Position numbers and translations under genes: made by a program
DNA from: Roseobacter sp. HKCCD6576-2
Lineage (GTDB): Bacteria; Pseudomonadota; Alphaproteobacteria; Rhodobacterales; Rhodobacteraceae
Length of the DNA: 64,000 nt
Direction: 5' to 3'
NCBI RefSeq assembly: GCF_013179285.1
Contig: NZ_WVNW01000004.1
Coordinates: forward strand, 62,001-126,000
Shown: one piece after another, positions 1 through 64,000 of the stretch
Layout: every line of letters starts with the position of its first letter
How positions within the stretch are numbered: the stretch's first letter is position 1
Notes under the pieces: model-generated
Told to the model about the DNA's origin: nothing
The model's input: the letters and a program-made list of their open reading frames with translations, nothing else
Database searches by the model: none

Positions 1-1
1 G

Positions 2-205
2 CCAATCCAGAATTGCTGGAGCAGCCTCGCTGACGTGCCCGGCCACACGCCGCTCAGCACGCAGATCTCCAAAGACTTAAAAAAGGCGGGGTTCCGATTT
101 TGCGGGCCAACCATCGTCTATGCCGCGATGCAGGCCATGGGGCTCGTGAACGACCACCTTGTCACCTGCCCCGCCCATGAAAGGGTCAAAGCCTTGGCGC
201 GATAG
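2..205 (+). CDS. tag: DNA-3-methyladenine glycosylase I, C-terminal part
   Basis: This is a partial gene cut by the left window edge; 67 codons remain and end at TAG. Tag removes 3-methyladenine from alkylated DNA in base-excision repair. The visible tail carries the family's late motifs: the LSTQISKDLKKAGFRFCG block, then GPTIVYAAMQAMGLVNDH, and a final Cys-Pro plus His (TCPAH) that in this family belongs to the zinc-binding end of the protein. The gene converges on the tlpA-type gene, with a hairpin between them. The N-terminal catalytic region lies outside the window, so only the family is assigned. Confidence 0.85.
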   Translation, partial: PIQNCWSSLADVPGHTPLSTQISKDLKKAGFRFCGPTIVYAAMQAMGLVNDHLVTCPAHERVKALAR

Positions 206-230
206 GCGCCCGATTTCTCGAGAAACCGGT

Positions 231-252
231 CCGGAAAACGTGCGTTTTCCGG
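231..252. terminator. Perfect hairpin between convergent genes
   Basis: The arms CCGGAAAACG and CGTTTTCCGG flank TG. The hairpin sits in the 50-bp gap between the ends of tag and the tlpA-type gene. T runs lie within either strand's 3' arm, so it could end transcription in both directions. A similar AT-core, GC-ended palindrome occurs after leuC (43519-43540). Confidence 0.6.
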
Positions 253-255
253 TGC

Positions 256-804
256 CTAGCTCTCCGCAGCGATCAGCGCCCGCAAGAGCGCGATAGCTTC
301 GGCGCTGGCCCAATCCGCATCCCCGCGCAGGCGGGCGATTTCTTGCCCCTCTGGGTTCAAGATCACCGTGATCGGCAGGCCGAAGACGCCCATCTCCCGC
401 GCAATCGTCTGACCTGGATCGCGATACATCGGAAGGGCATCAATCCCAGTCTCCTCAAAAAACCGCCGAATCGCTGGCAGCGGGTTCCGCCCAGTGGCCA
501 GGGTCACGACTTTGAAATCCTCGCCACCCAACTCATGCTGTAGCGTGTTGAGATAAGGCATCTCGTGGCGGCAAGGCGCACACCACGTTGCCCAGAAATT
601 CAACAGAATGTAGCGCCCCTGCAAATCCGAAAGCTGATATTCGACATCATCCATATCGATAAACGGCGTCTCCGAGACCGGCACCGGCTCTGCATGGAAC
701 ACCAAGCCGCGCATATCGCCGACGCGTAGCTCTTCGAGGTCTTGGGCGTTTGCACCAAGAGCCAAGGCCATGTAGAGCACGCTGAAAATCACGCCTCGGA
801 TCAT
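256..804 (-). CDS. TlpA-like thioredoxin-fold disulfide reductase
   Basis: This 182-residue protein has an N-terminal signal or anchor segment (about residues 1-20, ending GANAQ) followed by a periplasmic thioredoxin fold. The active site WCAPC is at residues 74-78, in the context [15 protein letters not shown], and the cis-Pro region is GLPITVILN. Proteins of this type keep periplasmic cysteines reduced, for example for cytochrome c maturation or metallo-centre assembly. The ATG at 804 was chosen because it begins the signal peptide; an in-frame extension upstream would run antisense into argH. It is divergent from argH with a 31-bp gap, so the promoters must overlap. The exact substrate cannot be told from sequence. 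Confidence 0.85.
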
Positions 805-835
805 CTTATCGGTCCTTTTCGCTCGGGGTCTCGAC

Positions 836-2227
836 ATGACGGACACAAAATCAAACGCAATGTGGGGCGGACGCTTTGCCGCCGGGCCGGACGCGATCAT
901 GGAGGCAATCAACGCCTCGATCGGCTTCGACAAACGGCTGGCCCGCCAAGATATCGACGGCTCTCGCGCCCATGCGGCGATGTTGGCCCAACAGGGTATC
1001 GTCAGTGATAAAGATGCCGAAGCGATCCGGGAAGGGCTGCTCACGGTCTTGTCAGAGATCGAGGGCGGAAATTTCGCCTTTTCGACGGCGCTCGAAGACA
1101 TCCATATGAATGTCGAGGCGCGCCTGAAAGAAATCGTCGGCGAACCTGCCGGGCGGCTCCACACCGCGCGCAGCCGGAATGACCAGGTGGCGACCGATTT
1201 CAAACTCTGGGTCCGTGACCAGATGGACGCCGCGATAGACGGGCTGGAAGCGCTGATGCAAGCGCTCTTGGGGCAGGCGGAGGCGGGTGCCGATTGGGTG
1301 ATGCCGGGTTTCACCCATCTTCAGACCGCGCAGCCCGTGACTTGGGGCCATCACATGCTGGCCTATGTCGAGATGTTTGGCCGCGATCTCAGCCGGTTCC
1401 GCGATGCGCGGGTGCGAATGAACGAATCCCCCCTCGGCGCGGCGGCTCTGGCGGGCACGAGTTTCCCGATCGACCGGGATATGACGGCCAAGGCCCTCGG
1501 CTTTGACCGGCCCGCCGCCAACTCGCTTGATGCGGTGAGCGACCGGGATTTCGCGCTCGAATTTCTCAGCAGCGCCACGATCTGCGCCATGCACCTGTCC
1601 CGCTTTGCCGAAGAACTGGTGATCTGGTCTTCGGCGCAGTTCCGTTTCGTGACCCTGTCTGACCGCTTCTCCACCGGTTCCTCGATCATGCCGCAGAAGA
1701 AGAACCCGGACGCCGCCGAGCTGATCCGGGCCAAGATCGGCCGGATTCTCGGGGCGAATGTGGCGCTTCTGACGGTGATGAAGGGCCTGCCGCTGACCTA
1801 TTCCAAGGACATGCAGGAAGACAAAGAACAGGTCTTCGACGCTGCCGACAACCTGATGCTGGCGCTCGCCGCAATGACCGGCATGGTCGGCGACATGACC
1901 GCCAATCGCGAGAGCCTAGAGGCCGCCGCGTCCTCCGGCTTCTCCACCGCGACCGATCTGGCCGACTGGCTGGTCCGTACGCTGGACATGCCGTTCCGCG
2001 ACGCCCATCATGTCACAGGCGCTTTGGTCAAACTGGCCGAAGATGCGGGATGCGACCTGCCCGATCTGAGCCTGGCGCAAATGCAAAGCGTCGAGGCGCG
2101 GATCACTGAGAGTGTCTATGACGTTCTCGGTGTGCATAATTCGGTCGCCTCGCGTGTCTCCTATGGCGGCACCGCGCCGACGCAAGTACGGGCCCAAATC
2201 GCCCGCTGGAAAGAGGTGTTGAAATGA
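836..2227 (+). CDS. argH: Argininosuccinate lyase
   Basis: It splits argininosuccinate into arginine and fumarate, the last step of arginine synthesis, as a cytoplasmic tetramer. The 463 residues match the usual length. The fumarase/aspartase-superfamily signature [11 protein letters not shown] is at residues 281-291, TARSRNDQ at 110-117, and the catalytic Thr-His pair in GFTHLQ at 160-161. The stop codon overlaps the start of the next small gene (ATGA), so the two are probably translationally coupled. Confidence 0.97.
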
Positions 2228-2370
2228 TCCGTCTGATCGCTCCGATCCTGATGCTTGGCCTTTTGGCGGCCTGCGGCGTGGATGGCGACCCCATTCCGCC
2301 GGAGCCGCCTGTCGAACCGGGCATCACCATCTCAGGCACGGTTGAGGCCGGCATCACCGGCGGCAGCTAA
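2224..2370 (+). CDS. LptM/YifL-like mini-lipoprotein
   Basis: This is a 48-residue ORF. It begins with a lipoprotein signal ending in the lipobox LLAAC, and the mature part starts [13 protein letters not shown] and ends GISGTVEAG-type and Gly-Gly-Ser. The Cys-Gly-x-x-Gly-x-x-Pro-Pro pattern resembles the short LptM (YifL) lipoproteins, which in enterobacteria help the LptDE lipopolysaccharide translocon mature. The family is usually found upstream of lysA or dapF; here lysA is absent and greA follows. The ATGA overlap with argH supports expression. The family call rests on a very short motif and could be coincidental, but a real small lipoprotein is likely. Confidence 0.7.
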
Positions 2371-2473
2371 ACACGCCGCAAAATCAACCAAAACCCGTTG
2401 AACAAGCCGCAGACAGGCCCTAACGTCTAGCTTTTGGGCCTCTCGCGCCCCTCTTAACGATGTGATCTGACAC

Positions 2474-2944
2474 ATGGACAAAATTCCGATGACCCCCAAG
2501 GGCTATGACGCCCTGGGTGACGAGCTGAAAAACCTGCGGACCGTCGAACGCCCCGCGATCATTCAGGCGATTGCCGAGGCGCGTGAGCATGGCGATTTGT
2601 CGGAGAATGCGGAGTATCATTCCGCCCGCGAGAAGCACTCGTTCATCGAGGGCCGGATCAAGGAGTTGGAAGGGACCATCGGCCTCGCGCAGGTGATCGA
2701 CCCCGCAACGCTTTCCGGCGCGATCAAATTCGGCGCGACGGTCGAACTGGTCGATGAAGACACTGATGAAGAGAAAACCTACCAGATCGTCGGCGAGGCT
2801 GAGGCCGATATCGAGAAGGGCCTTCTGAACATCAAGTCGCCCCTGGCCCGTGCCTTGATCGGCAAGGATGAAGGTGACAGTGTCGAAGTGAACACACCGG
2901 GCGGCAGTAAGGCATATGAGATTATGAAAATCTCGTATATCTGA
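2474..2944 (+). CDS. greA: Transcription elongation factor GreA
   Basis: GreA enters the secondary channel of backtracked RNA polymerase and stimulates transcript cleavage. The 156 residues match the family. The N-terminal coiled coil spans about residues 1-75 and carries the acidic tip in [13 protein letters not shown] form (here [20 protein letters not shown]). The C-terminal FKBP-like domain includes GATVELVD and [16 protein letters not shown]. It starts 103 bp after the lipoprotein gene and looks independently expressed. Confidence 0.96.
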
Positions 2945-2983
2945 CGCAGAGTCCCGATTGTCCGTGAGCAGGGCCGCCTAAAG

Positions 2984-3997
2984 ATGTCTGACCCGAAACA
3001 GCCCGTCCCGATGGAGCTTAGCGTGTACGCGCAAGACCCCTCTGGCCCGCGTGTCACCGGGATTGAGGTGATTGCCCTGGCGCTGACAGTTTTGTGGCTC
3101 GGTGCCGTCGCGGTGTTTTTCCTAAGCATGGATGAAGGTCAAGGTGCGGCGGGCGGTGCCACACTCGCGATGACAATGCTGGCAATCTTGATGCCGGTGG
3201 CCCTGATCTGGGTCGCCGCATCGGCGGCACGCACAGCGCGGGTGATGCGCGAAGAGGCCGCCCGGCTGCAAAGCTCCATTGATGCGATGCGCGCGGCCTA
3301 TATGGACAATCAGCAGCGCAGTGCCCTGGACATGAAGCCAGAGATGGTGCGCAAGCTCGAGGAAATCGCCGAGGCTCAGCGCTCGACGGATGTGAAACTC
3401 GCCACCTTCACATCAATGCGGGCGCAAGGCGTGGTCTCCGAGACCCGCGCCGCCGTCGCGCCCGCCGCCTTGGATGAGCATCAGGCAAGCCTCGGCCTTG
3501 GCACGCCAGCGGACGCCCTGAAAGAGCCAATCTCCGTCGCCGATTTTGTCAAAGCGTTGAACTTCCCGGAAAATGAGCATGACAAAGAGGGGTTTCGCAC
3601 GCTCCGCCGCGCCCTTGAAGATCGCTCAACCGAGCGTCTGGTGCGTGCCAGCCAGGATGTGCTGACGCTGCTGTCGCAAGACGGGATTTATATGGACGAT
3701 CTTCGGCCCGATCGCGCCCGGCCCGAGATTTGGCGGAAATTCGCGCAAGGTGACCGGGGTCGCGCCGTGGCCCCCCTGGGCGGCATCCACGATCGCTCGT
3801 CCTTGGCGCTGGCCGCAGGGCGAATGAAGCAGGACCCCGTGTTTCGCGACGCGGTGCATCATTTCCTGCGCCAATTCGATCATACGTTCCTGGAGTTCGA
3901 GAAACATGCCAGTGACGAGGAGGTTGCCCGCCTCGCGGAAACCCGCACCGCCCGCGCCTTCATGCTCCTGGGCCGGGTGACCGGAACCTTCGACTAA
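2984..3997 (+). CDS. Two-helix membrane protein with coiled coil, unknown function
   Basis: No function is recognised for this 337-residue protein. It has a short cytoplasmic start, two transmembrane helices (about residues 28-48 and 58-82), then a long soluble part. The soluble part begins with a heptad-like charged segment (about 83-130, ARVMREEAARLQSSIDAMR) and ends in a compact helical domain containing LSQDGIYMDDLRPDRARPEIW and a conserved-looking HFLRQFDHTFLEFEKHASD stretch. It faces the end of moeA with only 2 bp between stop codons. The domain layout suggests a membrane-tethered scaffold or regulator, but this is inference. Confidence 0.75.
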   Translation: MSDPKQPVPMELSVYAQDPSGPRVTGIEVIALALTVLWLGAVAVFFLSMDEGQGAAGGATLAMTMLAILMPVALIWVAASAARTARVMREEAARLQSSIDAMRAAYMDNQQRSALDMKPEMVRKLEEIAEAQRSTDVKLATFTSMRAQGVVSETRAAVAPAALDEHQASLGLGTPADALKEPISVADFVKALNFPENEHDKEGFRTLRRALEDRSTERLVRASQDVLTLLSQDGIYMDDLRPDRARPEIWRKFAQGDRGRAVAPLGGIHDRSSLALAAGRMKQDPVFRDAVHHFLRQFDHTFLEFEKHASDEEVARLAETRTARAFMLLGRVTGTFD

Positions 3998-3999
3998 CC

Positions 4000-5262
4000 C
4001 TAAAACCCGAACCCGGCATAGGGCAGATATGTCACCGGTGTGCCGGGCGCGATCTCCATCGCCTCGAAGGGCAGTTCTACCAGCCCCTCGGCCCAACTCA
4101 GCCCCGAGATCCGGCCCGACCCCTCCGATTTGAACACCTCAGCATGACCCTCCGGCGTCAGCCGGGCGCGGAGAAACTCGGCGCGCCCGTGTTTCTTCGA
4201 TTTGGCAAACGCGGCAGGCACCGTCACGCGCAGCGGGTCTGCCCAACCGGCACCTGATAGCAGGCTAAGCGCGGGCCGCGCAAAGATCAGTGTGCAGATC
4301 AAGGCTGCCACCGGGTTGCCCGGCAGGCCAAAGACCGGCTTACCTCGCCACATGGCCAGGGCCAGCGGGCGGCCCGGCTTCAAGGCAATCCGCCAGCTCG
4401 TAAGCTGGCCCTCGGTGCTAAGAAGCTTCGAGATATGGTCTTCGTCACCTGCAGACGCCCCGCCCGAGGTTAGGATCGCATCCGCATCCGCCCCCGCATC
4501 AAGCGCCGCGCGAATTTGGGATGGATCATCGGGCTGGCGGCCCAAATCAATCACCTCATGGCCCCACGCCTCCAGAAGCGCCGCCAACATCGGTCGATTG
4601 GCGTCATAAATCTGCCCCAGGCCCGCCGCCTGCCCCGGCTCGCGCAACTCATCACCGGTCGAAATCACGGCAACCTTCAGGCGGCGAAACACGGGAACCT
4701 CTGCGTGGCCCGTCGCCGCAAGAAGCGCTAGATCGGGCGCGCGGAGCCGAGCGCCGGCAGACAGAACCTTCGCGCCTTCGGTGACGTCTTCTCCAGCTTT
4801 CCGCGCGTTTGCGCCCAGTTTGACCGGGCCTTGGAACGCAATCGCATCCGCGCCAATGGTGCAATCTTCCTCCAACACCACCGTGTCGACCCCTTCGGGT
4901 AAGGCGGCCCCGGTCAGGATGCGCAAGGCTTGGCCCGGCGGCAACACGCCGTCAAATGGCTGCCCCGCTGCGGCACGACCCTCGGCGAGCGGCAAGATCT
5001 GCGGGCCATCGCCTGTCGCCGCGCCAGCGAAACCATAACCATCGACCGCCGCGTTGGGTTGCGGCGGGTTCGATCTCAGCGCGAACAAATCAGCCGCCAG
5101 GACCCGCGCGTTTGCCTGCGCAAGTGGCGCGGTCTCGCGCCCCACGACCGGGTGCAACGCCGCCCGCAGACGCGCCAAGGCCTCGGGCACCGGCGTCCAA
5201 TCCACCCCTGGCGGCAGCGCGAAACAATCGTTTTTCAACGGCGGTGGCGTTAACTCAGACAT
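4000..5262 (-). CDS. moeA: Molybdopterin molybdenumtransferase MoeA
   Basis: It inserts molybdate into adenylylated molybdopterin. The 420 residues are near the usual length. Characteristic segments include NPPQPNAAVDGYGFAG (the AMDG-type region), RILTGAALPEGVDTVV, the MoCF-binding block STGDELREPG and TSGGASAGDEDH, and KPGRPLALAMW followed by GLPGNPVA. The ATG at 5262 was chosen because it lies 13 bp inside the end of the preceding gene, as expected for a coupled operon; any longer reading of this frame would run through that gene. It is the last gene of the fdhD-mobA-mobB-(unknown)-moeA unit. Confidence 0.95.
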   Translation of the reverse strand: MSELTPPPLKNDCFALPPGVDWTPVPEALARLRAALHPVVGRETAPLAQANARVLAADLFALRSNPPQPNAAVDGYGFAGAATGDGPQILPLAEGRAAAGQPFDGVLPPGQALRILTGAALPEGVDTVVLEEDCTIGADAIAFQGPVKLGANARKAGEDVTEGAKVLSAGARLRAPDLALLAATGHAEVPVFRRLKVAVISTGDELREPGQAAGLGQIYDANRPMLAALLEAWGHEVIDLGRQPDDPSQIRAALDAGADADAILTSGGASAGDEDHISKLLSTEGQLTSWRIALKPGRPLALAMWRGKPVFGLPGNPVAALICTLIFARPALSLLSGAGWADPLRVTVPAAFAKSKKHGRAEFLRARLTPEGHAEVFKSEGSGRISGLSWAEGLVELPFEAMEIAPGTPVTYLPYAGFGF

Positions 5263-6116
5263 GGCGCACCTTTCAACTCTGCCTCGTGGTCCAGGCCGAC
5301 AATCCAGCCCTCCTCCCGGTCGCCCTCCTGCAACATCGCCGTCAGTTTGGCGGCAGGAAGACGGTGGAATGCCTCGGCCAGCACGCGCACTTGCGCGGCA
5401 TCCAATATCTCCCCCGCCCGGCGTTCGGCCGTGACCAGATCCGCCAGAAGGGAGGGGTATATCTCCGCCAAAACAATCGGTGTGTTGGGCGCTTGAAACG
5501 GGCTGACCGAGAGGGCCGAGCCAAACCGCATGCGCAGCTGATGCAGGCGCGGCAGGCCCAGCAACACCTGCGAGCCAACAGATCCGGTTGTGTAGAGCTT
5601 CCAGCAGGATTGGGCGCGCGGCAAGCGGCGCTCCACCGCGCGCCGATCCGGCAGGCCGTAGCCGTGACGCAAACTGCCCCGCTCCGGCAGATCGGGCGTG
5701 GCAGCAGCGGGTGGGCAGCCCCAAAACGGGCCCAGGCCCGGGAAAAAACGGTTCAGATCGCGCGCAACCGCGAAGCGATTATTCGCATTGTCAGGATGAT
5801 CAGAAATCCGCGCGGCCAAATCGGCCCAAAGCGCGAAAGGATCATCACTGCCAGTCACGGCACGGGCGAACCCGGTGGGATAACCAAACGGGAAATCGAA
5901 CCCGGCCAGCACCCGCCGCCCAAGACGCAGCTCCTCCTCCATCAACGCGATCAGAGCCTCTGTCGCGTCCTGTCGCGTGCGGTGATAGCGGATGTCGGGC
6001 GCACGCTCTGGCGCACGAGACACTGCGATGAAGATCGCATCTTTTGTGGGCTTGGCAGGCGACGGCGCCGAACGCGCCGACCAATCGACAATCGCAATGG
6101 TGTCGAAAGCGCTCAC
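5250..6116 (-). CDS. Unassigned protein inside the molybdenum-cofactor operon
   Basis: The 288-residue protein begins IAIVDWSAR and has AGFDFPFGYPTGFA near residue 95. Acidic residues at a strand end plus a second Asp in a glycine-rich context resemble RNase H-like predicted nucleases of the DUF429 type, but the match is only by eye. No signal peptide or membrane segment is visible. It overlaps mobB by 4 bp upstream and moeA by 13 bp downstream, so it is co-translated with cofactor genes and probably serves them. A role in quality control or storage is speculation. Confidence 0.75.
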   Translation of the reverse strand: MSAFDTIAIVDWSARSAPSPAKPTKDAIFIAVSRAPERAPDIRYHRTRQDATEALIALMEEELRLGRRVLAGFDFPFGYPTGFARAVTGSDDPFALWADLAARISDHPDNANNRFAVARDLNRFFPGLGPFWGCPPAAATPDLPERGSLRHGYGLPDRRAVERRLPRAQSCWKLYTTGSVGSQVLLGLPRLHQLRMRFGSALSVSPFQAPNTPIVLAEIYPSLLADLVTAERRAGEILDAAQVRVLAEAFHRLPAAKLTAMLQEGDREEGWIVGLDHEAELKGAPCLS

Positions 6117-6604
6117 AATGACAGCTCCGCCGCGATGAAATCAGCAATCGCAGCGGTGTCATTCAGGTCAAAAACCGGCCGATCCAGATCATGAGCGCTG
6201 TCGCTGGCCACCGCGCGGATGGTCGGATCGCCGGGTGCCAACAGCTCACTCCGGGCCGCCGCGCGATGCGCTTCGATCTTCGGATGCGGCTCGCGCTTAT
6301 AGCCTTCGACCAAGATCAAGTCGACCGGCGCAAGCTGTGCCAAAAGCGTGTCGAGCGACGGCTCCTCAGCGCCACGCAACTCGCTCATCAAAGCCCAGCG
6401 CGCACCCGAGGCCAAGAGCACCTGCTGCGCCCCCGCCACCCGATGCCGATGGCTGTCTTTGCCGGGCTGGTCCACATCGAAATTGTGATGCGCATGTTTC
6501 AACGTCGAAACGGACAGGCCCCGGCCCGTGAACTCAGAAACCAGTCGCTCCATGAGCCCGGTCTTGCCCGTATTCTTCCACCCCGTCACACCCCAGATTT
6601 TCAC
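6113..6604 (-). CDS. mobB: Molybdopterin-guanine dinucleotide biosynthesis protein B
   Basis: This is a GTP-binding accessory to MobA. The 163-residue protein opens with a Walker A motif GWKNTGKT (residues 8-15), followed by STLKHAHHNFDVD and LILVEGYKREPHPKIEAHR, which are typical of MobB. The start overlaps the mobA stop by 4 bp. Confidence 0.95.
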   Translation of the reverse strand: MKIWGVTGWKNTGKTGLMERLVSEFTGRGLSVSTLKHAHHNFDVDQPGKDSHRHRVAGAQQVLLASGARWALMSELRGAEEPSLDTLLAQLAPVDLILVEGYKREPHPKIEAHRAAARSELLAPGDPTIRAVASDSAHDLDRPVFDLNDTAAIADFIAAELSL

Positions 6605-7206
6605 TGCAGCAACCCTTCCGCTTTCACCAAATCATCTGGTGTGTTGACGTTGAAAAATGGATCAAATGGCTGATCCGAGAACAACGCAGTCGCCGCGCCA
6701 TGGCGATCGGTCCAGAGCACAACCTTGCGAAGCCCGCCCGCGAGGGCCTCGCGCAGATCGTCGCGAAGTGTAACCGGCCAAAGCCCGAATGTCGGATGGC
6801 GCAAGGTCTTGGTCTCGCCCGGCGTCGCCGCCAAGGCGATCTCGCAGCCCTCCGTTGCCGCCGCGTCGGTCAATCGCGAAACAAGATCGGTCGGGAAATA
6901 CGGTGTGTCGGCGGCGGCTGTCACAATATGGCTCGCCCCCAATGCGGCCGCCCAATCCAACCCCGCCAAAACGCCCGCCAAAGGCCCGGGGAAATCCGCG
7001 ATGCCATCAGCCAAAACCGGCAAGCCGAGATCGGCGAACCGTGCCGGGTCGCCATTGGCGTTTAGCGCCAGGGAGCTGACCTGCGGGCGCAGCCGATCCA
7101 CCACTCGCTGGATCAGACTTTCGCCGCCCAGCATCAACCGCCCTTTGTCACCGCCGCCCATCCGGCGCGCAAGGCCACCAGCGAGGATCACTCCCGGAAC
7201 GCTCAT
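6601..7206 (-). CDS. mobA: Molybdenum cofactor guanylyltransferase MobA
   Basis: It transfers GMP from GTP to Mo-molybdopterin, giving the dinucleotide cofactor used by formate dehydrogenase and DMSO-reductase family enzymes. The 201 residues start with the nucleotidyltransferase motif LAGGLARRMGGGDKG, followed by LPVLADGIADFPGPLAGVL and TAAADTPYFP (metal-binding Asp). It overlaps fdhD upstream and mobB downstream, each by 4 bp. Confidence 0.95.
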   Translation of the reverse strand: MSVPGVILAGGLARRMGGGDKGRLMLGGESLIQRVVDRLRPQVSSLALNANGDPARFADLGLPVLADGIADFPGPLAGVLAGLDWAAALGASHIVTAAADTPYFPTDLVSRLTDAAATEGCEIALAATPGETKTLRHPTFGLWPVTLRDDLREALAGGLRKVVLWTDRHGAATALFSDQPFDPFFNVNTPDDLVKAEGLLQ

Positions 7207-8096
7207 ACCTCGGCCCCTTTGCGCCGATGTTTGCGCCCCTCCTCCGGCACCGCGCCAAGATCCGCATCGCGGATCAAGCGCTCCTCCCCCGCAAGACAGG
7301 TAAACCGTTTACCCTTCAGCCGCCCGATCACCGTCAAGCCAACCTCTTGCGCGATCTCCACGCCCCAAGCCGTGAAGCCAGAGCGCGACGCCAAGACGGG
7401 GATGCCCATCAAGGCGGTCTTGATCACCATTTCCGAGGTCAGCCGACCGGTTGTGTAGAGGATCTTATCCGCCGGGCTGACGCCTTCGGCCCGCATCCAT
7501 CCGGCGATTTTGTCCACCGCGTTATGGCGACCCACATCTTCCATATAGACCAAGGGCCGGTCGCCTTGGCAGAGTACCGTGCCATGGATCGCGCCTGCCT
7601 CCAGATAGAGCGACGGTGTACGGTTGATCTTGTGGCTGAGCGCATACAGCCAGCTTGTCCTAAGCTCCGCCTGGGGCAGGTCCAACCCCTCCAGCCCGGC
7701 CATCATATCGCCGAACACCGTGCCGACCGCGCAGCCGCTGGTGCGGGTTTTCTTCTCCAACTTGGCCTCGTGGTCGGTCTCGATGGCCGTCCGGACAACC
7801 ACAACCTCTAGCTCTTCGTCATAATCGACGCCGGTCACCTCATCCTCGGGCGCCAACATCCCTTGATTGGCCAGAAACCCAAGCGCCAGATATTCCGGGT
7901 AATCGCCAATCGTCATCGCGGTAACGATCTCGCGGGCGTTGAGATAAATCGTCAACGGTCGCTCTTCGACAACAGATATTTCGGTCGGCTGACCAGCTTC
8001 ATCATGCCCCATAACCCGGCGCGACAAGCCCGCGCGCGACGGGTCGGGGGCGATCAGGTAATCTTGATAGCTCTCATCAAGAACGCTCAATTGCAT
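7203..8096 (-). CDS. fdhD: Formate dehydrogenase accessory sulfurtransferase FdhD
   Basis: FdhD passes sulfur from a cysteine desulfurase to the molybdenum cofactor so that formate dehydrogenase becomes active. The 297-residue protein has the conserved blocks PLTIYLNAREIVTAMTIG, GFLANQGM, DVGRHNAVDKIAGW and LASRSGFTAWGVEIA. The segment where many homologues carry a CxxC pair reads TSGCAVGTVFG, so only one cysteine (C122) is present. It is the first gene of the leftward cofactor operon and divergent from azlC. No formate dehydrogenase subunit gene lies in this window. Confidence 0.93.
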   Translation of the reverse strand: MQLSVLDESYQDYLIAPDPSRAGLSRRVMGHDEAGQPTEISVVEERPLTIYLNAREIVTAMTIGDYPEYLALGFLANQGMLAPEDEVTGVDYDEELEVVVVRTAIETDHEAKLEKKTRTSGCAVGTVFGDMMAGLEGLDLPQAELRTSWLYALSHKINRTPSLYLEAGAIHGTVLCQGDRPLVYMEDVGRHNAVDKIAGWMRAEGVSPADKILYTTGRLTSEMVIKTALMGIPVLASRSGFTAWGVEIAQEVGLTVIGRLKGKRFTCLAGEERLIRDADLGAVPEEGRKHRRKGAEV

Positions 8097-8147
8097 CTCC
8101 TACAGACGGGCGATATTCGATTGGTGAGCTAACCCTAAAGGCCCCCC

Positions 8148-8855
8148 ATGTTCTCTACCAGTTCCAAAAGCGCTTATTGGGAGGGCTTTCTCGCCAGCCT
8201 GCCATTTCTCTTGGTTGTCGCGCCATTTGGCGGCGTCTTCGGCGTGGTCGGGACGGAGGCGGGCTTGAACCTGGCCGAAGTCATGGGGTTCTCCATTTTG
8301 GTGATCGCCGGGGCCGCGCAATTCACCGCGCTGCAACTGATGACGGAGAATGCGCCAACGCTGGTGATCCTGGCCTCCGCGCTGGCGGTGAACCTGCGCA
8401 TGGCGATGTATTCCGCCTCGCTGGTGCCGCACCTGAACGGCGCGCCGCTTTGGCAGCGGGCCTTGGTCTCCTACCTGGTCTTTGATCAGAATTACGCGCT
8501 GTCAGTGCAGGAGTATGAGACCCGGCCCGAGCGGCCCACCGCGGTCAAGATCGCGTTTTTCTTCGGCACGGCCACGGCGGTGGCCCCGGTCTGGATCTTG
8601 TCGACCTATCTGGGCGCGGTGATTGGCGCGCTGATCCCGCCAGCCTTTGCGCTCGATTTTGCGGTGCCGATCGCGTTTCTGGCCTTGATCGGCCCCGCCC
8701 TGCGAACGATTGCCCATGTCGCGGCGGCACTTAGCTCGGTGGCCTTATCAATCGCCTTTGCCCCGGTGCCTTACAATCTGGGCCTGATCCTGGCCGCTGC
8801 CATCGCGATGATGATCGGGGCGGAGATTGAACGCCGGATGGAAGCCCGATCATGA
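8148..8855 (+). CDS. azlC: AzlC-family branched-chain amino acid exporter, large subunit
   Basis: This is the large, multi-helix subunit of a two-component amino-acid exporter. The 235 residues include the family start FLASLPFLLVVAPFGGVFG, GFSILVIAGAAQFTALQLM, and NLRMAMYSASLVPHLNGAP followed by SYLVFDQNYALS. Hydrophobic segments are spread over the whole length, consistent with about seven helices. It overlaps azlD by 4 bp. The transported amino acid is inferred from the family only. Confidence 0.9.
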   Translation: MFSTSSKSAYWEGFLASLPFLLVVAPFGGVFGVVGTEAGLNLAEVMGFSILVIAGAAQFTALQLMTENAPTLVILASALAVNLRMAMYSASLVPHLNGAPLWQRALVSYLVFDQNYALSVQEYETRPERPTAVKIAFFFGTATAVAPVWILSTYLGAVIGALIPPAFALDFAVPIAFLALIGPALRTIAHVAAALSSVALSIAFAPVPYNLGLILAAAIAMMIGAEIERRMEARS

Positions 8856-9181
8856 CCATGGCAAGCTGGCATATCTGGCTGATCATCATCACGCTTGGCG
8901 TGGGAACCTTCCTGATCCGGTTTTCGTTCCTGGGCTTGCTTGGCAACCGTGCCCTGCCTCCGTGGGTCTTGCGCCATTTGCGCTACACCGCCGTGGCCGT
9001 CTTACCCGCTATTGCCACGCCATTGGTGCTGTGGCCCGCCGCGACCGAGGGGCAGACGGACCCTGCGCGCCTCGGCGCAGCCGTGCTGGCTCTGGCGGTT
9101 GGTTATGTCTTCAAGAACGCCATTTGGGCGATCGCTGCGGGCATGGGTGCGCTGTATCTTTTCCTGTATCTCGGCGGCTAG
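8852..9181 (+). CDS. azlD: AzlD-family exporter small subunit
   Basis: A 109-residue hydrophobic protein with about four helices. The start IWLIIITLGVGTFLIRFSFL and RHLRYTAVAVLPAIATPLV are typical of AzlD partners. The 4-bp overlaps with azlC upstream and with the convergent Lrp-type gene downstream make this a compact pair. An AzlCD exporter next to an Lrp regulator and alanine dehydrogenase suggests control of intracellular neutral amino acids. Confidence 0.88.
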   Translation: MTMASWHIWLIIITLGVGTFLIRFSFLGLLGNRALPPWVLRHLRYTAVAVLPAIATPLVLWPAATEGQTDPARLGAAVLALAVGYVFKNAIWAIAAGMGALYLFLYLGG

Positions 9182-9639
9182 ACGGGCAAGGCCGTGGTCT
9201 GCACCACGGTTTTCAACCCAAAGCTCGACTGCATCCGCGCGACACCCGGCAAGCTCGCCAGGTGCTGCCGGTGGATGCGGGCGAAATCCTCGCTGTCGCG
9301 CGCCACAACTTTCAGCAGATAGTCGGCGCTGCCCGCCATCAAATGGCATTCCAACACATCCGGAACCTGCGCCACAGCATGCTCGAATGCCCCCAGCAGT
9401 TCATCGGCCTGCCCGCTCAGCCCTATCTCGACAAACACCGTTGTCACCCGCCCCACCGCGCGGGCGTCGACCAAAGCCACGTAATCCCGGATCACCCCCG
9501 CCTGCTCCAACCGCTGCACCCGCCGGTGACAGGCCGAGGGCGACAGATGCACCTGCTCTGACAGTTCGGCATTGGTCATTCGCCCATCACGCTGCAACAA
9601 CCGAAGAATACGCTTGTCCATATCGTCAAGCTCGATCAT
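9178..9639 (-). CDS. Lrp/AsnC-family transcriptional regulator
   Basis: This 153-residue regulator has an N-terminal helix-turn-helix (LDDMDKRILRLLQRDGRMTNAELSEQVHLSPSACHRRVQRLE when read in pieces) and a C-terminal ligand-binding domain with FVEIGLSGQADELLGAFE and GSADYLLKVVARD. It is divergent from ald with 133 bp between the starts. By analogy with other bacteria where such a gene flanks alanine dehydrogenase, it probably controls ald in response to alanine or related amino acids; that is inference from position. Its 3' end overlaps azlD by 4 bp. Confidence 0.92.
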   Translation of the reverse strand: MIELDDMDKRILRLLQRDGRMTNAELSEQVHLSPSACHRRVQRLEQAGVIRDYVALVDARAVGRVTTVFVEIGLSGQADELLGAFEHAVAQVPDVLECHLMAGSADYLLKVVARDSEDFARIHRQHLASLPGVARMQSSFGLKTVVQTTALPV

Positions 9640-9682
9640 GGTGCAGCCTTTTCCTGTGATATGATAAAACTATCGAAAATTC

Positions 9683-9754
9683 TTGCGCAGAAGGCTTGGA
9701 AACGCAACCAGATTTCAAAACATTGCCATCCGAAACTGCCTAATAATTCGGCAG
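9683..9754. promoter_or_regulatory. Inverted repeats in the lrp-ald divergent promoter region
   Basis: Two interrupted inverted repeats are visible: TTGCG at 9683-9687 with CGCAA at 9703-9707, and CTGCC at 9736-9740 with GGCAG at 9750-9754 around an AT-rich core. A third, CCGAA/TTCGG, is nested with the second. Lrp-type regulators bind such loose palindromes. The second lies just before the ald ribosome-binding site (GGAGGA). Confidence 0.45.
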
Positions 9755-9772
9755 AAAAGGGAGGAGACATAG

Positions 9773-10891
9773 ATGATCATCGGCTGCCCGAAAGAGATCA
9801 AGCCACAAGAATTTCGCGTCGGCATGACGCCAGTTGCCGCGCAAGAAGCCGTGGCCCACGGCCATAGCGTTTTGGTGGAAACTGGCGCAGGGATCGGCGC
9901 GGGCTTTCCCGATGCCGACTACATCGCAGCCGGGGCCGAGATCGCCCCCGATGCGGCCAGCGTCTTTGCCAAGGCGGAGATGATCGTGAAGGTCAAAGAG
10001 CCGCAAGCGGGCGAGCGCAAAATGCTGCGCGAGGGGCAACTGCTCTTCACCTATCTCCACCTGGCCCCCGATCCGGACCAAACCAATGACCTCCTCGCTT
10101 CGGGCTGCACCGCGATTGCGTATGAAACCGTGACGGATGCCGCTGGTGGCCTGCCGCTTCTCGCGCCGATGTCTGAGGTTGCGGGCAAACTCGCGCCGCA
10201 AGTGGGCGCCTGGACGTTGCAGAAAGCCAATGGCGGGCGCGGCGTGTTGATGGGTGGCGTGCCGGGTGTTGGCGCGGCCGAAGTCGTCGTCATCGGCGGC
10301 GGTGTCGTCGGCACCCATGCTGCGCGCGTGGCCGCGGGCATGGGCGCGAATGTCACCGTGCTTGATCGCTCCCTGCCCCGGATGCGCTATCTTGATGATG
10401 TCTTTGGCGGACAATTCCGGACCCGTTATGCCAGCGCAGGCAACACCGCCGAACTGGTGGCCCAGGCCGATATGGTGATCGGTGCCGTCCTGATCCCCGG
10501 CGCCGCCGCACCCAAACTGGTCAGCCGCGCGCAGCTCTCCACGATGAAACCGGGCGCTGCGATTGTGGATGTCGCCATCGACCAAGGCGGCTGTTTCGAG
10601 ACCTCTCGCGCCACGACCCACCAAGATCCGATCTACGAGGTCGACGGCATCATGCATTACTGCGTTGCAAACATGCCGGGGGCCGTTGCCCGCACTTCCA
10701 CCATCGCGCTTGGCAATGCCACGATGCCGTTTCTGATCGCGCTGGCCGATAAGGGATGGAAACAGGCCTGCGCCGATGATCCGCATCTTCTGGAAGGCTT
10801 GAACGTCCATGCGGGCAAGCTCACCAACTATCCGGTGGGCAAGGCGCTTGGCATCGATGTGCTGTCGGCATCGCTTGCGCTCAAAAGCTAA
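9773..10891 (+). CDS. ald: Alanine dehydrogenase
   Basis: It catalyses the NAD-dependent interconversion of alanine with pyruvate plus ammonia. The 372-residue length is typical. Diagnostic parts include the N-terminal IIGCPKEIKPQEFRVGMTP, MIVKVKEPQ with the pyruvate-binding Lys, LFTYLHLAPD with the catalytic His, and the Rossmann motif VVIGGGVVGTHAA. A strong Shine-Dalgarno (GGGAGGAG) precedes the ATG. It is divergent from an Lrp-type gene. Confidence 0.96.
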   Translation: MIIGCPKEIKPQEFRVGMTPVAAQEAVAHGHSVLVETGAGIGAGFPDADYIAAGAEIAPDAASVFAKAEMIVKVKEPQAGERKMLREGQLLFTYLHLAPDPDQTNDLLASGCTAIAYETVTDAAGGLPLLAPMSEVAGKLAPQVGAWTLQKANGGRGVLMGGVPGVGAAEVVVIGGGVVGTHAARVAAGMGANVTVLDRSLPRMRYLDDVFGGQFRTRYASAGNTAELVAQADMVIGAVLIPGAAAPKLVSRAQLSTMKPGAAIVDVAIDQGGCFETSRATTHQDPIYEVDGIMHYCVANMPGAVARTSTIALGNATMPFLIALADKGWKQACADDPHLLEGLNVHAGKLTNYPVGKALGIDVLSASLALKS

Positions 10892-10905
10892 GACATCACC
10901 GACGG

Positions 10906-10959
10906 AAGGGAACCTGGCGAACGTGTAGATCAGACTGCCAGCGTTCAAAAGGTTCCCTT
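10906..10959 (+). promoter_or_regulatory. Long-range hairpin covering the msrQ-like ribosome-binding region
   Basis: A perfect 10-bp inverted repeat, AAGGGAACCT (10906-10915) and AGGTTCCCTT (10950-10959), encloses an inner GAACG/CGTTC pair. The second arm ends 3 nt before the ATG at 10963 and includes the only purine-rich candidate Shine-Dalgarno (AAAAGG). It could be an operator, the ald terminator, or an RNA that hides the next gene's ribosome-binding site. Confidence 0.5.
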
Positions 10960-10962
10960 ACA

Positions 10963-11568
10963 ATGAAATCGTATCTGTCGCGCCTCCACCCCTATTGGCT
11001 GTGGGGACTCATGGCCCTTCCGGCAATGGGCTTCATCTATCAGGCCATGACCTCGGAAGAGGCGCGTATCTTCCAAAACCTGCTCCACCCGACCGGCGAA
11101 TTTGCCGCGCGATTTTTGATCATCACCCTACTGGCGACGCCGCTGATGTATCTGTTCAAAGGCTGGCGTGGGCCGCGCTGGCTGCGCCGAAACCGGCGGT
11201 ATTTTGGCGTCGCCGCTTTCGGCTATGCCCTGCTTCATCTGGTGTTTTATGTCCTGCACACCGGAACGCTGAACCGGATGCTTGCCGATCTATCCGAGCT
11301 TCACATCTGGGCTGGCTGGCTCGCCTTCGCCATCTTCATCCCGCTGGCTGCAACCTCGTCTGACTATGCCGTTCGCCGAATGGGTCCACGCTGGAAGGCG
11401 TTGCAAAAATGGACCTATGCCGCCGCGGTTCTAATCTTGCTGCATTGGGCGTTGATCGATGAGGGAGAAGGTCTGGTGCCTGCGCTTGTGCATTTCACGC
11501 CCCTGGCCGCGCTCACCCTCTATCGGCTTTGGTATATGTATCTCCGGCCACGCCCGGCCCGCGCATAA
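10963..11568 (+). CDS. MsrQ/YedZ-like haem-binding membrane protein
   Basis: A 201-residue integral membrane protein with about six helices. It resembles MsrQ (YedZ), the haem b membrane partner of the periplasmic methionine sulfoxide reductase MsrP. Matching features include LRRNRRYFGVAAFGYALLHLVFYVLH with haem-ligand-type His residues, WLAFAIFIPLAATSSDYAVRRMG, and WKALQKWTYAAAVLILLHWAL. The usual msrP partner is not adjacent: the gene follows ald and faces a thioredoxin-family gene. It could serve another redox partner. Confidence 0.8.
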   Translation: MKSYLSRLHPYWLWGLMALPAMGFIYQAMTSEEARIFQNLLHPTGEFAARFLIITLLATPLMYLFKGWRGPRWLRRNRRYFGVAAFGYALLHLVFYVLHTGTLNRMLADLSELHIWAGWLAFAIFIPLAATSSDYAVRRMGPRWKALQKWTYAAAVLILLHWALIDEGEGLVPALVHFTPLAALTLYRLWYMYLRPRPARA

Positions 11569-11572
11569 CCAC

Positions 11573-12130
11573 TCACGCGGCCCATTTGATCGAACACCCC
11601 ATGGAGGGGATTTGATCGGACGGGCCGCGCCCGGTTTCGGCAACCAACCTCATCGCCTCAAAGAGATCGCGGCGCAGGTCGGACGGTCCGGCCTGCGCCC
11701 GGCTGGCATCCAGTCGCCCGCGATACTGCAACTGACCTTCCGCGTTCAGCCCGAAGAAATCCGGTGTGCAAGCCGCGTCATAGGCTCGCGCCACCGACTG
11801 ATCCGCGTCATGAAGATAGGGAAACGGAAAGTCGTGTTTCGCGGCCATCGCGACCATGCCGTCAAACCCATCCGCCGGGTACTGCGTGGCGTCATTCGAG
11901 CAGATCGCCGCAAACCCGATGCCTAACGGCGCCAGATCCCGCGCATCACGCACGATTCGATCCATAACGGCCAAGACATACGGGCAGTGGTTGCAGATAA
12001 ACGCGATCACCGTGCCATTTGGCCCCATCACGTCTTGCAGCGTATAGCGCCGCCCATCTGTCGCGGGCAGATCGAAGGCGGGCGCGGCCCAGCCAAAATC
12101 GCAGACGGGTGGGGTGGCGGCCATACTCAT
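11573..12130 (-). CDS. Thioredoxin-family peroxiredoxin-like protein
   Basis: A 185-residue cytoplasmic protein with an AhpC/TSA-type fold. It begins with PAFDLPATDGRRYTLQDV and carries the redox motif CNHC at residues 46-49 in FICNHCPYVLAV. Members with the CNHCPYV motif form a conserved but poorly characterised family. The ATG at 12130 was chosen over an upstream in-frame start because AAGGAG sits 7 nt before it. It converges on the MsrQ-like gene with 4 bp between them. Confidence 0.83.
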   Translation of the reverse strand: MSMAATPPVCDFGWAAPAFDLPATDGRRYTLQDVMGPNGTVIAFICNHCPYVLAVMDRIVRDARDLAPLGIGFAAICSNDATQYPADGFDGMVAMAAKHDFPFPYLHDADQSVARAYDAACTPDFFGLNAEGQLQYRGRLDASRAQAGPSDLRRDLFEAMRLVAETGRGPSDQIPSMGCSIKWAA

Positions 12131-12187
12131 GTCTCCTTGGGCGATGTCTCTCCGCAAAACCTAAGGGCAGATGGCCAAATATGCAAA

Positions 12188-12209
12188 GGCCCGCCACGTC
12201 GGGCGGGCC
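12188..12209 (-). terminator. Intrinsic terminator after mscL
   Basis: A perfect 8-bp GC stem, GGCCCGCC / GGCGGGCC, lies 22 bp after the mscL stop when read leftward and is followed by TTTG on that strand. It separates mscL from the thioredoxin-family gene downstream. Confidence 0.7.
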
Positions 12210-12231
12210 TCTCAGTTATGTAGCGTGGCGG

Positions 12232-12669
12232 CTATCCGCGCGCTTTCAACGCATCGCGGATTTCCATCAGCAATTCTTCCTGCGTCGGGCCCTTGGGCTC
12301 CTCGGGCGCGGGCTCTTCCGCCGGTTGCTCTGCCGCCGCTTTCACCTTGTTGACATAGCGCACCAGCATGAACACCACGAAAGCGATGATCAGGAAGTTG
12401 ATGATCGCCATAATGAACGCCCCATAGGCGAAGACCGACGCCCCCGCCTCTCGCGCCGCCTCAAGCGAGGCCCCCGCCGGCACGTCTCCGCCGAGAACCG
12501 CATAGTTATTGGTAAAATCGAGGCCGCCAGTGAACAGCCCGATGATCGGATTGATCAGATCGGCCACCAACGATGAGACAATCGCCGTAAACGCGGCGCC
12601 GATGATGATGCCCACGGCCATGTCCATGACATTGCCCTTGGCGATAAAATCCTTGAATTCACTTAGCAT
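12232..12669 (-). CDS. mscL: Large-conductance mechanosensitive channel MscL
   Basis: It is an osmotic safety valve in the inner membrane. The 145-residue protein has the N-terminal amphipathic helix [16 protein letters not shown], the pore helix [22 protein letters not shown], a periplasmic loop, and a second helix [21 protein letters not shown]. The loop includes an unusual [13 protein letters not shown] insert. The charged C-terminal bundle ends [15 protein letters not shown]. The ATG at 12669 gives the standard start MLSEFKDFI; a longer upstream reading has no family match. Confidence 0.95.
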
Positions 12670-12836
12670 TGGCTTTGTCCTATCTCCTGTTGTCCCTCCA
12701 CACGCAGAAGCTTCGGGCACGCCCCTTTTGGTGCCTCCGCGCACAGTCGCCCGCGCATAATGATATAAAATAGGCTCTGGCCCAATGGGAAAGGCTGCAT
12801 AGATGTCACCCCTAACGCGCAACAAAAGGGCATCTC

Positions 12837-13535
12837 ATGGCCGATCTCTCCGCTTTTCCGATCACATCCCGCTGGCCCGCCGCCAATCCGGACGTCATTC
12901 AACTTTATTCCTTTCCCACGCCAAATGGCGTGAAAGTCTCCATCGCGCTTGAAGAAATGGGGCTGCCCTATGAGGCGCATAAAGTCACGCTTTCCGATAC
13001 CGATGTGAAAAGCGACGCCTTCTTGTCGCTGAACCCAAACAACAAAATCCCCGCGCTCGTCGATCCGAACGGGCCAGATGGCGCGCCGATCGGCCTGTTC
13101 GAGTCGGGTGCCATCCTGATCTATCTGGCAGAGAAATCCGGCAAACTCATCGGCGACACACCTGCCGAGAAATACAAAGCGATCCAGTGGGTGATGTTCC
13201 AAATGGGTGGGATCGGCCCGATGTTCGGGCAGCTTGGCTATTTCTCCAAATTTGCCGGTGCCGAAATCGAAGACCCCCGTCCGCGCCAACGCTATGTGGA
13301 TGAAGCCAAACGCCTTCTTGCGGTGCTCGACAAAGAATTGGCCGACAAAGACTGGATTATCAGCAGCTACTCCATTGCCGATATCGCCATCGCCCCCTGG
13401 CTGCGCGGGCTCGACTTCTATGGTGTGAAAGAGGCCGTGGGTTGGGACAGCTTCCCGAATGTGGTCGCGTATCTCGACCGGTTCCTTGCCCGCCCGGCAG
13501 TTCAGACGGGCCTTGTCACCCCGCCGCGCAACTAA
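12837..13535 (+). CDS. Glutathione S-transferase family protein (YfcG/YghU type)
   Basis: The 232-residue protein has an N-terminal thioredoxin-like domain (about residues 20-105) with YSFPTPNGVKVSIALEEMGLPYE, NPNNKIPALVD and ESGAILIYLAEKSG for glutathione binding. An all-helical C-terminal domain follows, with YSIADIAIAPWLRG. The TPNGxKVS segment is typical of disulfide-bond oxidoreductases such as YfcG. It is divergent from mscL. Substrate unknown. Confidence 0.88.
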   Translation: MADLSAFPITSRWPAANPDVIQLYSFPTPNGVKVSIALEEMGLPYEAHKVTLSDTDVKSDAFLSLNPNNKIPALVDPNGPDGAPIGLFESGAILIYLAEKSGKLIGDTPAEKYKAIQWVMFQMGGIGPMFGQLGYFSKFAGAEIEDPRPRQRYVDEAKRLLAVLDKELADKDWIISSYSIADIAIAPWLRGLDFYGVKEAVGWDSFPNVVAYLDRFLARPAVQTGLVTPPRN

Positions 13536-13551
13536 CGAAACAACTGCGAGC

Positions 13552-13575
13552 GCGGGGCGCATATGTCTGCCCCGC
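13552..13575 (+). terminator. GC-rich hairpin after the GST gene
   Basis: GCGGGGC and GCCCCGC flank a 10-nt loop 17 bp after the GST stop. No T run follows, so termination is uncertain. The remaining bases up to 13761 show no convincing gene and presumably hold the SDR promoter. Confidence 0.4.
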
Positions 13576-13761
13576 CTCGCACCCTGCCTTCCCCGCGAGA
13601 AGAGACCGCGTCCAATCGTCTCTGCCTTCTGCAACTCCCTAAAAAACAGTGCCGCCAATCCACATGTTTTGATGTGAGGGAATGGCCCTGCTCCGCCGCC
13701 TTGCGCGACATGCCGAACGGTGCCTTCCCTGGCAACAAGCACAAGGGAAAGGGAGACCTGC

Positions 13762-14532
13762 ATGGCACGACTAAGCGGGAAGATCGCCTTAATCACCGGC
13801 GGTGCCGCCGGGATCGGGTTGCAAACGGCACATCTGTTTCTGAAAGAGGGCGCCAAACTGGCTCTTGTCGATCTTGATCAGGCTGACTTGAACCGAGCGG
13901 CAGAAGATTTGGGGCAGCCCGAAGATGTGCTCACAATCGCGGCAGACGTCGCATCTGCCGACGCAACAAAAGCCTATGTGGATCAAACTGTTGAACGGTT
14001 TGGCCGGATTGACATCTTCTTCAACAACGCCGGGATCGAGGGCAAAGTCGCGCCGCTGCCGGATCAGAAGATCGAAGATTTCGACAAGGTCATCGCGGTC
14101 AATGTGCGCGGCGCTTTTCTGGGCTTGCAGCATGTCTTGCCGGTTATGACCGGGCAAGGTGGTGGCAGTATCATCAACATGTCCTCCATCGCGGGCCTGA
14201 AAGGCAGCCCGAACCTCGCGCCCTACATCACGTCGAAACACGCCGTGGTCGGTATGACCCGGGCAGCGGCGATTGAGGCCGCACCGGCCAATGTGCGGGT
14301 CAACTCCGTTCATCCATCGCCGATCAACACGCGGATGATGCGCTCGCTCGAAGATGGGTTCAGCCCTGGCCATGGCAGCGAGGTAAAGGCGCAACTCGAA
14401 CAGTCGATCCCGCTCGGCCGCTATGGCGAGGCGACGGATGTCGCCAATCTGGTCCTGTTTCTGGCCTCTGACGAGTCGCGCTTCATCACCGGCGCACAAT
14501 ACCCGGTCGATGGCGGCATGGCCGCGGGCTGA
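13762..14532 (+). CDS. SDR-family NAD(P)-dependent oxidoreductase
   Basis: A classical short-chain dehydrogenase of 256 residues. It has the nucleotide motif TGGAAGIG (residues 12-19), NNAG near 88-91, catalytic Ser at 141-142, and Tyr155-x-x-x-Lys159 in YITSKH. The C-terminal FLASDESRFITGAQYPVDGGMAAG is typical. The acidic residue after strand 2 (LVDLDQ) favours NAD over NADP. The ATG at 13762 follows GGGAGA; an earlier in-frame ATG would add 14 residues without SDR similarity. It faces the GMC oxidoreductase gene 6 bp away. Substrate unknown. Confidence 0.9.
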   Translation: MARLSGKIALITGGAAGIGLQTAHLFLKEGAKLALVDLDQADLNRAAEDLGQPEDVLTIAADVASADATKAYVDQTVERFGRIDIFFNNAGIEGKVAPLPDQKIEDFDKVIAVNVRGAFLGLQHVLPVMTGQGGGSIINMSSIAGLKGSPNLAPYITSKHAVVGMTRAAAIEAAPANVRVNSVHPSPINTRMMRSLEDGFSPGHGSEVKAQLEQSIPLGRYGEATDVANLVLFLASDESRFITGAQYPVDGGMAAG

Positions 14533-14538
14533 TCTTGC

Positions 14539-16158
14539 TCAGGACGGCATTGGTCTGAGGCCCGGTTGGATCAGGTCGGCGACCTTCTCAGCCATCATCA
14601 TGGTGGGGGCATTTGTGTTCCCACCAATAAGTTTCGGCATGATCGAGGCATCGACCACGCGCAACCCATCGACGCCTCTGACTCGGGCCTCGATGTCCAC
14701 AACAGAAGCAGGATCCGCGCCCATCCGGCAGGTGCCAACCGGGTGATAGATCGTATCGGCGCGGGCCCGGATATCCGCCTCAAGCGCCGCATCGCTGCCG
14801 TCATGAGCATAGAGTTGCGCACCGCGCCAAGGGGTGAGCACATCCGCCTCCATAATCTGCTCCATGATCCGCGCGCCGCGCATCAACGCCTCCAAATCGC
14901 GCCTGTCGCTCAGGAAGGCCGGATCAATCCGTGGCGGCGCGGCAGGGTTGGCACTTTGGAGGCCCACATGGCCTTTTGACTCCGGTCGCAACACGCAGAT
15001 ATGGCAGGAATACCCGTCACTTAGATGCAGCTTCCGCATATGCTCATCAACAATCCCGATCACGAAATGGATTTGCAGGTCGGGCCGGTCCAACCCCGGA
15101 TCAGAGCGCAAAAACGCCCCGCCTTCCGCCATCGGTGAGGCAAAGAGCCCCTGCCCGGTCTTCCGCCAGCGAAGGCCCGCCTTGCCCAAACGGGCCAAGC
15201 CGCGCGGGTTCAATCCAACCACATCCCGCCGACGTGAGCGATAAGACAGCACATAATCCAGATGGTCTTGCAGGTTCTGCCCAACCCCGGGCACGTCATG
15301 AAGCACCGGAATACCCTGCGTGGTCAGCTCCGCCGCCGGTCCAATCCCCGACAGCATCAAGAGCTGCGGCGACCCAAAGGCACCCGCACTCAGGATCACC
15401 TCGCGCCGTGCCGTCAGACCCTGACGCCGCCCGCGCCGCTTGATTTGAACGCCCGTGGCGCGCCCATCTTCTAAAAGAACTTTCTCGGTCAGCGCACGGG
15501 TCAGCACCGTCAAATTGGGTCGCTGCATCGCCGGAAACAGATAGGCCGCCGCCGCTGAACAGCGCTCGCCCTTCTGCGGCCCGTCCTGAAACTGCGTCAC
15601 ATGGTAGAACCCGGCCCCCTCCTGCCGATCGCCATTGAAATCGTCGGTCTTGCGAATTTGGAGGCTCTCGCAAGCCTCTAAGAAAGCGTGGGAGATTTTG
15701 CGCGGCGCGCTCTGCGGCCCGACCTGTAGCGGCCCGGCGTCGCCATGAAGCGCATCGGCCCCGCCCGCAAACCGCTCTGAGCGACGGAAATAGGGCAACA
15801 CACTGGCCCAATCCCAGCCATCGCAGCCCAACGCCGCCCATTCGTCATAATCCGCCTTATGCCCCCGGACATAAAGCATTGCATTGATCGCCGATGAGCC
15901 GCCAAGCGTTTTGCCGCGCGGTTGAAACCCACGCCGCCCGTTCAATTCTGGCTGCGGTTCGGTCTGAAACGCCCAATTGTTGATCTTCGGGCGGCCCGAT
16001 ACCATCGTCGCCACAAGCGCAGGCGCACGGATAAAGATATCTCGCCCGCCGCCCCCGGCCTCAACCAGGCAAACCGACGTGTTCGGGTCCTCCGACAGGC
16101 GCGCGGCCAGCACACATCCCGCCGAACCGCCGCCCACGATCACATAGTCAAATTCCAT
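14539..16158 (-). CDS. GMC-family FAD oxidoreductase (choline dehydrogenase-like)
   Basis: The 539-residue flavoenzyme begins with the FAD-binding motif FDYVIVGGGSAGCVLAARLSE in pieces and has the second signature RGKTLGGSSAINAMLYVRGH. It has GAFGSPQLLMLSGIGP in mid-protein and the catalytic His in YHPVGTCRMG near the end. It oxidises an alcohol substrate that cannot be named from sequence; BetA would be the nearest well-known relative. The ATG at 16158 gives the canonical MEFDYVIVGG start, but an in-frame GTG at 16167 with AGGGG upstream is possible. No betB or choline transport genes are adjacent. Confidence 0.9.
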   Translation of the reverse strand: MEFDYVIVGGGSAGCVLAARLSEDPNTSVCLVEAGGGGRDIFIRAPALVATMVSGRPKINNWAFQTEPQPELNGRRGFQPRGKTLGGSSAINAMLYVRGHKADYDEWAALGCDGWDWASVLPYFRRSERFAGGADALHGDAGPLQVGPQSAPRKISHAFLEACESLQIRKTDDFNGDRQEGAGFYHVTQFQDGPQKGERCSAAAAYLFPAMQRPNLTVLTRALTEKVLLEDGRATGVQIKRRGRRQGLTARREVILSAGAFGSPQLLMLSGIGPAAELTTQGIPVLHDVPGVGQNLQDHLDYVLSYRSRRRDVVGLNPRGLARLGKAGLRWRKTGQGLFASPMAEGGAFLRSDPGLDRPDLQIHFVIGIVDEHMRKLHLSDGYSCHICVLRPESKGHVGLQSANPAAPPRIDPAFLSDRRDLEALMRGARIMEQIMEADVLTPWRGAQLYAHDGSDAALEADIRARADTIYHPVGTCRMGADPASVVDIEARVRGVDGLRVVDASIMPKLIGGNTNAPTMMMAEKVADLIQPGLRPMPS

Positions 16159-16206
16159 ATGCCCCACGCTACGCCCCTCAGCACCTGAGCAAAGCGAAAC
16201 GTCGCG

Positions 16207-16656
16207 TTACCCCGGCAGTGCGCCCGTTAGGACATAGCGCAAAATCTCGACCACCTGACGCGGCTCTTCGGTCACGGCCAGCGCCGCACCATGCACCTCT
16301 TTCAACGGATGCTGGTGCTCCGGTCGGCTCAGCACAATCAGCGATTTGCCGAGGGCGGCGGCCATACCCGCATCAAATGCCGCGTTCCACTGCTTATATT
16401 GCTCGCCAAACCGCACCACGACCACATCGGCTTGCTCAATCCCCATCCGCGTGCGGATCGCATTCACCTTCGCGCCCTTGTGGTCGTGCCAGAACTTGTT
16501 CGGCTCCGCGCCCAGGATCGCAACGCCGCAATCATCGCTGGCCGCATGATCGGTGACCGGGCCGCTAAACGTGACATCCAGCCCTTCGGCCCCTGCCACG
16601 ATCTGCTCCCGCCAATCGGTGTGAATTTCCCCCGACAGATAAACTTTCAACGCCAT
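16207..16656 (-). CDS. YtoQ-family protein
   Basis: The 149-residue protein matches the YtoQ family (function unknown, nucleoside-deoxyribosyltransferase-like fold). It has the start KVYLSGEIHTDWREQI and the central PNKFWHDHKGAKVNAIRTR, QADVVVVRFGEQYKQWNAAFDAG and KEVHGAALAVTEEP blocks. It lies downstream of pheT and a GNAT gene in the same direction with short gaps, so it is probably the last gene of that unit. Confidence 0.85.
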   Translation of the reverse strand: MALKVYLSGEIHTDWREQIVAGAEGLDVTFSGPVTDHAASDDCGVAILGAEPNKFWHDHKGAKVNAIRTRMGIEQADVVVVRFGEQYKQWNAAFDAGMAAALGKSLIVLSRPEHQHPLKEVHGAALAVTEEPRQVVEILRYVLTGALPG

Positions 16657-16671
16657 ATCCCGCCCTTTCTT

Positions 16672-17109
16672 TTACCTGAGTCTCTTCATCATATAGATCT
16701 TGTCGCCATCGCGCTCTGTGACGCCGTATCCAAACCGCTCATAAAGCGTGACATTTTCCGGCATCAAGCGATGCGTGACGAGCCGCATCTCGGCCAAACC
16801 CAGCTCTCGCGCAGCCGCCTCTCCTGCGTCGATCAAGGCTCGGCCCAGGCCCTGCCCACCAAAACGCGGGTCTACCGCCAGATTGGCCAGCTTGGCATGA
16901 TCCCCCGCGATCACGAGAACCGCGCCGCCGACCACATCCCCCTCCTGAGCCGCCACTAAGACCAGATGGTCGCGGATATCCTCCGCAAGCCCCTCGATCA
17001 CTGGCGGCAACGCAACGCCCCGCGCGAGAGCGGGCGCATAAGCTGCCGCAACCGCCACCGTCAATGCGTCGACATCGGCAGCCGTCGCGGCCCGGATGGT
17101 CCAGGCCAT
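16672..17109 (-). CDS. GNAT-family N-acetyltransferase
   Basis: A 145-residue single-domain acetyltransferase. The acetyl-CoA binding motif A reads LAVDPRFGGQGLGRALIDAGE, and motif B is RLMPENVTLYERFGY. It starts 3 bp after the pheT stop, so it is almost certainly co-transcribed with it. The substrate (small molecule or protein) is unknown. Confidence 0.88.
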   Translation of the reverse strand: MAWTIRAATAADVDALTVAVAAAYAPALARGVALPPVIEGLAEDIRDHLVLVAAQEGDVVGGAVLVIAGDHAKLANLAVDPRFGGQGLGRALIDAGEAAARELGLAEMRLVTHRLMPENVTLYERFGYGVTERDGDKIYMMKRLR

Positions 17110-17112
17110 GCT

Positions 17113-19521
17113 CTAGCCTCGCAGCACCCCACCCGTGGCTTTGGTGACCTTCTCGACGATCTTCGCGCCCACGGCTTCGATCTCATCCTCGGTCAGGGTC
17201 TTGTCACGCGGTTGCATCCGCACGGTGAGCGCGATGGACTTTCGCCCCTCGCCCAAGGATCCGCCGATGAACTCGTCGAACACCCGCACCTCTTCGATCA
17301 AGGCTTTGTCGGCACCCGCGGCCGCATTGACCAGGTTCAGCGCCTCCATATCCGCATCCACCACAAAGGCGAAATCGCGCTCCACGGCTTGCAGATCGCT
17401 GATCGCCAATGCGCCCCGGCTGGCCCCCGACGCGCGCGGCATCGGCACTTCGCCGGGCCAGAGCGTGAAGGCCATCGCCGGGCCCTTCACATCCATCGCG
17501 GCCAGGATTTTCGGGTGCAATTCGCCAAACACGCCCAAGACCTTCTTCGGCCCGAGGCAGATCATCCCATGCCGCCCGGGGTGCCACCACTCCCGCGCGC
17601 CGCGCAAAATCTGCACCTTGGCGGGCGCGCCAATCGCCGACAGCACCGCCTCTGCATCGGCCTTCACATCGTAAAGATCGACCGACCGCCGTGCACCATG
17701 CGGATCACGCGGACCGGTCTGACCGATCAGAAGGCCCGTTGCCTGCAGGTTCTGTTCCCCCGGTTCGCCGCCATGAAACGCCGCGCCAACTTCGAAGAGA
17801 GCGAGGTCCATCATCCCGCGCGCTTGGTTCCGCGCCGCCGCCTGCAGCAAGCCGGGCAGAAGCGCGGGCCGCATATGGCTCATCTCCGACGAAATCGGGT
17901 TCTCCAGCATCGTCGCATCATCGCCACCGCCGAAAAGCTCAGCACTCGCCCGATCGATGAAGCTATAGGTCACGCATTCATTGTAGCCGAGCGCGGCTAT
18001 GGTCCGCCGTGCCGTACCCTCGCGCCGCTGCATCGGCGTCAGCACAGGCTTCGGCACACCCGGCTTTGGCCGCCGCATCGGCTGCGGCTCCAGCTTGGTC
18101 AGCGACGCCATCCGCGCCACTTCTTCCACAAGATCGGCCTCGCCCTGAATGTCCCGCCGCCAGCTTGGCACCCAAACCTCCAGCACATCACCTTTGCCCG
18201 TGGCCGAGAAGCCAAGCGCGGTCAAATAGCGGATTTGATCCTCCTTCGGGATTTCCATCCCAACCAGGCTGATCACCCGCGCGGTGTTCAGATGATAGCT
18301 CCGCGCAGTCTGCAACGGCGCACCGGCCTCCACCACATGCGACGGCTCCCCGCCGCAGAGGTCCAGCACCATCTGCGTCGCCGCTTCCAACCCCGGCAAC
18401 GTGAACTCCGGGTCCACACCACGCTCAAAGCGATAGCGGGCGTCGGAATTGATCTTCAGCGCCCGCCCCGTATGGGCAATCTCAATCTCATCCCAAAAGG
18501 CGCTTTCGACAAAGACGTTCACCGTCTCTTCGGTGCAGCCGGTTTCGGCCCCGCCCATCACACCGGCAATGCTTTCCGGGCCCTTGTCATCGCCAATGAC
18601 CATCTGCCCCTCAAGGAAGCTGTATTCCTTGTCATCCAGCGCCATGATCGTCTCACCACCCGACGCGCGAGACACCCTCAGATCGCCCGCCACCTTATCG
18701 GCATCGAACACATGCAAGGGCCGGTTCAGATCGTAAGTGTAGAAATTGGTGATATCGACCAGCGCCGAAATCGGCCGCAACCCAATCGCGCGCAGCCGAT
18801 CTTGCAGCCACTCCGGCGACGGCCCGTTTTTGACACCCCGGATCACCCGCCCGGTGAAATGCGGACAGCCCGGCAGCGTATCGTCCTCAATCGTCACACC
18901 AATGGGGCTGTCGAAGACGCCCGGCACCGGCGCGATCTCTTGCGGCTTCAGCACACCCAAACCGCGCGCCGCCAAATCCCGCGCAATCCCACGCACGCCC
19001 AGAGCATCCTGCCGGTTTGGCGTGATCGCGATCTCGATCACCGGATCGACCTTGGCCGGGTCATGCTCGGCCAGCCAATCGATGAACCGCGCGCCGACCT
19101 CACCACTTGGCAATTCAATGATGCCGTCATGCTCTTCGGACAGTTCCATTTCGCGTTCGGAAGCCATCATGCCGAAGCTCTCGATCCCGCGGATCTTGCC
19201 CACGCCAATCGTCGTATCGATCCCCGGCACATAAACACCCGGCTTCGCGACCACGACGGTGATCCCTTCCCGTGCGTTCGGCGCACCGCAGATGATCTGC
19301 TTCACACCCTCATCCGTCTCGACCTGACAGACCCGCAGCCGGTCCGCATCCGGGTGCTTCTCCGCACTCACCACCTTGCCGATGGTGAAATCCTTGAGCC
19401 GCGCGGCGCGATCCTCCACGCCTTCGACCTCGAGACCCAGATCGGTCAGGGTTTCTGCGATCTCGTCAACGGTGGCCTCGGTCTCCAGATGGTCTTTCAG
19501 CCAGGACAGGGTGAATTTCAT
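17113..19521 (-). CDS. pheT: Phenylalanine-tRNA ligase beta subunit
   Basis: PheT pairs with PheS to charge tRNA-Phe. The 802 residues are standard. An N-terminal tRNA-binding OB domain lies at about 39-150, with AEKHPDADRLRVCQVETD. The B3/B4 editing region contains RFERGVDPEF. A C-terminal ferredoxin-fold anticodon-binding domain ends with LTVRMQPRDKTLTEDEI. It is unusual in being separated from pheS by about 1.9 kb carrying other genes. Confidence 0.97.
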   Translation of the reverse strand: MKFTLSWLKDHLETEATVDEIAETLTDLGLEVEGVEDRAARLKDFTIGKVVSAEKHPDADRLRVCQVETDEGVKQIICGAPNAREGITVVVAKPGVYVPGIDTTIGVGKIRGIESFGMMASEREMELSEEHDGIIELPSGEVGARFIDWLAEHDPAKVDPVIEIAITPNRQDALGVRGIARDLAARGLGVLKPQEIAPVPGVFDSPIGVTIEDDTLPGCPHFTGRVIRGVKNGPSPEWLQDRLRAIGLRPISALVDITNFYTYDLNRPLHVFDADKVAGDLRVSRASGGETIMALDDKEYSFLEGQMVIGDDKGPESIAGVMGGAETGCTEETVNVFVESAFWDEIEIAHTGRALKINSDARYRFERGVDPEFTLPGLEAATQMVLDLCGGEPSHVVEAGAPLQTARSYHLNTARVISLVGMEIPKEDQIRYLTALGFSATGKGDVLEVWVPSWRRDIQGEADLVEEVARMASLTKLEPQPMRRPKPGVPKPVLTPMQRREGTARRTIAALGYNECVTYSFIDRASAELFGGGDDATMLENPISSEMSHMRPALLPGLLQAAARNQARGMMDLALFEVGAAFHGGEPGEQNLQATGLLIGQTGPRDPHGARRSVDLYDVKADAEAVLSAIGAPAKVQILRGAREWWHPGRHGMICLGPKKVLGVFGELHPKILAAMDVKGPAMAFTLWPGEVPMPRASGASRGALAISDLQAVERDFAFVVDADMEALNLVNAAAGADKALIEEVRVFDEFIGGSLGEGRKSIALTVRMQPRDKTLTEDEIEAVGAKIVEKVTKATGGVLRG

Positions 19522-19605
19522 AGGTCCGCTCTCATCTCACTTCTCGGCAGAGCGATAGCCTATGTGTGAAGGGATGAAAACCCGCGCGCCGGAGCCGCGA
19601 AAGGC

Positions 19606-20112
19606 TCACATCATCGCATCAATCCCAACGATCATCGACATGACGAAAAACAAGACGCAGGTGATCACGGTCAGCACGATCACCCGGTTGAAATAGCGCA
19701 CCTGTTTGATCGCCTCGATCTGCAGATGGAAATCGGCGGCCACCTGGCTCATCTCGAACACATGGCGCAGGCGCGGCGATGGCTCATAGATCAAGCAGCG
19801 GAGCAGGAAGAGGATCGAGATCGAAATGCTGACGATCTGCCCGAACATCAAGAGCAGGGTCAGCCATCGCTGATCGAGCGAGAAGATAAAGGCCGATGTG
19901 GCGAGGATAATCGCAAGCACGGCCAAAAGCGCGGAGGATTTCGCGTCGATCTCCGCCATGATCTGCCGCGCTTCCTCCTGATCCATATCCATCGTGCCGA
20001 CATCCGCCTCGATATCGAGACAGACCGGCGTCAGCACCAGATGCGACGCGTCGGGCATCAAGGTGCGGTCCATGATCTGAACCATGTGTTGGAGCGAGAG
20101 GGCGGATTTCAT
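19606..20112 (-). CDS. Small three-helix membrane protein A (possible PycTM-like)
   Basis: No function is established. The 168-residue protein has a soluble N-terminal 55 residues with a conserved-looking EIDAKSSALLAVLAI entry into helix 1. Helix 2 follows as a close hairpin ending FLLRCLIY. A cytoplasmic segment comes next, then a third helix (VIVLTVITCVLFFVMSMIVG). It is a paralogue of the protein at 20924-21442: both share E-x-x-A/S-x-x-LL before helix 1, Leu-x-x-Arg-Cys at the end of helix 2, and an EA-x(5)-R segment before helix 3. This layout resembles the transmembrane effector (PycTM, DUF5706) of Pycsar defence systems, but no nucleotide cyclase is nearby. The similarity is by eye. 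Confidence 0.7.
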   Translation of the reverse strand: MKSALSLQHMVQIMDRTLMPDASHLVLTPVCLDIEADVGTMDMDQEEARQIMAEIDAKSSALLAVLAIILATSAFIFSLDQRWLTLLLMFGQIVSISISILFLLRCLIYEPSPRLRHVFEMSQVAADFHLQIEAIKQVRYFNRVIVLTVITCVLFFVMSMIVGIDAMM

Positions 20113-20418
20113 GCGCGGCGATCCTTTGCGGCTACATCCCTTGTGGAGACGATAGGGGGCAAAGGCGGCGACAATGGATGGACCATGGCATATCTCTCCT
20201 GCGGGTCGAGGGAGAAGGTAGAGGAGACGCGGATCGACGCAAGTATTCTAGATTTGGGGCACAACGCCAGTTGGGTAACGAGCATCTGACGGCGTTGAAG
20301 CGGCGGTCATCCAATCGGGAGTCGAGGAGCTTGGTTGAAAAATGAATAGGAAAACGTGCAGACTGCAAGAGGATAGCCCAATAGGCGGTTGTATTACTGA
20401 TGCGCGTCCTGAAGATGA
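20113..20418. other. Intergenic stretch upstream of membrane protein A
   Basis: About 300 bp with no coding sequence I can support on either strand. It presumably holds the leftward promoter of membrane protein A, whose Shine-Dalgarno (AAAGGA) is visible before its ATG. From about 20330 the bases become visibly more AT-rich than the surrounding genes. Confidence 0.5.
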
Positions 20419-20434
20419 TTAATGATTGGTTAAC
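20419..20434 (+). promoter_or_regulatory. CtrA-type box upstream of the Cys-rich miniprotein
   Basis: The sequence TTAA-TGATTGG-TTAAC is an exact match to the alphaproteobacterial CtrA consensus TTAA-N7-TTAAC. It ends 15 bp before the ATG at 20450, close enough to overlap a core promoter. Confidence 0.6.
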
Positions 20435-20449
20435 GGTAACGAGGATCCC

Positions 20450-20650
20450 ATGACACGATTAGGTTTTGCATTCGCCTTTGCAGTCTCCAGCCTCTTTGCG
20501 GGTGGAGCGGCACCTGTCCACTCGGCGGCAATGATCGAGATCAGCAATGGCATCAGCATCATGGAACATGGCGGCGGCTGTCGGCGCAGCTCTCCGCCAG
20601 GGCAGTGTTGTCACATGGATAACAGCGTCGGGCGCGTACACTGCCACTGA
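20450..20650 (+). CDS. Small secreted Cys-rich protein
   Basis: A 66-residue ORF. It has a clear Sec-type signal (MTRLGFAFAFAVSSLFAGGA, cleavage probably after VHSA) and a short mature part ending GGGCRRSSPPGQCCHMDNS then VGRVHCH. Four cysteines in a C-x(8)-CC-x(10)-C arrangement plus two histidines suggest a disulfide-locked or metal-binding miniprotein. GAGG lies 5-6 nt before the ATG. It reads opposite to the neighbouring pheS-pheT genes and has a CtrA-type box in front. I do not recognise a named family. Confidence 0.6.
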   Translation: MTRLGFAFAFAVSSLFAGGAAPVHSAAMIEISNGISIMEHGGGCRRSSPPGQCCHMDNSVGRVHCH

Positions 20651-20691
20651 CGAGGCTGCTATCGAAAACGTCGGGACTTCCCGGGCACTGA

Positions 20692-20787
20692 TTTGAGCGC
20701 AAGCCGGGCGCGCGCCTGCCCGTGGGATGGCGCTGCTACGTCGGTCCGGAGCGCTTTATGCCCGCCAAGTACATCCTCGACAAATAG
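20692..20787 (+). pseudogene. Orphan C-terminal coding fragment
   Basis: This frame reads as protein-like for 31 codons, ending WRCYVGPERFMPAKYILDK and TAG, but is preceded directly by an in-frame TGA and has no start with a ribosome-binding site. It looks like the tail of a lost gene rather than a working one. It is not in the same frame as the Cys-rich miniprotein upstream. Confidence 0.3.
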
Positions 20788-20805
20788 GAGCATCAACCCC
20801 GCAAA

Positions 20806-20835
20806 AGCGCCAGCCCGCCGGAACGGGCAGGCGCT
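20806..20835 (+). terminator. Hairpin downstream of the miniprotein
   Basis: Arms AGCGCCaGCCCG and CGGGCaGGCGCT pair with a single A-A mismatch around CCGGAA. A further GGCGCTTT at 20841-20848 can compete for the first arm. It is a plausible rightward terminator, though with only three T's after the alternative stem. Confidence 0.45.
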
Positions 20836-20923
20836 CGCCCGGCGCTTTCAGCGCTATTGGGGCAGTGCTGTCACGACGCTTGCGAAAGGCTGAATGGCAA
20901 TTTGAGTTCCGATCTAAAACCAG

Positions 20924-21442
20924 TCATCCGACCAGAAGTGCGGCTATCAACGTTCCGATTAACACGACGGTCAAAACGTACAGAACCGGGATACAGAACC
21001 TAAGCAAACGATCTCTAAAAAGTGCTTCATCGAAAAGTGCAAAAACCAGCTCCCTTGATCGATCAACGCCCTGCCCCGGCACTTTGCTATGATCTATCGC
21101 GTCGATATCTAGCGCGGCGCGCCGACCAATTCGTAGCTGACAGCGAATGCAAAGTAAGGCGAGTATCAAGTATCCTACAAGCTCAATCGCGAGGACCGTT
21201 CTAAGCAGGCCCTGAGAGTTAAATGCCCAAATGACTCCGGTAACCGCAATCATTATCGAGATATGGGAAAGTAGCGTTCCTGCCTGCGATTCCGTTTCAT
21301 TCATAGTCTTAAGCGCATAGTCGCGTTCGATGGGCTGGTAACGCGTGTCCGAAAAACTCGCGAGCAGTCGAAAGGTGTCCCTTTCGGCTTTTGTCGCAAC
21401 ATAGCCGCGAAACATACCTCGAAAACTACGCCAGATAAGCAT
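20924..21442 (-). CDS. Small three-helix membrane protein B (possible PycTM-like)
   Basis: A 172-residue paralogue of the protein at 19606-20112. The N-terminal 50 residues are soluble and lead, via NETESQAGTLLSHISIMIAV, into helix 1. Helix 2 ends ALLCIRCQL. An acidic-basic cytoplasmic stretch follows, then EALFRDRLLRFCIPVLYVL leads into helix 3, which runs to the C-terminus. The ATG at 21442 overlaps the pheS stop (TGATG), so it is translated after pheS. The DNA here is visibly less GC-rich than pheS or pheT, hinting at acquisition. The Pycsar-effector-like layout is an inference; no cyclase gene is near. Confidence 0.72.
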   Translation of the reverse strand: MLIWRSFRGMFRGYVATKAERDTFRLLASFSDTRYQPIERDYALKTMNETESQAGTLLSHISIMIAVTGVIWAFNSQGLLRTVLAIELVGYLILALLCIRCQLRIGRRAALDIDAIDHSKVPGQGVDRSRELVFALFDEALFRDRLLRFCIPVLYVLTVVLIGTLIAALLVG

Positions 21443-22515
21443 CACACCCCACTATGAACCGCAGGCACCTCCAGCGCCGCAAACCCATAGTGCCGCAGCC
21501 AGCGCAGATCGCTATCAAAAAACGCCCGCAGATCCGGTATCCCGTATTTCAGCATCGCGATCCGATCGATGCCCATGCCAAAGGCAAAGCCTTGCCATTC
21601 CTCTGGGTCGATCCCGCCCGCGCGCATCACGTTGGGATGCACCATGCCGGAGCCGAGCACTTCCAGCCAGTCGTCGCCCTCGCCGACCTTCACCGTGCCA
21701 CCTTCCCAGGAGCATTGGATATCCACTTCCGCCGAGGGTTCGGTGAAGGGGAAATGCGAAGCGCGGAACCGGGTCGTGACCTTGGTGCCGAAATAGGCGG
21801 AGAAGAACTCCTCCAGCACCCATTTCAGGTTCGCCATGGAGATATCGCGGTCAATCGCCAAGCCTTCGACCTGATGGAACATCGGCGTATGGGTCTGGTC
21901 GTAATCGGCGCGATAGACCCGGCCCGGGCAGATCACCCGGCAAGGCGCGCCATGGGCCTCCATATGCCGGATTTGCACCGGCGAGGTATGGGTGCGCAGC
22001 ACATGCGGGGGGCGATTATCGCCCTCGCGGCGATGGGTGTAGAACGTGTCCATCTCGGCCCGCGCGGGGTGGTGGCCGGGGATGTTCAACGCGTCGAAGT
22101 TGTACCAATCGGTCTCGATCTGCGGCCCCTCGGCCACGGCGAAGCCCATATCGGCGAAAATCGCGGTGACCTCTTCGGTGACCTGGCTGACCGGATGGAT
22201 CGTGCCCTGCCGCCGGTGCCGCGACGGCAAGGTCACATCGAGCCACTCGCCTTTCAGCCGCTCGTCCAAAGCCGCATCGCCCAGCGCCGCCTTTTTCGCA
22301 GCCAAGGCGCTGTTCACCTCGTCTTTCAGCGCGTTCAGCGCCGGGCCAGCCACTTGCCGCTCCTCGGGTGTCATCTTACCCAATTCGCGCATCTTCAGGC
22401 TGATCTCGCCCTTCTTGCCCAGCGCGGCCACCCGCATCTCTTCAAGGGCCGCCTCATCCGCCGCCCCCGCAATGCGCTCAAGCCAACCGCCACGCAGCGT
22501 GTCCAACCCGTCCAT
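21442..22515 (-). CDS. pheS: Phenylalanine-tRNA ligase alpha subunit
   Basis: The catalytic subunit of the (alpha-beta)2 synthetase, 357 residues. Class II motifs are visible: motif 2 around [10 protein letters not shown] and [28 protein letters not shown], and motif 3 [18 protein letters not shown]. An N-terminal coiled coil occupies about the first 90 residues. The stop overlaps the start of membrane protein B, where pheT would normally follow. Confidence 0.97.
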
Positions 22516-22594
22516 CTCAGGTCTCCATATCCGTTCGGGTGTCAGCTATCACAGCACCCTTCGATTGCAAGCCGGGCACCAAGGCCCGAAAATG

Positions 22595-22631
22595 AAAAGG
22601 CCCCGCTGCCGGATCAACCGGCGACGGGGCC
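22595..22631 (-). terminator. Intrinsic terminator after rpmI-rplT
   Basis: Read leftward, GGCCCCG and CGGGGCC enclose an inner CCGGT/GCCGG-type stem, followed by TTTTCATTTT. It lies 28 bp after the rplT stop and before pheS, so the ribosomal unit is closed off. Confidence 0.8.
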
Positions 22632-22659
22632 CAAAGCTCTGTTAAGGCGAACGCGCAGG

Positions 22660-23019
22660 TTAGAGCGCGGCCTTGGCCTGGGCCACAATGGCCCCAAACG
22701 CCTCGGGTTCATGCACGGCCAGATCGGCCAGAACCTTACGGTCCACTTCGATCCCGGCCAGCGACAGGCCGTTGATGAAGCGCGAATAGGTCAGCGCCTC
22801 GTCATGGGCACGCACAGCGGCGTTGATCCGCTGAATCCACAGCGCGCGGAACTGCCGCTTGCGGTTCTTCCGGTCGCGGGTCGCGTATTGGTTGGCCTTG
22901 TCGACGGCCTGGGTCGCGGTTTTGAAGTTCGTCGACCGGCGGCCATAATAGCCTTTGGCCTGATCCACGATCTTCTTGTGACGGCGATGGGTGACGGTTC
23001 CACCTTTGGTGCGGGACAT
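22660..23019 (-). CDS. rplT: Ribosomal protein L20
   Basis: A 119-residue 50S subunit protein. The start [19 protein letters not shown] and [20 protein letters not shown], then [21 protein letters not shown], are diagnostic. It follows rpmI by 13 bp in one unit; infC is not adjacent. Confidence 0.97.
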
Positions 23020-23032
23020 ATCTCAGGCCTCC

Positions 23033-23233
23033 TTAGCGCGCGTAGGGCATGTAGGATTTGACGATCTTCGCGTCGGGAGCGGACAAGGTCGTCGTCCCCC
23101 GCGCATTACGGATGAACTTGTTCGTCCGCTTGATCATCATGTGGCGTTTGCCCGCCTGAGCAGCCTTCACCTTACCAGAGGCCGTCATCTTGAAGCGCTT
23201 CTTGGCGCTCGACTTCGTCTTCATCTTCGGCAT
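23033..23233 (-). CDS. rpmI: Ribosomal protein L35
   Basis: A 66-residue basic protein of the 50S subunit. [20 protein letters not shown] and [15 protein letters not shown] are characteristic. A GGAGAC-type ribosome-binding site precedes the ATG. It is the first gene of the rpmI-rplT unit. Confidence 0.97.
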
Positions 23234-23340
23234 TTCCGTCTCCTATTCGGGTCGGTTCAGGCGCGACTCGGCATGCCAATTGGCCGGCCGCACCGATAAG
23301 AAAGCGCGATGTAGCGCCGATTGCGCGCCCGCGCAAGGGG

Positions 23341-23571
23341 TCAGTTCAGGATACGCGCCGCAACCGAGACAAAGGCATCCGGCACAGAGACCAGCGTCAG
23401 CCCCTCGGCCGTCTGCAGATGCACAAATGCGAAGAGGCCCAAGGCGATCACCAAGCTGATGATCGAACGCACCGGCCATATCTTGTCCGCCCAAGCCGAG
23501 AAAATCGACGCAAGCGCCAATCCCGTAACCAATGTGGCGATCACAAGCAGAATATCGTGAGGAACTGTCAA
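23341..23571 (-). CDS. Small two- or three-helix membrane protein
   Basis: A 76-residue hydrophobic protein of unknown function. Helix 1 is ILLVIATLVTGLALASIFSAW, followed by a basic loop (ADKIWPVRS), helix 2 IISLVIALGLFAFVHL, and a weakly hydrophobic end. It begins 7 bp after the pyk stop and probably shares its transcript. Its position between pyk and rpmI looks like a conserved arrangement, but I cannot verify that here. Confidence 0.65.
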   Translation of the reverse strand: MTVPHDILLVIATLVTGLALASIFSAWADKIWPVRSIISLVIALGLFAFVHLQTAEGLTLVSVPDAFVSVAARILN

Positions 23572-23578
23572 ATGGGCG

Positions 23579-25030
23579 TCAATCCGGCTCGGTTGCGTAA
23601 ATCAGCCTCTCGGCCACAGGCGCGACCCTGATGATATTCGTTGTGCCCTGAACATTAAAGGGCACACCGGCGGTAACAACGATTTGCTCCTCTTCTGAGG
23701 CAAATCCCCCCTCGCGCGCGGCCCGCGCCGCGGAGACCACGGCCAGTTTGAACCGGCTCACTTCACCGGCCGTGATGAAGCAATTGGTGCCCCATGTCAG
23801 ACAGAGCCGCCGCGCCACATGGGTCAGCGGGGTCAGCGCCAAAATCGGCACCGAGGGCCGCTCGCGCGCCACCAAACTCGCGGTATTACCTGATTGGGTG
23901 AAGCAACAAATCGCTTTGATATCCGTGGTCTCCGCGATCTCCCGCGCCGAGGCCACGATGCCATCGGCCACCGACGAACGTTTCACATGGCGCGAGGCGC
24001 GCATGATCTCGTGATAGGTCGGGTCGGCCTCGACCTCGATAGCGACGTTGTTCATCGTATTCACGGCTTCGATCGGATAGCCGCCTGCCGCAGATTCGGC
24101 GCTCAACATCACAGCATCCGCACCTTCATAGATCGCGGTCGCTACATCCGAGACCTCGGCGCGGGTCGGCACCGGGCTTTCGATCATGCTTTCCAACATC
24201 TGCGTCGCCACGATCACCGGCTTGGCCGCCGCGCGGCACTTCCGCACCAGACGTTTCTGAATCGGCGGCACATTCTGCACCGGCAATTCCACGCCCAAAT
24301 CTCCGCGCGCCACCATAATCCCATCCGAGGCCACCAGGATCTCGTCGAACGCCTTCTCCGCCGCCGGCTTCTCGATCTTCGATAAGATCGCCGCGCGGCC
24401 CTTGGCCAGATCGCGTGCTTCCTCCACATCCTCTTTGCGCTGCACAAAGCTCAGCGCCAGCCAATCCACGCCCAATTCGCAGACAAACTCCAAATCGCGC
24501 CGGTCTTTATCTGACAAGGCCGCCAGCGGCAGCACCACATCGGGCACATTCACACCCTTTCGGTTGGAGATCGGCCCGCCCGCCACAACCACGCACTCCG
24601 CAAAATCCGCCCCGCAGGTCTCGACCCTCAGCTTCACCTTGCCGTCATTGACCAAGAGATGCGCGCCGGGCGCCAAGGCCGCGAAAATCTCCGGATGCGG
24701 AAGCTGCACCCGCGTCGTGTCGCCCGGCGTTTCGTCCAGATCGAACCGAAACGCCGCGCCATCCTCCATGTCAAAGCCATGATCATTCGCAAACACACCA
24801 CAGCGCAGCTTTGGCCCCTGCAAATCGGCCAGGATGGCAATCGGGCTGTCCAACTCCTGTTCGATCTGCCGAATGATCTCATGTCGTTTGCGGATCTCGT
24901 CATGATCGCCATGGCTCATATTGAGGCGAAACACATCCGCCCCCGCCTCAAACAGCGCTCGGATCATTTCGTAGTCGTTGGACGCAGGGCCCAAGGTGGC
25001 GACAATTTTCACGTTGCGCAGGCGTCTCAT
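23579..25030 (-). CDS. pyk: Pyruvate kinase
   Basis: It converts phosphoenolpyruvate and ADP to pyruvate and ATP. The 483-residue length is usual. Clear blocks are RNVKIVATLGPAS, FRLNMSHGDH, ADLQGPKLR, the catalytic Lys in AAILSKIEKPAAEKAFDEI, the signature MVARGDLGVELP, and ATQMLESMIESPVPTRAEVSD with YEGADAVMLSAESAAG. The C-terminal domain is present, so allosteric control is possible. Confidence 0.96.
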   Translation of the reverse strand: MRRLRNVKIVATLGPASNDYEMIRALFEAGADVFRLNMSHGDHDEIRKRHEIIRQIEQELDSPIAILADLQGPKLRCGVFANDHGFDMEDGAAFRFDLDETPGDTTRVQLPHPEIFAALAPGAHLLVNDGKVKLRVETCGADFAECVVVAGGPISNRKGVNVPDVVLPLAALSDKDRRDLEFVCELGVDWLALSFVQRKEDVEEARDLAKGRAAILSKIEKPAAEKAFDEILVASDGIMVARGDLGVELPVQNVPPIQKRLVRKCRAAAKPVIVATQMLESMIESPVPTRAEVSDVATAIYEGADAVMLSAESAAGGYPIEAVNTMNNVAIEVEADPTYHEIMRASRHVKRSSVADGIVASAREIAETTDIKAICCFTQSGNTASLVARERPSVPILALTPLTHVARRLCLTWGTNCFITAGEVSRFKLAVVSAARAAREGGFASEEEQIVVTAGVPFNVQGTTNIIRVAPVAERLIYATEPD

Positions 25031-25334
25031 GAAATAGCAAAGTCCCTTTTTCCGGTCGGATGGTAGCGCTCACATCGGCGTTTGGTCAGCTATGGCCGAA
25101 AACCCGGGCCAGGACAACTGAGCGTCCAGCCAAGGTCCGGCCTCTGTGGCCATTGGGTCCGGTCGCAGATCCGTTCGTCGAACTCACACCATAGCCCTAT
25201 CAGACCCACATGACCGAATTGTTTCGTGATCACCACCCCAGACGCCGCCACATCTCCGCGGAAATGGGCCAAGGTTTCCTACCTCGACACCGCCCGCCCC
25301 TTGCGCTCTAACTCACACGCAGGAGGACAGGCCC
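25031..25334. other. Divergent intergenic region pyk-pncB
   Basis: About 300 bp between divergent starts. Short open frames exist on both strands, including a 34-codon one from the ATG at 25213, but none has a convincing ribosome-binding site or protein-like composition. It presumably carries the two promoters; a strong AGGAGG lies 8 nt before pncB. Confidence 0.5.
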
Positions 25335-26627
25335 ATGGTCGACATCGCCACCCGCGTCTACAATCACAAATGGAAGATCGACCCGATCGTCCGTTCGCTG
25401 ATCGACACGGATTTCTACAAGCTCCTGATGTGCCAGTCGGTGTTCCGCAACCGCCCCGACACGCAGGTCACCTTCTCGCTGATCAACCGCACCAAACGCA
25501 TCCCGCTCGCCCGCCTGATCGACGAGGGCGAGTTGCGCGAACAGCTTGACCATATCCGCACCCTGCGCCTCCGCCGTGGCGAAAGCACCTGGATGCGGGG
25601 CAACACCTTCTACGGCAAACGGCAGATGTTCACGCCCGAATTCATGGATTGGTTCGAGGCGCTGCAACTTCCCCCTTACCACCTGGAGCGCGTCGGCGAC
25701 CAATATGAGCTGACGTTTGAGGGCACTTGGCCCGAGGTGATGCTCTGGGAAATCCCCGCGCTCGCCGTGCTGATGGAACTCCGCTCCCGCGCCGTCCTGC
25801 GCGACATGGGTAAGTTTGAGTTGCAGGTCCTCTATGCCCGCGCCATGACCAAACTCTGGGAAAAGGTCGCGCGCCTGAAAGCCATCGATGGCCTCCGCGT
25901 CGCCGATTTCGGCACAAGACGCCGCCACTCCTTCCTCTGGCAAGACTGGTGCGTGCAGGCGATGCAAGAGGGTCTCGGTGACGCCTTCGCCGGCACGTCC
26001 AACTGCCTGATCGCCAAAAACCGCGATCTCGAGGCCATCGGCACCAACGCCCATGAACTGCCCATGGTCTATGCCGCGCTGGCCGAGACCGACGCCGCGC
26101 TGGCGGCCGCGCCCTATGACGTGCTCTCCGACTGGCACGACGAACATGACGGCAACCTGCGCATCATCCTGCCCGACACCTTCGGCACCCGCGGCTTCCT
26201 GGCACACGCGCCCGATTGGCTCACCAAGTGGACCGGCATGCGCATCGACAGCGGCGATCCGGCCAAAGGCGCCGAAACCGCGATCGCCTGGTGGAAGGCC
26301 CGCGGCGAAGACCCGCGCGAGAAGCTGGTGATCTTCTCCGACGGGCTGGATGTCGGCAAAATCGAGGAGCTCCACGCCCAATTCGCCGGCCGCGTCCGGG
26401 TCAGCTTCGGTTGGGGCACCCTCCTGACCAACGACTTCCGAGGCCTCGTCCCCGACGACGCCCTGGCGCCGTTTTCGCTGGTCTGTAAGGCGGTCGCGGC
26501 GAATGGTCGAGCGACCGTGAAACTGTCGGATAACCCGGAGAAGGCGATGGGCCCGGAGGCCGAGATCGCACGATATAAGCGGGTGTTTGGGGTGGGGGAG
26601 CAGGAACGGGTGGAGGTGGTGGTTTAG
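25335..26627 (+). CDS. pncB: Nicotinate phosphoribosyltransferase
   Basis: It salvages nicotinate to nicotinate mononucleotide for NAD synthesis. The 430 residues include the N-terminal [34 protein letters not shown], the substrate-loop GTSNCLIAK, and [18 protein letters not shown] with [16 protein letters not shown] precedes the ATG. The stop lies 7 bp from the convergent fic gene. Confidence 0.95.
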
Positions 26628-26634
26628 GCAAGCA

Positions 26635-27795
26635 TCACTCTCGATCGGCGACTTTCATAATTTCGGGCGCAATGAAAACGGTTGGGTGTAATCGGCTAAC
26701 TTCGACGAGAACACCTTGCTCTATTAGCTTGTCAATTGTGTTTCTAGCAGCCCTATAAGTCACCCCAAATGCATCCTGAACGTCCCGAACACGGACAATT
26801 GGAGAATCGAAGAGCATGTCCACCAATGCGACGGCGTTGGCCGCCTTTGTGGCGAGAGTAACTCTTTCTCGATAGGAAGCTTGCAGAGAAATTAGGCGGT
26901 CTACGACTTGGATGGAACTACGTGCGCTATCTTCCACAATGTCGAGAAAGAAAGAAATCCAATCGTTCCACGCACCATTGGTAGATACAGCCAGCATCAG
27001 ATCAATGTACTCGTCCTTTCGCCCTTCCAACTCCGGACTGACATACAGGAGAGGGGTTTCAAACAATCCTCTTTCGACAGCCATCAACGATATCAGCATT
27101 CTCCCGACTCTCCCGTTGCCATCCGAGAATGGGTGAATCGCTTCAAGTTGGTAGTGGGCGAGTGCCATATCTATGAGGGGTGGCGTTTCATCGCGATTTG
27201 GCCTGTTAATGTAGGCCTCCAACTGATCCATGCATTTTTCCGTCTCAGTCGGCGGAGGCGGGACGAAACGTGCATGTTCAATACCCCTTCGGACTCCTCC
27301 GATAGCGTTTTGCTCAGTTTTGTAAGATCCGCGGTTTCGGTTGGCTCCGCGATGACTTCCAACACCTGATAGCAGAATGTCATGTGCGGTCCTTATGACC
27401 TTGTGGCAAATGGGTAGACCATCTTCTTGCAGCATTCTCAATGATTCACTGAGGGCTCTTAGATAGTTTCTTACTTCGATCGAAGCTTGGTCGCTTGCTT
27501 CGTCCATGCCTGCGTCTGCTATAAGTAGATCGTCGTCCGTTGTGAAAGTACCTTCCATCGCCGATGATGTGAGGGCTTCGCGCCGTTGCAATGGTCTTAC
27601 TAGGATGTATGGGTTTCCTAGCCGACGGCTTGCACCTCTTAGTTCTGCTATGGCGTCGCGTGCGTTCTGAAGTGGTACTATGAGGCTGGCTAGGTCCAAC
27701 TCTGGCGGTAAGGCGTTCGGAACAAACGCTTTTACGTTATTTGGTGTGTCAACAAGGTGTCCCGTGCTTTTTGAGCCGAATAGTGACGTGTCCAT
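26635..27795 (-). CDS. Fic-domain protein (AMPylator type) with C-terminal winged helix
   Basis: The 386-residue protein has a helical N-terminal domain with the inhibitory motif SSAMEG (S-x-x-x-E-G, residues 77-82). The flap is GSYKTEQNAIGG (156-167), and the full catalytic motif HPFSDGNGRVGR is at 221-232. A C-terminal winged-helix-like region (about 330-386) contains VRDVQDAFGVTYRAARNTIDKLIEQGVL. Such enzymes usually transfer AMP to hydroxyl groups of target proteins and are held off by the N-terminal Glu. The ATG at 27795 follows GAGGA; an in-frame TTG at 27813 is less likely. The base composition is lower in GC than its neighbours, which suggests transfer. Its promoter holds two matching palindromes. 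Confidence 0.92.
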   Translation of the reverse strand: MDTSLFGSKSTGHLVDTPNNVKAFVPNALPPELDLASLIVPLQNARDAIAELRGASRRLGNPYILVRPLQRREALTSSAMEGTFTTDDDLLIADAGMDEASDQASIEVRNYLRALSESLRMLQEDGLPICHKVIRTAHDILLSGVGSHRGANRNRGSYKTEQNAIGGVRRGIEHARFVPPPPTETEKCMDQLEAYINRPNRDETPPLIDMALAHYQLEAIHPFSDGNGRVGRMLISLMAVERGLFETPLLYVSPELEGRKDEYIDLMLAVSTNGAWNDWISFFLDIVEDSARSSIQVVDRLISLQASYRERVTLATKAANAVALVDMLFDSPIVRVRDVQDAFGVTYRAARNTIDKLIEQGVLVEVSRLHPTVFIAPEIMKVADRE

Positions 27796-27806
27796 GTCGT
27801 TCCTCA

Positions 27807-27834
27807 AGTACAACGTTCTACGTCAAGTTATACT
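27807..27834. promoter_or_regulatory. Operator-like palindrome 1 (covers fic -10)
   Basis: Half-sites AGTACAACGT and AAGTTATACT, separated by 8 bp, form an imperfect 10-8-10 palindrome. Read leftward it contains a -10-like TATAAC at 27832-27827 and ends 12 bp before the fic ATG. Confidence 0.65.
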
Positions 27835-27854
27835 CTTGGTGGCCTAGAGTACAA
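27827..27854 (-). promoter_or_regulatory. Candidate fic promoter
   Basis: Read leftward, TTGTAC at 27854-27849 and TATAAC at 27832-27827 are 16 bp apart, a good sigma-70-type layout. Each hexamer lies inside one of the two palindromes. Confidence 0.55.
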
Positions 27855-27875
27855 CTTGACTGCTTAAGTTGTACT
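27848..27875. promoter_or_regulatory. Operator-like palindrome 2 (covers fic -35)
   Basis: Perfect half-sites AGTACAACTT and AAGTTGTACT are separated by 8 bp. This is the same 10-8-10 geometry as palindrome 1; the centres are 41 bp apart, close to four helical turns. The rest of the interval to 28088 holds no supported gene; a GC-rich inverted repeat at 28051-28089 abuts the ldh stop. Confidence 0.7.
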
Positions 27876-28088
27876 TTCCAGCATTACATGACTGCTAGAT
27901 ATTGTGTGGTGAGATCCGACTACCACAACCGTCAAGGAACTGTTCTGGCTAACTTGGCCCATCTTCTTCATTCCCTATCAGGTGCCATCCAAGCGATGCG
28001 TCGTGCCGTTTGACGTTCCTTCGTCCGACTCGCACCCCCGCGTATGCACAGGTTGTGTGCAGCCCTTGCACGGGGCCGTGCACCCAAC

Positions 28089-29102
<1,014 letters not shown>

Positions 29103-29106
29103 TCAC

Positions 29107-29526
29107 TCACTCCGTCTCGGTTCTTCCTCGCAACGCTTTCACGTCGCCGCGCGCCTTTTTCGCCTTCAGCCGCCGTTCGACCGAGCCACGGGTCGGTTTG
29201 GTCGGCCGCCGCCGTTTCGGCACCACCGTCGCCCGGCGCACCAGCTCCGCCAACCGCTCTCGCGCGATCTCCCGGTTCCGCGCTTGGTGCCGGGTTTCTT
29301 GCACGAAGATCACCACCGCCCCGTCTTTGGTCCAGCGCGATCCGGCCAGCCGCCGCAGCCGCCGCTTCACTGCGTCGGGCAGGTTGGGCGAGCGCTCCGC
29401 TTCAAACCGCAGTTCAACCGCCGTCGAGACCTTGTTCACATTCTGCCCACCCGGGCCCGAGGCGCGGGTAAAGCTCTCGGTCAGTTCCCAGTCTTCAAGG
29501 CTGATCTGGTCGGTGATGCGCAGCAT
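29107..29526 (-). CDS. arfB: Alternative ribosome-rescue peptidyl-tRNA hydrolase ArfB
   Basis: ArfB enters the empty A site of ribosomes stalled on truncated mRNA and releases the chain, a backup to tmRNA-SmpB. The 139-residue protein has the release-factor motif GPGGQNVNKV with GGQ at residues 26-28 and a long basic C-terminal tail (RRRPTKPTRGSVERRLKAKK) that inserts in the mRNA channel. GAGGG precedes the ATG. Upstream, in the same direction, lie a three-unit tandem repeat and a leader-like RNA with its own terminator. smpB is also in this window (33237-33710). Confidence 0.95.
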   Translation of the reverse strand: MLRITDQISLEDWELTESFTRASGPGGQNVNKVSTAVELRFEAERSPNLPDAVKRRLRRLAGSRWTKDGAVVIFVQETRHQARNREIARERLAELVRRATVVPKRRRPTKPTRGSVERRLKAKKARGDVKALRGRTETE

Positions 29527-29555
29527 AGGCCGCCCTCATTCGCGTCTGTATCATT

Positions 29556-29584
29556 TCCATACGGGATCCATACCAAATCCATAC
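29556..29584. repeat. Three phased TCCATAC repeats upstream of arfB
   Basis: TCCATAC occurs at 29556, 29567 and 29578 with an exact 11-bp period, about one helical turn. It lies 30-58 bp before the arfB start, a position suited to a regulator-binding site or core promoter. Confidence 0.6.
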
Positions 29585-29600
29585 GGCAATTTCGGCACCA

Positions 29601-29631
29601 AAAAGGGCCGCACCAATGGCACGACCCTTTT
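29601..29631 (-). terminator. Strong intrinsic terminator between leader ORF and arfB
   Basis: Read leftward, AAAAGGGTCGTGCC and GGTGCGGCCCTTTT pair along 14 positions (three G-U) around a 3-nt loop, and the transcript continues TTTTTGG. It is nearly symmetric, so it may also stop rightward transcription. Confidence 0.8.
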
Positions 29632-29702
29632 CGAGAAATCAGGAGGTGGGCGCGGTCAGGACCGCTGGTCCACCTGGGATGGGGTTCGCCCCCTAGGGTT
29701 GC

Positions 29703-29759
29703 CTAGCGGCGATCCTCCCAAGCTGTCCCGACGCCATTCTCCAATACCTCTCTAGACAC
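29703..29759 (-). CDS. 18-residue leader-type ORF upstream of arfB
   Basis: A GTG start, 7 nt after AGGAGG, opens an ORF encoding MSREVLENGVGTAWEDRR and ending in TAG. The ribosome-binding site is the strongest in the window. Composition is charged and soluble, with no run of a single amino acid that would point to a classical attenuator. It could be a real microprotein or simply a ribosome-loading device for the leader RNA. Confidence 0.5.
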   Translation of the reverse strand: MSREVLENGVGTAWEDRR

Positions 29760-29829
29760 TGGATCACCTCCTTTCATTTGGTTGCTGTTGAGGTGAGCCT
29801 GCCACAGATTTTGTGTTTGTCAAAAGAAA

Positions 29830-30453
29830 TTATGCGACATGTGCCAATAATCGGCGGGTGAGGATGCGGAACGGAATCAGCGCCAGGATCGCCAGCGACA
29901 GTTTCACCAGCCAATCCGCGAAGGCCAGCGAGACCCAAAGCGGCGCCACCGGCCCGGCTCCAAGCATCGGCAACATCTCTCCGGCCCAGGACACGTCATT
30001 GCCCGGCTCAAGGAAGGTCAGACTGGCCGAGAAGGCGATGGTGAAGAAGAGCGCCGTATCCACCGAAGACCCAATGATCGTTGAGAAAACCGGCGCTTTC
30101 CACCAAACGCCGTCGCGCATCCGGTCAAAGATGGCGACGTCCAAAAGCTGCGCCGTCAGGAAGGCCAGACCGGAGCCCATCGCGATGCGGAGCGTGACCA
30201 GCGGGCCGAACTCGCCCATGATCTGCGTTCCAATCAGCGAGCAAGCAACGCCGACCAAAAACCCAACGAAAACAACGCGCCGGGCGGCGGCCACGCCATA
30301 GACGCGGTTCATGACATCGGTGACCAGGAAGGCCAGCGGATAGGTAAACGCCCCCCAGGTCAGCCATTGGCCGAAAAGGAATTGGACGAGGATGTTGGAG
30401 GCGACGACAATCGACGCCATGGCCAAAATGCCAGGCAAATACGTGCGGTTCAT
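29830..30453 (-). CDS. VUT-family (YhhQ-type) queuosine precursor transporter
   Basis: A 207-residue membrane protein with about six helices. It resembles the YhhQ/VUT family that imports preQ0/preQ1 for queuosine tRNA modification. Characteristic parts are ASNILVQFLFG, TYPLAFLVTDVMNRVYG, IGSSVDTALFFTIAFS and ALIPFRIL. The ATG at 30453 was chosen because MNRTYLPG leads straight into helix 1. No preQ1 riboswitch is evident upstream. The leader-type RNA begins just after its stop. Confidence 0.87.
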   Translation of the reverse strand: MNRTYLPGILAMASIVVASNILVQFLFGQWLTWGAFTYPLAFLVTDVMNRVYGVAAARRVVFVGFLVGVACSLIGTQIMGEFGPLVTLRIAMGSGLAFLTAQLLDVAIFDRMRDGVWWKAPVFSTIIGSSVDTALFFTIAFSASLTFLEPGNDVSWAGEMLPMLGAGPVAPLWVSLAFADWLVKLSLAILALIPFRILTRRLLAHVA

Positions 30454-30546
30454 GTTGTTTTCCGTTTTGACAAGGTGGTCGGAGACTTGGCCCATAATCG
30501 GGCGATGGCGCGCAATACGCCCCTTCCGCCCGTCTGACAAGGGTCT

Positions 30547-31731
30547 TTAGCCCATCACCTTTGCCACCGCGCGTGCCACATAAGGGATGCTGTCGGGTGT
30601 CAGGCCAGCAATGTTCATCCGCCCGTCGCCCACCACATAAATCGCATGGTCGTCGCGCAGGGCTTCCACCTGCTCGGGCGTGGCGCCGATCAGCGAGAAC
30701 ATGCCGCGATTGCTGGCCAGAAAGCCGAACCGGTCCGAGCCCGTCTCGGCCCGCAAAGCCTCGGCGATCGATTGCCGCGTGGCACTCATCCCCTCGCGCA
30801 TCTCTCTGAGCTCCGTTCGCCAGGTCTCGGTAAGGGCCGGATCGGTGAGGATCGTCTCCACCACCCGCGCGCCGTGATCCGGCGGGAAGGAATAATTCTG
30901 TCGGTTGAGGAACGCCAACGTCGCCTGTGCTTTGGCTTGGGTTTTGTCATCCGCCGTGATCGCAAAGGCGATCCCGACGCGGTCACGATAAAGCCCGAAA
31001 TTCTTTGAGCAGCTGGCGGCGATCAACACTTCCGGCAGCATACCCGCCAAGATCCGCGTGCCCGCCGCGTCCTCCTCAAGACCTTCACCAAAACCCTGAT
31101 AAGCGATGTCGACAAACGGTATCGCACCCGTGCGTTGCAGCAGCGCGCCCACATCCCGCCAATCTTGCAACGACAGCTCAACACCTGACGGGTTGTGACA
31201 ACAACCATGCAGCAGCACCACATCGCCCGTTTTCGCCTCGGCCAAATCCCCCATCATCCCGTCGCGATCCAACCCGCCGGTTTCAGGGTCATAATAGCGA
31301 TAAAGCCGCAGGTTCAGGCCAAGATACCCGGCGATTGAGCGGTGATTGGGCCAGGATGGGTCGCTGATCCAGACGGTCGCATCCGGCGTGAGGTTGCGGG
31401 TCAACTCGAGAATCTGCCGCACGGCCCCGGTGCCGCCCGGCGTGGCCAGAGCAGCCACCCGCGATGCCGGCACCGCATCGTCCAGGATCAAGTCGCGCAT
31501 CACCGCATGAAACCCTGGATCACCCGCCAGGCCCAGATAACTCTTTGTTTCCTGGCTTTGCCAAATCCGCTCTTCGGCCTGCTTGACCGCGGCCATAACC
31601 GGTGTCCGCCCATCCGCGGTGCGATACACGCCAACGCCCAGATCGACCTTTTGCGGGCGCTCATCGGCGGCATAAAGCGTCATGATGCGCAGAATTTGAT
31701 CGGTCTCGGGCGGGGTCAGTGTCTCAAACAT
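30547..31731 (-). CDS. Aromatic/aspartate amino acid aminotransferase
   Basis: A PLP-dependent class I aminotransferase of 394 residues, of the AspC/TyrB subfamily. KVDLGVGVYR, TPGGTGAVRQ, SDPSWPNHRSI, LHGCCHNPSGVEL, and the PLP-lysine segment in IAASCSKNFGLYRDRVG are all present. The ATG at 31731 gives the family start MFETL and follows GAAGG. It could act on aromatic amino acids, aspartate or both; the sequence alone does not decide. Confidence 0.92.
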   Translation of the reverse strand: MFETLTPPETDQILRIMTLYAADERPQKVDLGVGVYRTADGRTPVMAAVKQAEERIWQSQETKSYLGLAGDPGFHAVMRDLILDDAVPASRVAALATPGGTGAVRQILELTRNLTPDATVWISDPSWPNHRSIAGYLGLNLRLYRYYDPETGGLDRDGMMGDLAEAKTGDVVLLHGCCHNPSGVELSLQDWRDVGALLQRTGAIPFVDIAYQGFGEGLEEDAAGTRILAGMLPEVLIAASCSKNFGLYRDRVGIAFAITADDKTQAKAQATLAFLNRQNYSFPPDHGARVVETILTDPALTETWRTELREMREGMSATRQSIAEALRAETGSDRFGFLASNRGMFSLIGATPEQVEALRDDHAIYVVGDGRMNIAGLTPDSIPYVARAVAKVMG

Positions 31732-31741
31732 GGTGTGGCCT

Positions 31742-32302
31742 TCAGGCAGGAAAAAGCGACGGATCACGGTCGCGAGTCAGAATGCAGGTTTTGTCTTCGG
31801 TGCGGATCGGACGGAACCCGACCCTCTGATAAAGGTCCAGGGCCCGTGGGTGGTCAAGCGTGCAGGTGTTGACCGTCATCCGCCGAACGCCCTCGCCCGC
31901 CCAGCCTTTCGCAAGCGCCGTGCGCAGCAATTTGCCACCCAAACCTTGGCCAACCGCCTCGGGCACCATCCCGAAATAGGCAAGATCGCAGGTGCCAGCT
32001 TGGCGGAAATCAAGTTGGAAAAAGCCTTGCGGCCATCCCTGAGCGCTGGCCACCCAAAGCTCGACCGCCGGGTCCTGCACAAAGGCGCGTACCACCTCTG
32101 GGTCTTCACGATGCTTGTCCTGCCACTCATAAGCGCGGCCCACAGCGTCATAAAGCGCCAGGAAAAACCATGCGGGCGGACGGACCGCATGGTCCAGCCG
32201 CACGCCTTCGGGCAGCAGCGGGGCCGGATCATTCGGGCCGTCCAACATCTCAAGATAGGTGATCCGATAGGGCAGCTCCGTGCCCGCTTTGATCAAACTC
32301 AT
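31742..32302 (-). CDS. GNAT-family N-acetyltransferase
   Basis: A 186-residue acetyltransferase. Motif A is FGMVPEAVGQGLGGKLLRTALAK in pieces, and the later MTVNTCTLDHPRALDLYQRVGF matches motif B. The ATG at 32302 overlaps the sseA stop (ATGA). The gene lies between sseA and the aminotransferase gene in one leftward unit. Substrate unknown. Confidence 0.87.
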   Translation of the reverse strand: MSLIKAGTELPYRITYLEMLDGPNDPAPLLPEGVRLDHAVRPPAWFFLALYDAVGRAYEWQDKHREDPEVVRAFVQDPAVELWVASAQGWPQGFFQLDFRQAGTCDLAYFGMVPEAVGQGLGGKLLRTALAKGWAGEGVRRMTVNTCTLDHPRALDLYQRVGFRPIRTEDKTCILTRDRDPSLFPA

Positions 32303-33150
32303 CCGGTCGCCACTTTCAACTGCTCGAACTGACCCCATTCCGCCCAGGAGCCGTCGTAAAGCGCCACATCGCGATGGCCGAGCCGGTCTAGTGCCAGCAT
32401 CAAAATCGCTGCGGTCACGCCCGATCCGCAGGTGGTGATCACTCGTTTGTCCAAATCCACACCCGCGCTTTCAAACGCCGCACGCAAAGCGTCGCCCGCT
32501 TTCATCGTACCGTCGGCATTGAGCAGGCTCGCGTAATGCACATTCATTGAGCCGGGAATACGCCCCGCGCGCAAACCGGGCCGGGCCTCAGGCTCTTCGC
32601 CCTTGAAGCGGCTTGGAGAGCGGGCATCGACAATCTGCCAATCCCCGAGCTTCGAGGCCGAGGCCACTTGCGTCACATCTTTCACCAGATGCGCCTGCCG
32701 CTGCACGGTAATATGCCGGTCGCGCAGCACTGGCGGCATATCTTCCACCGGTCGCCCTTCGGCCTGCCATTTTGGGAAGCCGCCATCCAGAACCGCGATG
32801 TCGGTCTTGCCCATCAGCCGGAACAGCCACCATATCCGCGCGGCCGAGAACAGCCCGGCGCCGTCATAGGCCACGACCTGATGGCCATCACCCACGCCCA
32901 TGGCGCGCATCCGGCTGATGAATTTTTCGACCGGCGGCGCCATATGCGGCAGCTCGCTGCGGTGATCGCTGATTTCATCAATATCGAAAAACCGCGCGCC
33001 GGGGATATGGCTGGCCTCATACTCCGCCCGCGCATCGCGGCCCATCCCGGATAGGTAATAGGACGCGTCGATCACCCTAAGGTCGGGGTCGGTTAGATGC
33101 GCCGCCAACCAGTCGGTGGAGACCAGGGTTTTCGGATCATCGGCGGACAT
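32299..33150 (-). CDS. sseA: 3-mercaptopyruvate sulfurtransferase
   Basis: Two tandem rhodanese domains in 283 residues. The inactive N-terminal domain has VIDASYYLSGMGRDARAEYEASHIPGA, and the C-terminal catalytic domain has active-site Cys241 in CGSGVT (241-246), the loop that marks mercaptopyruvate rather than thiosulfate enzymes. It moves sulfur from 3-mercaptopyruvate to thiol acceptors, and its substrate can be made from cysteine by a neighbouring type of aminotransferase, which fits the operon. The ATG at 33150 is the family start. Confidence 0.94.
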   Translation of the reverse strand: MSADDPKTLVSTDWLAAHLTDPDLRVIDASYYLSGMGRDARAEYEASHIPGARFFDIDEISDHRSELPHMAPPVEKFISRMRAMGVGDGHQVVAYDGAGLFSAARIWWLFRLMGKTDIAVLDGGFPKWQAEGRPVEDMPPVLRDRHITVQRQAHLVKDVTQVASASKLGDWQIVDARSPSRFKGEEPEARPGLRAGRIPGSMNVHYASLLNADGTMKAGDALRAAFESAGVDLDKRVITTCGSGVTAAILMLALDRLGHRDVALYDGSWAEWGQFEQLKVATG

Positions 33151-33236
33151 ATCTCGGCCTTTCTGGACTGTCTTCGATCTGCCGAATAGCCCTACGCATA
33201 AGGCTTGACGCTGGCAAGGGGCGCGCAGCCGCAGGC

Positions 33237-33710
33237 TTATCCCTCGCGGAGCAGCCGTGCTTTCTGACGCTGCCAATCACGTTTGGCTTCCGTCGCGCGT
33301 TTGTCGTGGTTTTTCTTGCCCTTTGCGATGCCGATTTTCAGCTTCACCAGCCCCCGGTGGTTGAAATACATCACCAGCGGGACAAGGGTCATCCCCTCGC
33401 GCTGCGTCGCGTTCCACAGCTTCGACAGCTCCTTGCGGCTGACCAGGAGTTTCCGCCGCCGCCGCTCTTCATGGGCAAAGGTCTTGGCCTGCAGATAGGG
33501 CGCGATATAGCTGTTCACCAACCACAGCTCGCCATTCTCCACCGCAGCATAGCTCTCGGCAATGTTTGAGCCACCGGCGCGCAGCGATTTGACCTCGGAG
33601 CCTTCCAGGATGATCCCAACCTCAAGATCATCCTCGATGGCATAATCATACCGCGCCCGCCGGTTCTCGGCGATCACCTTGTAATTTGGGTTGTCGGGTT
33701 TCTTAGCCAT
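33237..33710 (-). CDS. smpB: SsrA-binding protein SmpB
   Basis: It delivers tmRNA to stalled ribosomes for trans-translation. The 157-residue protein has [45 protein letters not shown], and the basic C-terminal tail [18 protein letters not shown]. No clear Shine-Dalgarno precedes the ATG. It shares the window with arfB, the backup rescue factor. Confidence 0.97.
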
Positions 33711-33729
33711 GGGGGCGGGATATAGGCGC

Positions 33730-34212
33730 TTACGTCTCCAGGTGCCAGCCCGGCGCGACATCGACGGTTTCGATCCAGGGCTTGATATCGAGCAGTGGCG
33801 TGCCGTCAAACGCATCAATCGCGTCGATTTCGACCACAGCGCCGTCGATCCCGGTGATCAGCACCGTGGCCAGCGCAATCGGGTTTGGCCGGACGGGGGA
33901 GCGGAGCGCAAAGGTGCCGCGCGGACCATCGGCATGGGCCGGTGTCTGCACGATCAGGTCGCGTTCCCCGCGGTCGACCCAATAGAGCAATTGCACCGCT
34001 TGCCCGACTTTCAGCCCGGTCAAAGCAGGCGCATAGGCCGGATCAAGCTCGATCCGCGCCGCTTCTCCGGTCTCCCGTGCTTGGCGGATGTTCTTCGGCG
34101 CATTGCCTTTGGACCATGGCGAGCGAATACGCCCGATAAAGGTCAGCCCCGCGTCGACCCGGTCCCCCGGATCGAAGCCAAGCGCGACCTCGCCTGGGCG
34201 CGCGCCGCTCAT
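33730..34212 (-). CDS. TrmO-like tRNA m6t6A37 methyltransferase
   Basis: The 160-residue protein matches the TsaA/TrmO beta-barrel family, which uses S-adenosylmethionine to methylate t6A37 in tRNA. The key segment is [17 protein letters not shown], with IGRIRSPW near the start and LLDIKPWI near the end. It follows dapA directly (1 bp between genes) and precedes smpB. The second half of longer TrmO proteins is absent, as in most bacterial short forms. Confidence 0.88.
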
Positions 34213-34213
34213 C

Positions 34214-35086
34214 TCAGTTGATCAATCCGGCATGCCGCATACCGCTTTCAATCGCGGCTTTGGTGCTGTCTTCGACGCCGGTCAGCGGCAAACGCACCTC
34301 GTCAGAGCAACGCCCGAGCACCGAAAGGCCATATTTGGCCCCCGCCAAACCGGGCTCCATGAAAATCGCCTCATGCAGCGGCATCAGACGGTCCTGATAG
34401 TCCAGCGCCTTGGCATAGTCGCCGGCCAGCGTCGCCGCCTGCATCTCAGCGCAAAGCTTCGGCGCGACATTGGCGGTGACGCTGATACAGCCATGCCCGC
34501 CTTGCGCGTTGAACCCAACCGCTGTTGCGTCTTCGCCCGAAAGCTGGATGAACTCCGTGCCGCAGGTGATCCGCTGCTGCGGCACGCGGGAGAGATCCGC
34601 GGTTGCGTCTTTCACACCGACGATATTGGGCAGCTTGGCCAGTTCGCCCATTGTCGCCGGCGCCATGTCGATCACCGAGCGCGGCGGAATGTTGTAGATG
34701 ATGATCGGGATACCGACCTCATTCAGGGCCGCAAAATGCGCGATCAACCCGCGCTGCGTCGGCTTGTTGTAATAGGGGGTCACCACCAGAGCGGCCGCCG
34801 CGCCAACGGCTTTTGCATGTTCCACAAAGCGGATCGCCTCGACGGTGTTGTTCGACCCCGCACCGGCGATCACCGGCACCCGGCCAGCCGCCGTTTCCAC
34901 CACGGCGGCGATCACCTGCTCATGCTCGTCATGGGACAGAGTCGGGCTTTCGCCGGTCGTCCCCACAGGCACCAACCCGGTGCTGCCTTCCGCAATTTGC
35001 CACTCCACCAGTTTCTTCAGCGCGTCAAAATCCACTGCGCCGTTCGCAAACGGCGTGACCAATGCGGGCATTGAGCCTTTAAACAT
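34214..35086 (-). CDS. dapA: 4-hydroxy-tetrahydrodipicolinate synthase
   Basis: It condenses pyruvate with aspartate semialdehyde in lysine and diaminopimelate synthesis. The 290-residue TIM barrel shows [42 protein letters not shown], and IIYNIPPRS with the catalytic Tyr region. The Schiff-base Lys is in [12 protein letters not shown]. The ATG at 35086 gives the standard [13 protein letters not shown] start. Confidence 0.96.
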
Positions 35087-35230
35087 CACACGCTTCCTTA
35101 TCAGTGGGTAAAGCCGGGATCGGCGAAATCGCGCGGACACTATCCCCAGATGCGGGAATTGCCAAGTTCGTGTGTTGCAAGCGGGCGCGGCCCTCTTATC
35201 CTAAGAGGGACACCCATGCCGGAGCCCCAC

Positions 35231-37165
35231 ATGCGCGCCTATCTTCTTGCCGTTTTCGCCGCCCTGATGCCTTTGCCTGTGGCCGCGAATCCCGACGCAA
35301 TCGGTGTGGCCTTGGCCGCCATCGGCGCACAAGATTTTGATCTGGCCGCCGAGGCGACGCGGCAGATTGATGACGAAGCGGGCCGCGATGTGGTCACCTG
35401 GGCCCGGCTTCGGGCGCGCCAAGGCCGGTTTGAGGAATATGTTGATTTCTTGGACCGCAATGCGGATTGGCCAGGCCTGCCGCTTCTGCGGGCGCGCGGC
35501 GAGCGGAACATCCCGCAGAGCGCTAACCCCGCCACGGTCATCGCCTATTTCGGGCCGCAACCACCCGAAACCGGCACCGGCAGCTTGCGCCTGGCCGAAG
35601 CGCTGATCGCAACCGGCGAGAGAGATGCCGCCCATGCCGAAATCATCCGCGCCTGGACAACGATGACTCTGACCACGGCACAGTTCGACACGATCCTGTC
35701 GGAATACGGTTCGATCTTGGCCGACCATCATATCGCCCGGCTCGACAACCTGCTTTGGGAGGGGGAAGAGGACCGGGCGCAGCAGATGGAGAATATGGTC
35801 CCTGCGGGCTGGCGCGCGCTTTCGGAGGCTCGGATCGCACTGCGCGAGCGCCGCACCGGAGTGGATAGTTTGATCGAGGCGGTGCCGGAGGCTTTGCAAT
35901 CCGACCCCGGCCTGGCCTTCGAACGGTTCCTCTGGCGGATGCGCGCCGATCTTTGGGATCGGGCCGCAGATTTGCTTCTGGCCAGGAGCACGTCAGTCGA
36001 GACGCTCGGCCGCCCCACAGAATGGGGCAACCGCCGCGCCACCTTGGCCCGCGATGTCGCCCGAGAGGGCGATTTCGACCGCGCCTATCAGATTGCCGCG
36101 TCGCATTTCATCGACCCGAGCGCCGATTATCTTCGTTACGCCGATCTGGAATGGATCGCCGGATATGCCGCGCTTCGTCTTGGTAATGCCGACCAAGCCG
36201 TGACCCATTTCAGCAATTTCCGCGAGGTGGTGTTCAGCCCGATCAGTGTTGGGCGCGCAGGTTATTGGTTGGGCCGAGCGCATGAAGCGGCGGGCAATGC
36301 GGAGGCTGCTGCTGAAGCCTACGCCCTTGGCGCAGCGTATCAGTCAAGCTTCTACGGTCAGCTTGCCGCCGAACGGGGCAATCTGCCAACCGACCCGGCG
36401 TTTTTGGCTGATGAAACCTATGGCAATTGGCGCAATGCCGGCTTCATGGGCTCCTCTGTGCTGCGCGCCGCTCTGGTTCTTTACGAGGGTGGGGAGATTG
36501 ATCTGGCCGAACGCTTCATGACACATCTGACCGAGAGCCTCTCACGCGAAGAGGCCGGGCAGCTTGGCGATCTCGCCTTCGACCTGGGTAACCCGCATAT
36601 CGCGCTGATGATTGCCAAACGGGCCGCACAGCAAGGCCATGAGATCATGCGCGCCTATTACCCGGTGACCGAACTGGCCGAGGCCGATTTGGCGGCCCCG
36701 CCGAGCCTCAACCTCTCGATTGCCCGCCGCGAATCCGAGTTCGACCCGGGCGTGATCAGTTCTGCCGGGGCGATTGGCCTGATGCAGGTCATGCCGGGCA
36801 CCGGACGGGGGCAAGCCAACCGCCTGGGGCTGGAGTTCAGTGAGGCGCGCCTCTTGAGCGACCCGGCATATAACGCGGTTCTGGGCGCCGGATATCTGGC
36901 CTATCTGACCGAAGAGTTTGGGACCAACCCGGTGCTTCTCGCCGCCGCCTACAATGCGGGTCCAAGCCGCGCCCGCGCTTGGGTCGAGCGGTTTGGTGAC
37001 CCGCGCGACCCATCGGTGGATGTGATCGACTGGATCGAGGCGATCCCGTTCAACGAGACCCGGAACTACATCATGCGGGTGACCGAGAGCCTGGCGATCT
37101 ATGAGGCACAACTGACCGGTGAGCTGGCCCCGCCGACGCTGACCGACCGTCTTACGATGCCTTAG
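35231..37165 (+). CDS. slt: Soluble lytic murein transglycosylase (Slt family)
   Basis: It cleaves peptidoglycan between MurNAc and GlcNAc, forming 1,6-anhydro ends. The 644-residue protein has a signal peptide (MRAYLLAVFAALMPLPVAA), a long alpha-helical superhelix, and a C-terminal SLT domain over about the last 160 residues. The catalytic Glu is in ARRESEFDPGVISSAGAIG, followed by LMQVMPGTG and LLAAAYNAGPSRARAW. The ATG at 35231 follows GGAG with ideal spacing. Its end overlaps the convergent EamA gene by 14 bp. Confidence 0.94.
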   Translation: MRAYLLAVFAALMPLPVAANPDAIGVALAAIGAQDFDLAAEATRQIDDEAGRDVVTWARLRARQGRFEEYVDFLDRNADWPGLPLLRARGERNIPQSANPATVIAYFGPQPPETGTGSLRLAEALIATGERDAAHAEIIRAWTTMTLTTAQFDTILSEYGSILADHHIARLDNLLWEGEEDRAQQMENMVPAGWRALSEARIALRERRTGVDSLIEAVPEALQSDPGLAFERFLWRMRADLWDRAADLLLARSTSVETLGRPTEWGNRRATLARDVAREGDFDRAYQIAASHFIDPSADYLRYADLEWIAGYAALRLGNADQAVTHFSNFREVVFSPISVGRAGYWLGRAHEAAGNAEAAAEAYALGAAYQSSFYGQLAAERGNLPTDPAFLADETYGNWRNAGFMGSSVLRAALVLYEGGEIDLAERFMTHLTESLSREEAGQLGDLAFDLGNPHIALMIAKRAAQQGHEIMRAYYPVTELAEADLAAPPSLNLSIARRESEFDPGVISSAGAIGLMQVMPGTGRGQANRLGLEFSEARLLSDPAYNAVLGAGYLAYLTEEFGTNPVLLAAAYNAGPSRARAWVERFGDPRDPSVDVIDWIEAIPFNETRNYIMRVTESLAIYEAQLTGELAPPTLTDRLTMP

Positions 37166-38021
37166 CCCGCGCCCGCCAAAGGGTGAAAAGCCCGGCCGCC
37201 ACGACCAGCCCGCCGCCGATGACCACATTCGTTCGCAGCGTCTCGCCAAACACCAACAGGCCCAAGGCTGAGGCGAAGACCAGTTGCAGATAGGCAAAGG
37301 GTTGCACAGCGCTCGCCTCCGCCACCTCATAGACCTTGATGAGCAGCCAATGGCCCGCGACGCCGGTAACACAGAGCGCAGCCATCCAGACCCAATCCGG
37401 CCCGCTCATCGGTTCCCAGAACCAAACCCCGATGACCGTCATCACCACTGCACCAACAGTCCCGGTCCAGAAGAAACTCGTCGCCGCGTCATCCTTGCGT
37501 GCCGCATATCGGGTCAAAAGCCCGTAAAGCGCGAACATGAGCGCCGCCGCGAGCGGCACCAGCGCCTCAATCTCGAACACGCGCACACCGGGCTGCAAAA
37601 TGATCAAGACCCCGACAAAGCCGACCGCGATAGCCGCCCATCTGCGCCAGCCGACCTTCTCCCCCAGAATCGGTCCTGACAAAGCCGCTATCAATAGCGG
37701 GTAGCAGGCAAAAACCGCGTGGCTCTCTACCAGGCCAAGCAGCACAAAGGCCCCCACCATCACGCAGATTTCCAGCGACAGAAGCATGCCCCGAAACGCC
37801 TGCAGCACCGGCTGATTGGTCGCCGCCGCTGCCCGCACACCGCCAGCCTGACGGGCCGCGATGGCGATCACAAAAGCCGCGAAAAACCAATAGCGGATCA
37901 TCACCACCATCAGCACATTGTATTCCCCTGCCAGATGCCGGCTGATCCCGTCCTGGATGGCGAAGACGAAGGTCGTGGCGACCATCAGCCAGATCCCGAG
38001 CCGCGTGTTCTGCACCGTCAT
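37152..38021 (-). CDS. EamA/DMT-family transporter
   Basis: A 289-residue protein with ten predicted helices in two EamA repeats. The repeats begin near TTFVFAIQDGISRHLAG and PLAAALMFALYGLLTRYAARKDDA, and the second ends LVFASALGLLVFGETLR. The C-terminus is short and basic. Transported metabolite unknown. The start overlaps the upstream mnmD gene by 4 bp, so they share a transcript. Confidence 0.88.
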   Translation of the reverse strand: MTVQNTRLGIWLMVATTFVFAIQDGISRHLAGEYNVLMVVMIRYWFFAAFVIAIAARQAGGVRAAAATNQPVLQAFRGMLLSLEICVMVGAFVLLGLVESHAVFACYPLLIAALSGPILGEKVGWRRWAAIAVGFVGVLIILQPGVRVFEIEALVPLAAALMFALYGLLTRYAARKDDAATSFFWTGTVGAVVMTVIGVWFWEPMSGPDWVWMAALCVTGVAGHWLLIKVYEVAEASAVQPFAYLQLVFASALGLLVFGETLRTNVVIGGGLVVAAGLFTLWRARAKAS

Positions 38022-38689
38022 CTGAGCCGCCCCACCGACATATGCCGCTTGCGGCCAAACCCAGGGACGCGGGTCACATCGAAGCCCGCCGCGTCCAACG
38101 CGCGGCGCACATCACCCGCCGCCGTGTAGGTCGCGAAGGTCCCGCCAGGGGCCGTATGCCGGGCGACCTCAGCCATCAGGGCGGCCTCCCAAAGCTCCGG
38201 ATTTTTGGCAGGTGAAAACCCATCCAGAAACCAAGCATCGGCTTGCCCGTCCCAAGCTGGTAAAGTTTGACGCGCGTCGCCCTGGATCACCTGAAGCTCA
38301 TAATCGGCGCCGGCCAACTTCAGTGGCACGCAGGCCGTTTGATCACTGAGAAGCACATCGCCCGGCAGGTCCGGAAACTGCGCCAGCGCCTTCGACATCT
38401 CGACCATCGGCATCGGAAACGCTTCGAAGCTGGTGAAATGCAGCTTGCCACTCACACCGGCGGCGCGAAACGCGGCCAGCGCCGTCAGAAAACTCAACCC
38501 TGTTCCAAAACCCAATTCGGCGATCCGAAACCCTGGCACGAACCGCGCGGGCAGGTCATTGCCCGCCAAAAACACATGCCGCGTTTCGGCGAGGCCATTC
38601 TCCAGCGAATAATACGGGTCGTCAAACAGCGTCGAGACCGGCACGTCGCCGTCTCGCCAGTCCACCTGCTCTCTCTGGCGCTCCGCCAT
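38018..38689 (-). CDS. mnmD: tRNA mnm5s2U34 methyltransferase MnmD
   Basis: This is the stand-alone form of the N-terminal half of MnmC, methylating 5-aminomethyl-2-thiouridine at tRNA position 34 with S-adenosylmethionine. The 223-residue protein shows FDDPYYSLENGLAETRHVFLAGN, the SAM motif IAELGFGTGLSFL, and DAWFLDGFSPAKNPELWE, all diagnostic. It is divergent from the FAD oxidase gene that corresponds to the C-terminal half of MnmC. Confidence 0.93.
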   Translation of the reverse strand: MAERQREQVDWRDGDVPVSTLFDDPYYSLENGLAETRHVFLAGNDLPARFVPGFRIAELGFGTGLSFLTALAAFRAAGVSGKLHFTSFEAFPMPMVEMSKALAQFPDLPGDVLLSDQTACVPLKLAGADYELQVIQGDARQTLPAWDGQADAWFLDGFSPAKNPELWEAALMAEVARHTAPGGTFATYTAAGDVRRALDAAGFDVTRVPGFGRKRHMSVGRLR

Positions 38690-38749
38690 GGCCTGCCCTA
38701 AACCCTTGGAAATCGCGGGTGACTTTGGGCAAGCGGCGAAGGATTGGCA

Positions 38750-39790
38750 ATGACAGATGTGACGGTGCATGGGGCAGGGGTTTTCGGGCTCTCGGTGGCC
38801 TGGGCCTGCGCGTGCCGTGGGGCGACCGTCCGCGTCATCGATCCCAACGGGGTGGGGCAGTGGGCCAGCAACGGGCTGGTCGGCGCCTTGGCCCCGCATG
38901 TGCCGGAAAACTGGAACGATAAGAAACAAATGCAATTCGACAGCCTGGTGATGGCCGAAACGATGTGGGCCGAGGTTGCCGAACTCTCTGGCGAAGACCC
39001 TGGCTATGCCCGTCTTGGCCGGTTGCAGCCGATCCTTGATGAGGCGGCGCTGGCCCTTGCGGAGGCGCGCGTGGAAAGTGCCAAGCCGCTCTGGCAGGGC
39101 AGATTCACTTGGCAGATCGTCCCGCAAGACACCTATGCGCCCTACGCCACCTCGCCGACCGGCTTCTTGATCCATGATACGCTCAGCGCCCGCGCACATC
39201 CCCGCCGGTGCACCGCTGCCCTCGCCAAAGCGCTGACGGCGATCGGGGTCGAGATCACCACGGACGGCGCCGCCGTAGGAAAACAGGTCTGGGCAACTGG
39301 TGTCGCGGGTCTAGTGGAGCTGTCTGACGCCCTTGGCACCACTGTGGGCAATGGGGTCAAAGGCCAGGCCGCGCTGCTCGATTTCTCCGCGCCTGAGATG
39401 CCGCAACTCTTCGCCGACAGCTTGCACATCATCCCGCATACCGACGGGACCACGGCCATCGGCTCAACTTCCGAACGCGACTATACCGATCCGGGAAGCA
39501 CCGACGCGCAGCTTGACGCGCTCATCGCCAAAGCCCGCACCCTCTGCCCGCCGCTGGCGGAGGCCAAAATCCTCACCCAGTGGGCCGGCCTGCGCCCCCG
39601 CGCCCGGTCTCGCGCCCCGATGTTGGGGCATCACCCAACCAAACCGGGCCAGTTCATTGCCAATGGCGGGTTCAAAATCGGCTTCGGCATGGCCCCGATC
39701 ATCGGCGAGATCATGGCCGAACTGATCCTCGACAACCATGATCGTATCCCCGAGAGCTTTCGCCCCGAGGCAAGCCTGCGCAAAAGCTAA
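38750..39790 (+). CDS. FAD-dependent oxidoreductase (MnmC oxidase-domain-like)
   Basis: A 346-residue DAO-type flavoprotein that opens with VTVHGAGVFGLSVAWACACRG and ends with RARSRAPMLGHHPTKPGQFIANGGFKIGFG. Next to mnmD, its likely role is oxidative removal of the carboxymethyl group from cmnm5U34, as the C-terminal part of MnmC does; the general fold alone would also fit an amino-acid oxidase. The ATG at 38750 is preferred to an upstream TTG. The gap to mnmD is 60 bp. Confidence 0.85.
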   Translation: MTDVTVHGAGVFGLSVAWACACRGATVRVIDPNGVGQWASNGLVGALAPHVPENWNDKKQMQFDSLVMAETMWAEVAELSGEDPGYARLGRLQPILDEAALALAEARVESAKPLWQGRFTWQIVPQDTYAPYATSPTGFLIHDTLSARAHPRRCTAALAKALTAIGVEITTDGAAVGKQVWATGVAGLVELSDALGTTVGNGVKGQAALLDFSAPEMPQLFADSLHIIPHTDGTTAIGSTSERDYTDPGSTDAQLDALIAKARTLCPPLAEAKILTQWAGLRPRARSRAPMLGHHPTKPGQFIANGGFKIGFGMAPIIGEIMAELILDNHDRIPESFRPEASLRKS

Positions 39791-39806
39791 TCGCCCTTGC
39801 TTCTCT

Positions 39807-39835
39807 GCTTCAAAAATATCCCCGCCGGAGGCTCC
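39807..39835. repeat. Short intergenic motif after the FAD oxidase gene
   Basis: The string GCTTCAAAAATATCCCCGCC followed by GGAGGCTCC closely resembles a short motif I recall as frequent after genes in Roseobacter-group genomes. It occurs once here, so its repeat nature cannot be shown from this window. Confidence 0.35.
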
Positions 39836-39859
39836 CGTGGGGACCACTGACCCCGACGC

Positions 39860-40411
39860 TCAGGGGCTCTCCAACCCGGCCGCAACACGCAATTCCGACA
39901 TTAACTCGTTGAGCGAAGCGAGATTCCGGTCATTCGTCAGACGACCATCCGCATCAAACTGCCCGCTGGCCTCGCCAACCAGAACCTCAGGCCCCGATAT
40001 CAGCCGTGGTCGAAATGGCCGCATCGCCAGAACCAGGCTCGATTGCGTCCGCTCGCCGCCTGCACGCCCCGCCGTGGCTGACAGAATTGCCACCGGCTTC
40101 TCGCGCCAGGGGCCACCTTTCGTCCGGCTCACCCAGTCCAGGGCATTCTTCAACACGCCTGACAACGCCTTGTTGTATTCCGGCCCCGCGATCACCACCG
40201 CATCCGCGGCTGCGATCTGATCGGCCAAGGTCTGCACGACGGCCGGAATGCCTTCGGCGTCCTCCAAATCGCCATCATAAAGCGGCAACCGCAAATCACC
40301 CTCGACGAACTCCGCTGGCTCAAACACCCGCGCCGCCTCGTGCATCAATTTGCGATTAAATGATCCTGCCCGCAGCGACCCGCAGATCCCCAGCAACTTG
40401 CCCGATGCCAT
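39860..40411 (-). CDS. NADPH-dependent FMN reductase family protein
   Basis: A 183-residue flavodoxin-fold reductase. The FMN phosphate loop reads GICGSLRAGSFNRKL, followed by AVVIAGPEYNKALSGVLKNALDW, typical of the chromate/azo/quinone reductase group. The ATG at 40411 follows GAGG. The gene probably provides reduced flavin or quinone detoxification; its substrate is not determined. Confidence 0.9.
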   Translation of the reverse strand: MASGKLLGICGSLRAGSFNRKLMHEAARVFEPAEFVEGDLRLPLYDGDLEDAEGIPAVVQTLADQIAAADAVVIAGPEYNKALSGVLKNALDWVSRTKGGPWREKPVAILSATAGRAGGERTQSSLVLAMRPFRPRLISGPEVLVGEASGQFDADGRLTNDRNLASLNELMSELRVAAGLESP

Positions 40412-40474
40412 CCTTGCCTCATTTGAAAATTTCCAGTCCGTCAGACATATCGCGCACAGCCGGCTTGGCAACGC

Positions 40475-41857
40475 CTAGTCGGTCCGGCCTGTCTCAAGCG
40501 TCGACCCTTCCAAAACCTTCACCTCCCGCTGCGGGAAGGGGATCGAAATGCCATGCTCCTGGAACGCGTCCCAAAGCGCCAGATAGACATTTCCGCGGAT
40601 ATTGGTCAGCCCGCCGGTCGGGTCGGTGATCCAAAATCGCAGGATGTAATCGACACTCGAGTCGCCGAACCCCACGATATGGCAAACCGGCGGGCGGAAA
40701 CTCAGCACCCGGTCCACGCCCTGCGCCGCCTCAATTGCGATCTTGCGCACCATGTGCGGATCGTCGTGATACGCGGTGCCAAAATAGATATCGAGCCGGA
40801 CAAATTCGTTGGAGTGGGACCAGTTCACCACCTGGTTGGTGATAAGGTCTTCGTTCGGGATCAGGTATTCCTTGCCGTCCCGTGTGACAACGCTGGCATA
40901 GCGGGCACCAAGCGTGTTGATCCACCCGAAGGTCTCGCCCAGGGAGATCACGTCGCCGGGTTTGATCGACTTGTCGAGCAGGATGATCACGCCCGAGACC
41001 AGGTTCGACACGACTTTTTGCAAGCCGAACCCGAGGCCGACACCAATGGCGCCTGACAAAAAGGCCAGCCCGGTCAGATCGACGCCAACCGCCCGCAAGC
41101 CGATGAAAAACGCCGCGCCATAGAGCAGAACCTGCACCGCCTTGACGACCAGGACTCGCATCGAGGGTGAGATATCTTCATTGGCCTGGACCCGCGCCGC
41201 CGTGGTGCCGGAGATAAACCGCGCGCCGGTAATCAACGCCGCAAGGATCACGACACCCTGCACCACAATCAGCAGCGACAGGCGCATATCGCCCAGATTG
41301 AACCCGATCCCATCCAGAAGCGCCGCCGCCTCGCTTTGCAGGTTGAGGATCGCCAAAGTGACGTAGATCCAGGCGCCATAGCGCACCAGGCTGCGCATCA
41401 CTGGCGAGCGGATCAGCCGGGTGACAAACACAACGAAAAGCCATGCCGTCGCCAGTTCCGCAATGATCCCAAGTAGATAGCTCCGGCTTGGCCACGTCAT
41501 CTCGCGCATGATCCACACCGCGATCCAGATCAGGATCACAAAGAAGATCGGCATCAAGCGGCGATGGATCACCACCAGCACCCGCATCCGCCATTTCGGC
41601 CAGCCCTCGCGCGAGGCCATCCAGGCGCGAATCCGTGGGCCAAGCAAATGGCGGAGCAAAATGGCGGTCAAAAGCAGACCTACGGCGATGCAGATTTGGT
41701 AGAAATTCCAAGGCCTCAGCAGGCTTTCGAGAAACACACTGCCTTGCGCGATCAGATCCTGACCCAAATCCAAAGCCTGATCCAGGGTCTCGTCCACACC
41801 CAACTCCGGCGCTGTCTCCGCGCCGCCATTCGGGCTGCTCTCGGCCTCAGGCTCCAT
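40475..41857 (-). CDS. MscS-family mechanosensitive ion channel
   Basis: A 460-residue member of the MscS family. It has an acidic N-terminus, several N-terminal helices (about residues 40-250), and then the conserved pore helix region LTGLAFLSGAIGVGLGFGLQKVVSNLVSGVIILLDKSI in pieces. The beta domain has KPGDVISLGETFGWINTLGARYASVVTRDGKEYLIPNE. The C-terminal alpha-beta domain follows. It gates on membrane tension. AAAGGA precedes the ATG at 41857. Confidence 0.92.
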   Translation of the reverse strand: MEPEAESSPNGGAETAPELGVDETLDQALDLGQDLIAQGSVFLESLLRPWNFYQICIAVGLLLTAILLRHLLGPRIRAWMASREGWPKWRMRVLVVIHRRLMPIFFVILIWIAVWIMREMTWPSRSYLLGIIAELATAWLFVVFVTRLIRSPVMRSLVRYGAWIYVTLAILNLQSEAAALLDGIGFNLGDMRLSLLIVVQGVVILAALITGARFISGTTAARVQANEDISPSMRVLVVKAVQVLLYGAAFFIGLRAVGVDLTGLAFLSGAIGVGLGFGLQKVVSNLVSGVIILLDKSIKPGDVISLGETFGWINTLGARYASVVTRDGKEYLIPNEDLITNQVVNWSHSNEFVRLDIYFGTAYHDDPHMVRKIAIEAAQGVDRVLSFRPPVCHIVGFGDSSVDYILRFWITDPTGGLTNIRGNVYLALWDAFQEHGISIPFPQREVKVLEGSTLETGRTD

Positions 41858-42105
41858 CCCGGTCCTTTCGTCAGGGTTGGGGCATAGTCTATCGCCTTGA
41901 CCCAATCGGGCAAGGCGCAACCCTTGCGAGCGCCCGCGCCCGAGTGTATCTGCCCTCATATGACACGGGTTTTCGACATGGATGACCGCGCGCGCCTGCC
42001 ATGGCGCTTCTTTGGCCAGCGCGGCTCGATACGGGCGCGACTAATACGCGCCTGATCCCGAGACGACGCCTTTTTTCCGATTTCCCTCAGCCGAGGACCG
42101 CAGAT

Positions 42106-43515
42106 ATGACCTCCGCCAAAACACTCTATGATAAAATCTGGGATGCCCATCTGGCCCATGAAGCCGACGACGGCACCTGCCTGCTTTATATCGATCGCCA
42201 CCTGGTCCATGAAGTGACCAGCCCGCAAGCCTTCGAAGGGTTGCGCATGGCGGGCCGGGGCGTCCACGCGCCGGACAAAACCATTGCGGTGCCGGACCAT
42301 AACGTGCCGACCACACCTGGTCGGGACAATCCCGAGAACATGACCGAAGACAGCCGCATTCAGGTGGCCGCGCTGGACAAAAACGCCAAGGAGTTCGGCA
42401 TCCACTACTACCCGGTGTCCGATATCCGGCAGGGCATCGTGCATATCGTTGGCCCCGAGCAAGGCTGGACCCTGCCTGGCATGACGGTGGTCTGCGGTGA
42501 CAGTCACACGGCGACGCACGGCGCGTTTGGTGCGCTGGCGCATGGTATCGGCACATCCGAGGTGGAGCATGTGCTGGCCACGCAGACGCTGATCCAGAAG
42601 AAGTCCAAGAACATGAAGGTTGAGATCACCGGCAAGCTGCGCCCCGGTGTGACCGCCAAAGACATCACGCTGTCGGTGATTGGTGAGACCGGCACCGCCG
42701 GTGGCACCGGCTATGTGATCGAATACTGCGGCGAAGCCATTCGCGATCTGTCGATGGAAGGCCGCATGACCGTCTGCAATATGGCGATTGAAGGCGGTGC
42801 CCGCGCGGGTCTGATCGCGCCGGATGAGACGACATTCGAGTATGTCATGGGCCGCCCGCATGCCCCGAAAGGCGCGCAATGGGAGGCCGCGCTCGCCTGG
42901 TGGAAGACACTCTATTCTGACGATGACGCCCATTGGGACAAGGTCGTGACCATCCGTGGCGAAGATATCGCTCCCGTAGTCACCTGGGGCACCTCGCCCG
43001 AGGATGTGTTGCCAATTACGGCGGCTGTGCCTGCACCAGAGAGTTTCGAAGGCGGCAAAGTTGGCGCGGCGGAACGCTCGCTTGACTACATGGGCCTGAC
43101 CCCTGGCACACCGCTGTCAGAAATCGAAATCGACACCGTCTTTATCGGCTCTTGCACCAATGGCCGGATCGAAGACTTGCGCGCCGCAGCCGCGATCCTG
43201 AAAGGCAAAAAGATCAAGGACGGGCTCCGCGCGATGGTGGTCCCCGGTTCTGGCCTGGTGCGGGCGCAAGCGGAAGAAGAGGGTCTTGCCGATATCTTCA
43301 AAGAGGCCGGATTTGAATGGCGCTTGGCAGGGTGCTCCATGTGCCTAGCGATGAATCCCGACCAACTCGCACCCGGCGAACGTTGCGCGGCAACCTCGAA
43401 CCGGAACTTCGAGGGGCGCCAGGGCCGCGGCGGGCGCACCCATCTGATGTCGCCTGCGATGGCGGCGGCGGCGGCGGTCACCGGACGGCTCACCGATGTC
43501 CGCGAGATGATGTAG
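42106..43515 (+). CDS. leuC: 3-isopropylmalate dehydratase large subunit
   Basis: With LeuD it isomerises 2- to 3-isopropylmalate in leucine synthesis, using a [4Fe-4S] cluster. The 469 residues match the family. Visible are [43 protein letters not shown] with a cluster Cys, [10 protein letters not shown] with two more, and the C-terminal [22 protein letters not shown]. leuD lies about 3.9 kb downstream, past five other genes. Confidence 0.96.
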
Positions 43516-43518
43516 GAC

Positions 43519-43563
43519 CCGGAATTTTGGAAAATTCCGGCCCGATTTCTTGCAAGAAATCGG
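43519..43563. terminator. Two tandem perfect palindromes between convergent leuC and MFS genes
   Basis: The first, CCGGAATTTT-GG-AAAATTCCGG, spans 43519-43540. The second, 43542-43563, has arms CCGATTTCTTG and CAAGAAATCGG with no spacer. Together they fill the whole 48-bp gap between the stop codons and probably terminate transcription from both sides. Confidence 0.7.
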
Positions 43564-44772
43564 CTACGAAACTGATCTGAGGCGATGGGCGACGATACCC
43601 ATCGCCACGGCCAGCACGAGGCACCAGATCCCCATCGCCAAACCTTGATCAGGAAACGGCACGCCCCAATCGATCAGCGCGCCGGTGATCCCCGGCCCAA
43701 TCGCCGTCGAGAGGACCATGATGGCAATCACCATGGATCGGATCGCGCCGAGATGGTTCGTGCCATAGATGGCGGGCAAAAACGCTCCCCAAAACGTGCC
43801 GACCATGCCTTGCGACACCGCCAAGATCGACAGGACCAGCACCCAATGCAGCGGAGTCTCTGCCGGGCCGATCAGGAACATGGACAGGCCCATAGGGATC
43901 AGTAGAAGCGGCAACAAGCGTTCCGGCCCGAACCGGTCCGCCGCCCATCCGGCGGCCAAAGCTGCGGCCACGGTCACGCTCGCATAAGCCGGATAGGCCA
44001 CCGCCATCTCGGCCAAGCGCCAACCTTTAACCTCCGCCACATGGACTTGATGGAAGAACACGACCGTTCCGATGAACCCTGGGGTTAGCATGAGTGGCAA
44101 AAGCGCGGGGAAGAGCCAATGTCGGAGGGCGTCCGAGCGCACCCAATGGCGTCCGCCAAGTCCAGGGCTGCCTGTCACCTCCGCCTGGCCGGTGGGCACA
44201 CGGTCCTGCGCCAACAGCCAGACCAAAAGCGGCAAAATGATCAGCGCGATGACGGCGGCTGTGACCCCCCAAGTCTCGCGCCAGCCGATCCAGCCAATCA
44301 GTGCGACGAAGAGGAACGGCAAGATCATCTCCCCAAGCGGATAGCCCAGCCCTTTGATCGCCACCGCACGACCGCGCGTCGCAACGAACCAACGTCCCAT
44401 GGCGGTGGCGCCAATATGGCTGAACATACCCTGTCCGCAGAATCGCAGCAGAAACACCGCGACGCCGAGCACCCAGACCGATTGCCCAAAGGCCATCGCC
44501 AAGGCCGCCATCGCGAAAACCGCCGCGACAAGAGGCGCAAGGCGAGAGAACGGCACGGTGTCAGCCCATGATCCACGACCGAGCAGCAAGGCCGCCGAGC
44601 AGAGTGTCGCCAGCGTATAGAGCAGGCCCCAATCGCCATCGCTCAACCCATATTCAGCGCGAATCTCCCCGGCAAAGAGCGAGATGAACCACGTTTGCCC
44701 AAAGGAAGAGCCGAAGGCGAGCAACACGCCGACGCTCAGCCAACGCCGGTTCTGAAGAAGGAAACTCAACAT
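43564..44772 (-). CDS. MFS transporter
   Basis: A 402-residue, twelve-helix major facilitator. The loop 2-3 motif is weakly kept, and the segment GRWFVATRGRAVAIKGLGYPLGE is typical of the YbfB/oxalate-formate-type subgroup of MFS permeases. The substrate cannot be inferred. It is transcribed against leuC, separated by the double palindrome. Confidence 0.87.
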   Translation of the reverse strand: MLSFLLQNRRWLSVGVLLAFGSSFGQTWFISLFAGEIRAEYGLSDGDWGLLYTLATLCSAALLLGRGSWADTVPFSRLAPLVAAVFAMAALAMAFGQSVWVLGVAVFLLRFCGQGMFSHIGATAMGRWFVATRGRAVAIKGLGYPLGEMILPFLFVALIGWIGWRETWGVTAAVIALIILPLLVWLLAQDRVPTGQAEVTGSPGLGGRHWVRSDALRHWLFPALLPLMLTPGFIGTVVFFHQVHVAEVKGWRLAEMAVAYPAYASVTVAAALAAGWAADRFGPERLLPLLLIPMGLSMFLIGPAETPLHWVLVLSILAVSQGMVGTFWGAFLPAIYGTNHLGAIRSMVIAIMVLSTAIGPGITGALIDWGVPFPDQGLAMGIWCLVLAVAMGIVAHRLRSVS

Positions 44773-44881
44773 ATCTCGCCTCTACGCCTGTTGACCGGCC
44801 TTTGGAAGGCGTGGCTTGCCGACCCGGGCTTGGCTCCTGTACTCTGTGCCCACCATCCACCTGTCATTTTGCGAGCCCGTC

Positions 44882-45403
44882 ATGAAACCCTGGCTTATCT
44901 GGCTGATCCTTGGGATCATCTCCGTCCTGTTCGGCGTTATCGCACTCGGCAACGCCTTTGCGGCGTCTGTCGCGGTGACCCTGCTGACCGGTTCGCTTTT
45001 CCTGATCTCTGGTGTGTTTCAGATCGCCGCCGGGTTTCGGGAACAGAAACGCGCCAACAAGCTCTTCGCGGTTCTCGTGGGGCTGTTGGGTCTCTTTGTC
45101 GGGATATCTCTGCTCTTGCACCCGCTTGAGGGGATGATTTCGCTGACCTTGCTCGTGGCGCTTCTCTTGGCGGCGGCGGGCGTCGCACGGTTGGTCTTCG
45201 CCTACCGTATGCGCGAGACGTCGTTCTTCTGGCCGATGCTGATCTCAGGCGCGCTTGCGGTGCTCTTGGCGGGTTATATCTTTGCCAATTTCGGCGTAGC
45301 GACGATGAGCCTTTTGGGCCTGCTGGTTGGTGTCGAGTTGCTGCTGAATGGCGGCGGGCTGATCGTGTGGGCCTTCTATCTGCGGATGGCGTCGAGAGGT
45401 TAG
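44882..45403 (+). CDS. HdeD-family (DUF308) membrane protein
   Basis: A 173-residue, six-helix protein. The repeated pattern of short helix pairs (LILGIISVLFGVIAL, LFLISGVFQIAAGF, LLGLFVGISLLLHPL, MLISGALAVLLAGYIF) is typical of HdeD-like proteins, linked to acid resistance in E. coli. Function here is unproven. Its last 4 bp overlap the end of the convergent HupE-like gene. Confidence 0.83.
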   Translation: MKPWLIWLILGIISVLFGVIALGNAFAASVAVTLLTGSLFLISGVFQIAAGFREQKRANKLFAVLVGLLGLFVGISLLLHPLEGMISLTLLVALLLAAAGVARLVFAYRMRETSFFWPMLISGALAVLLAGYIFANFGVATMSLLGLLVGVELLLNGGGLIVWAFYLRMASRG

Positions 45404-46548
45404 AGGAACACCCGTTCAATCGTCCACCACGCGCCGACAAGGGCGATCGCCAACGAGGCGGGCACCGCGATCCAGGGCCGATAGAAATCCCGTTTCCCGA
45501 ACCAAAGCCCAACCGCCAGAAACGCACCCGCGATCACTGCAAGCTGTCCAACCTCGACCCCGATATTGAACCCGACCAGGGCCCAGCCAAACCGCTCGCT
45601 GGCGATGCCGAAATCGCCCAAGACGCTGGCAAAGCCAAGCCCGTGCAGCAGACCAAAGGCAAAAACCAAAGCCGTTCGTGCCCGGACATTGCCCCAGCCC
45701 AACACATTCTCCACACCGACATAGACAATCGAGGCCGCGATCAACGGCTCCACGATGCTGGCCGGAAGGCTAATGATCTCAAGACTGGCCAGCGCCAGGG
45801 TGATTGTATGCGCCACGGTGAAGGCCGTGACCTGAAACAGCAGCGGGCGCAGCTTTAGCGAAAAGAAAAACAGGCCCAGAACGAACAGGATATGATCGAT
45901 TCCAAGCGGAATGATGTGTTCAAACCCCGCAACGACATAACGCACGAAGACGGACCCCGCGCCCTCGGTCAGGATCTCCGCCCGTGGCAAAGGCTCCGAC
46001 AGGGCACCACCGGTCAAAAAGCCCTCATAGGCCTCTTCGCCGCCACCGACCTGGCGCAAAACCAAGGTGCCATAACCGGCATCCCATCCGATCTGGACCG
46101 GGGCCGACCCCTCGGGCAAATCGGCGCGGAGGATCAGCACCGAATCCCGTGGCAGCTCAACATCGCCCACGTCAGGGACAGTCATGCCGACGATCTCGGG
46201 CGACATGCGGGTCCCGCCCACATCAATCACAATGCCCCCAGAAATCCGCTCCCAGGCCGCGCGGAACGCCGCCTCTAGCGTTGCCGAGTCCTGCGCCCGC
46301 AATTGATCATAAATCGCGGCCTCGGGCGCGGCATTGGTGTCCTCCAACCCCTCCAGGTTGATCCCGGCGATCAGCGGCTCCAGCGTCAAGCGCAGGCTCA
46401 TCCGCACCTCGCGCGCATCCACCTCCACGTCCGCGATGGTGGGGCGAATCTCATGTGCGCTCGCCGCAATCCCGGCCAAAAGCAGCGCCATTGACAGGAT
46501 CAACGAACGCCCCAAGCTATAAGCCCACGGTAAAAGGACCTGGATCAT
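45400..46548 (-). CDS. HupE/UreJ-type membrane protein with long extracytoplasmic domain
   Basis: The 382-residue protein has a signal peptide (about 1-31), then a periplasmic domain (about 32-185) beginning HEIRPTIADVEVD. The C-terminal membrane part contains GFEHIIPLGIDHILFVLGLFFFS and AHTITLALASL, the His/Asp-rich helices of the HupE/UreJ family, some of which import nickel or cobalt. AAGGAG lies 7 nt before the ATG at 46548, within the opposite gene. That ATG and the start of the DUF4198 gene share the four bases CATG. Confidence 0.85.
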   Translation of the reverse strand: MIQVLLPWAYSLGRSLILSMALLLAGIAASAHEIRPTIADVEVDAREVRMSLRLTLEPLIAGINLEGLEDTNAAPEAAIYDQLRAQDSATLEAAFRAAWERISGGIVIDVGGTRMSPEIVGMTVPDVGDVELPRDSVLILRADLPEGSAPVQIGWDAGYGTLVLRQVGGGEEAYEGFLTGGALSEPLPRAEILTEGAGSVFVRYVVAGFEHIIPLGIDHILFVLGLFFFSLKLRPLLFQVTAFTVAHTITLALASLEIISLPASIVEPLIAASIVYVGVENVLGWGNVRARTALVFAFGLLHGLGFASVLGDFGIASERFGWALVGFNIGVEVGQLAVIAGAFLAVGLWFGKRDFYRPWIAVPASLAIALVGAWWTIERVFL

Positions 46549-47350
46549 GCGGCATCTCCTTCTTGCGCTCACCCTCGCGCTGACGCTCGGCGTGAGCAAG
46601 ACCCAAGCGCATGAATTTTGGATTGAACCCGAAGGTTTTCAGATCGCACCCGACGATAACATCACCGCCTATCTCCGCGTCGGCCAGGAGTTCTCGGGCG
46701 TCACGATCTCCTATTTGCCCCGCAACTTCACCCGATTTGACGTGATGCAGGGCGACATACTGACCAATGTAGAGGGGCGTTTGGGTGACAACCCGGCGCT
46801 CGACATGGGTGGGTTTAACGACGGCTTGGCGATCATCGTGCATGAGACCACCGCCAATCGTCTGACATATGATGAGTGGGACAGCTTCCTCAGATTTGCG
46901 GCCCACAAAGATTTCGGCGATGTCGAAGCCCGGCACGATGCGCGCGGCTTACCCCGTGAAGGATTCCGCGAGAGCTATATCCGCTATGCCAAGAGCCTGG
47001 TCGCAATTGGCGATGGGGCTGGCCAAGATCGGCAGGTGGGCCTGGCGACCGAGATTGTGGCGCTGGCCAACCCCTATACTGATGACGTGAGCGCGGGCCT
47101 GCCGGTTCAAGTGCTCCTTGATGGTGCACCCCGGGTGAATGCGCAGGTGGAACTCTTCGACCGCGCTCCGGATGGAACGGTTGAGATCACCCTTCATCAC
47201 ACCGATGAAGCCGGCATCGCGGTTCTACCCGTCACTGCCGGGCACGAGTACCTCGCCGATGCGGTCGTGTTGGAGCCGCTCGATGCGCCCACCCCCTCCG
47301 ATCCGGTTTGGCTCTCCCGATGGGCCTCGCTCACCTTCTCTGTACCGTGA
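46547..47350 (+). CDS. DUF4198-family periplasmic protein
   Basis: The 267-residue protein has a signal peptide (about 1-21) cleaved before HEFWIEPEGFQI, the hallmark of DUF4198, a family of periplasmic proteins often found with nickel or cobalt uptake genes. The rest is beta-rich, with a late GIAVLPVTAGHEYLADAVVL. The ATG at 46547 overlaps the HupE-like start on the other strand, and its ribosome-binding site (AAAAGGA) lies inside that gene. The pairing suggests a metal-uptake role, by inference. Confidence 0.85.
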   Translation: MRHLLLALTLALTLGVSKTQAHEFWIEPEGFQIAPDDNITAYLRVGQEFSGVTISYLPRNFTRFDVMQGDILTNVEGRLGDNPALDMGGFNDGLAIIVHETTANRLTYDEWDSFLRFAAHKDFGDVEARHDARGLPREGFRESYIRYAKSLVAIGDGAGQDRQVGLATEIVALANPYTDDVSAGLPVQVLLDGAPRVNAQVELFDRAPDGTVEITLHHTDEAGIAVLPVTAGHEYLADAVVLEPLDAPTPSDPVWLSRWASLTFSVP

Positions 47351-47411
47351 GTCCCGCTTGCCCCCAACGCCGGGGCGCGGTATCTGCTCTGCGGACTAAA
47401 GGAGACGCCAG

Positions 47412-48017
47412 ATGGATAAGTTCACAACGCTGACGGGCATCGCGGCCCCCATGCCGATGATCAATGTCGATACTGACATGATCATCCCGAAGCAGTTTCT
47501 GAAAACCATCAAGCGCTCCGGCCTCGGCGTGAACCTCTTTGACGAGATGCGTTATGACGACGATGGCAAGGAAATCCCCGATTTCGTGCTGAACCAGCCC
47601 GCCTATCGCGAGGCCGAAATTCTGGTGGCCGGCGACAATTTCGGCTGCGGCTCGTCGCGGGAACATGCGCCTTGGGCGATCAAGGATTTCGGCATCCGCT
47701 GCGTTATTGCGCCGAGCTTCGCGGACATCTTCTTCAACAACTGCTTCAAGAACGGCATCTTGCCAATCGCATTGCCGCAGGAGCAGGTCGATCTGCTAAT
47801 GAAAGACGCGGAGAAGGGCGCCAATGCCCGGATGAGCGTCGATCTGGAGAGCCAGACCATCACCACATCCGAAGGCGAAGTTATCAGCTTCGAAGTGGAT
47901 GCGTTCAAGAAACACTGCCTTCTGAACGGGCTGGATGATATCGGCCTGACGATGGAAAAATCCGCCTCCATCGCCAGTTTCGAAGCCAAAGCGAGCGCCG
48001 AGCGCCCCTGGGTCTGA
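47412..48017 (+). CDS. leuD: 3-isopropylmalate dehydratase small subunit
   Basis: Partner of LeuC. The 201 residues contain [41 protein letters not shown], and the Phe/Asn-rich [19 protein letters not shown] typical of LeuD. It follows DUF4198 by 61 bp, with AGGAGA in front of the ATG. leuC is on the same strand about 3.9 kb upstream. Confidence 0.96.
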
Positions 48018-48261
48018 CCCCGAAGCCACTACATCTTGCGGTCGGATAATACGGCCCTGCTAGCCCTGAATGCAGGTGATGCAATCGGGCGACACCTGTT
48101 ACGTGAAAACAGCCGTTTCGATTCCATGACTGGAATCAGAGGGTTGCCTCAGGATGTGAATGTGGGCAAGATTGTGGCAATCGAGGCATCCCAACGGCAG
48201 ATTGGGGCAAAAACGTGGAAAAAGGGGCGCAAGAATAGGTCCCGTCCAGGTTGAGGGTTGA
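48018..48261. other. Intergenic region after leuD
   Basis: About 240 bp with no supported gene. A short GATTCC/GGAATC inverted repeat lies at 48120-48137, and a purine-rich GAAAAAGGGGCGCAAG stretch near 48219. It likely holds the promoter of the membrane protein gene that follows. Confidence 0.45.
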
Positions 48262-49113
48262 GTGTTGAAGGCAGTGATTTCACAGCTTGTTGGCGCTGTG
48301 GTCAGGGCGATCCTGGTGTTGGTCGTCATTTCCACGCCATCCCTGCTTATACCAGGGACAAGCGAGGAGACGACACAAATCGTCACGTTGATCGGCCTCT
48401 TCGCCGCTGTTTTCACCTTTTCCGAATACGCCTCCACTTATCCGGGCTTGATCGAATTTCGCGATGCTCAGCCGTACAATCGCGTGCGCATGGTCTCTGT
48501 TTTCATCGCCCTTTTCGCGCTCAGCGTTGTGGTCTCGGCGGGCGATGTGTCGACTCTGTCGCTGGTGATCAATGCAACCGGCTTCATCATCGCCGAGGCG
48601 CTCGATTTTCCATTTAGCCCACTGCGAGTGCTGATGGGGCAACTGCCGCCAGATGTAGACCCTCGGACTGCGGCGGAGATAGAAATTATGGCTGGCCTCT
48701 CGGCCCTGATCGGGCTCCTGACGTTGTCGATCTTTGCGATCCTGGTCAGGTTGCAACAATGGCCGAACCGACGTTCGGCCTTCAACGTCTGGATCAACTT
48801 GCCGACATTCGATCCGACAACGGGCGGCGATATCGTTACGCGGCTCCTCCGGGATGCCCGCGTTAACATAATATTAGGCTTCGCTTTGCCATACATCCTC
48901 CCGGTGCTCGCATCGGTCGGTGCTGCGCAACTGGAGATGTCGATCCTCGACTCGCCGCAAACCCTGGTCTGGACGATCACCGCATGGATGTTCCTGCCCG
49001 TCACGATGTTTATGCGCGGCATGGCCATGGGCCGGGTGGCCGACATGATCAACAGTCGACGCAAACGTCTGGTCGCCAAACTCGATCCAAACGACGGCTA
49101 CGCTGCAGCCTAG
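48262..49113 (+). CDS. Multi-helix membrane protein, unknown function
   Basis: The 283-residue protein has about six hydrophobic segments: VVRAILVLVVISTPSLL, IGLFAAVFTFSEYA, VSVFIALFALSVVVSA, IMAGLSALIGLLTLSIFA, IILGFALPYILPVLA and TITAWMFLPVTMF. A hydrophilic loop with DFPFSPLRVLMGQLPPDVDP lies between helices 3 and 4. The start is GTG after GAGGG. No family is recognised. It sits in the leuD-leuB interval on the same strand. Confidence 0.72.
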   Translation: MLKAVISQLVGAVVRAILVLVVISTPSLLIPGTSEETTQIVTLIGLFAAVFTFSEYASTYPGLIEFRDAQPYNRVRMVSVFIALFALSVVVSAGDVSTLSLVINATGFIIAEALDFPFSPLRVLMGQLPPDVDPRTAAEIEIMAGLSALIGLLTLSIFAILVRLQQWPNRRSAFNVWINLPTFDPTTGGDIVTRLLRDARVNIILGFALPYILPVLASVGAAQLEMSILDSPQTLVWTITAWMFLPVTMFMRGMAMGRVADMINSRRKRLVAKLDPNDGYAAA

Positions 49114-50150
49114 CTTTTCTGTTTTTTGCAATCCTTTGGCCAAGTTCTCTCGTTGCAGAGACGCTGCGCCTTGTCGTATTTCACAGCGCGCTGTCCCACG
49201 ACGGGCCGGGTTTGCTACTAGCCGACCTGGTGGATGAAGACCCTGACCCTGATATCGCGGCCACGCTGGATGTCATCGTGGCAGCCAACGCCGATATCCT
49301 TCTCATTCTGGGCATCGATTATGATGCCGAGGGGCACGCCCTCGCCGCACTCACCAACGCACTCGCTGCGCGCGAGATCTCTTACCCTCATCTGTTCTCG
49401 CGCCGCCCCAATACGGGGCGGCCCACCGGCGTCGACGTGGATGGAAATGGCCGCTTGGGTGAACCACGCGACGCCCAAGGCTATGGCCGGTTCAATGGCC
49501 AAGGCGGCATGGCACTGCTCTCACGTTTGCCGATCGAGACCGACCAAATCCGAGATTTCACAGATTTCCTCTGGGCCGACCTGCCCGAAAGCGCCGCGCC
49601 CCGGGTGTTGAGCCCCGACGCGGCGCAGGTTCTTCGCCTTGCCACCGTGGCTGCCTGGGATATCCCGCTGCGCCGAACAACCGGAGCGACTTTCCATATC
49701 CTCGCTTTCCATGCATCGCCGCCGGTGTTCGACGGGCCGGAAGACCGGAATGGCTGGCGCAACGCTGACGAATTGCGGTTCTGGCAACTTTATCTGGATG
49801 GGTGGTCGCCCAATGGTCCGGCCTTCACCGCTGAAAACTTTGCTTTGATGGGCACGCTGAATGTGGACCCGGACCGTGGTGAAGGGCATCGCGAGGTCGT
49901 GCAAACTCTCTTGGACCACCCGGCCCTACAAGACCCGGCCCCGCGAGCGCCGGATGGCCGTCTGGTCACCACCGATTGGGACGAACCAACGCCCGGCAAT
50001 CTCAGGGTCGATTACATCCTTCCCGCAGCCACGCTCAACGTCACAGATAGTGGTATCCTCTGGCCAGACTCCGAGACGGCGACGCCCCCAAGATCGGCGG
50101 TCGCGGCTGCATCGGATCATCGATTGATCTGGGTCGATCTAGAGTTCTAA
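48984..50150 (+). CDS. Endonuclease/exonuclease/phosphatase-fold secreted protein, start uncertain
   Basis: The recognisable protein begins at about 49086 with a signal-like SKRRLRCSLAFLFFAILWP then SSLVAETLRLVVF. It continues with ALLSRLPIETDQIRDF, FALMGTLNVDP, and ASDHRLIWVDLEF at the C-terminus, matching the endonuclease/exonuclease/phosphatase fold. Several usual metal ligands are visible (final Asp-His). The only in-frame ATG, GTG or TTG upstream is the ATG at 48984, which lies 130 bp inside the preceding gene and would give an unusually long leader. The true start may be a rare codon near 49100. Substrate unknown. Confidence 0.65.
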   Translation: MDVPARHDVYARHGHGPGGRHDQQSTQTSGRQTRSKRRLRCSLAFLFFAILWPSSLVAETLRLVVFHSALSHDGPGLLLADLVDEDPDPDIAATLDVIVAANADILLILGIDYDAEGHALAALTNALAAREISYPHLFSRRPNTGRPTGVDVDGNGRLGEPRDAQGYGRFNGQGGMALLSRLPIETDQIRDFTDFLWADLPESAAPRVLSPDAAQVLRLATVAAWDIPLRRTTGATFHILAFHASPPVFDGPEDRNGWRNADELRFWQLYLDGWSPNGPAFTAENFALMGTLNVDPDRGEGHREVVQTLLDHPALQDPAPRAPDGRLVTTDWDEPTPGNLRVDYILPAATLNVTDSGILWPDSETATPPRSAVAAASDHRLIWVDLEF

Positions 50151-51002
50151 CGCCGCTCGTATCGCGTCCTCCACGGGCGTTTGCGGCAGGTCAGGCAGCA
50201 ATGTCGCAAGCGCGGTTCCATCCAGTTCATGCGGCTGGTCCCAAAGATAGCGCATCTCCAGGAGGTACCGCGCCTCGGCCCAAGACGGGCGCGCGATCTG
50301 GAGCGGCAGCCATGACATACGAGACACGGTGACCTCCCGCCCAACAGCAGCTCCGCAAGCCGTCGCCAACTCCTCACCCGTCAGCGTATACCCACCAAAG
50401 GCCAAATCCGTGAACTGGCCCAAATCCGCCCGCATCTCGGCCAAGGGCGGCAAGGCAGCGGTCATATCGGGCAGGAACGCCCAAGAATGCGGCTGATCCA
50501 GCGCCCCGGGATAGCTGAGCTTCCCCGTCGCGGCGTCCTTGGCGATGATCCGGTCGAACCAACCGGCCGAGGCCTGATTGTCGAGGAAATCTCCGCCTCT
50601 GAGCAAGATCACTTGCACATCCGCATCGCGATAGCTCTGCTCCATCTCGATCCGCAGCCGCCCAAGCCCGTTCGTTGCCCGCTGCGGCACCTCCGGCCCA
50701 ACGACACGGGGCATCGCGTCGCGAAAGCCATATACATAGACATTCGCGGGCTGCATGACGGTCGCGCCACTTGCCTTCGCCGCTTCGATCACCTGCCGCG
50801 TCAACCCCGGCAAGAGCGCGGCCCATTTGCTGTATGGCGGGTTCCAACCATTGACGATCACATCCGCACCGCTTGCCGCGTTCAGAAGGTCGCCCTTCGT
50901 GCGGTCATAAAGGCGCAGGTCCCACCCGGCCTCGCGAAACGCGGCGCTGGCGTTGCGGCCAAACCGACCGGTTGCTCCAAGGATAAGCGCTGTTTGGGTC
51001 AT
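50139..51002 (-). CDS. NAD(P)-binding epimerase/reductase-like protein
   Basis: A 287-residue extended-SDR-type protein. The Rossmann motif is LILGATGRFGRNASAAF, followed by GADVIVNGWNPPYSKWA and NVYVYG, where a Tyr-x-x-x-Lys pair would be expected but is not clear. The C-terminal part is helical, with GGYTLTGEELATACGAAVGR. It converges on the phosphatase-fold gene (12 bp overlap) and is divergent from leuB. Reaction unknown. Confidence 0.82.
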   Translation of the reverse strand: MTQTALILGATGRFGRNASAAFREAGWDLRLYDRTKGDLLNAASGADVIVNGWNPPYSKWAALLPGLTRQVIEAAKASGATVMQPANVYVYGFRDAMPRVVGPEVPQRATNGLGRLRIEMEQSYRDADVQVILLRGGDFLDNQASAGWFDRIIAKDAATGKLSYPGALDQPHSWAFLPDMTAALPPLAEMRADLGQFTDLAFGGYTLTGEELATACGAAVGREVTVSRMSWLPLQIARPSWAEARYLLEMRYLWDQPHELDGTALATLLPDLPQTPVEDAIRAALEL

Positions 51003-51249
51003 CTGACTTCCCCAGTACCATGAACCTGCTCCACATACACCATTCGGGTGTTTTCGTGGCAGTTTCATAAACCGGACACGCGGGAGAGATCGACGATTAG
51101 ATCACCGGGTTTCTCCGACAACGGCTTGGACAAGACCCAGACACCCAGCATCACCCGCGTTCTGCAGCACCTGTCACCCATGGTTTCTTGACCCTCCCGG
51201 GCGCAGCCGTTACCGCAGGGGCAGTGATTTTCCGAAGGACGCCCTGACC

Positions 51250-52356
51250 ATGACCAACCCCTCCCTCCTGATCCTGCCCGGCGACGGCATTGGCCCCGAA
51301 GTGATGGCCGAGGTGCGCAAAATCATCGACTGGATGGGGTCAGCGCGGGGGCTGCACTTCGATGTGTCCGAAGATCTGGTCGGCGGCGCCGCCTATGACG
51401 CCCATGGCACGCCGCTGCATGGCGACACGATGGCCAAAGCCCAAGAGGTCGACGCGGTTTTGCTCGGCGCCGTCGGTGGCCCGAAATACGATGTGCTTGA
51501 TTTCAGCGTGAAGCCCGAACGCGGCTTGTTGCGCCTCCGCAAAGAGATGGACCTTTTTGCAAATCTCCGCCCCGCGCAGTGTTTCGACGCCTTGGCCGAT
51601 TTCAGCAGCCTGAAGAAAGACGTGGTGGCCGGGCTCGACATCATGATCGTGCGCGAACTGACCTCGGGTGTCTATTTCGGCGAGCCGCGCGGCATCCATA
51701 CCGAAGGCAATGAACGCGTCGGGATCAATACGCAGCGCTACACCGAAAGCGAGATCGATCGTGTGGCGCGCGCCGCTTTTGAGCTGGCCCGCAAACGCTC
51801 CGGCAAGGTCTGCTCGATGGAGAAGGCCAATGTGATGGAGAGCGGCATCCTCTGGCGCGAGGTGGTGCAAGAGATCCATGACAAGGATTATGCGGATGTG
51901 GAGCTCAGCCACATGTATGCCGACAATGGCGCGATGCAGCTTGTCCGTGCCCCCAAACAGTTTGACGTGATCCTGACCGACAACCTGTTCGGCGATATCC
52001 TGTCCGATTGCGCCGCGATGCTGACCGGCAGTCTTGGCATGTTGCCCTCCGCGTCGCTTGGCGCCCCGATGGAGAATGGCCGCCCGAAGGCGCTTTATGA
52101 GCCGGTCCATGGCTCCGCCCCTGACATCACCGGCCAGGGCAAAGCCAATCCGATCGCCTGTATTCTCAGCTTCGCCATGGCGCTGCGCTATTCCTTCGAT
52201 CAGGGGGATGAGGCGGACCGGCTGGAGAAAGCGGTCGAGGATGTCTTGGCCGATGGGCTCCGCACCGCCGATCTTCTGGGCGAAGACGGCGCGACACCGG
52301 TCAGCACCTCGGAAATGGGTGACGCAATTGTCGCGAAACTGAGCGCTTCGGTCTGA
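51250..52356 (+). CDS. leuB: 3-isopropylmalate dehydrogenase
   Basis: It oxidatively decarboxylates 3-isopropylmalate in leucine synthesis. The 368-residue protein has [17 protein letters not shown], the substrate loop [52 protein letters not shown]-like [13 protein letters not shown], and [12 protein letters not shown] with the Asp residues that bind metal. The 247-bp gap before it shows no gene; a TTGACC-16 bp-TTACCG at about 51190 is a possible promoter. Confidence 0.96.
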
Positions 52357-52431
52357 AGATCGGCCGATTTCGGGCCGCATTCCGGCTCCGGCCTTGAGAT
52401 ATGGCCCCGATAGAGTATCGGTAAGCCTAGT

Positions 52432-53424
52432 ATGTCAGAGCAGAACGCCAATCTGCGCGGCGCGCTTTTCGCGCTGCTTGCCTTCGGGATATTTGCCAGC
52501 CACGACGTGGTGATTAAATATCTCGGCGGCAGCTATTCGCCGTTCCAGATCGTGTTTTTCAGCGTTCTCTTCGGCTTCCCGATTGTCACCTTCCTACTGA
52601 TGCGCGACGCACGCCCCGGCAATCTGCGCCCAGTCCACCCCTGGTGGACCGCCGCCCGCACGGTCGCGGCGGTGATCACGGGTGTCTGCGCCTTCTATGC
52701 GTTCTCCACCCTCCCGCTCACCCAGGTCTATGCGATCCTCTTCGCCGCGCCTTTGTTGATCACGCTCTTGGCCATTCCGATGCTGGGCGAAAGCGTTGGT
52801 TGGCGGCGGGGCTTGGCGGTCATCGTTGGACTGGGCGGCGTGTTGGTCGTTCTGCAACCGACGACCGCGACGCTGGAACTTGGCCATGTCGCCGCACTTG
52901 CCGCAGCCTTTGGCAGTGCCTTCGCCTCGATCATCGTGCGGAAGATTGGTCGTGACGAGCGCTCCGTCGTTCTGATCCTCTACCCGATGATGGCGAATTT
53001 CGTGTTGATGGGCGCGGCACTGCCCTTTGTCTATCAACCGATGCCGCTCGTCGATATCGGCGCCTCGGCTGTGATCTCCGCCATGGCGCTGACCGCGACC
53101 GCGTGTTTGATCATCGCCTATAAGACCGGCCAAGCGGTGATCGTCGCCCCGATGCAGTATTCGCAGATCATCTGGGCCAGCCTCTTTGGCTTTTTGTTCT
53201 TCGACGAAGGGATCGACCAACCCACCTTGATCGGAACCGCGATCATCGTGGCGTCGGGGATCTACATCGTGCTTCGCGAGGGCCGCGGCGACACATCGCG
53301 GACAACACCTGTCCTGCGCACCCGCTCGCGCGCCGGAACGCCAACCGCCCCTCGAGTGGCCAACTTCCTGCCCAAAGGTCAACGCGGCCCACAGGCACCC
53401 GATCATCCAACGGAAGAAAGATAG
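52432..53424 (+). CDS. EamA/DMT-family transporter
   Basis: A 330-residue, ten-helix transporter with the typical start GALFALLAFGIFASHDVVIKYLGG and second repeat starting ALAAAFGSAFASIIVRKIGRDE. A hydrophilic 45-residue C-terminal tail rich in Arg, Pro and Thr follows the last helix, longer than in the related protein at 37152-38021. Transported compound unknown. Confidence 0.88.
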   Translation: MSEQNANLRGALFALLAFGIFASHDVVIKYLGGSYSPFQIVFFSVLFGFPIVTFLLMRDARPGNLRPVHPWWTAARTVAAVITGVCAFYAFSTLPLTQVYAILFAAPLLITLLAIPMLGESVGWRRGLAVIVGLGGVLVVLQPTTATLELGHVAALAAAFGSAFASIIVRKIGRDERSVVLILYPMMANFVLMGAALPFVYQPMPLVDIGASAVISAMALTATACLIIAYKTGQAVIVAPMQYSQIIWASLFGFLFFDEGIDQPTLIGTAIIVASGIYIVLREGRGDTSRTTPVLRTRSRAGTPTAPRVANFLPKGQRGPQAPDHPTEER

Positions 53425-53533
53425 GTTACAAAAATCCGCCCAACCTGCGTTTTCTGTAACCTGTTCATCCCCCAGACCCACACATCCCCCTCTTGCAAAG
53501 CCTCCGATCCCCCGCTATCCCGCCGAGCACGGT

Positions 53534-53610
53534 CGGAGTGTAGCTCAGCCTGGTAGAGCACTGTCTTCGGGAGGCAGGGGTCGGAGGTTCGAATCCTCTC
53601 ACTCCGACCA
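53534..53610 (+). tRNA. tRNA-Pro, anticodon CGG
   Basis: 77 nt with encoded CCA. The acceptor stem is CGGAGTG / CACTCCG, the D arm is TAGCTCAGCCTGGTAGAGCA, and the anticodon stem is CTGTC / GGCAG with loop TTCGGGA, giving CGG. The T arm contains GGTTCGAATCC. All stems pair. No integrase or repeat of the tRNA 3' end is visible beside it. Confidence 0.97.
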
Positions 53611-53771
53611 AGTATTCCAGTATTTCCCTTTTGTGGCGTGAGTCATTTCAGGTGTTTTACCCCAAAAGACGTTGCCACAATACAATCGCCCAAGAAGACC
53701 TTAACGCGCCACTATCCGTAGGGCGGACAGGTTTGGGAAAGACCTTGCATCTCAGGGAAAAGCGGCCCCAA

Positions 53772-55196
53772 TCAGTCCCGAGCATAGAGGTCATCATAGC
53801 GAATGATGTCGTCTTCGCCGAGATAGCCGCCGGTTTGCACTTCGATGAGAACCATTGGCAGTTTCCCAGGATTCTCAAGCCGATGTTTCGCGCCAACGGG
53901 CACGTAGATCGACTGGTTCTCTGAGATCAATCGCGTCTCGCCATCTAAACTGACCTTCGCGGTGCCCTCCACCACAACCCAGTGCTCGGCGCGGTGGTGG
54001 TGTGATTGCAGGCTGAGTGATCCGCCGGGATGTACGACAATGCGTTTCACGCGAAAACGTGGTCCGGTTATCAGGTTTTCGAACCAGCCCCACGGACGAT
54101 GTTCGCGGGGAAATTGCTCGGCTTGCACCGCTCCTCGCGCCTTTAGAGCGCTCACCGCGTGCCGCACGTCTTGTGCCGCAGATTTCCGTCCAATCAAGAC
54201 AGCATCTGACATCGCGACGGCAATGATATCGTCTAGGCCGATGCCAACCACCTCAAGACCTTCGCTGTCGGCGCGAAGCAGCGTATCGTTACAGTCAATC
54301 GCAGTGGCATTTTGGGAGCAGACATTGCCATTCTCGTCTGGCCCGGCTTCGGCCCAAACGGCGTCCCAACCGCCGAGATCAGACCAACCAATGTCCAAGA
54401 GCATCACACCCAAATTGGGCATCTTCTCCATCACAGCATAGTCGACGGAGATATCCGGCAACCGCTCCCACTCATCGGCGCCGAGCCGGGTAAAGCCGAG
54501 ATCAGTTTCCGCCGTTGCAAGCGCGGCGTTAACGCCGCCAACCAACTCAGGCGCGTGCTCTTGATAGGCCGCAATCAGTGTCTCAGCCCGGGCCAGGAAA
54601 ATACCGGCATTCCACAGATAGCTTCCTTCGGCGATCATCTGCGTCGCCTTCGACACCTTGGGCTTCTCCACAAAACGCAGAAGCGGGTGCGGCTGGCCTG
54701 ACGCGAGATCGGCTGCCCGGTCCAACTCAAGATAGCCATAGCCGGTCTCGGGGCGGGTCGCGGGGATGCCAAAGGTGATGATTCGCCCTTGAGAAGCCGC
54801 CTCTTGTGCGGCGTTGACCGCTGCTTGAAACGCTTTGGAGTCGGGAATGGCATGATCCGATGGCACGACCAGCATCAGGGCCGATGGATCACGCGCGGCC
54901 TGCCAGAAAGCCGCTGCCAGAATAGCGGGCGCTGTATTTCGTGGAACAGGCTCCAGTAAAAGCCCGGCGGGCGCGACTTGGATCGACGCCAGATGCTCAA
55001 CCGCAATGAAACGGAATGGCTCGGCTGTAACAATAATCGGCGCCGCGTATCCCGGCCCCGAAACCCGACGGGCTGCGGCCTGAAACAAGCTTTCATCGGC
55101 GATGAGCGAGGCGAATTGTTTTGGATAAGATCGGCGTGACACTGGCCAAAGCCGCGTACCGGCGCCGCCGCAGAGGATAACAGGGTGGATTATCAT
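53772..55196 (-). CDS. Mannose-1-phosphate guanylyltransferase / mannose-6-phosphate isomerase
   Basis: A bifunctional type II PMI-GMP enzyme of 474 residues (ManC/CpsB/XanB type), supplying GDP-mannose for surface polysaccharide. The N-terminal nucleotidyltransferase signature is PVILCGGAGTRLWPVSRRSYPKQF, with EPVPRNTAPAILAAA and FVEKPK. The C-terminal cupin isomerase has RPWGWFENL, GGSLSLQSHHHRAEHWVVVEG and HRLENPG. No other polysaccharide gene is adjacent. The 160 bp between tRNA-Pro and its stop show no gene. Confidence 0.93.
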   Translation of the reverse strand: MIIHPVILCGGAGTRLWPVSRRSYPKQFASLIADESLFQAAARRVSGPGYAAPIIVTAEPFRFIAVEHLASIQVAPAGLLLEPVPRNTAPAILAAAFWQAARDPSALMLVVPSDHAIPDSKAFQAAVNAAQEAASQGRIITFGIPATRPETGYGYLELDRAADLASGQPHPLLRFVEKPKVSKATQMIAEGSYLWNAGIFLARAETLIAAYQEHAPELVGGVNAALATAETDLGFTRLGADEWERLPDISVDYAVMEKMPNLGVMLLDIGWSDLGGWDAVWAEAGPDENGNVCSQNATAIDCNDTLLRADSEGLEVVGIGLDDIIAVAMSDAVLIGRKSAAQDVRHAVSALKARGAVQAEQFPREHRPWGWFENLITGPRFRVKRIVVHPGGSLSLQSHHHRAEHWVVVEGTAKVSLDGETRLISENQSIYVPVGAKHRLENPGKLPMVLIEVQTGGYLGEDDIIRYDDLYARD

Positions 55197-55387
55197 TCAG
55201 TTGGACCTCTCGCTGCGACGCAGCTTACGTTTCGCCCATCCAATCCGGCCTCGCAGTTGGATGCAACCAATGCGCCATATCTAAGTAGGCTTCTCCGGCG
55301 AAAGGGGAACATCCAAAGGTGGTCTCATTAAGCAGGTTTTCAGATTTCTCCGCTATCGGTCTGCCAATGCGACAGAACGAGGCCGCC

Positions 55388-56218
55388 ATGTCCGGTCAAA
55401 ACAACATCCGCCCCATCATCAAGCGCAAGCGAGTGATCGTCAAAAATGGTCACTACGGCGGCGCTTGGAAAGTGGCTTATGCGGATTTCGTAACCGCGAT
55501 GATGGCGTTCTTCCTGCTCATGTGGCTCCTCAATGCAACGACGGAGCAGCAGCGCAGAGGTCTTGCGGATTACTTCAGCCCGAGTGTCCCAATCGCCCGC
55601 GTTTCGGGCGGGGGGGACGGCGCTTTCGGCGGCGACAGTGTGTTCTCTGAACGGACCGAGGCGCAAAACGGCACCGGCGCGACAGATTTGCGCCCAACCG
55701 AGGGCCGCCAAAGCATGGGCCTGCTTGGCGTCAGCCACCGTGACGAAGACGACGCGGCCCTTGCCGAGATCGAAGACGCGCTGATGGGGCAAGGCGGCGA
55801 CAGTTTGGTTTCCGAGTTGACCTCGCGCCATGTCCAGACGCGATTGACGGATGTCGGCCTGATCGTCGAGATTTATGCGCGCCCCGGCGCACCGCTCTTT
55901 GATGAACAAACCGCCGCGCCAGCCGATTGGTTGATCAATTTGTCTGATGTGATCGTGAGCCTTTTCAATACGGTGAGCAATCACGTCGCAATTGACGGGC
56001 ATGTCCGATCCGAACCCATCATTGTGGCCCGAGAAAGTCGTTGGACCAGTTCGATCACGCAAGCGCAAACGGTGCGCGGCTTGCTGGAAGCCGCTGGGCT
56101 ATCGACCACAAGAATAGATCGGGTCACAGGCCACGCTGATCGGCAGCCGATGGCGCGCGATCCCATGGCGGTCCGCAACGACCGGATCGAGATCATCTTG
56201 CTGCGCAATCGGCTCTGA
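55388..56218 (+). CDS. motB: Flagellar motor stator protein MotB
   Basis: The 276-residue stator subunit has a short basic N-terminus (IIKRKRVIVKNG) and a single helix with the proton-accepting Asp33 in YADFVTAMMAFFLLMW. The C-terminal OmpA-like peptidoglycan-binding domain contains AIDGHVRSEPI and VTGHADRQPM. The ATG at 55388 follows GAGG; upstream in-frame starts would add residues without similarity. motA is not in this window. It heads the rightward flg genes. Confidence 0.92.
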   Translation: MSGQNNIRPIIKRKRVIVKNGHYGGAWKVAYADFVTAMMAFFLLMWLLNATTEQQRRGLADYFSPSVPIARVSGGGDGAFGGDSVFSERTEAQNGTGATDLRPTEGRQSMGLLGVSHRDEDDAALAEIEDALMGQGGDSLVSELTSRHVQTRLTDVGLIVEIYARPGAPLFDEQTAAPADWLINLSDVIVSLFNTVSNHVAIDGHVRSEPIIVARESRWTSSITQAQTVRGLLEAAGLSTTRIDRVTGHADRQPMARDPMAVRNDRIEIILLRNRL

Positions 56219-56248
56219 CGGTCGAGAAACTAGCTCAGATTTTATCTG

Positions 56249-56263
56249 TTAGCCTGTCTTTAA
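56249..56263 (+). promoter_or_regulatory. CtrA-like half-consensus upstream of flgE
   Basis: TTAG-CCTGTCT-TTAA differs from the CtrA consensus TTAA-N7-TTAA at one base. It lies 59 bp before the flgE ATG, a usual activator distance. CtrA controls flagellar genes in several Rhodobacterales. Confidence 0.4.
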
Positions 56264-56321
56264 ACCGCCCCTGCCAAAACTGTTTCAAGATCAATGAATG
56301 CAGCAGAAGGGCGCATTATAA

Positions 56322-57632
56322 ATGACAATTTCTTCATCGCTGAACGCTGGCGTCGCTGGCCTGAATGTGAATGCCACACGCCTGGCCACAATCTCTGACA
56401 ATATCTCCAATGCCGGCACGTACGGCTACAGACGCGCGGTCGCGGATTTCAATTCGATGGTGGTGAACCAGGGTCAAGGCAGCTATTCGGCCGGGGGTGT
56501 CCGGGTCACCGTGGGCCGCTTGATTGAGCAACGCGGCAATTTAATCACGACGGACAATCCGACCGATTTGGCCGTCGGCGGGCGCGGCATGTTGCCGGTT
56601 ACTTCCATCACATCATTGGACAACCAGAATGGTAATATGCCCGTCATGTTGGCAACAACAGGATCGTTCCGCCCGGACGCGGACGGCGTCTTGCGGACCG
56701 ATACCGGTTTGGTCTTGATGGGATGGCCGGCAGCATCCGACGGCACGGTCGGCAACTTCCCTCGGGATTCCTTTGATGGTTTGGAGCCCATTCGAGTTAA
56801 CAATAATCAATTCTCTGGCGACCCGACAACGCGCATGGAATTGAGCGCAAACCTGCCCGCCGCATCGACGGAAGCCGGGGCGACCGGCGACGTCCTGACG
56901 ATGTCGGCGGAGTATTTCGACAATCTTGGGAAATCGCAGAGTCTCGATATCACTTTCACACCGACGGTGCCCGCCAGCGGCTCCTCACATGAATGGACAA
57001 TGGAAATCCGCGACTCCGCCACCGGGGCAACACCGATTGGCGAATATACGCTGACGTTTGACAGTGCGCGCGGCAACGGCGGTAACCTGGATGCCGTGGC
57101 CTTGGTCGCGGCGGCCGCGGGTGGCGCGTACGATCCGGCAACCGGAAGCATCACGGTAAACGTTGCCGGTGGGCCGTTAGAAATCTCGATCGGCCGCCTT
57201 GGTGATCCGGACGGTCTGACACAGCTATCCGATACATTTGCACGCGCCCCGGTCGTCAAAAATGGCTCGCCGGTCGGCAACTTGACCACGGTCGAAGTCG
57301 ACCTCAATGGCAATGTGAATGCAATCTACGACAGCGGTTTCACACGGGTCATCTATCAGGTTCCTGTCGTAGATGTTCCCAATCCGAATGGGCTGGTCTC
57401 ACGCAGCAACCAAACCTATCAGGTCTCTTCCGCCAGCGGACCTTTCTTCCTTTGGAATGCAGGTGAGGGCCCAACGGGCGATGTTGTTGGATTTACCCGA
57501 GAAGAGTCCGCCACTGATGTTGCCGGTGAACTCACGCAGTTGATCCAAACTCAGCGGGCCTATTCATCCAACGCCAAAGTCATCCAAACCGTGGATGAGA
57601 TGCTGCAAGAGACGACCAATATCAAGCGCTGA
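56322..57632 (+). CDS. flgE: Flagellar hook protein FlgE
   Basis: The 436-residue protein has the N-terminal rod/hook signature SLNAGVAGLNVNATRLATISDNISNAGTYGY in pieces, a variable middle domain, and the C-terminal ELTQLIQTQRAYSSNAKVIQTVDEMLQET. It forms the flexible hook joining basal body and filament. A central region rich in Thr, Gly and Ser replaces the longer D2 domain of enteric hooks. Confidence 0.93.
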   Translation: MTISSSLNAGVAGLNVNATRLATISDNISNAGTYGYRRAVADFNSMVVNQGQGSYSAGGVRVTVGRLIEQRGNLITTDNPTDLAVGGRGMLPVTSITSLDNQNGNMPVMLATTGSFRPDADGVLRTDTGLVLMGWPAASDGTVGNFPRDSFDGLEPIRVNNNQFSGDPTTRMELSANLPAASTEAGATGDVLTMSAEYFDNLGKSQSLDITFTPTVPASGSSHEWTMEIRDSATGATPIGEYTLTFDSARGNGGNLDAVALVAAAAGGAYDPATGSITVNVAGGPLEISIGRLGDPDGLTQLSDTFARAPVVKNGSPVGNLTTVEVDLNGNVNAIYDSGFTRVIYQVPVVDVPNPNGLVSRSNQTYQVSSASGPFFLWNAGEGPTGDVVGFTREESATDVAGELTQLIQTQRAYSSNAKVIQTVDEMLQETTNIKR

Positions 57633-57656
57633 TCAACTTGATCCGGAGGCCAAATC

Positions 57657-59114
57657 ATGAGCATCTCTAACGCCCTGTCAAATGCCCTGTCGGGTTTGAC
57701 CGCGACCAGTCGTGCGGCCCAAATCGTTTCGTCCAACGTCGCCAATGCGTCCACAGAGGGATATGGCGTCCGGAGGCTAGCGACCGCGGCTCAGGTGACA
57801 GGCAATCAAGGCAGCGGCGTCAGAATTGTGGGGGTGGACCGCCAGGTGAACCCCCTTTTGATCGGTGCTAGGCGGGAGTCTGACGCATCGCTCGGCCAAA
57901 ATACAGTGCTGGCCAATTTCACGCGGCGCATCGAGACCGCGATCGGCACACCAGATTCCCCGTCGAGTCTCACCACTCTATTTACGGCGTTTGAGGGGAG
58001 TCTGATTTCGGCGGCAAACCGCCCCGAAAGCCAAACGCGGCTTACGGCGGTGGTCGACACCGCCGCGCGCCTAGTTAGCAAACTCAACACGCTTTCTGAC
58101 ACAGTTCAAACCGCTCGGTCACAAGCCGACCAAGGTATCGCCAGCGATATCATGTTCTTGAACGAGACGCTTTCGCAAATCCATGAAATCAACATCCAAA
58201 TCCGTAACAACCAGGGTAGCGGACGCGGCAATGCCGCTTTACTGGACCAGCAACAGGCATTGATCGATGGGATCGCACCCCTCATTCCTCTACGTGAGCT
58301 GCGAGACAACATCGGCCAGGTTGCCCTTTATAGCGCCGACGGCTTGGCCCTTCTCGATAGTCGTCCTGCAGTCTTTGAATTTGATCGAGCAGCCGTTATG
58401 GCCCCTGACTTGACTCTAGCCAATGCAGGGCTTTCCGGCCTTCGCATGAACGGTCGTTTGCTGGATTTTGACGGCCCGTTCCCTGCGCTTCAAGGCGGCA
58501 GACTCGCTGCCCAATTCGCCCTGCGAGATGACAAAGCGATCACTGTCCAGTCCCAATTGGACGCCGTGGCCCGCGATCTGGCCGCACGGTTTGATGCACC
58601 TGGGCTCGATCCGACAATCACCGCGGGCGATCCAGGGCTCTTCACCGATGGCGGTAGCCTAGTGGATGCGGCAAACGAGGTCGGTTTGGCAGGGCGATTG
58701 GCAGTCAACGCCTCGGTTGATCCTGATCAAGGCGGTGCAGAATGGCGCTTGCGTGATGGGCTTGCCGCCGCGACCGAAGGGATCGCCGGGAACACCGCAC
58801 TTTTGGACGATATGTTAGATGCATTGAGAGCGGTTACGCCTACTCAATCCGGCGGCTTTTCCGGCGCCGGTCGGAGCATGGGCACACTCGCTGCTGATAT
58901 GGTCTCTCTCGCCGCTTTGGCGCGGCAGTCTGCCGAGCTTGATGAAGGTTTTGCAGCGACCCAATACACATCACTTCGCGAGGCCGAACTCCAGACCGGC
59001 GTCGATACTGATCGCGAGATGCAAGAACTCTTGGTGATTGAGCAGGCCTATGCGGCCAATGCCAAACTAATTCAAACCGTCGAAGAGATGCTCGACCAAT
59101 TGATGAGGATTTAA
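57657..59114 (+). CDS. flgK: Flagellar hook-associated protein 1 (FlgK)
   Basis: It caps the hook-filament junction. The 485 residues include the N-terminal ALSGLTATSRAAQIVSSNVANASTEGYGVRR, the FlgK-type GSGVRIVGVDRQVNPLLIG, LDQQQALIDGIAPLI, and the C-terminal REMQELLVIEQAYAANAKLIQTVEEM. It starts 24 bp after flgE. Confidence 0.93.
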   Translation: MSISNALSNALSGLTATSRAAQIVSSNVANASTEGYGVRRLATAAQVTGNQGSGVRIVGVDRQVNPLLIGARRESDASLGQNTVLANFTRRIETAIGTPDSPSSLTTLFTAFEGSLISAANRPESQTRLTAVVDTAARLVSKLNTLSDTVQTARSQADQGIASDIMFLNETLSQIHEINIQIRNNQGSGRGNAALLDQQQALIDGIAPLIPLRELRDNIGQVALYSADGLALLDSRPAVFEFDRAAVMAPDLTLANAGLSGLRMNGRLLDFDGPFPALQGGRLAAQFALRDDKAITVQSQLDAVARDLAARFDAPGLDPTITAGDPGLFTDGGSLVDAANEVGLAGRLAVNASVDPDQGGAEWRLRDGLAAATEGIAGNTALLDDMLDALRAVTPTQSGGFSGAGRSMGTLAADMVSLAALARQSAELDEGFAATQYTSLREAELQTGVDTDREMQELLVIEQAYAANAKLIQTVEEMLDQLMRI

Positions 59115-59117
59115 ATC

Positions 59118-60128
59118 ATGACTCTGACATCCATCGGCGATATGGCCCAGACCTTTCACCTCCGCCATCGAACCACAGAAATCAAAAACGAGATGCTGCG
59201 CCTCACTCATGAGTTGAGTAGCGGCAAGAAGGCCGATCTAGGCGCTGCACTTGGCGGCAATCTCGCAAATCTCGCAAACGTGGAGAGCGGATTGCAACTT
59301 GCCCGCGTCTATCAGTCCGCTGCGAGTGAAGCGGCCCTTCACACCGGTGCGATGCAATCCGCACTTGAAACGATCCAAAAGCAACTCACCGAAACCGGGC
59401 CGACTTTGCTGACCGCAGCAAACACCGGTGCGCAATCCAAGATCGACAGTGTTGCCGCAGATGGCGCATCCAAATTCGACCTCGCCGTTAGTGCACTGAA
59501 CAGCCGCATTTCAGGCCGCAATCTGTTTAGTGGCGATGCCCCAAATCAATCCGCCCTAATCACCGGCAAGGAAATGCTTGCGGCCTTGGAACCCTTGGTC
59601 AACGCCGCAACCAACGCCCAAGACGTCATCATGATCGTGGAGGATTGGTTTCTTGCCCCCGGGGGTGGTTTTGAAACCATAGCCTATCAAGGTGGAACCG
59701 GGCCTGCCTCAAGCTTCACTGTCGCGCCCGGAGATGTCATCAATCTGGACATCTCGGCAGCATCCACTGAGATCCGCGAAGCGCTTATCGGCTTCGCTTT
59801 GAACGGTCTGATTGGCAACAATGTCGGGCCAGGGGGAGATGCAGATCGCCGCGCCCTTCTGGAAGAAGCGGGGACTAGGATGATGACAAGCCAATCTGGA
59901 ATCTCTGAGACCCGCGCGCGGATTGGGACCGCGGAAGAGAGAATTGAAATCGCACGGGTGCGCAGCGCTGCGACCGAAACAACACTCTCCATAGAGCACA
60001 ACCGGATGGTCGGTGTTGATCGCCCTACCACCGCAACCGAATTGGAAGAAATCCAAATGCAACTAGAGAGCCTTCTGGTTCTGACTGCAAGGACAGCACG
60101 CCTCAATCTAACGGAGTTTCTGAGATGA
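59118..60128 (+). CDS. flgL: Flagellar hook-associated protein 3 (FlgL)
   Basis: The second hook-filament junction protein, 336 residues. The flagellin-like N-terminus has SIGDMAQTFHLRHRTTEIKNEM and LTHELSSGKKADL, and the C-terminus has TATELEEIQMQLESLLVLTARTARL. It starts 3 bp after flgK and its stop overlaps flgI by 4 bp. Confidence 0.9.
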   Translation: MTLTSIGDMAQTFHLRHRTTEIKNEMLRLTHELSSGKKADLGAALGGNLANLANVESGLQLARVYQSAASEAALHTGAMQSALETIQKQLTETGPTLLTAANTGAQSKIDSVAADGASKFDLAVSALNSRISGRNLFSGDAPNQSALITGKEMLAALEPLVNAATNAQDVIMIVEDWFLAPGGGFETIAYQGGTGPASSFTVAPGDVINLDISAASTEIREALIGFALNGLIGNNVGPGGDADRRALLEEAGTRMMTSQSGISETRARIGTAEERIEIARVRSAATETTLSIEHNRMVGVDRPTTATELEEIQMQLESLLVLTARTARLNLTEFLR

Positions 60129-61228
60129 TGCGCGCGGTTCTCTCCGCGATCCTCGTCCTGGTCCTGGCGGTTCAGGCCGCAGCCTCCCCCATTCGGATTC
60201 GTGACCTGGTCGAGTTTGACGGCGTGCGTGGCAATGATCTGGTCGGGTATGGCTTGGTGGTCGGCCTCAACGGCACCGGAGACGGCATTCGCAACGCACC
60301 ATTTACCGAAGAGATCATGGCCAACATTCTCGAACGCTTGGGTGTCAATGTAACCGGAGAACAATTCCGACCGCAAAATGTAGCGGCCGTCTTTGTCACC
60401 GCCGTCCTGCCGCCGTTCTCCCGCGCCGGCAGCCAGATCGACATCACTGTCTCCGCGATCGGCGATGCCGATAGTCTGCTTGGTGGGACGCTGGTTATGA
60501 CTCCCCTCACTGCCGCAGATGGTGAGATTTATGCCGTCGCGCAAGGGACCGTGATTTCTGGTGGGGCATCAATCGAGGGCGAGGCCAGTCGCGTCGTCCA
60601 AGGTGTCCCAACCTCGGGTCAGGTGCCCGCAGGCGCTCGGGTCGAACGAGAAATCGACTTCGAATTCGGGGCACTGCAAGACATTCGGATGGCGCTCCGG
60701 ACCCCCGACTTTACAACCGCCGCGCGGATCGAACGAGCGATCAATGCCGATTTCGGGCGCAATGTGGCCGTGATGTTGGATGCGGGCACGGTGTCACTCA
60801 ATGTCGCGGCGACGCGGGCACAATCGCCAGCCCATATGATAAGCCGCGTAGAAAACCTTTTCGTCGAACCAGAAACACGGGCTCGGGTTGTCGTCGACCA
60901 ACGCTCCGGCACGATCGTGATGGGCGAGGATGTGCGCATTTCGCGCGTTGCTGTGGCGCAAGGTAATCTCACCCTCCGAATAGAGGAACGTCCGATCGCG
61001 GTGCAGCCAAACCCCTTTGCGGAAGGGGAAACTGTTGTTGTTCCGCGCACAAATATCGACCTTGTTGAGGAACCTGGCACAGGCCTCGCGGAGGTCAGCG
61101 GAGGCACATCCCTGTCTGAGGTAGTCGCCGGCCTTAACGCCCTTGGTGTTTCGCCCCGCGATATGATCGACATCCTCAACAGCATTCAAGCTGCAGGTGC
61201 GCTTCACGCAGAATTCATCGTGAGATAA
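60125..61228 (+). CDS. flgI: Flagellar P-ring protein FlgI
   Basis: It forms the periplasmic ring around the rod. The 367-residue protein has a signal peptide (MMRAVLSAILVLVLAVQAAA) and then RIRDLVEFDGVRGNDLVGYGLVVGLNGTGD, the family start. AVFVTAVLPPFSRAGSQIDITVSAIGDA, VVDQRSGTIVMGEDVRIS, and the C-terminal LNALGVSPRDMIDILNSIQAAGALHAE follow. The start overlaps flgL by 4 bp; it is the last rightward flagellar gene. Confidence 0.96.
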   Translation: MMRAVLSAILVLVLAVQAAASPIRIRDLVEFDGVRGNDLVGYGLVVGLNGTGDGIRNAPFTEEIMANILERLGVNVTGEQFRPQNVAAVFVTAVLPPFSRAGSQIDITVSAIGDADSLLGGTLVMTPLTAADGEIYAVAQGTVISGGASIEGEASRVVQGVPTSGQVPAGARVEREIDFEFGALQDIRMALRTPDFTTAARIERAINADFGRNVAVMLDAGTVSLNVAATRAQSPAHMISRVENLFVEPETRARVVVDQRSGTIVMGEDVRISRVAVAQGNLTLRIEERPIAVQPNPFAEGETVVVPRTNIDLVEEPGTGLAEVSGGTSLSEVVAGLNALGVSPRDMIDILNSIQAAGALHAEFIVR

Positions 61229-61255
61229 CGCAAGACCAACAAGCGTAGAAACATT

Positions 61256-61280
61256 AAGCCGTGCTAATCTGCACAGGCTT
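61256..61280 (+). terminator. Terminator-like hairpin after flgI
   Basis: AAGCCGTGC and GCAC-A-GGCTT pair around TAATCT with one bulged A, followed by GCTGTTTGC. It lies 27 bp after the flgI stop, between the convergent flagellar units. Confidence 0.6.
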
Positions 61281-61338
61281 GCTGTTTGCTTGAGCATCGC
61301 ATTTAGTGGCACCCATCTGGGGACGTTGAGGCGGGCAG

Positions 61339-61872
61339 CTAAAGCAGCCCGATATAGCGCATCACAGCGCGCGCATGTGGTCCCGGTAAGTCTCTTAGAA
61401 TCTGTGCACGCAAAGCCGTATTTTGAGACTTGAGCAAATGCGCAATGACAGCCGGATGTTCGCTCGCAATGGTAGAACGGTTTAGATTGGCCGCGAGCCG
61501 CGCGACCAGGCTTTCAGCCCCCATAGGTGACCGAATCTCATTAACCGCCTTTGTGATGTTTTTTGTTTCCAGAGTAGCTAATGGATCAATCTTCGTGGCA
61601 GTAGTGGACAACGGCTCGGCCAGGCTTGGTTCGCCACCCAGCAACCCACGTTCACGAAGCCTCTGAATCAACCGATTCCTTTGCCACGCCAGAGTGTCAT
61701 CCGGCGCCTCAGCGCTCTTGACGTCGTCGGCCTCCATTTCGGGCGCACCGAAGCCGCTTTGCCTCAGTGCTTCAAACCGATCACGTCCGAGCAGTGACAG
61801 CAGCGCGCGGGCCTTCTCGGCCTTTACCATGCTCGACCGCGTCGCAAGACTTGGATCAGGGAGTTTCGGCAT
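61339..61872 (-). CDS. Flagellar-cluster protein of unknown function
   Basis: A 177-residue soluble, helical protein that I do not recognise. The N-terminus has AEKARALLSLLGRDRFEALR and the C-terminus has HPAVIAHLLKSQNTALRAQILRDLPGPHARAVMRYIGLL, a segment that faintly recalls the ARM-type repeats of FliG (P-x-x-x-A-x-x-L and LP). AAGGAGG precedes the ATG. It is the last gene of the leftward fliF-fliH-fliN-fliP unit, 14 bp after fliP, so a role in switch or export assembly is plausible but unproven. Confidence 0.75.
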   Translation of the reverse strand: MPKLPDPSLATRSSMVKAEKARALLSLLGRDRFEALRQSGFGAPEMEADDVKSAEAPDDTLAWQRNRLIQRLRERGLLGGEPSLAEPLSTTATKIDPLATLETKNITKAVNEIRSPMGAESLVARLAANLNRSTIASEHPAVIAHLLKSQNTALRAQILRDLPGPHARAVMRYIGLL

Positions 61873-61886
61873 CAAAGCCTCCTTGG

Positions 61887-62615
61887 TTAGAAATAGCTTC
61901 GCACGAGCGCACCCGTGATGAGGACCCAACCATCAGCGACGACGAAGAACGCCAATTTGAAGGGCAACGAGACAATCGCTGGCGGCACCATCATCATCCC
62001 CATCGACATCAAGATGGCTGCCACGACCAAATCTATAATGAGAAATGGAAGAAAGATGAGGAAGCCGATCTGAAAGGCGCGCTCGACCTCGCTGAGCATG
62101 AAGGATGGGATCAGGATGGATGGGTCGGGGGTCGTATCGACCGGCAATTCTCGGAGCGCCATCATCCCTTGCAAGGTATCCGGGTCGACACGGGCCTCCA
62201 TGAAAAGGCGAAACGGCGCATAGGCCAACGGGATGGCCTGTTCCGGGGCAATCATCCCATCGATCAGTGGGGCAATACCTTCTGCGTAGGCTTCTTGAAA
62301 AACCGGCGCCATCACAAAGTAGGTCAGGAAGAGCGCGAGGCTGACGATCAGCATATTGGGCGGTGATTGCTGTAGGCCGATGGCTTGCCGCAAGATCGAT
62401 AGGACAGTGACGACAAAAGGGAAGCACGTTATCATGATCGCAAGCCCGGGGGCTAAGCTGAGCACTGTAATCAGCGCGATAATCTGAACAGCACGGGCGG
62501 TCAAAGAGTCACCGTCTCCGAAATCGAGGGAGATTTCTTGAGCGCTGGCGCCACCTGCGAAAGCGGCGATAGACCCCACTACGACAAGGCCAGCAACGAG
62601 CTGTTTAATCGGCAT
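61887..62615 (-). CDS. fliP: Flagellar type III export protein FliP
   Basis: A core export-gate component, 242 residues. It has a cleavable-type signal (MPIKQLVAGLVVVGSIAAFAG), then helices with APGLAIMITCFPFVVTVLSILRQAIGLQQSPPN in pieces, PSFMLSEVERAFQIGFLIFLPFLIIDLVVA, and SMGMMMVPP, all signature FliP segments. The start lies 11 bp inside fliN. Confidence 0.96.
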   Translation of the reverse strand: MPIKQLVAGLVVVGSIAAFAGGASAQEISLDFGDGDSLTARAVQIIALITVLSLAPGLAIMITCFPFVVTVLSILRQAIGLQQSPPNMLIVSLALFLTYFVMAPVFQEAYAEGIAPLIDGMIAPEQAIPLAYAPFRLFMEARVDPDTLQGMMALRELPVDTTPDPSILIPSFMLSEVERAFQIGFLIFLPFLIIDLVVAAILMSMGMMMVPPAIVSLPFKLAFFVVADGWVLITGALVRSYF

Positions 62616-62883
62616 AGCCTGGATCCACGACCTTGGTGACACGAATCGCGAGTTGCCCCGCCTGATCGCCTTCGAGTTCGACCAACTCGCCGGTCGCCAC
62701 CAATCGATCACCGACGATGACCTCCACCTCATCCTCGATGCGACTATCCAATGGTAAGATCGCGTCACGTTCCATGTTCAAAAGCTCCGAGATCGTCGGA
62801 CGCGCTCGACCAACGCAGACGCGGAGATCAACAGGGACATTGCGGAGCGCCCCATTGCGAATTTCGGCACTCGTTTCGGTCAT
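62605..62883 (-). CDS. fliN: Flagellar motor switch protein FliN
   Basis: A 92-residue SpoA-domain protein of the C-ring. It has VPVDLRVCVGRARPTISELL, LPLDSRIEDEVEVIVGDRLVATGELVE, and a final RVTKVVDPGYAD. It is shorter than enteric FliN because the N-terminal extension is missing, as in many alphaproteobacteria. It overlaps fliP. Confidence 0.93.
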   Translation of the reverse strand: MTETSAEIRNGALRNVPVDLRVCVGRARPTISELLNMERDAILPLDSRIEDEVEVIVGDRLVATGELVELEGDQAGQLAIRVTKVVDPGYAD

Positions 62884-62898
62884 TGGGCTATCCTTATC

Positions 62899-63501
62899 TT
62901 AGATATCAGTCTGATCGGTGGCTGTGTCGGAGAAGTCGCGGATCGCCTCAGCAATACGAGCGCTGGCAGCATCCAAGTTGATCTCTCGCAGTTCGGTGCC
63001 GAATCGGAGCGTCACATGGCCCTCGGAATAGGAGGCGTCGGGCAGGACGGTCAGATCAACTGAGACGCTATTGGCGACAAACGTCTCCAATGTGGGGCAG
63101 ATCGACGGGGCGGCAATCAACTCGCAAGATCCATCAGGCAAATCACCAAGGATTTCGTCCAGTTCCGCACGGACTGTTGGCACCAATGCTTCGGCAACAA
63201 TAGCTGGCAACATTTGCTCAACTATCCCGTTGAAAAGGGGCTGAAACGCAGTCAGGACTTGAGCTCTTGCGTCGTCATACGTGAGGGTCAGATTCTTGAG
63301 CGTCTGGCTCAAGTCTTCACCGATCCGGGATCTGTTCTGTTTTTCGGCGGTGATGCAATCATCCCACCCGTTACGATACCCTTCTTTGAACGCGTCAAGC
63401 TTCAACGCCTCCAAATCCGCATCCGGCAGTTCTACCTTCACCTCAGACAAACCCTTGGAGGAGGGCGTTCCGAATTCTTCAAGCCTTAGCGCGCGTTCCA
63501 T
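62899..63501 (-). CDS. FliH-like flagellar protein
   Basis: A 200-residue protein in the fliF-fliN interval where fliH is expected. It has a charged N-terminus, then LDAFKEGYRNGWDDCITAEKQ (the F-x-x-G-Y-x-x-G pattern of FliH-type stators), a helical middle, and a C-terminal half similar in spacing to the FliH/V-ATPase E domain. FliH would bind the FliI ATPase, which is not in this window. Start codon overlaps the fliF stop (TAATG). Confidence 0.72.
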   Translation of the reverse strand: MERALRLEEFGTPSSKGLSEVKVELPDADLEALKLDAFKEGYRNGWDDCITAEKQNRSRIGEDLSQTLKNLTLTYDDARAQVLTAFQPLFNGIVEQMLPAIVAEALVPTVRAELDEILGDLPDGSCELIAAPSICPTLETFVANSVSVDLTVLPDASYSEGHVTLRFGTELREINLDAASARIAEAIRDFSDTATDQTDI

Positions 63502-64000
63502 TAGGCTGGCTCCTCATCTTCTTCCATCCAACCGCGCAAAATCTCGACGGTCTCGTCTTGGCGCTCATCAATGAGTTTCCTCAGGCGATCTACCGGATCG
63601 ACCAGGGGCTCGGTCGGAGCGGGCAGCGCCGGGTCCATTCTGTCGGGGAGAAGCTCGCCATCTTGCGACCGCAACGTCGCCGACTGTGGAGGCGCTTGCT
63701 CGGATCGCGCAGATGGGGCTGCGTCGTCGGCCGATGATGTGAGAGCATAAGCGGGCGCGACATCGGGCAAAGCGTTGTTAGTTTCCGACCGGGCCAGCGC
63801 AGCAACGGACTGTCCGCGTAAGATCGGGCGCACCACACCAAATGCAATCGCTAAAGCGACCGCAGCCAAGAGACCCAGATATAAAAGGCGCGCGAGATCC
63901 AATCCGGTCCAAAGGTTGGAGGTGCTGACCTCTCCGACCCCGGAGGCTGCTTCCTCCTCAAACACCATAGATTGAATTGTCACCTGGTCACCGCGCTCTG
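63501..64000 (-). CDS. fliF: Flagellar MS-ring protein FliF, C-terminal part
   Basis: A partial gene: the open frame runs leftward from beyond 64000. The visible 166 codons begin ERGDQVTIQSMVFE, then the second membrane helix (LYLGLLAAVALAIAFGVVRPILR), a low-complexity cytoplasmic stretch, and the FliG-binding C-terminus ending VDRLRKLIDERQDETVEILRGWMEEDEE. The GTG at 63983 is an internal Val codon, not a start. Confidence 0.92.
   Translation of the reverse strand, partial: ERGDQVTIQSMVFEEEAASGVGEVSTSNLWTGLDLARLLYLGLLAAVALAIAFGVVRPILRGQSVAALARSETNNALPDVAPAYALTSSADDAAPSARSEQAPPQSATLRSQDGELLPDRMDPALPAPTEPLVDPVDRLRKLIDERQDETVEILRGWMEEDEEPA

Follow-up and report, generated by a model that had tools for sequence, protein, structure and literature searches.

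The locus described here lies in the window, that is, the whole stretch of 64,000 nucleotides of Roseobacter sp. HKCCD6576-2 that was analysed, where a putative small RNA unit of roughly 190 nt was located on the minus strand, at about 29789-29601, between a yhhQ-type gene and arfB (Table 1). A first-pass annotation had read in this place a Shine-Dalgarno sequence (SD), an 18-codon ORF, a nested fold and a 14-position terminator, and every element that it named was located on the minus strand as described. A heptamer, GTATGGA, was also noticed three times on the minus strand at 29556-29584, with an exact period of 11 bp; these repeats separate the terminator from arfB and may be an operator of arfB.

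Table 1. Features of the small RNA gene and its neighbours, in positions of the window
Feature	Position	Strand	Basis or remark
Promoter-like TTGACA-16-CAGGCT	29796..29823	-	putative transcription start near 29789
Shine-Dalgarno GAAAGGAGGTGATCCAG	29759..29775	-	17-nt exact complement of the 16S rRNA 3' tail
18-codon ORF VSREVLENGVGTAWEDRR	29703..29759	-	GTG start, TAG stop
Start-codon hairpin UCCAGUGUCU-AGAG-AGGUAUUGGA	29740..29763	-	minimum free energy (MFE) fold
Helix H2, ORF codons 12-15 with post-ORF segment, stop codon enclosed	29670..29725	-	best-helix score, 62 loci
Internal anti-Shine-Dalgarno CACCTCCT	29641..29648	-	fold and motif conservation
Intrinsic terminator (14-bp stem, ATT loop, T run)	29601..29631	-	terminator-hairpin search
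arfB, RF-1 domain, 139 aa	29107..29526	-	Pfam PF00472, 1.3e-20; downstream neighbour, outside the RNA gene
yhhQ-type transporter (Vut_1)	29830..30480	-	Pfam PF02592, 4.7e-28; upstream neighbour

The pairing of the RNA with 17 nt of the 16S rRNA tail, which had been proposed at first pass, proved to be exact against the 16S rRNA of the source genome itself, whose tail (contig C1) reads CGGCTGGATCACCTCCTTTCTAAGG, the 16S end written out being GGCTGGATCACCTCCTTTCTAAGG. In the assembly of 4.41 Mb, CTGGATCACCTCCTTTC was found twice, at the 16S end and, on the opposite strand, in the small RNA, while AAGGAGGTGAT has seven sites in the genome, comprising the 16S antisense, the small RNA (17 nt) and five others that match over 11-15 nt. 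The explanation that a fragment of a 16S gene has strayed here on the plus strand was rejected because the promoter-like motif, the ORF, the fold and the terminator are all conserved on the minus strand. The second-longest complement of the 16S tail in the genome is 15 nt long and lies on contig C8, around position 849 of locus L185 (minus strand); it has no start codon at SD spacing, and an ORF starting MAQPKFDLKQHVTDIIIQEIEKGTPPWQ, which we take to resemble an ArdC-type antirestriction protein, begins about 130 nt downstream.

The distribution of the RNA was followed with several searches. A DNA search revealed relatives in 33 of 61 genomes, the weakest of which share no more than the SD block or the terminator. 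The exact pattern of SD plus start was detected in 29 of 289 genomes of the class, in exactly one copy each, with no occurrence of the reversed control pattern, and at the level of the phylum in 32 of 299 genomes, all 32 of them belonging to the own family or class. When named genomes were scanned, at least 118 stretches matched; among the 80 matches listed with titles, most were from Alphaproteobacteria of many orders, some were titled only Proteobacteria, Pseudomonadota or similar, and four were titled otherwise (Gemmatimonadetes, SAR92, Nitrospinota and Gammaproteobacteria). In the covariance search of relatives that had been suggested at first pass, a model built from 52 close loci detected the RNA, each time as a single copy, in 179 of the 199 family genomes; the 20 family genomes without a match to the model include one from the genus of the window. 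Among genomes of the class, 16 of 143 match the model, including the own genome and two others of the same family, and the remaining matches are weak. Predicted relatives of the RNA are recurrent across many alphaproteobacteria.

For comparative analysis, we considered loci L001-L177, of which 176 carry the relaxed SD pattern (L025 was dropped) and 167 are distinct, divided into 62 close loci, the window's own included, and 105 loci of other types. The close loci were sorted by DNA similarity of the ORF start and not by ORF length. Additionally, 60 further hits of the covariance model, the genomes of which may overlap those of the model's training records, were fetched, consisting of 48 divergent loci from the lower part of the listed family scores and 12 loci from elsewhere in the class. 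The 48 divergent loci, like those found with the Rfam model described below, were gathered without requiring an ORF. As many as 40 of the 48 still pair with the 16S tail at 16 or 17 of 17 positions, G-U pairs counted, and 37 retain the anti-SD motif. Among the 12 class loci outside the family, a start codon stands at the expected place in nine and is absent in one, and the SD was not found by our script in two.

With reference to known families, the RNA was compared with RF01867 (CC2171), which Rfam files as an sRNA gene and which reportedly originates from the Caulobacter sRNA CC2171 of Landt et al. 2008. The RF01867 model aligned with the window RNA over its full length (model positions 1-159) at 36.6 bits and an E-value of 2.9e-6, and the block GAAAGGAGGUGAUCCAGUGUCU is found in the Rfam consensus itself. 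The window RNA is also the best RF01867 match in its genome (E 6.8e-6, the next being 0.064), and at an E-value of 1 matches appear in 6 of 14 control genomes too. At an E-value of 0.001, RF01867 matched 63 of 278 genomes of the class, 10 of them over the curated cut-off, and among the 14 control genomes Caulobacter vibrioides only; 3 of 16 relatives scanned were over the cut-off. Since the match is significant and of full length at 36.6 bits, against a curated gathering score of 75 bits, we regard the window RNA, judging from the model comparison, as a homologue of CC2171 that falls short of the formal membership score and differs in its closing helix. The best 20 RF01867 loci each harbor a close SD, which is expected because the model itself contains it, and in 20/20 a short ORF stands right behind the SD; loci from other orders that score over the cut-off likewise combine an SD of this kind with a short ORF. 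The two RNAs differ in that the window RNA is closed by SD:anti-SD pairing, whereas CC2171 is closed by pairing of the early ORF with the pre-terminator segment, and in that the window RNA has a different peptide of 18 codons.

Other known systems share some of these properties. The extended SD of rpsU in Flavobacteriales is described, in the excerpts available of PMC9976891, as a special signal for ribosome recognition, but there it precedes the bS21 gene, whereas here it is part of an RNA that has a terminator of its own and an ORF of 18 codons. The leader-peptide attenuators of the Sinorhizobium peTrpL kind, according to the available part of PMC7298713, similarly comprise a short ORF followed by a terminator, with the peptide and the small RNA as possible products; in contrast, the window RNA has no conserved downstream gene, has a promoter-like motif of its own and has no run of codons for one amino acid. 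Two earlier-predicted Caulobacter ncRNAs are reported as translated in the portion of PMC4117421 at hand, so that translation of CC2171 in Caulobacter may perhaps already be on record there. The parts of the literature accessible to our search describe neither what CC2171 does nor the SD-ORF arrangement, and the arrangement is not stated in the excerpts of PMC11701678 (a table entry), PMC5596092 (one listed sRNA), PMC4117421, PMC4842269, PMC10117765, PMC3927594, PMC6943124, PMC12559287 and PMC5082802.

The ORF consists of exactly 18 codons in all 62 close loci, the window included, and its stop codons were TAG in 31, TGA in 20 and TAA in 11. Given the make-up of the alignment columns, the probability of encountering no TGG was 9e-9, and it was 3e-5 after thinning to 21 dissimilar loci. 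An 18-codon ORF was found in 35 of the 48 divergent family loci and was lacking in 13, and GTG or TTG stood at the expected place in 42. When substitutions were compared among similar close loci, in pairs that are not independent, the synonymous fraction of codons 2-12 amounted to 0.50 against an expected 0.30, with frames +1 and +2 below expectation (0.17 vs 0.24 and 0.13 vs 0.22), and that of codons 13-18 was 0.28 against 0.28, displaying no coding-type signal. The result was mixed over codons 2-18 as a whole, where frame 0 gave 0.38 against 0.29 and frame +1 was also in excess (0.35 vs 0.25), and the mean entropy was equal at codon positions 1, 2 and 3 (0.80, 0.83 and 0.80). On account of these equal entropies and of the excess in frame +1, it is codons 2-12 and the stop that carry the coding signal. 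A purely peptide-independent ORF, as considered from the equal entropies, was dropped since codons 2-12 are constrained, though the test is mixed over codons 2-18. In a second group of 45 loci, which start with GTG/ATG-TCT-CAT-TG, the fraction in codons 2-12 was 0.48 against 0.34, on few changes (19 synonymous, 21 not), with 0.24 vs 0.23 in frame +1 and 0.27 vs 0.39 in frame +2; codons 2-12 of this group thus appear to lean the same way as those of the close loci, on few changes. Comparison among loci supports selection on the ORF as an ORF, and its translation is predicted.

Other arrangements of the ORF were also noticed among the loci. Ten Bradyrhizobium-type loci (L085, L091, L095, L096, L109, L120, L122, L140, L158 and L159) harbor a 14-codon ORF ending in KRCHLAGIAR, the last eight codons of which are identical in DNA, and an anti-SD, TCACCTC, is found within the ORF itself. 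Behind the same SD, L104, L134, L146 and L042 exhibit an ORF of 57-59 codons that is signal-peptide-like, L104 and L134 being Azospirillum-titled. The ORF of L111 (a SAR92-titled record) and of L145 encodes GSRxAPFYx, and the corresponding codons of L145 form a GC hairpin followed by T, so that the RNA would end much earlier there than at other loci.

The predicted fold of the RNA, at -92.6 kcal/mol, is stronger than that of all 200 shuffled sequences, which average -70.0 kcal/mol (z -4.9), and it pairs the SD with CACCUCC on the 3' side. The suggestion at first pass that CACCTCCT can act as an alternative partner of the SD is supported by this pairing and by the motif C[AG][CT]CTCC, which occupies the corresponding position in 54 of the 62 close loci compared with 31 of 1031 control windows; as searched, the motif was absent there in the remaining 8. 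Conservation of pairs was examined in an alignment of 52 rows, from which 10 of the 62 loci were left out (four without the motif, three with a doubtful 3' end and three near-duplicates). The SD and the anti-SD pair in 99.4% of its cells, with changes that are one-sided and of wobble type only, and two-sided covariation is not to be expected here because the SD side never varies. The GUCGG:CCGAC helix pairs in 90.3% of cells and changes on both sides at three pairs, and in the window itself five of the seven pairs of that alignment are standard. The start-codon hairpin pairs in 98.7% of cells and is without support from covariation, since three of its six pairs are invariant and the other three vary on one side.

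Moreover, a best-helix test over the 62 close loci yielded 18.8 for helix H2, there between ORF codons 12-16 and a post-ORF segment, against at most 16.0 in 100 shuffles, and 18.5 for helix H3, which joins the stop region to the sequence that follows it, against at most 16.05 in 100 shuffles, while a control region scored 16.2 in the same test and did not rise above its shuffles (mean 16.7). The closing helix of the Rfam type, between the early ORF and the pre-terminator segment, was not supported in the 62 close loci, where it scored 12.2 and the shuffles averaged 12.4; in 97 other loci having the terminator, the same helix scored 14.9 against at most 13.1 in 200 shuffles. With RNAalifold on a MAFFT alignment, the fold was recovered in part.

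The promoter-like motif, which had not been named at first pass, was detected in 49 of the 62 close loci, at -48 to -52 from the SD except for one at -62, compared with 9 of 509 control windows, and in 28 of 104 other loci compared with 13 of 913 control windows. A terminator-like hairpin was found in 62/62 close and 97/105 other loci, and 69 of 308 control windows also score. A generic promoter and terminator scan reported neither at the RNA; both calls rest on comparison with relatives. For the 62 close loci, the most constant neighbour is yhhQ, directly upstream in 58, and not arfB. It was found at none of the 105 other loci, which makes the explanation that the RNA is part of the 3' end of the yhhQ mRNA unneeded, and co-transcription with yhhQ is possible. 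The 187 neighbour ORFs of the other loci fall into 139 clusters, and a Pfam scan of 10 of the neighbour proteins gave no theme. By eye, neighbours that recur in some genera, at L113, L141 and L154 and at L070, L072, L088 and L132, resemble release factor 3 and RNase R, both of which are linked to translation.

These surroundings bear on the coupling to arfB that was put forward at first pass, according to which the RNA would be a leader that attenuates arfB at the terminator depending on the occupancy of the ORF by ribosomes. Such a leader would agree with the position of the terminator between the ORF and arfB, and with arfB following on the same strand in 49 of the 62 close loci; but of the 62 loci, 4 have arfB displaced, 8 show no arfB in the flank that was fetched, and in 1 the flank ends short of it, and arfB is never downstream at the 105 other loci. 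The strand of the downstream gene at the latter is near random (47 plus, 46 minus and 12 not called, by a crude gene caller), the neighbours are scattered over the many clusters mentioned, and the MFE and centroid folds contain no helix competing with the terminator. The missing fixed downstream gene therefore disfavours a general leader role and makes a special arfB role unlikely, and the proposal was rejected on synteny; on the sequence comparisons, action as an arfB leader is not supported, and we hold it to be the most improbable of the readings weighed here. In two Hyphomonadaceae-titled loci of the other types (L089 and L138), arfB lies near the RNA, upstream and on the opposite strand. 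The alternative kept in reserve at first pass, an independent trans-acting RNA, stood as regards independence, given the promoter-like motif and terminator of its own, while action in trans is retained as a conditional element.

Three further readings concern the RNA by itself. It could be the plain mRNA of a functional microprotein of 18 residues, with a strong SD for output and a fold for stability, and we judge this unlikely, though worthy of consideration. The coding-type substitution pattern of codons 2-12 speaks for a microprotein, as do the residues of the 62 close loci, where E7 is invariant and L6, V10, G11 and T12, each the commonest residue at its position, recur in 59 or 60; against it, codons 13-18 show no constraint at the protein level and yet lie inside supported helices, and the other loci have peptides of differing sequence and size (99 of the 105 ORFs span 14-33 codons, most found with the start codon inside the search pattern) while the SD and the start persist. 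Over-long SDs can slow initiation, and the RNA might on that ground be a decoy whose SD, too tight for efficient initiation, lowers or buffers the free 30S subunits. The complement of 17 nt and the calculated SD:16S duplex of about -29 kcal/mol would suit a decoy, but a decoy needs neither a fixed ORF of 18 codons nor selection on its stop codon, and we find it improbable. It is very unlikely that the RNA is a non-coding trans-acting sRNA in which the ORF and the SD are mere by-products of pairing constraints: the filing of the related Rfam family as sRNA and the anti-SD loop motifs described for two Sinorhizobium sRNA families (in the available part of PMC3927594) are compatible with it, but the selection on the stop codon and the substitution pattern are not what it predicts, nor are the short ORFs behind the SD in all of the best 20 Rfam-model loci and the GTG or TTG starts of the divergent loci, as both sets were sought without requiring an ORF.

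We consider, with a probability of about one half, that the locus is an autonomous gene for a structured, translated and ribosome-gated RNA of roughly 190 nt, the appearance of which is closer to a regulatory RNA controlled by ribosomes than to a switch for arfB. In such a gene, the SD would be contested between the 30S subunit and the internal anti-SD. In the conserved fold, which comparison supports, the 3' anti-SD, the start-codon hairpin and the two helices formed by the second half of the ORF shut the RNA. Opening of the SD costs about 10 kcal/mol by calculation against a gain of about 29 kcal/mol from the duplex, and therefore the 30S subunit could beat the internal anti-SD. Docking and translation through codon 18 would then unfold the helices of codons 12-18 and free the 3' half, and the loading of ribosomes would set the fate or the trans activity of the RNA, perhaps together with that of the peptide. 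The fixed length of the ORF, the selection on its stop and the pairing of its last six codons fit a design in which the path of the ribosome may matter at least as much as its product; the peptide or the local codons 2-12 would matter too, because these codons are constrained. More specifically, this RNA class of alphaproteobacteria might be a sensor of ribosome availability, in which plentiful 30S subunits with a free tail displace the anti-SD, translate the ORF and expose the anti-SD segment on the 3' side to act in trans on other mRNAs, and scarcity leaves the RNA self-closed; we put this forward as a speculative and rather doubtful extension of the ribosome-gated reading.

In summary, a kind of RNA that is filed in Rfam as an sRNA recurs in another family, in 179 of its 199 genomes, as a form with a score under the curated cut-off; an exact complement of the 16S tail and an ORF of fixed length make up its core. 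This suggests that work on the CC2171-type sRNAs should treat them as translated RNAs, and it offers a clear and cheap test of whether bacteria read the availability of ribosomes through a dedicated RNA.
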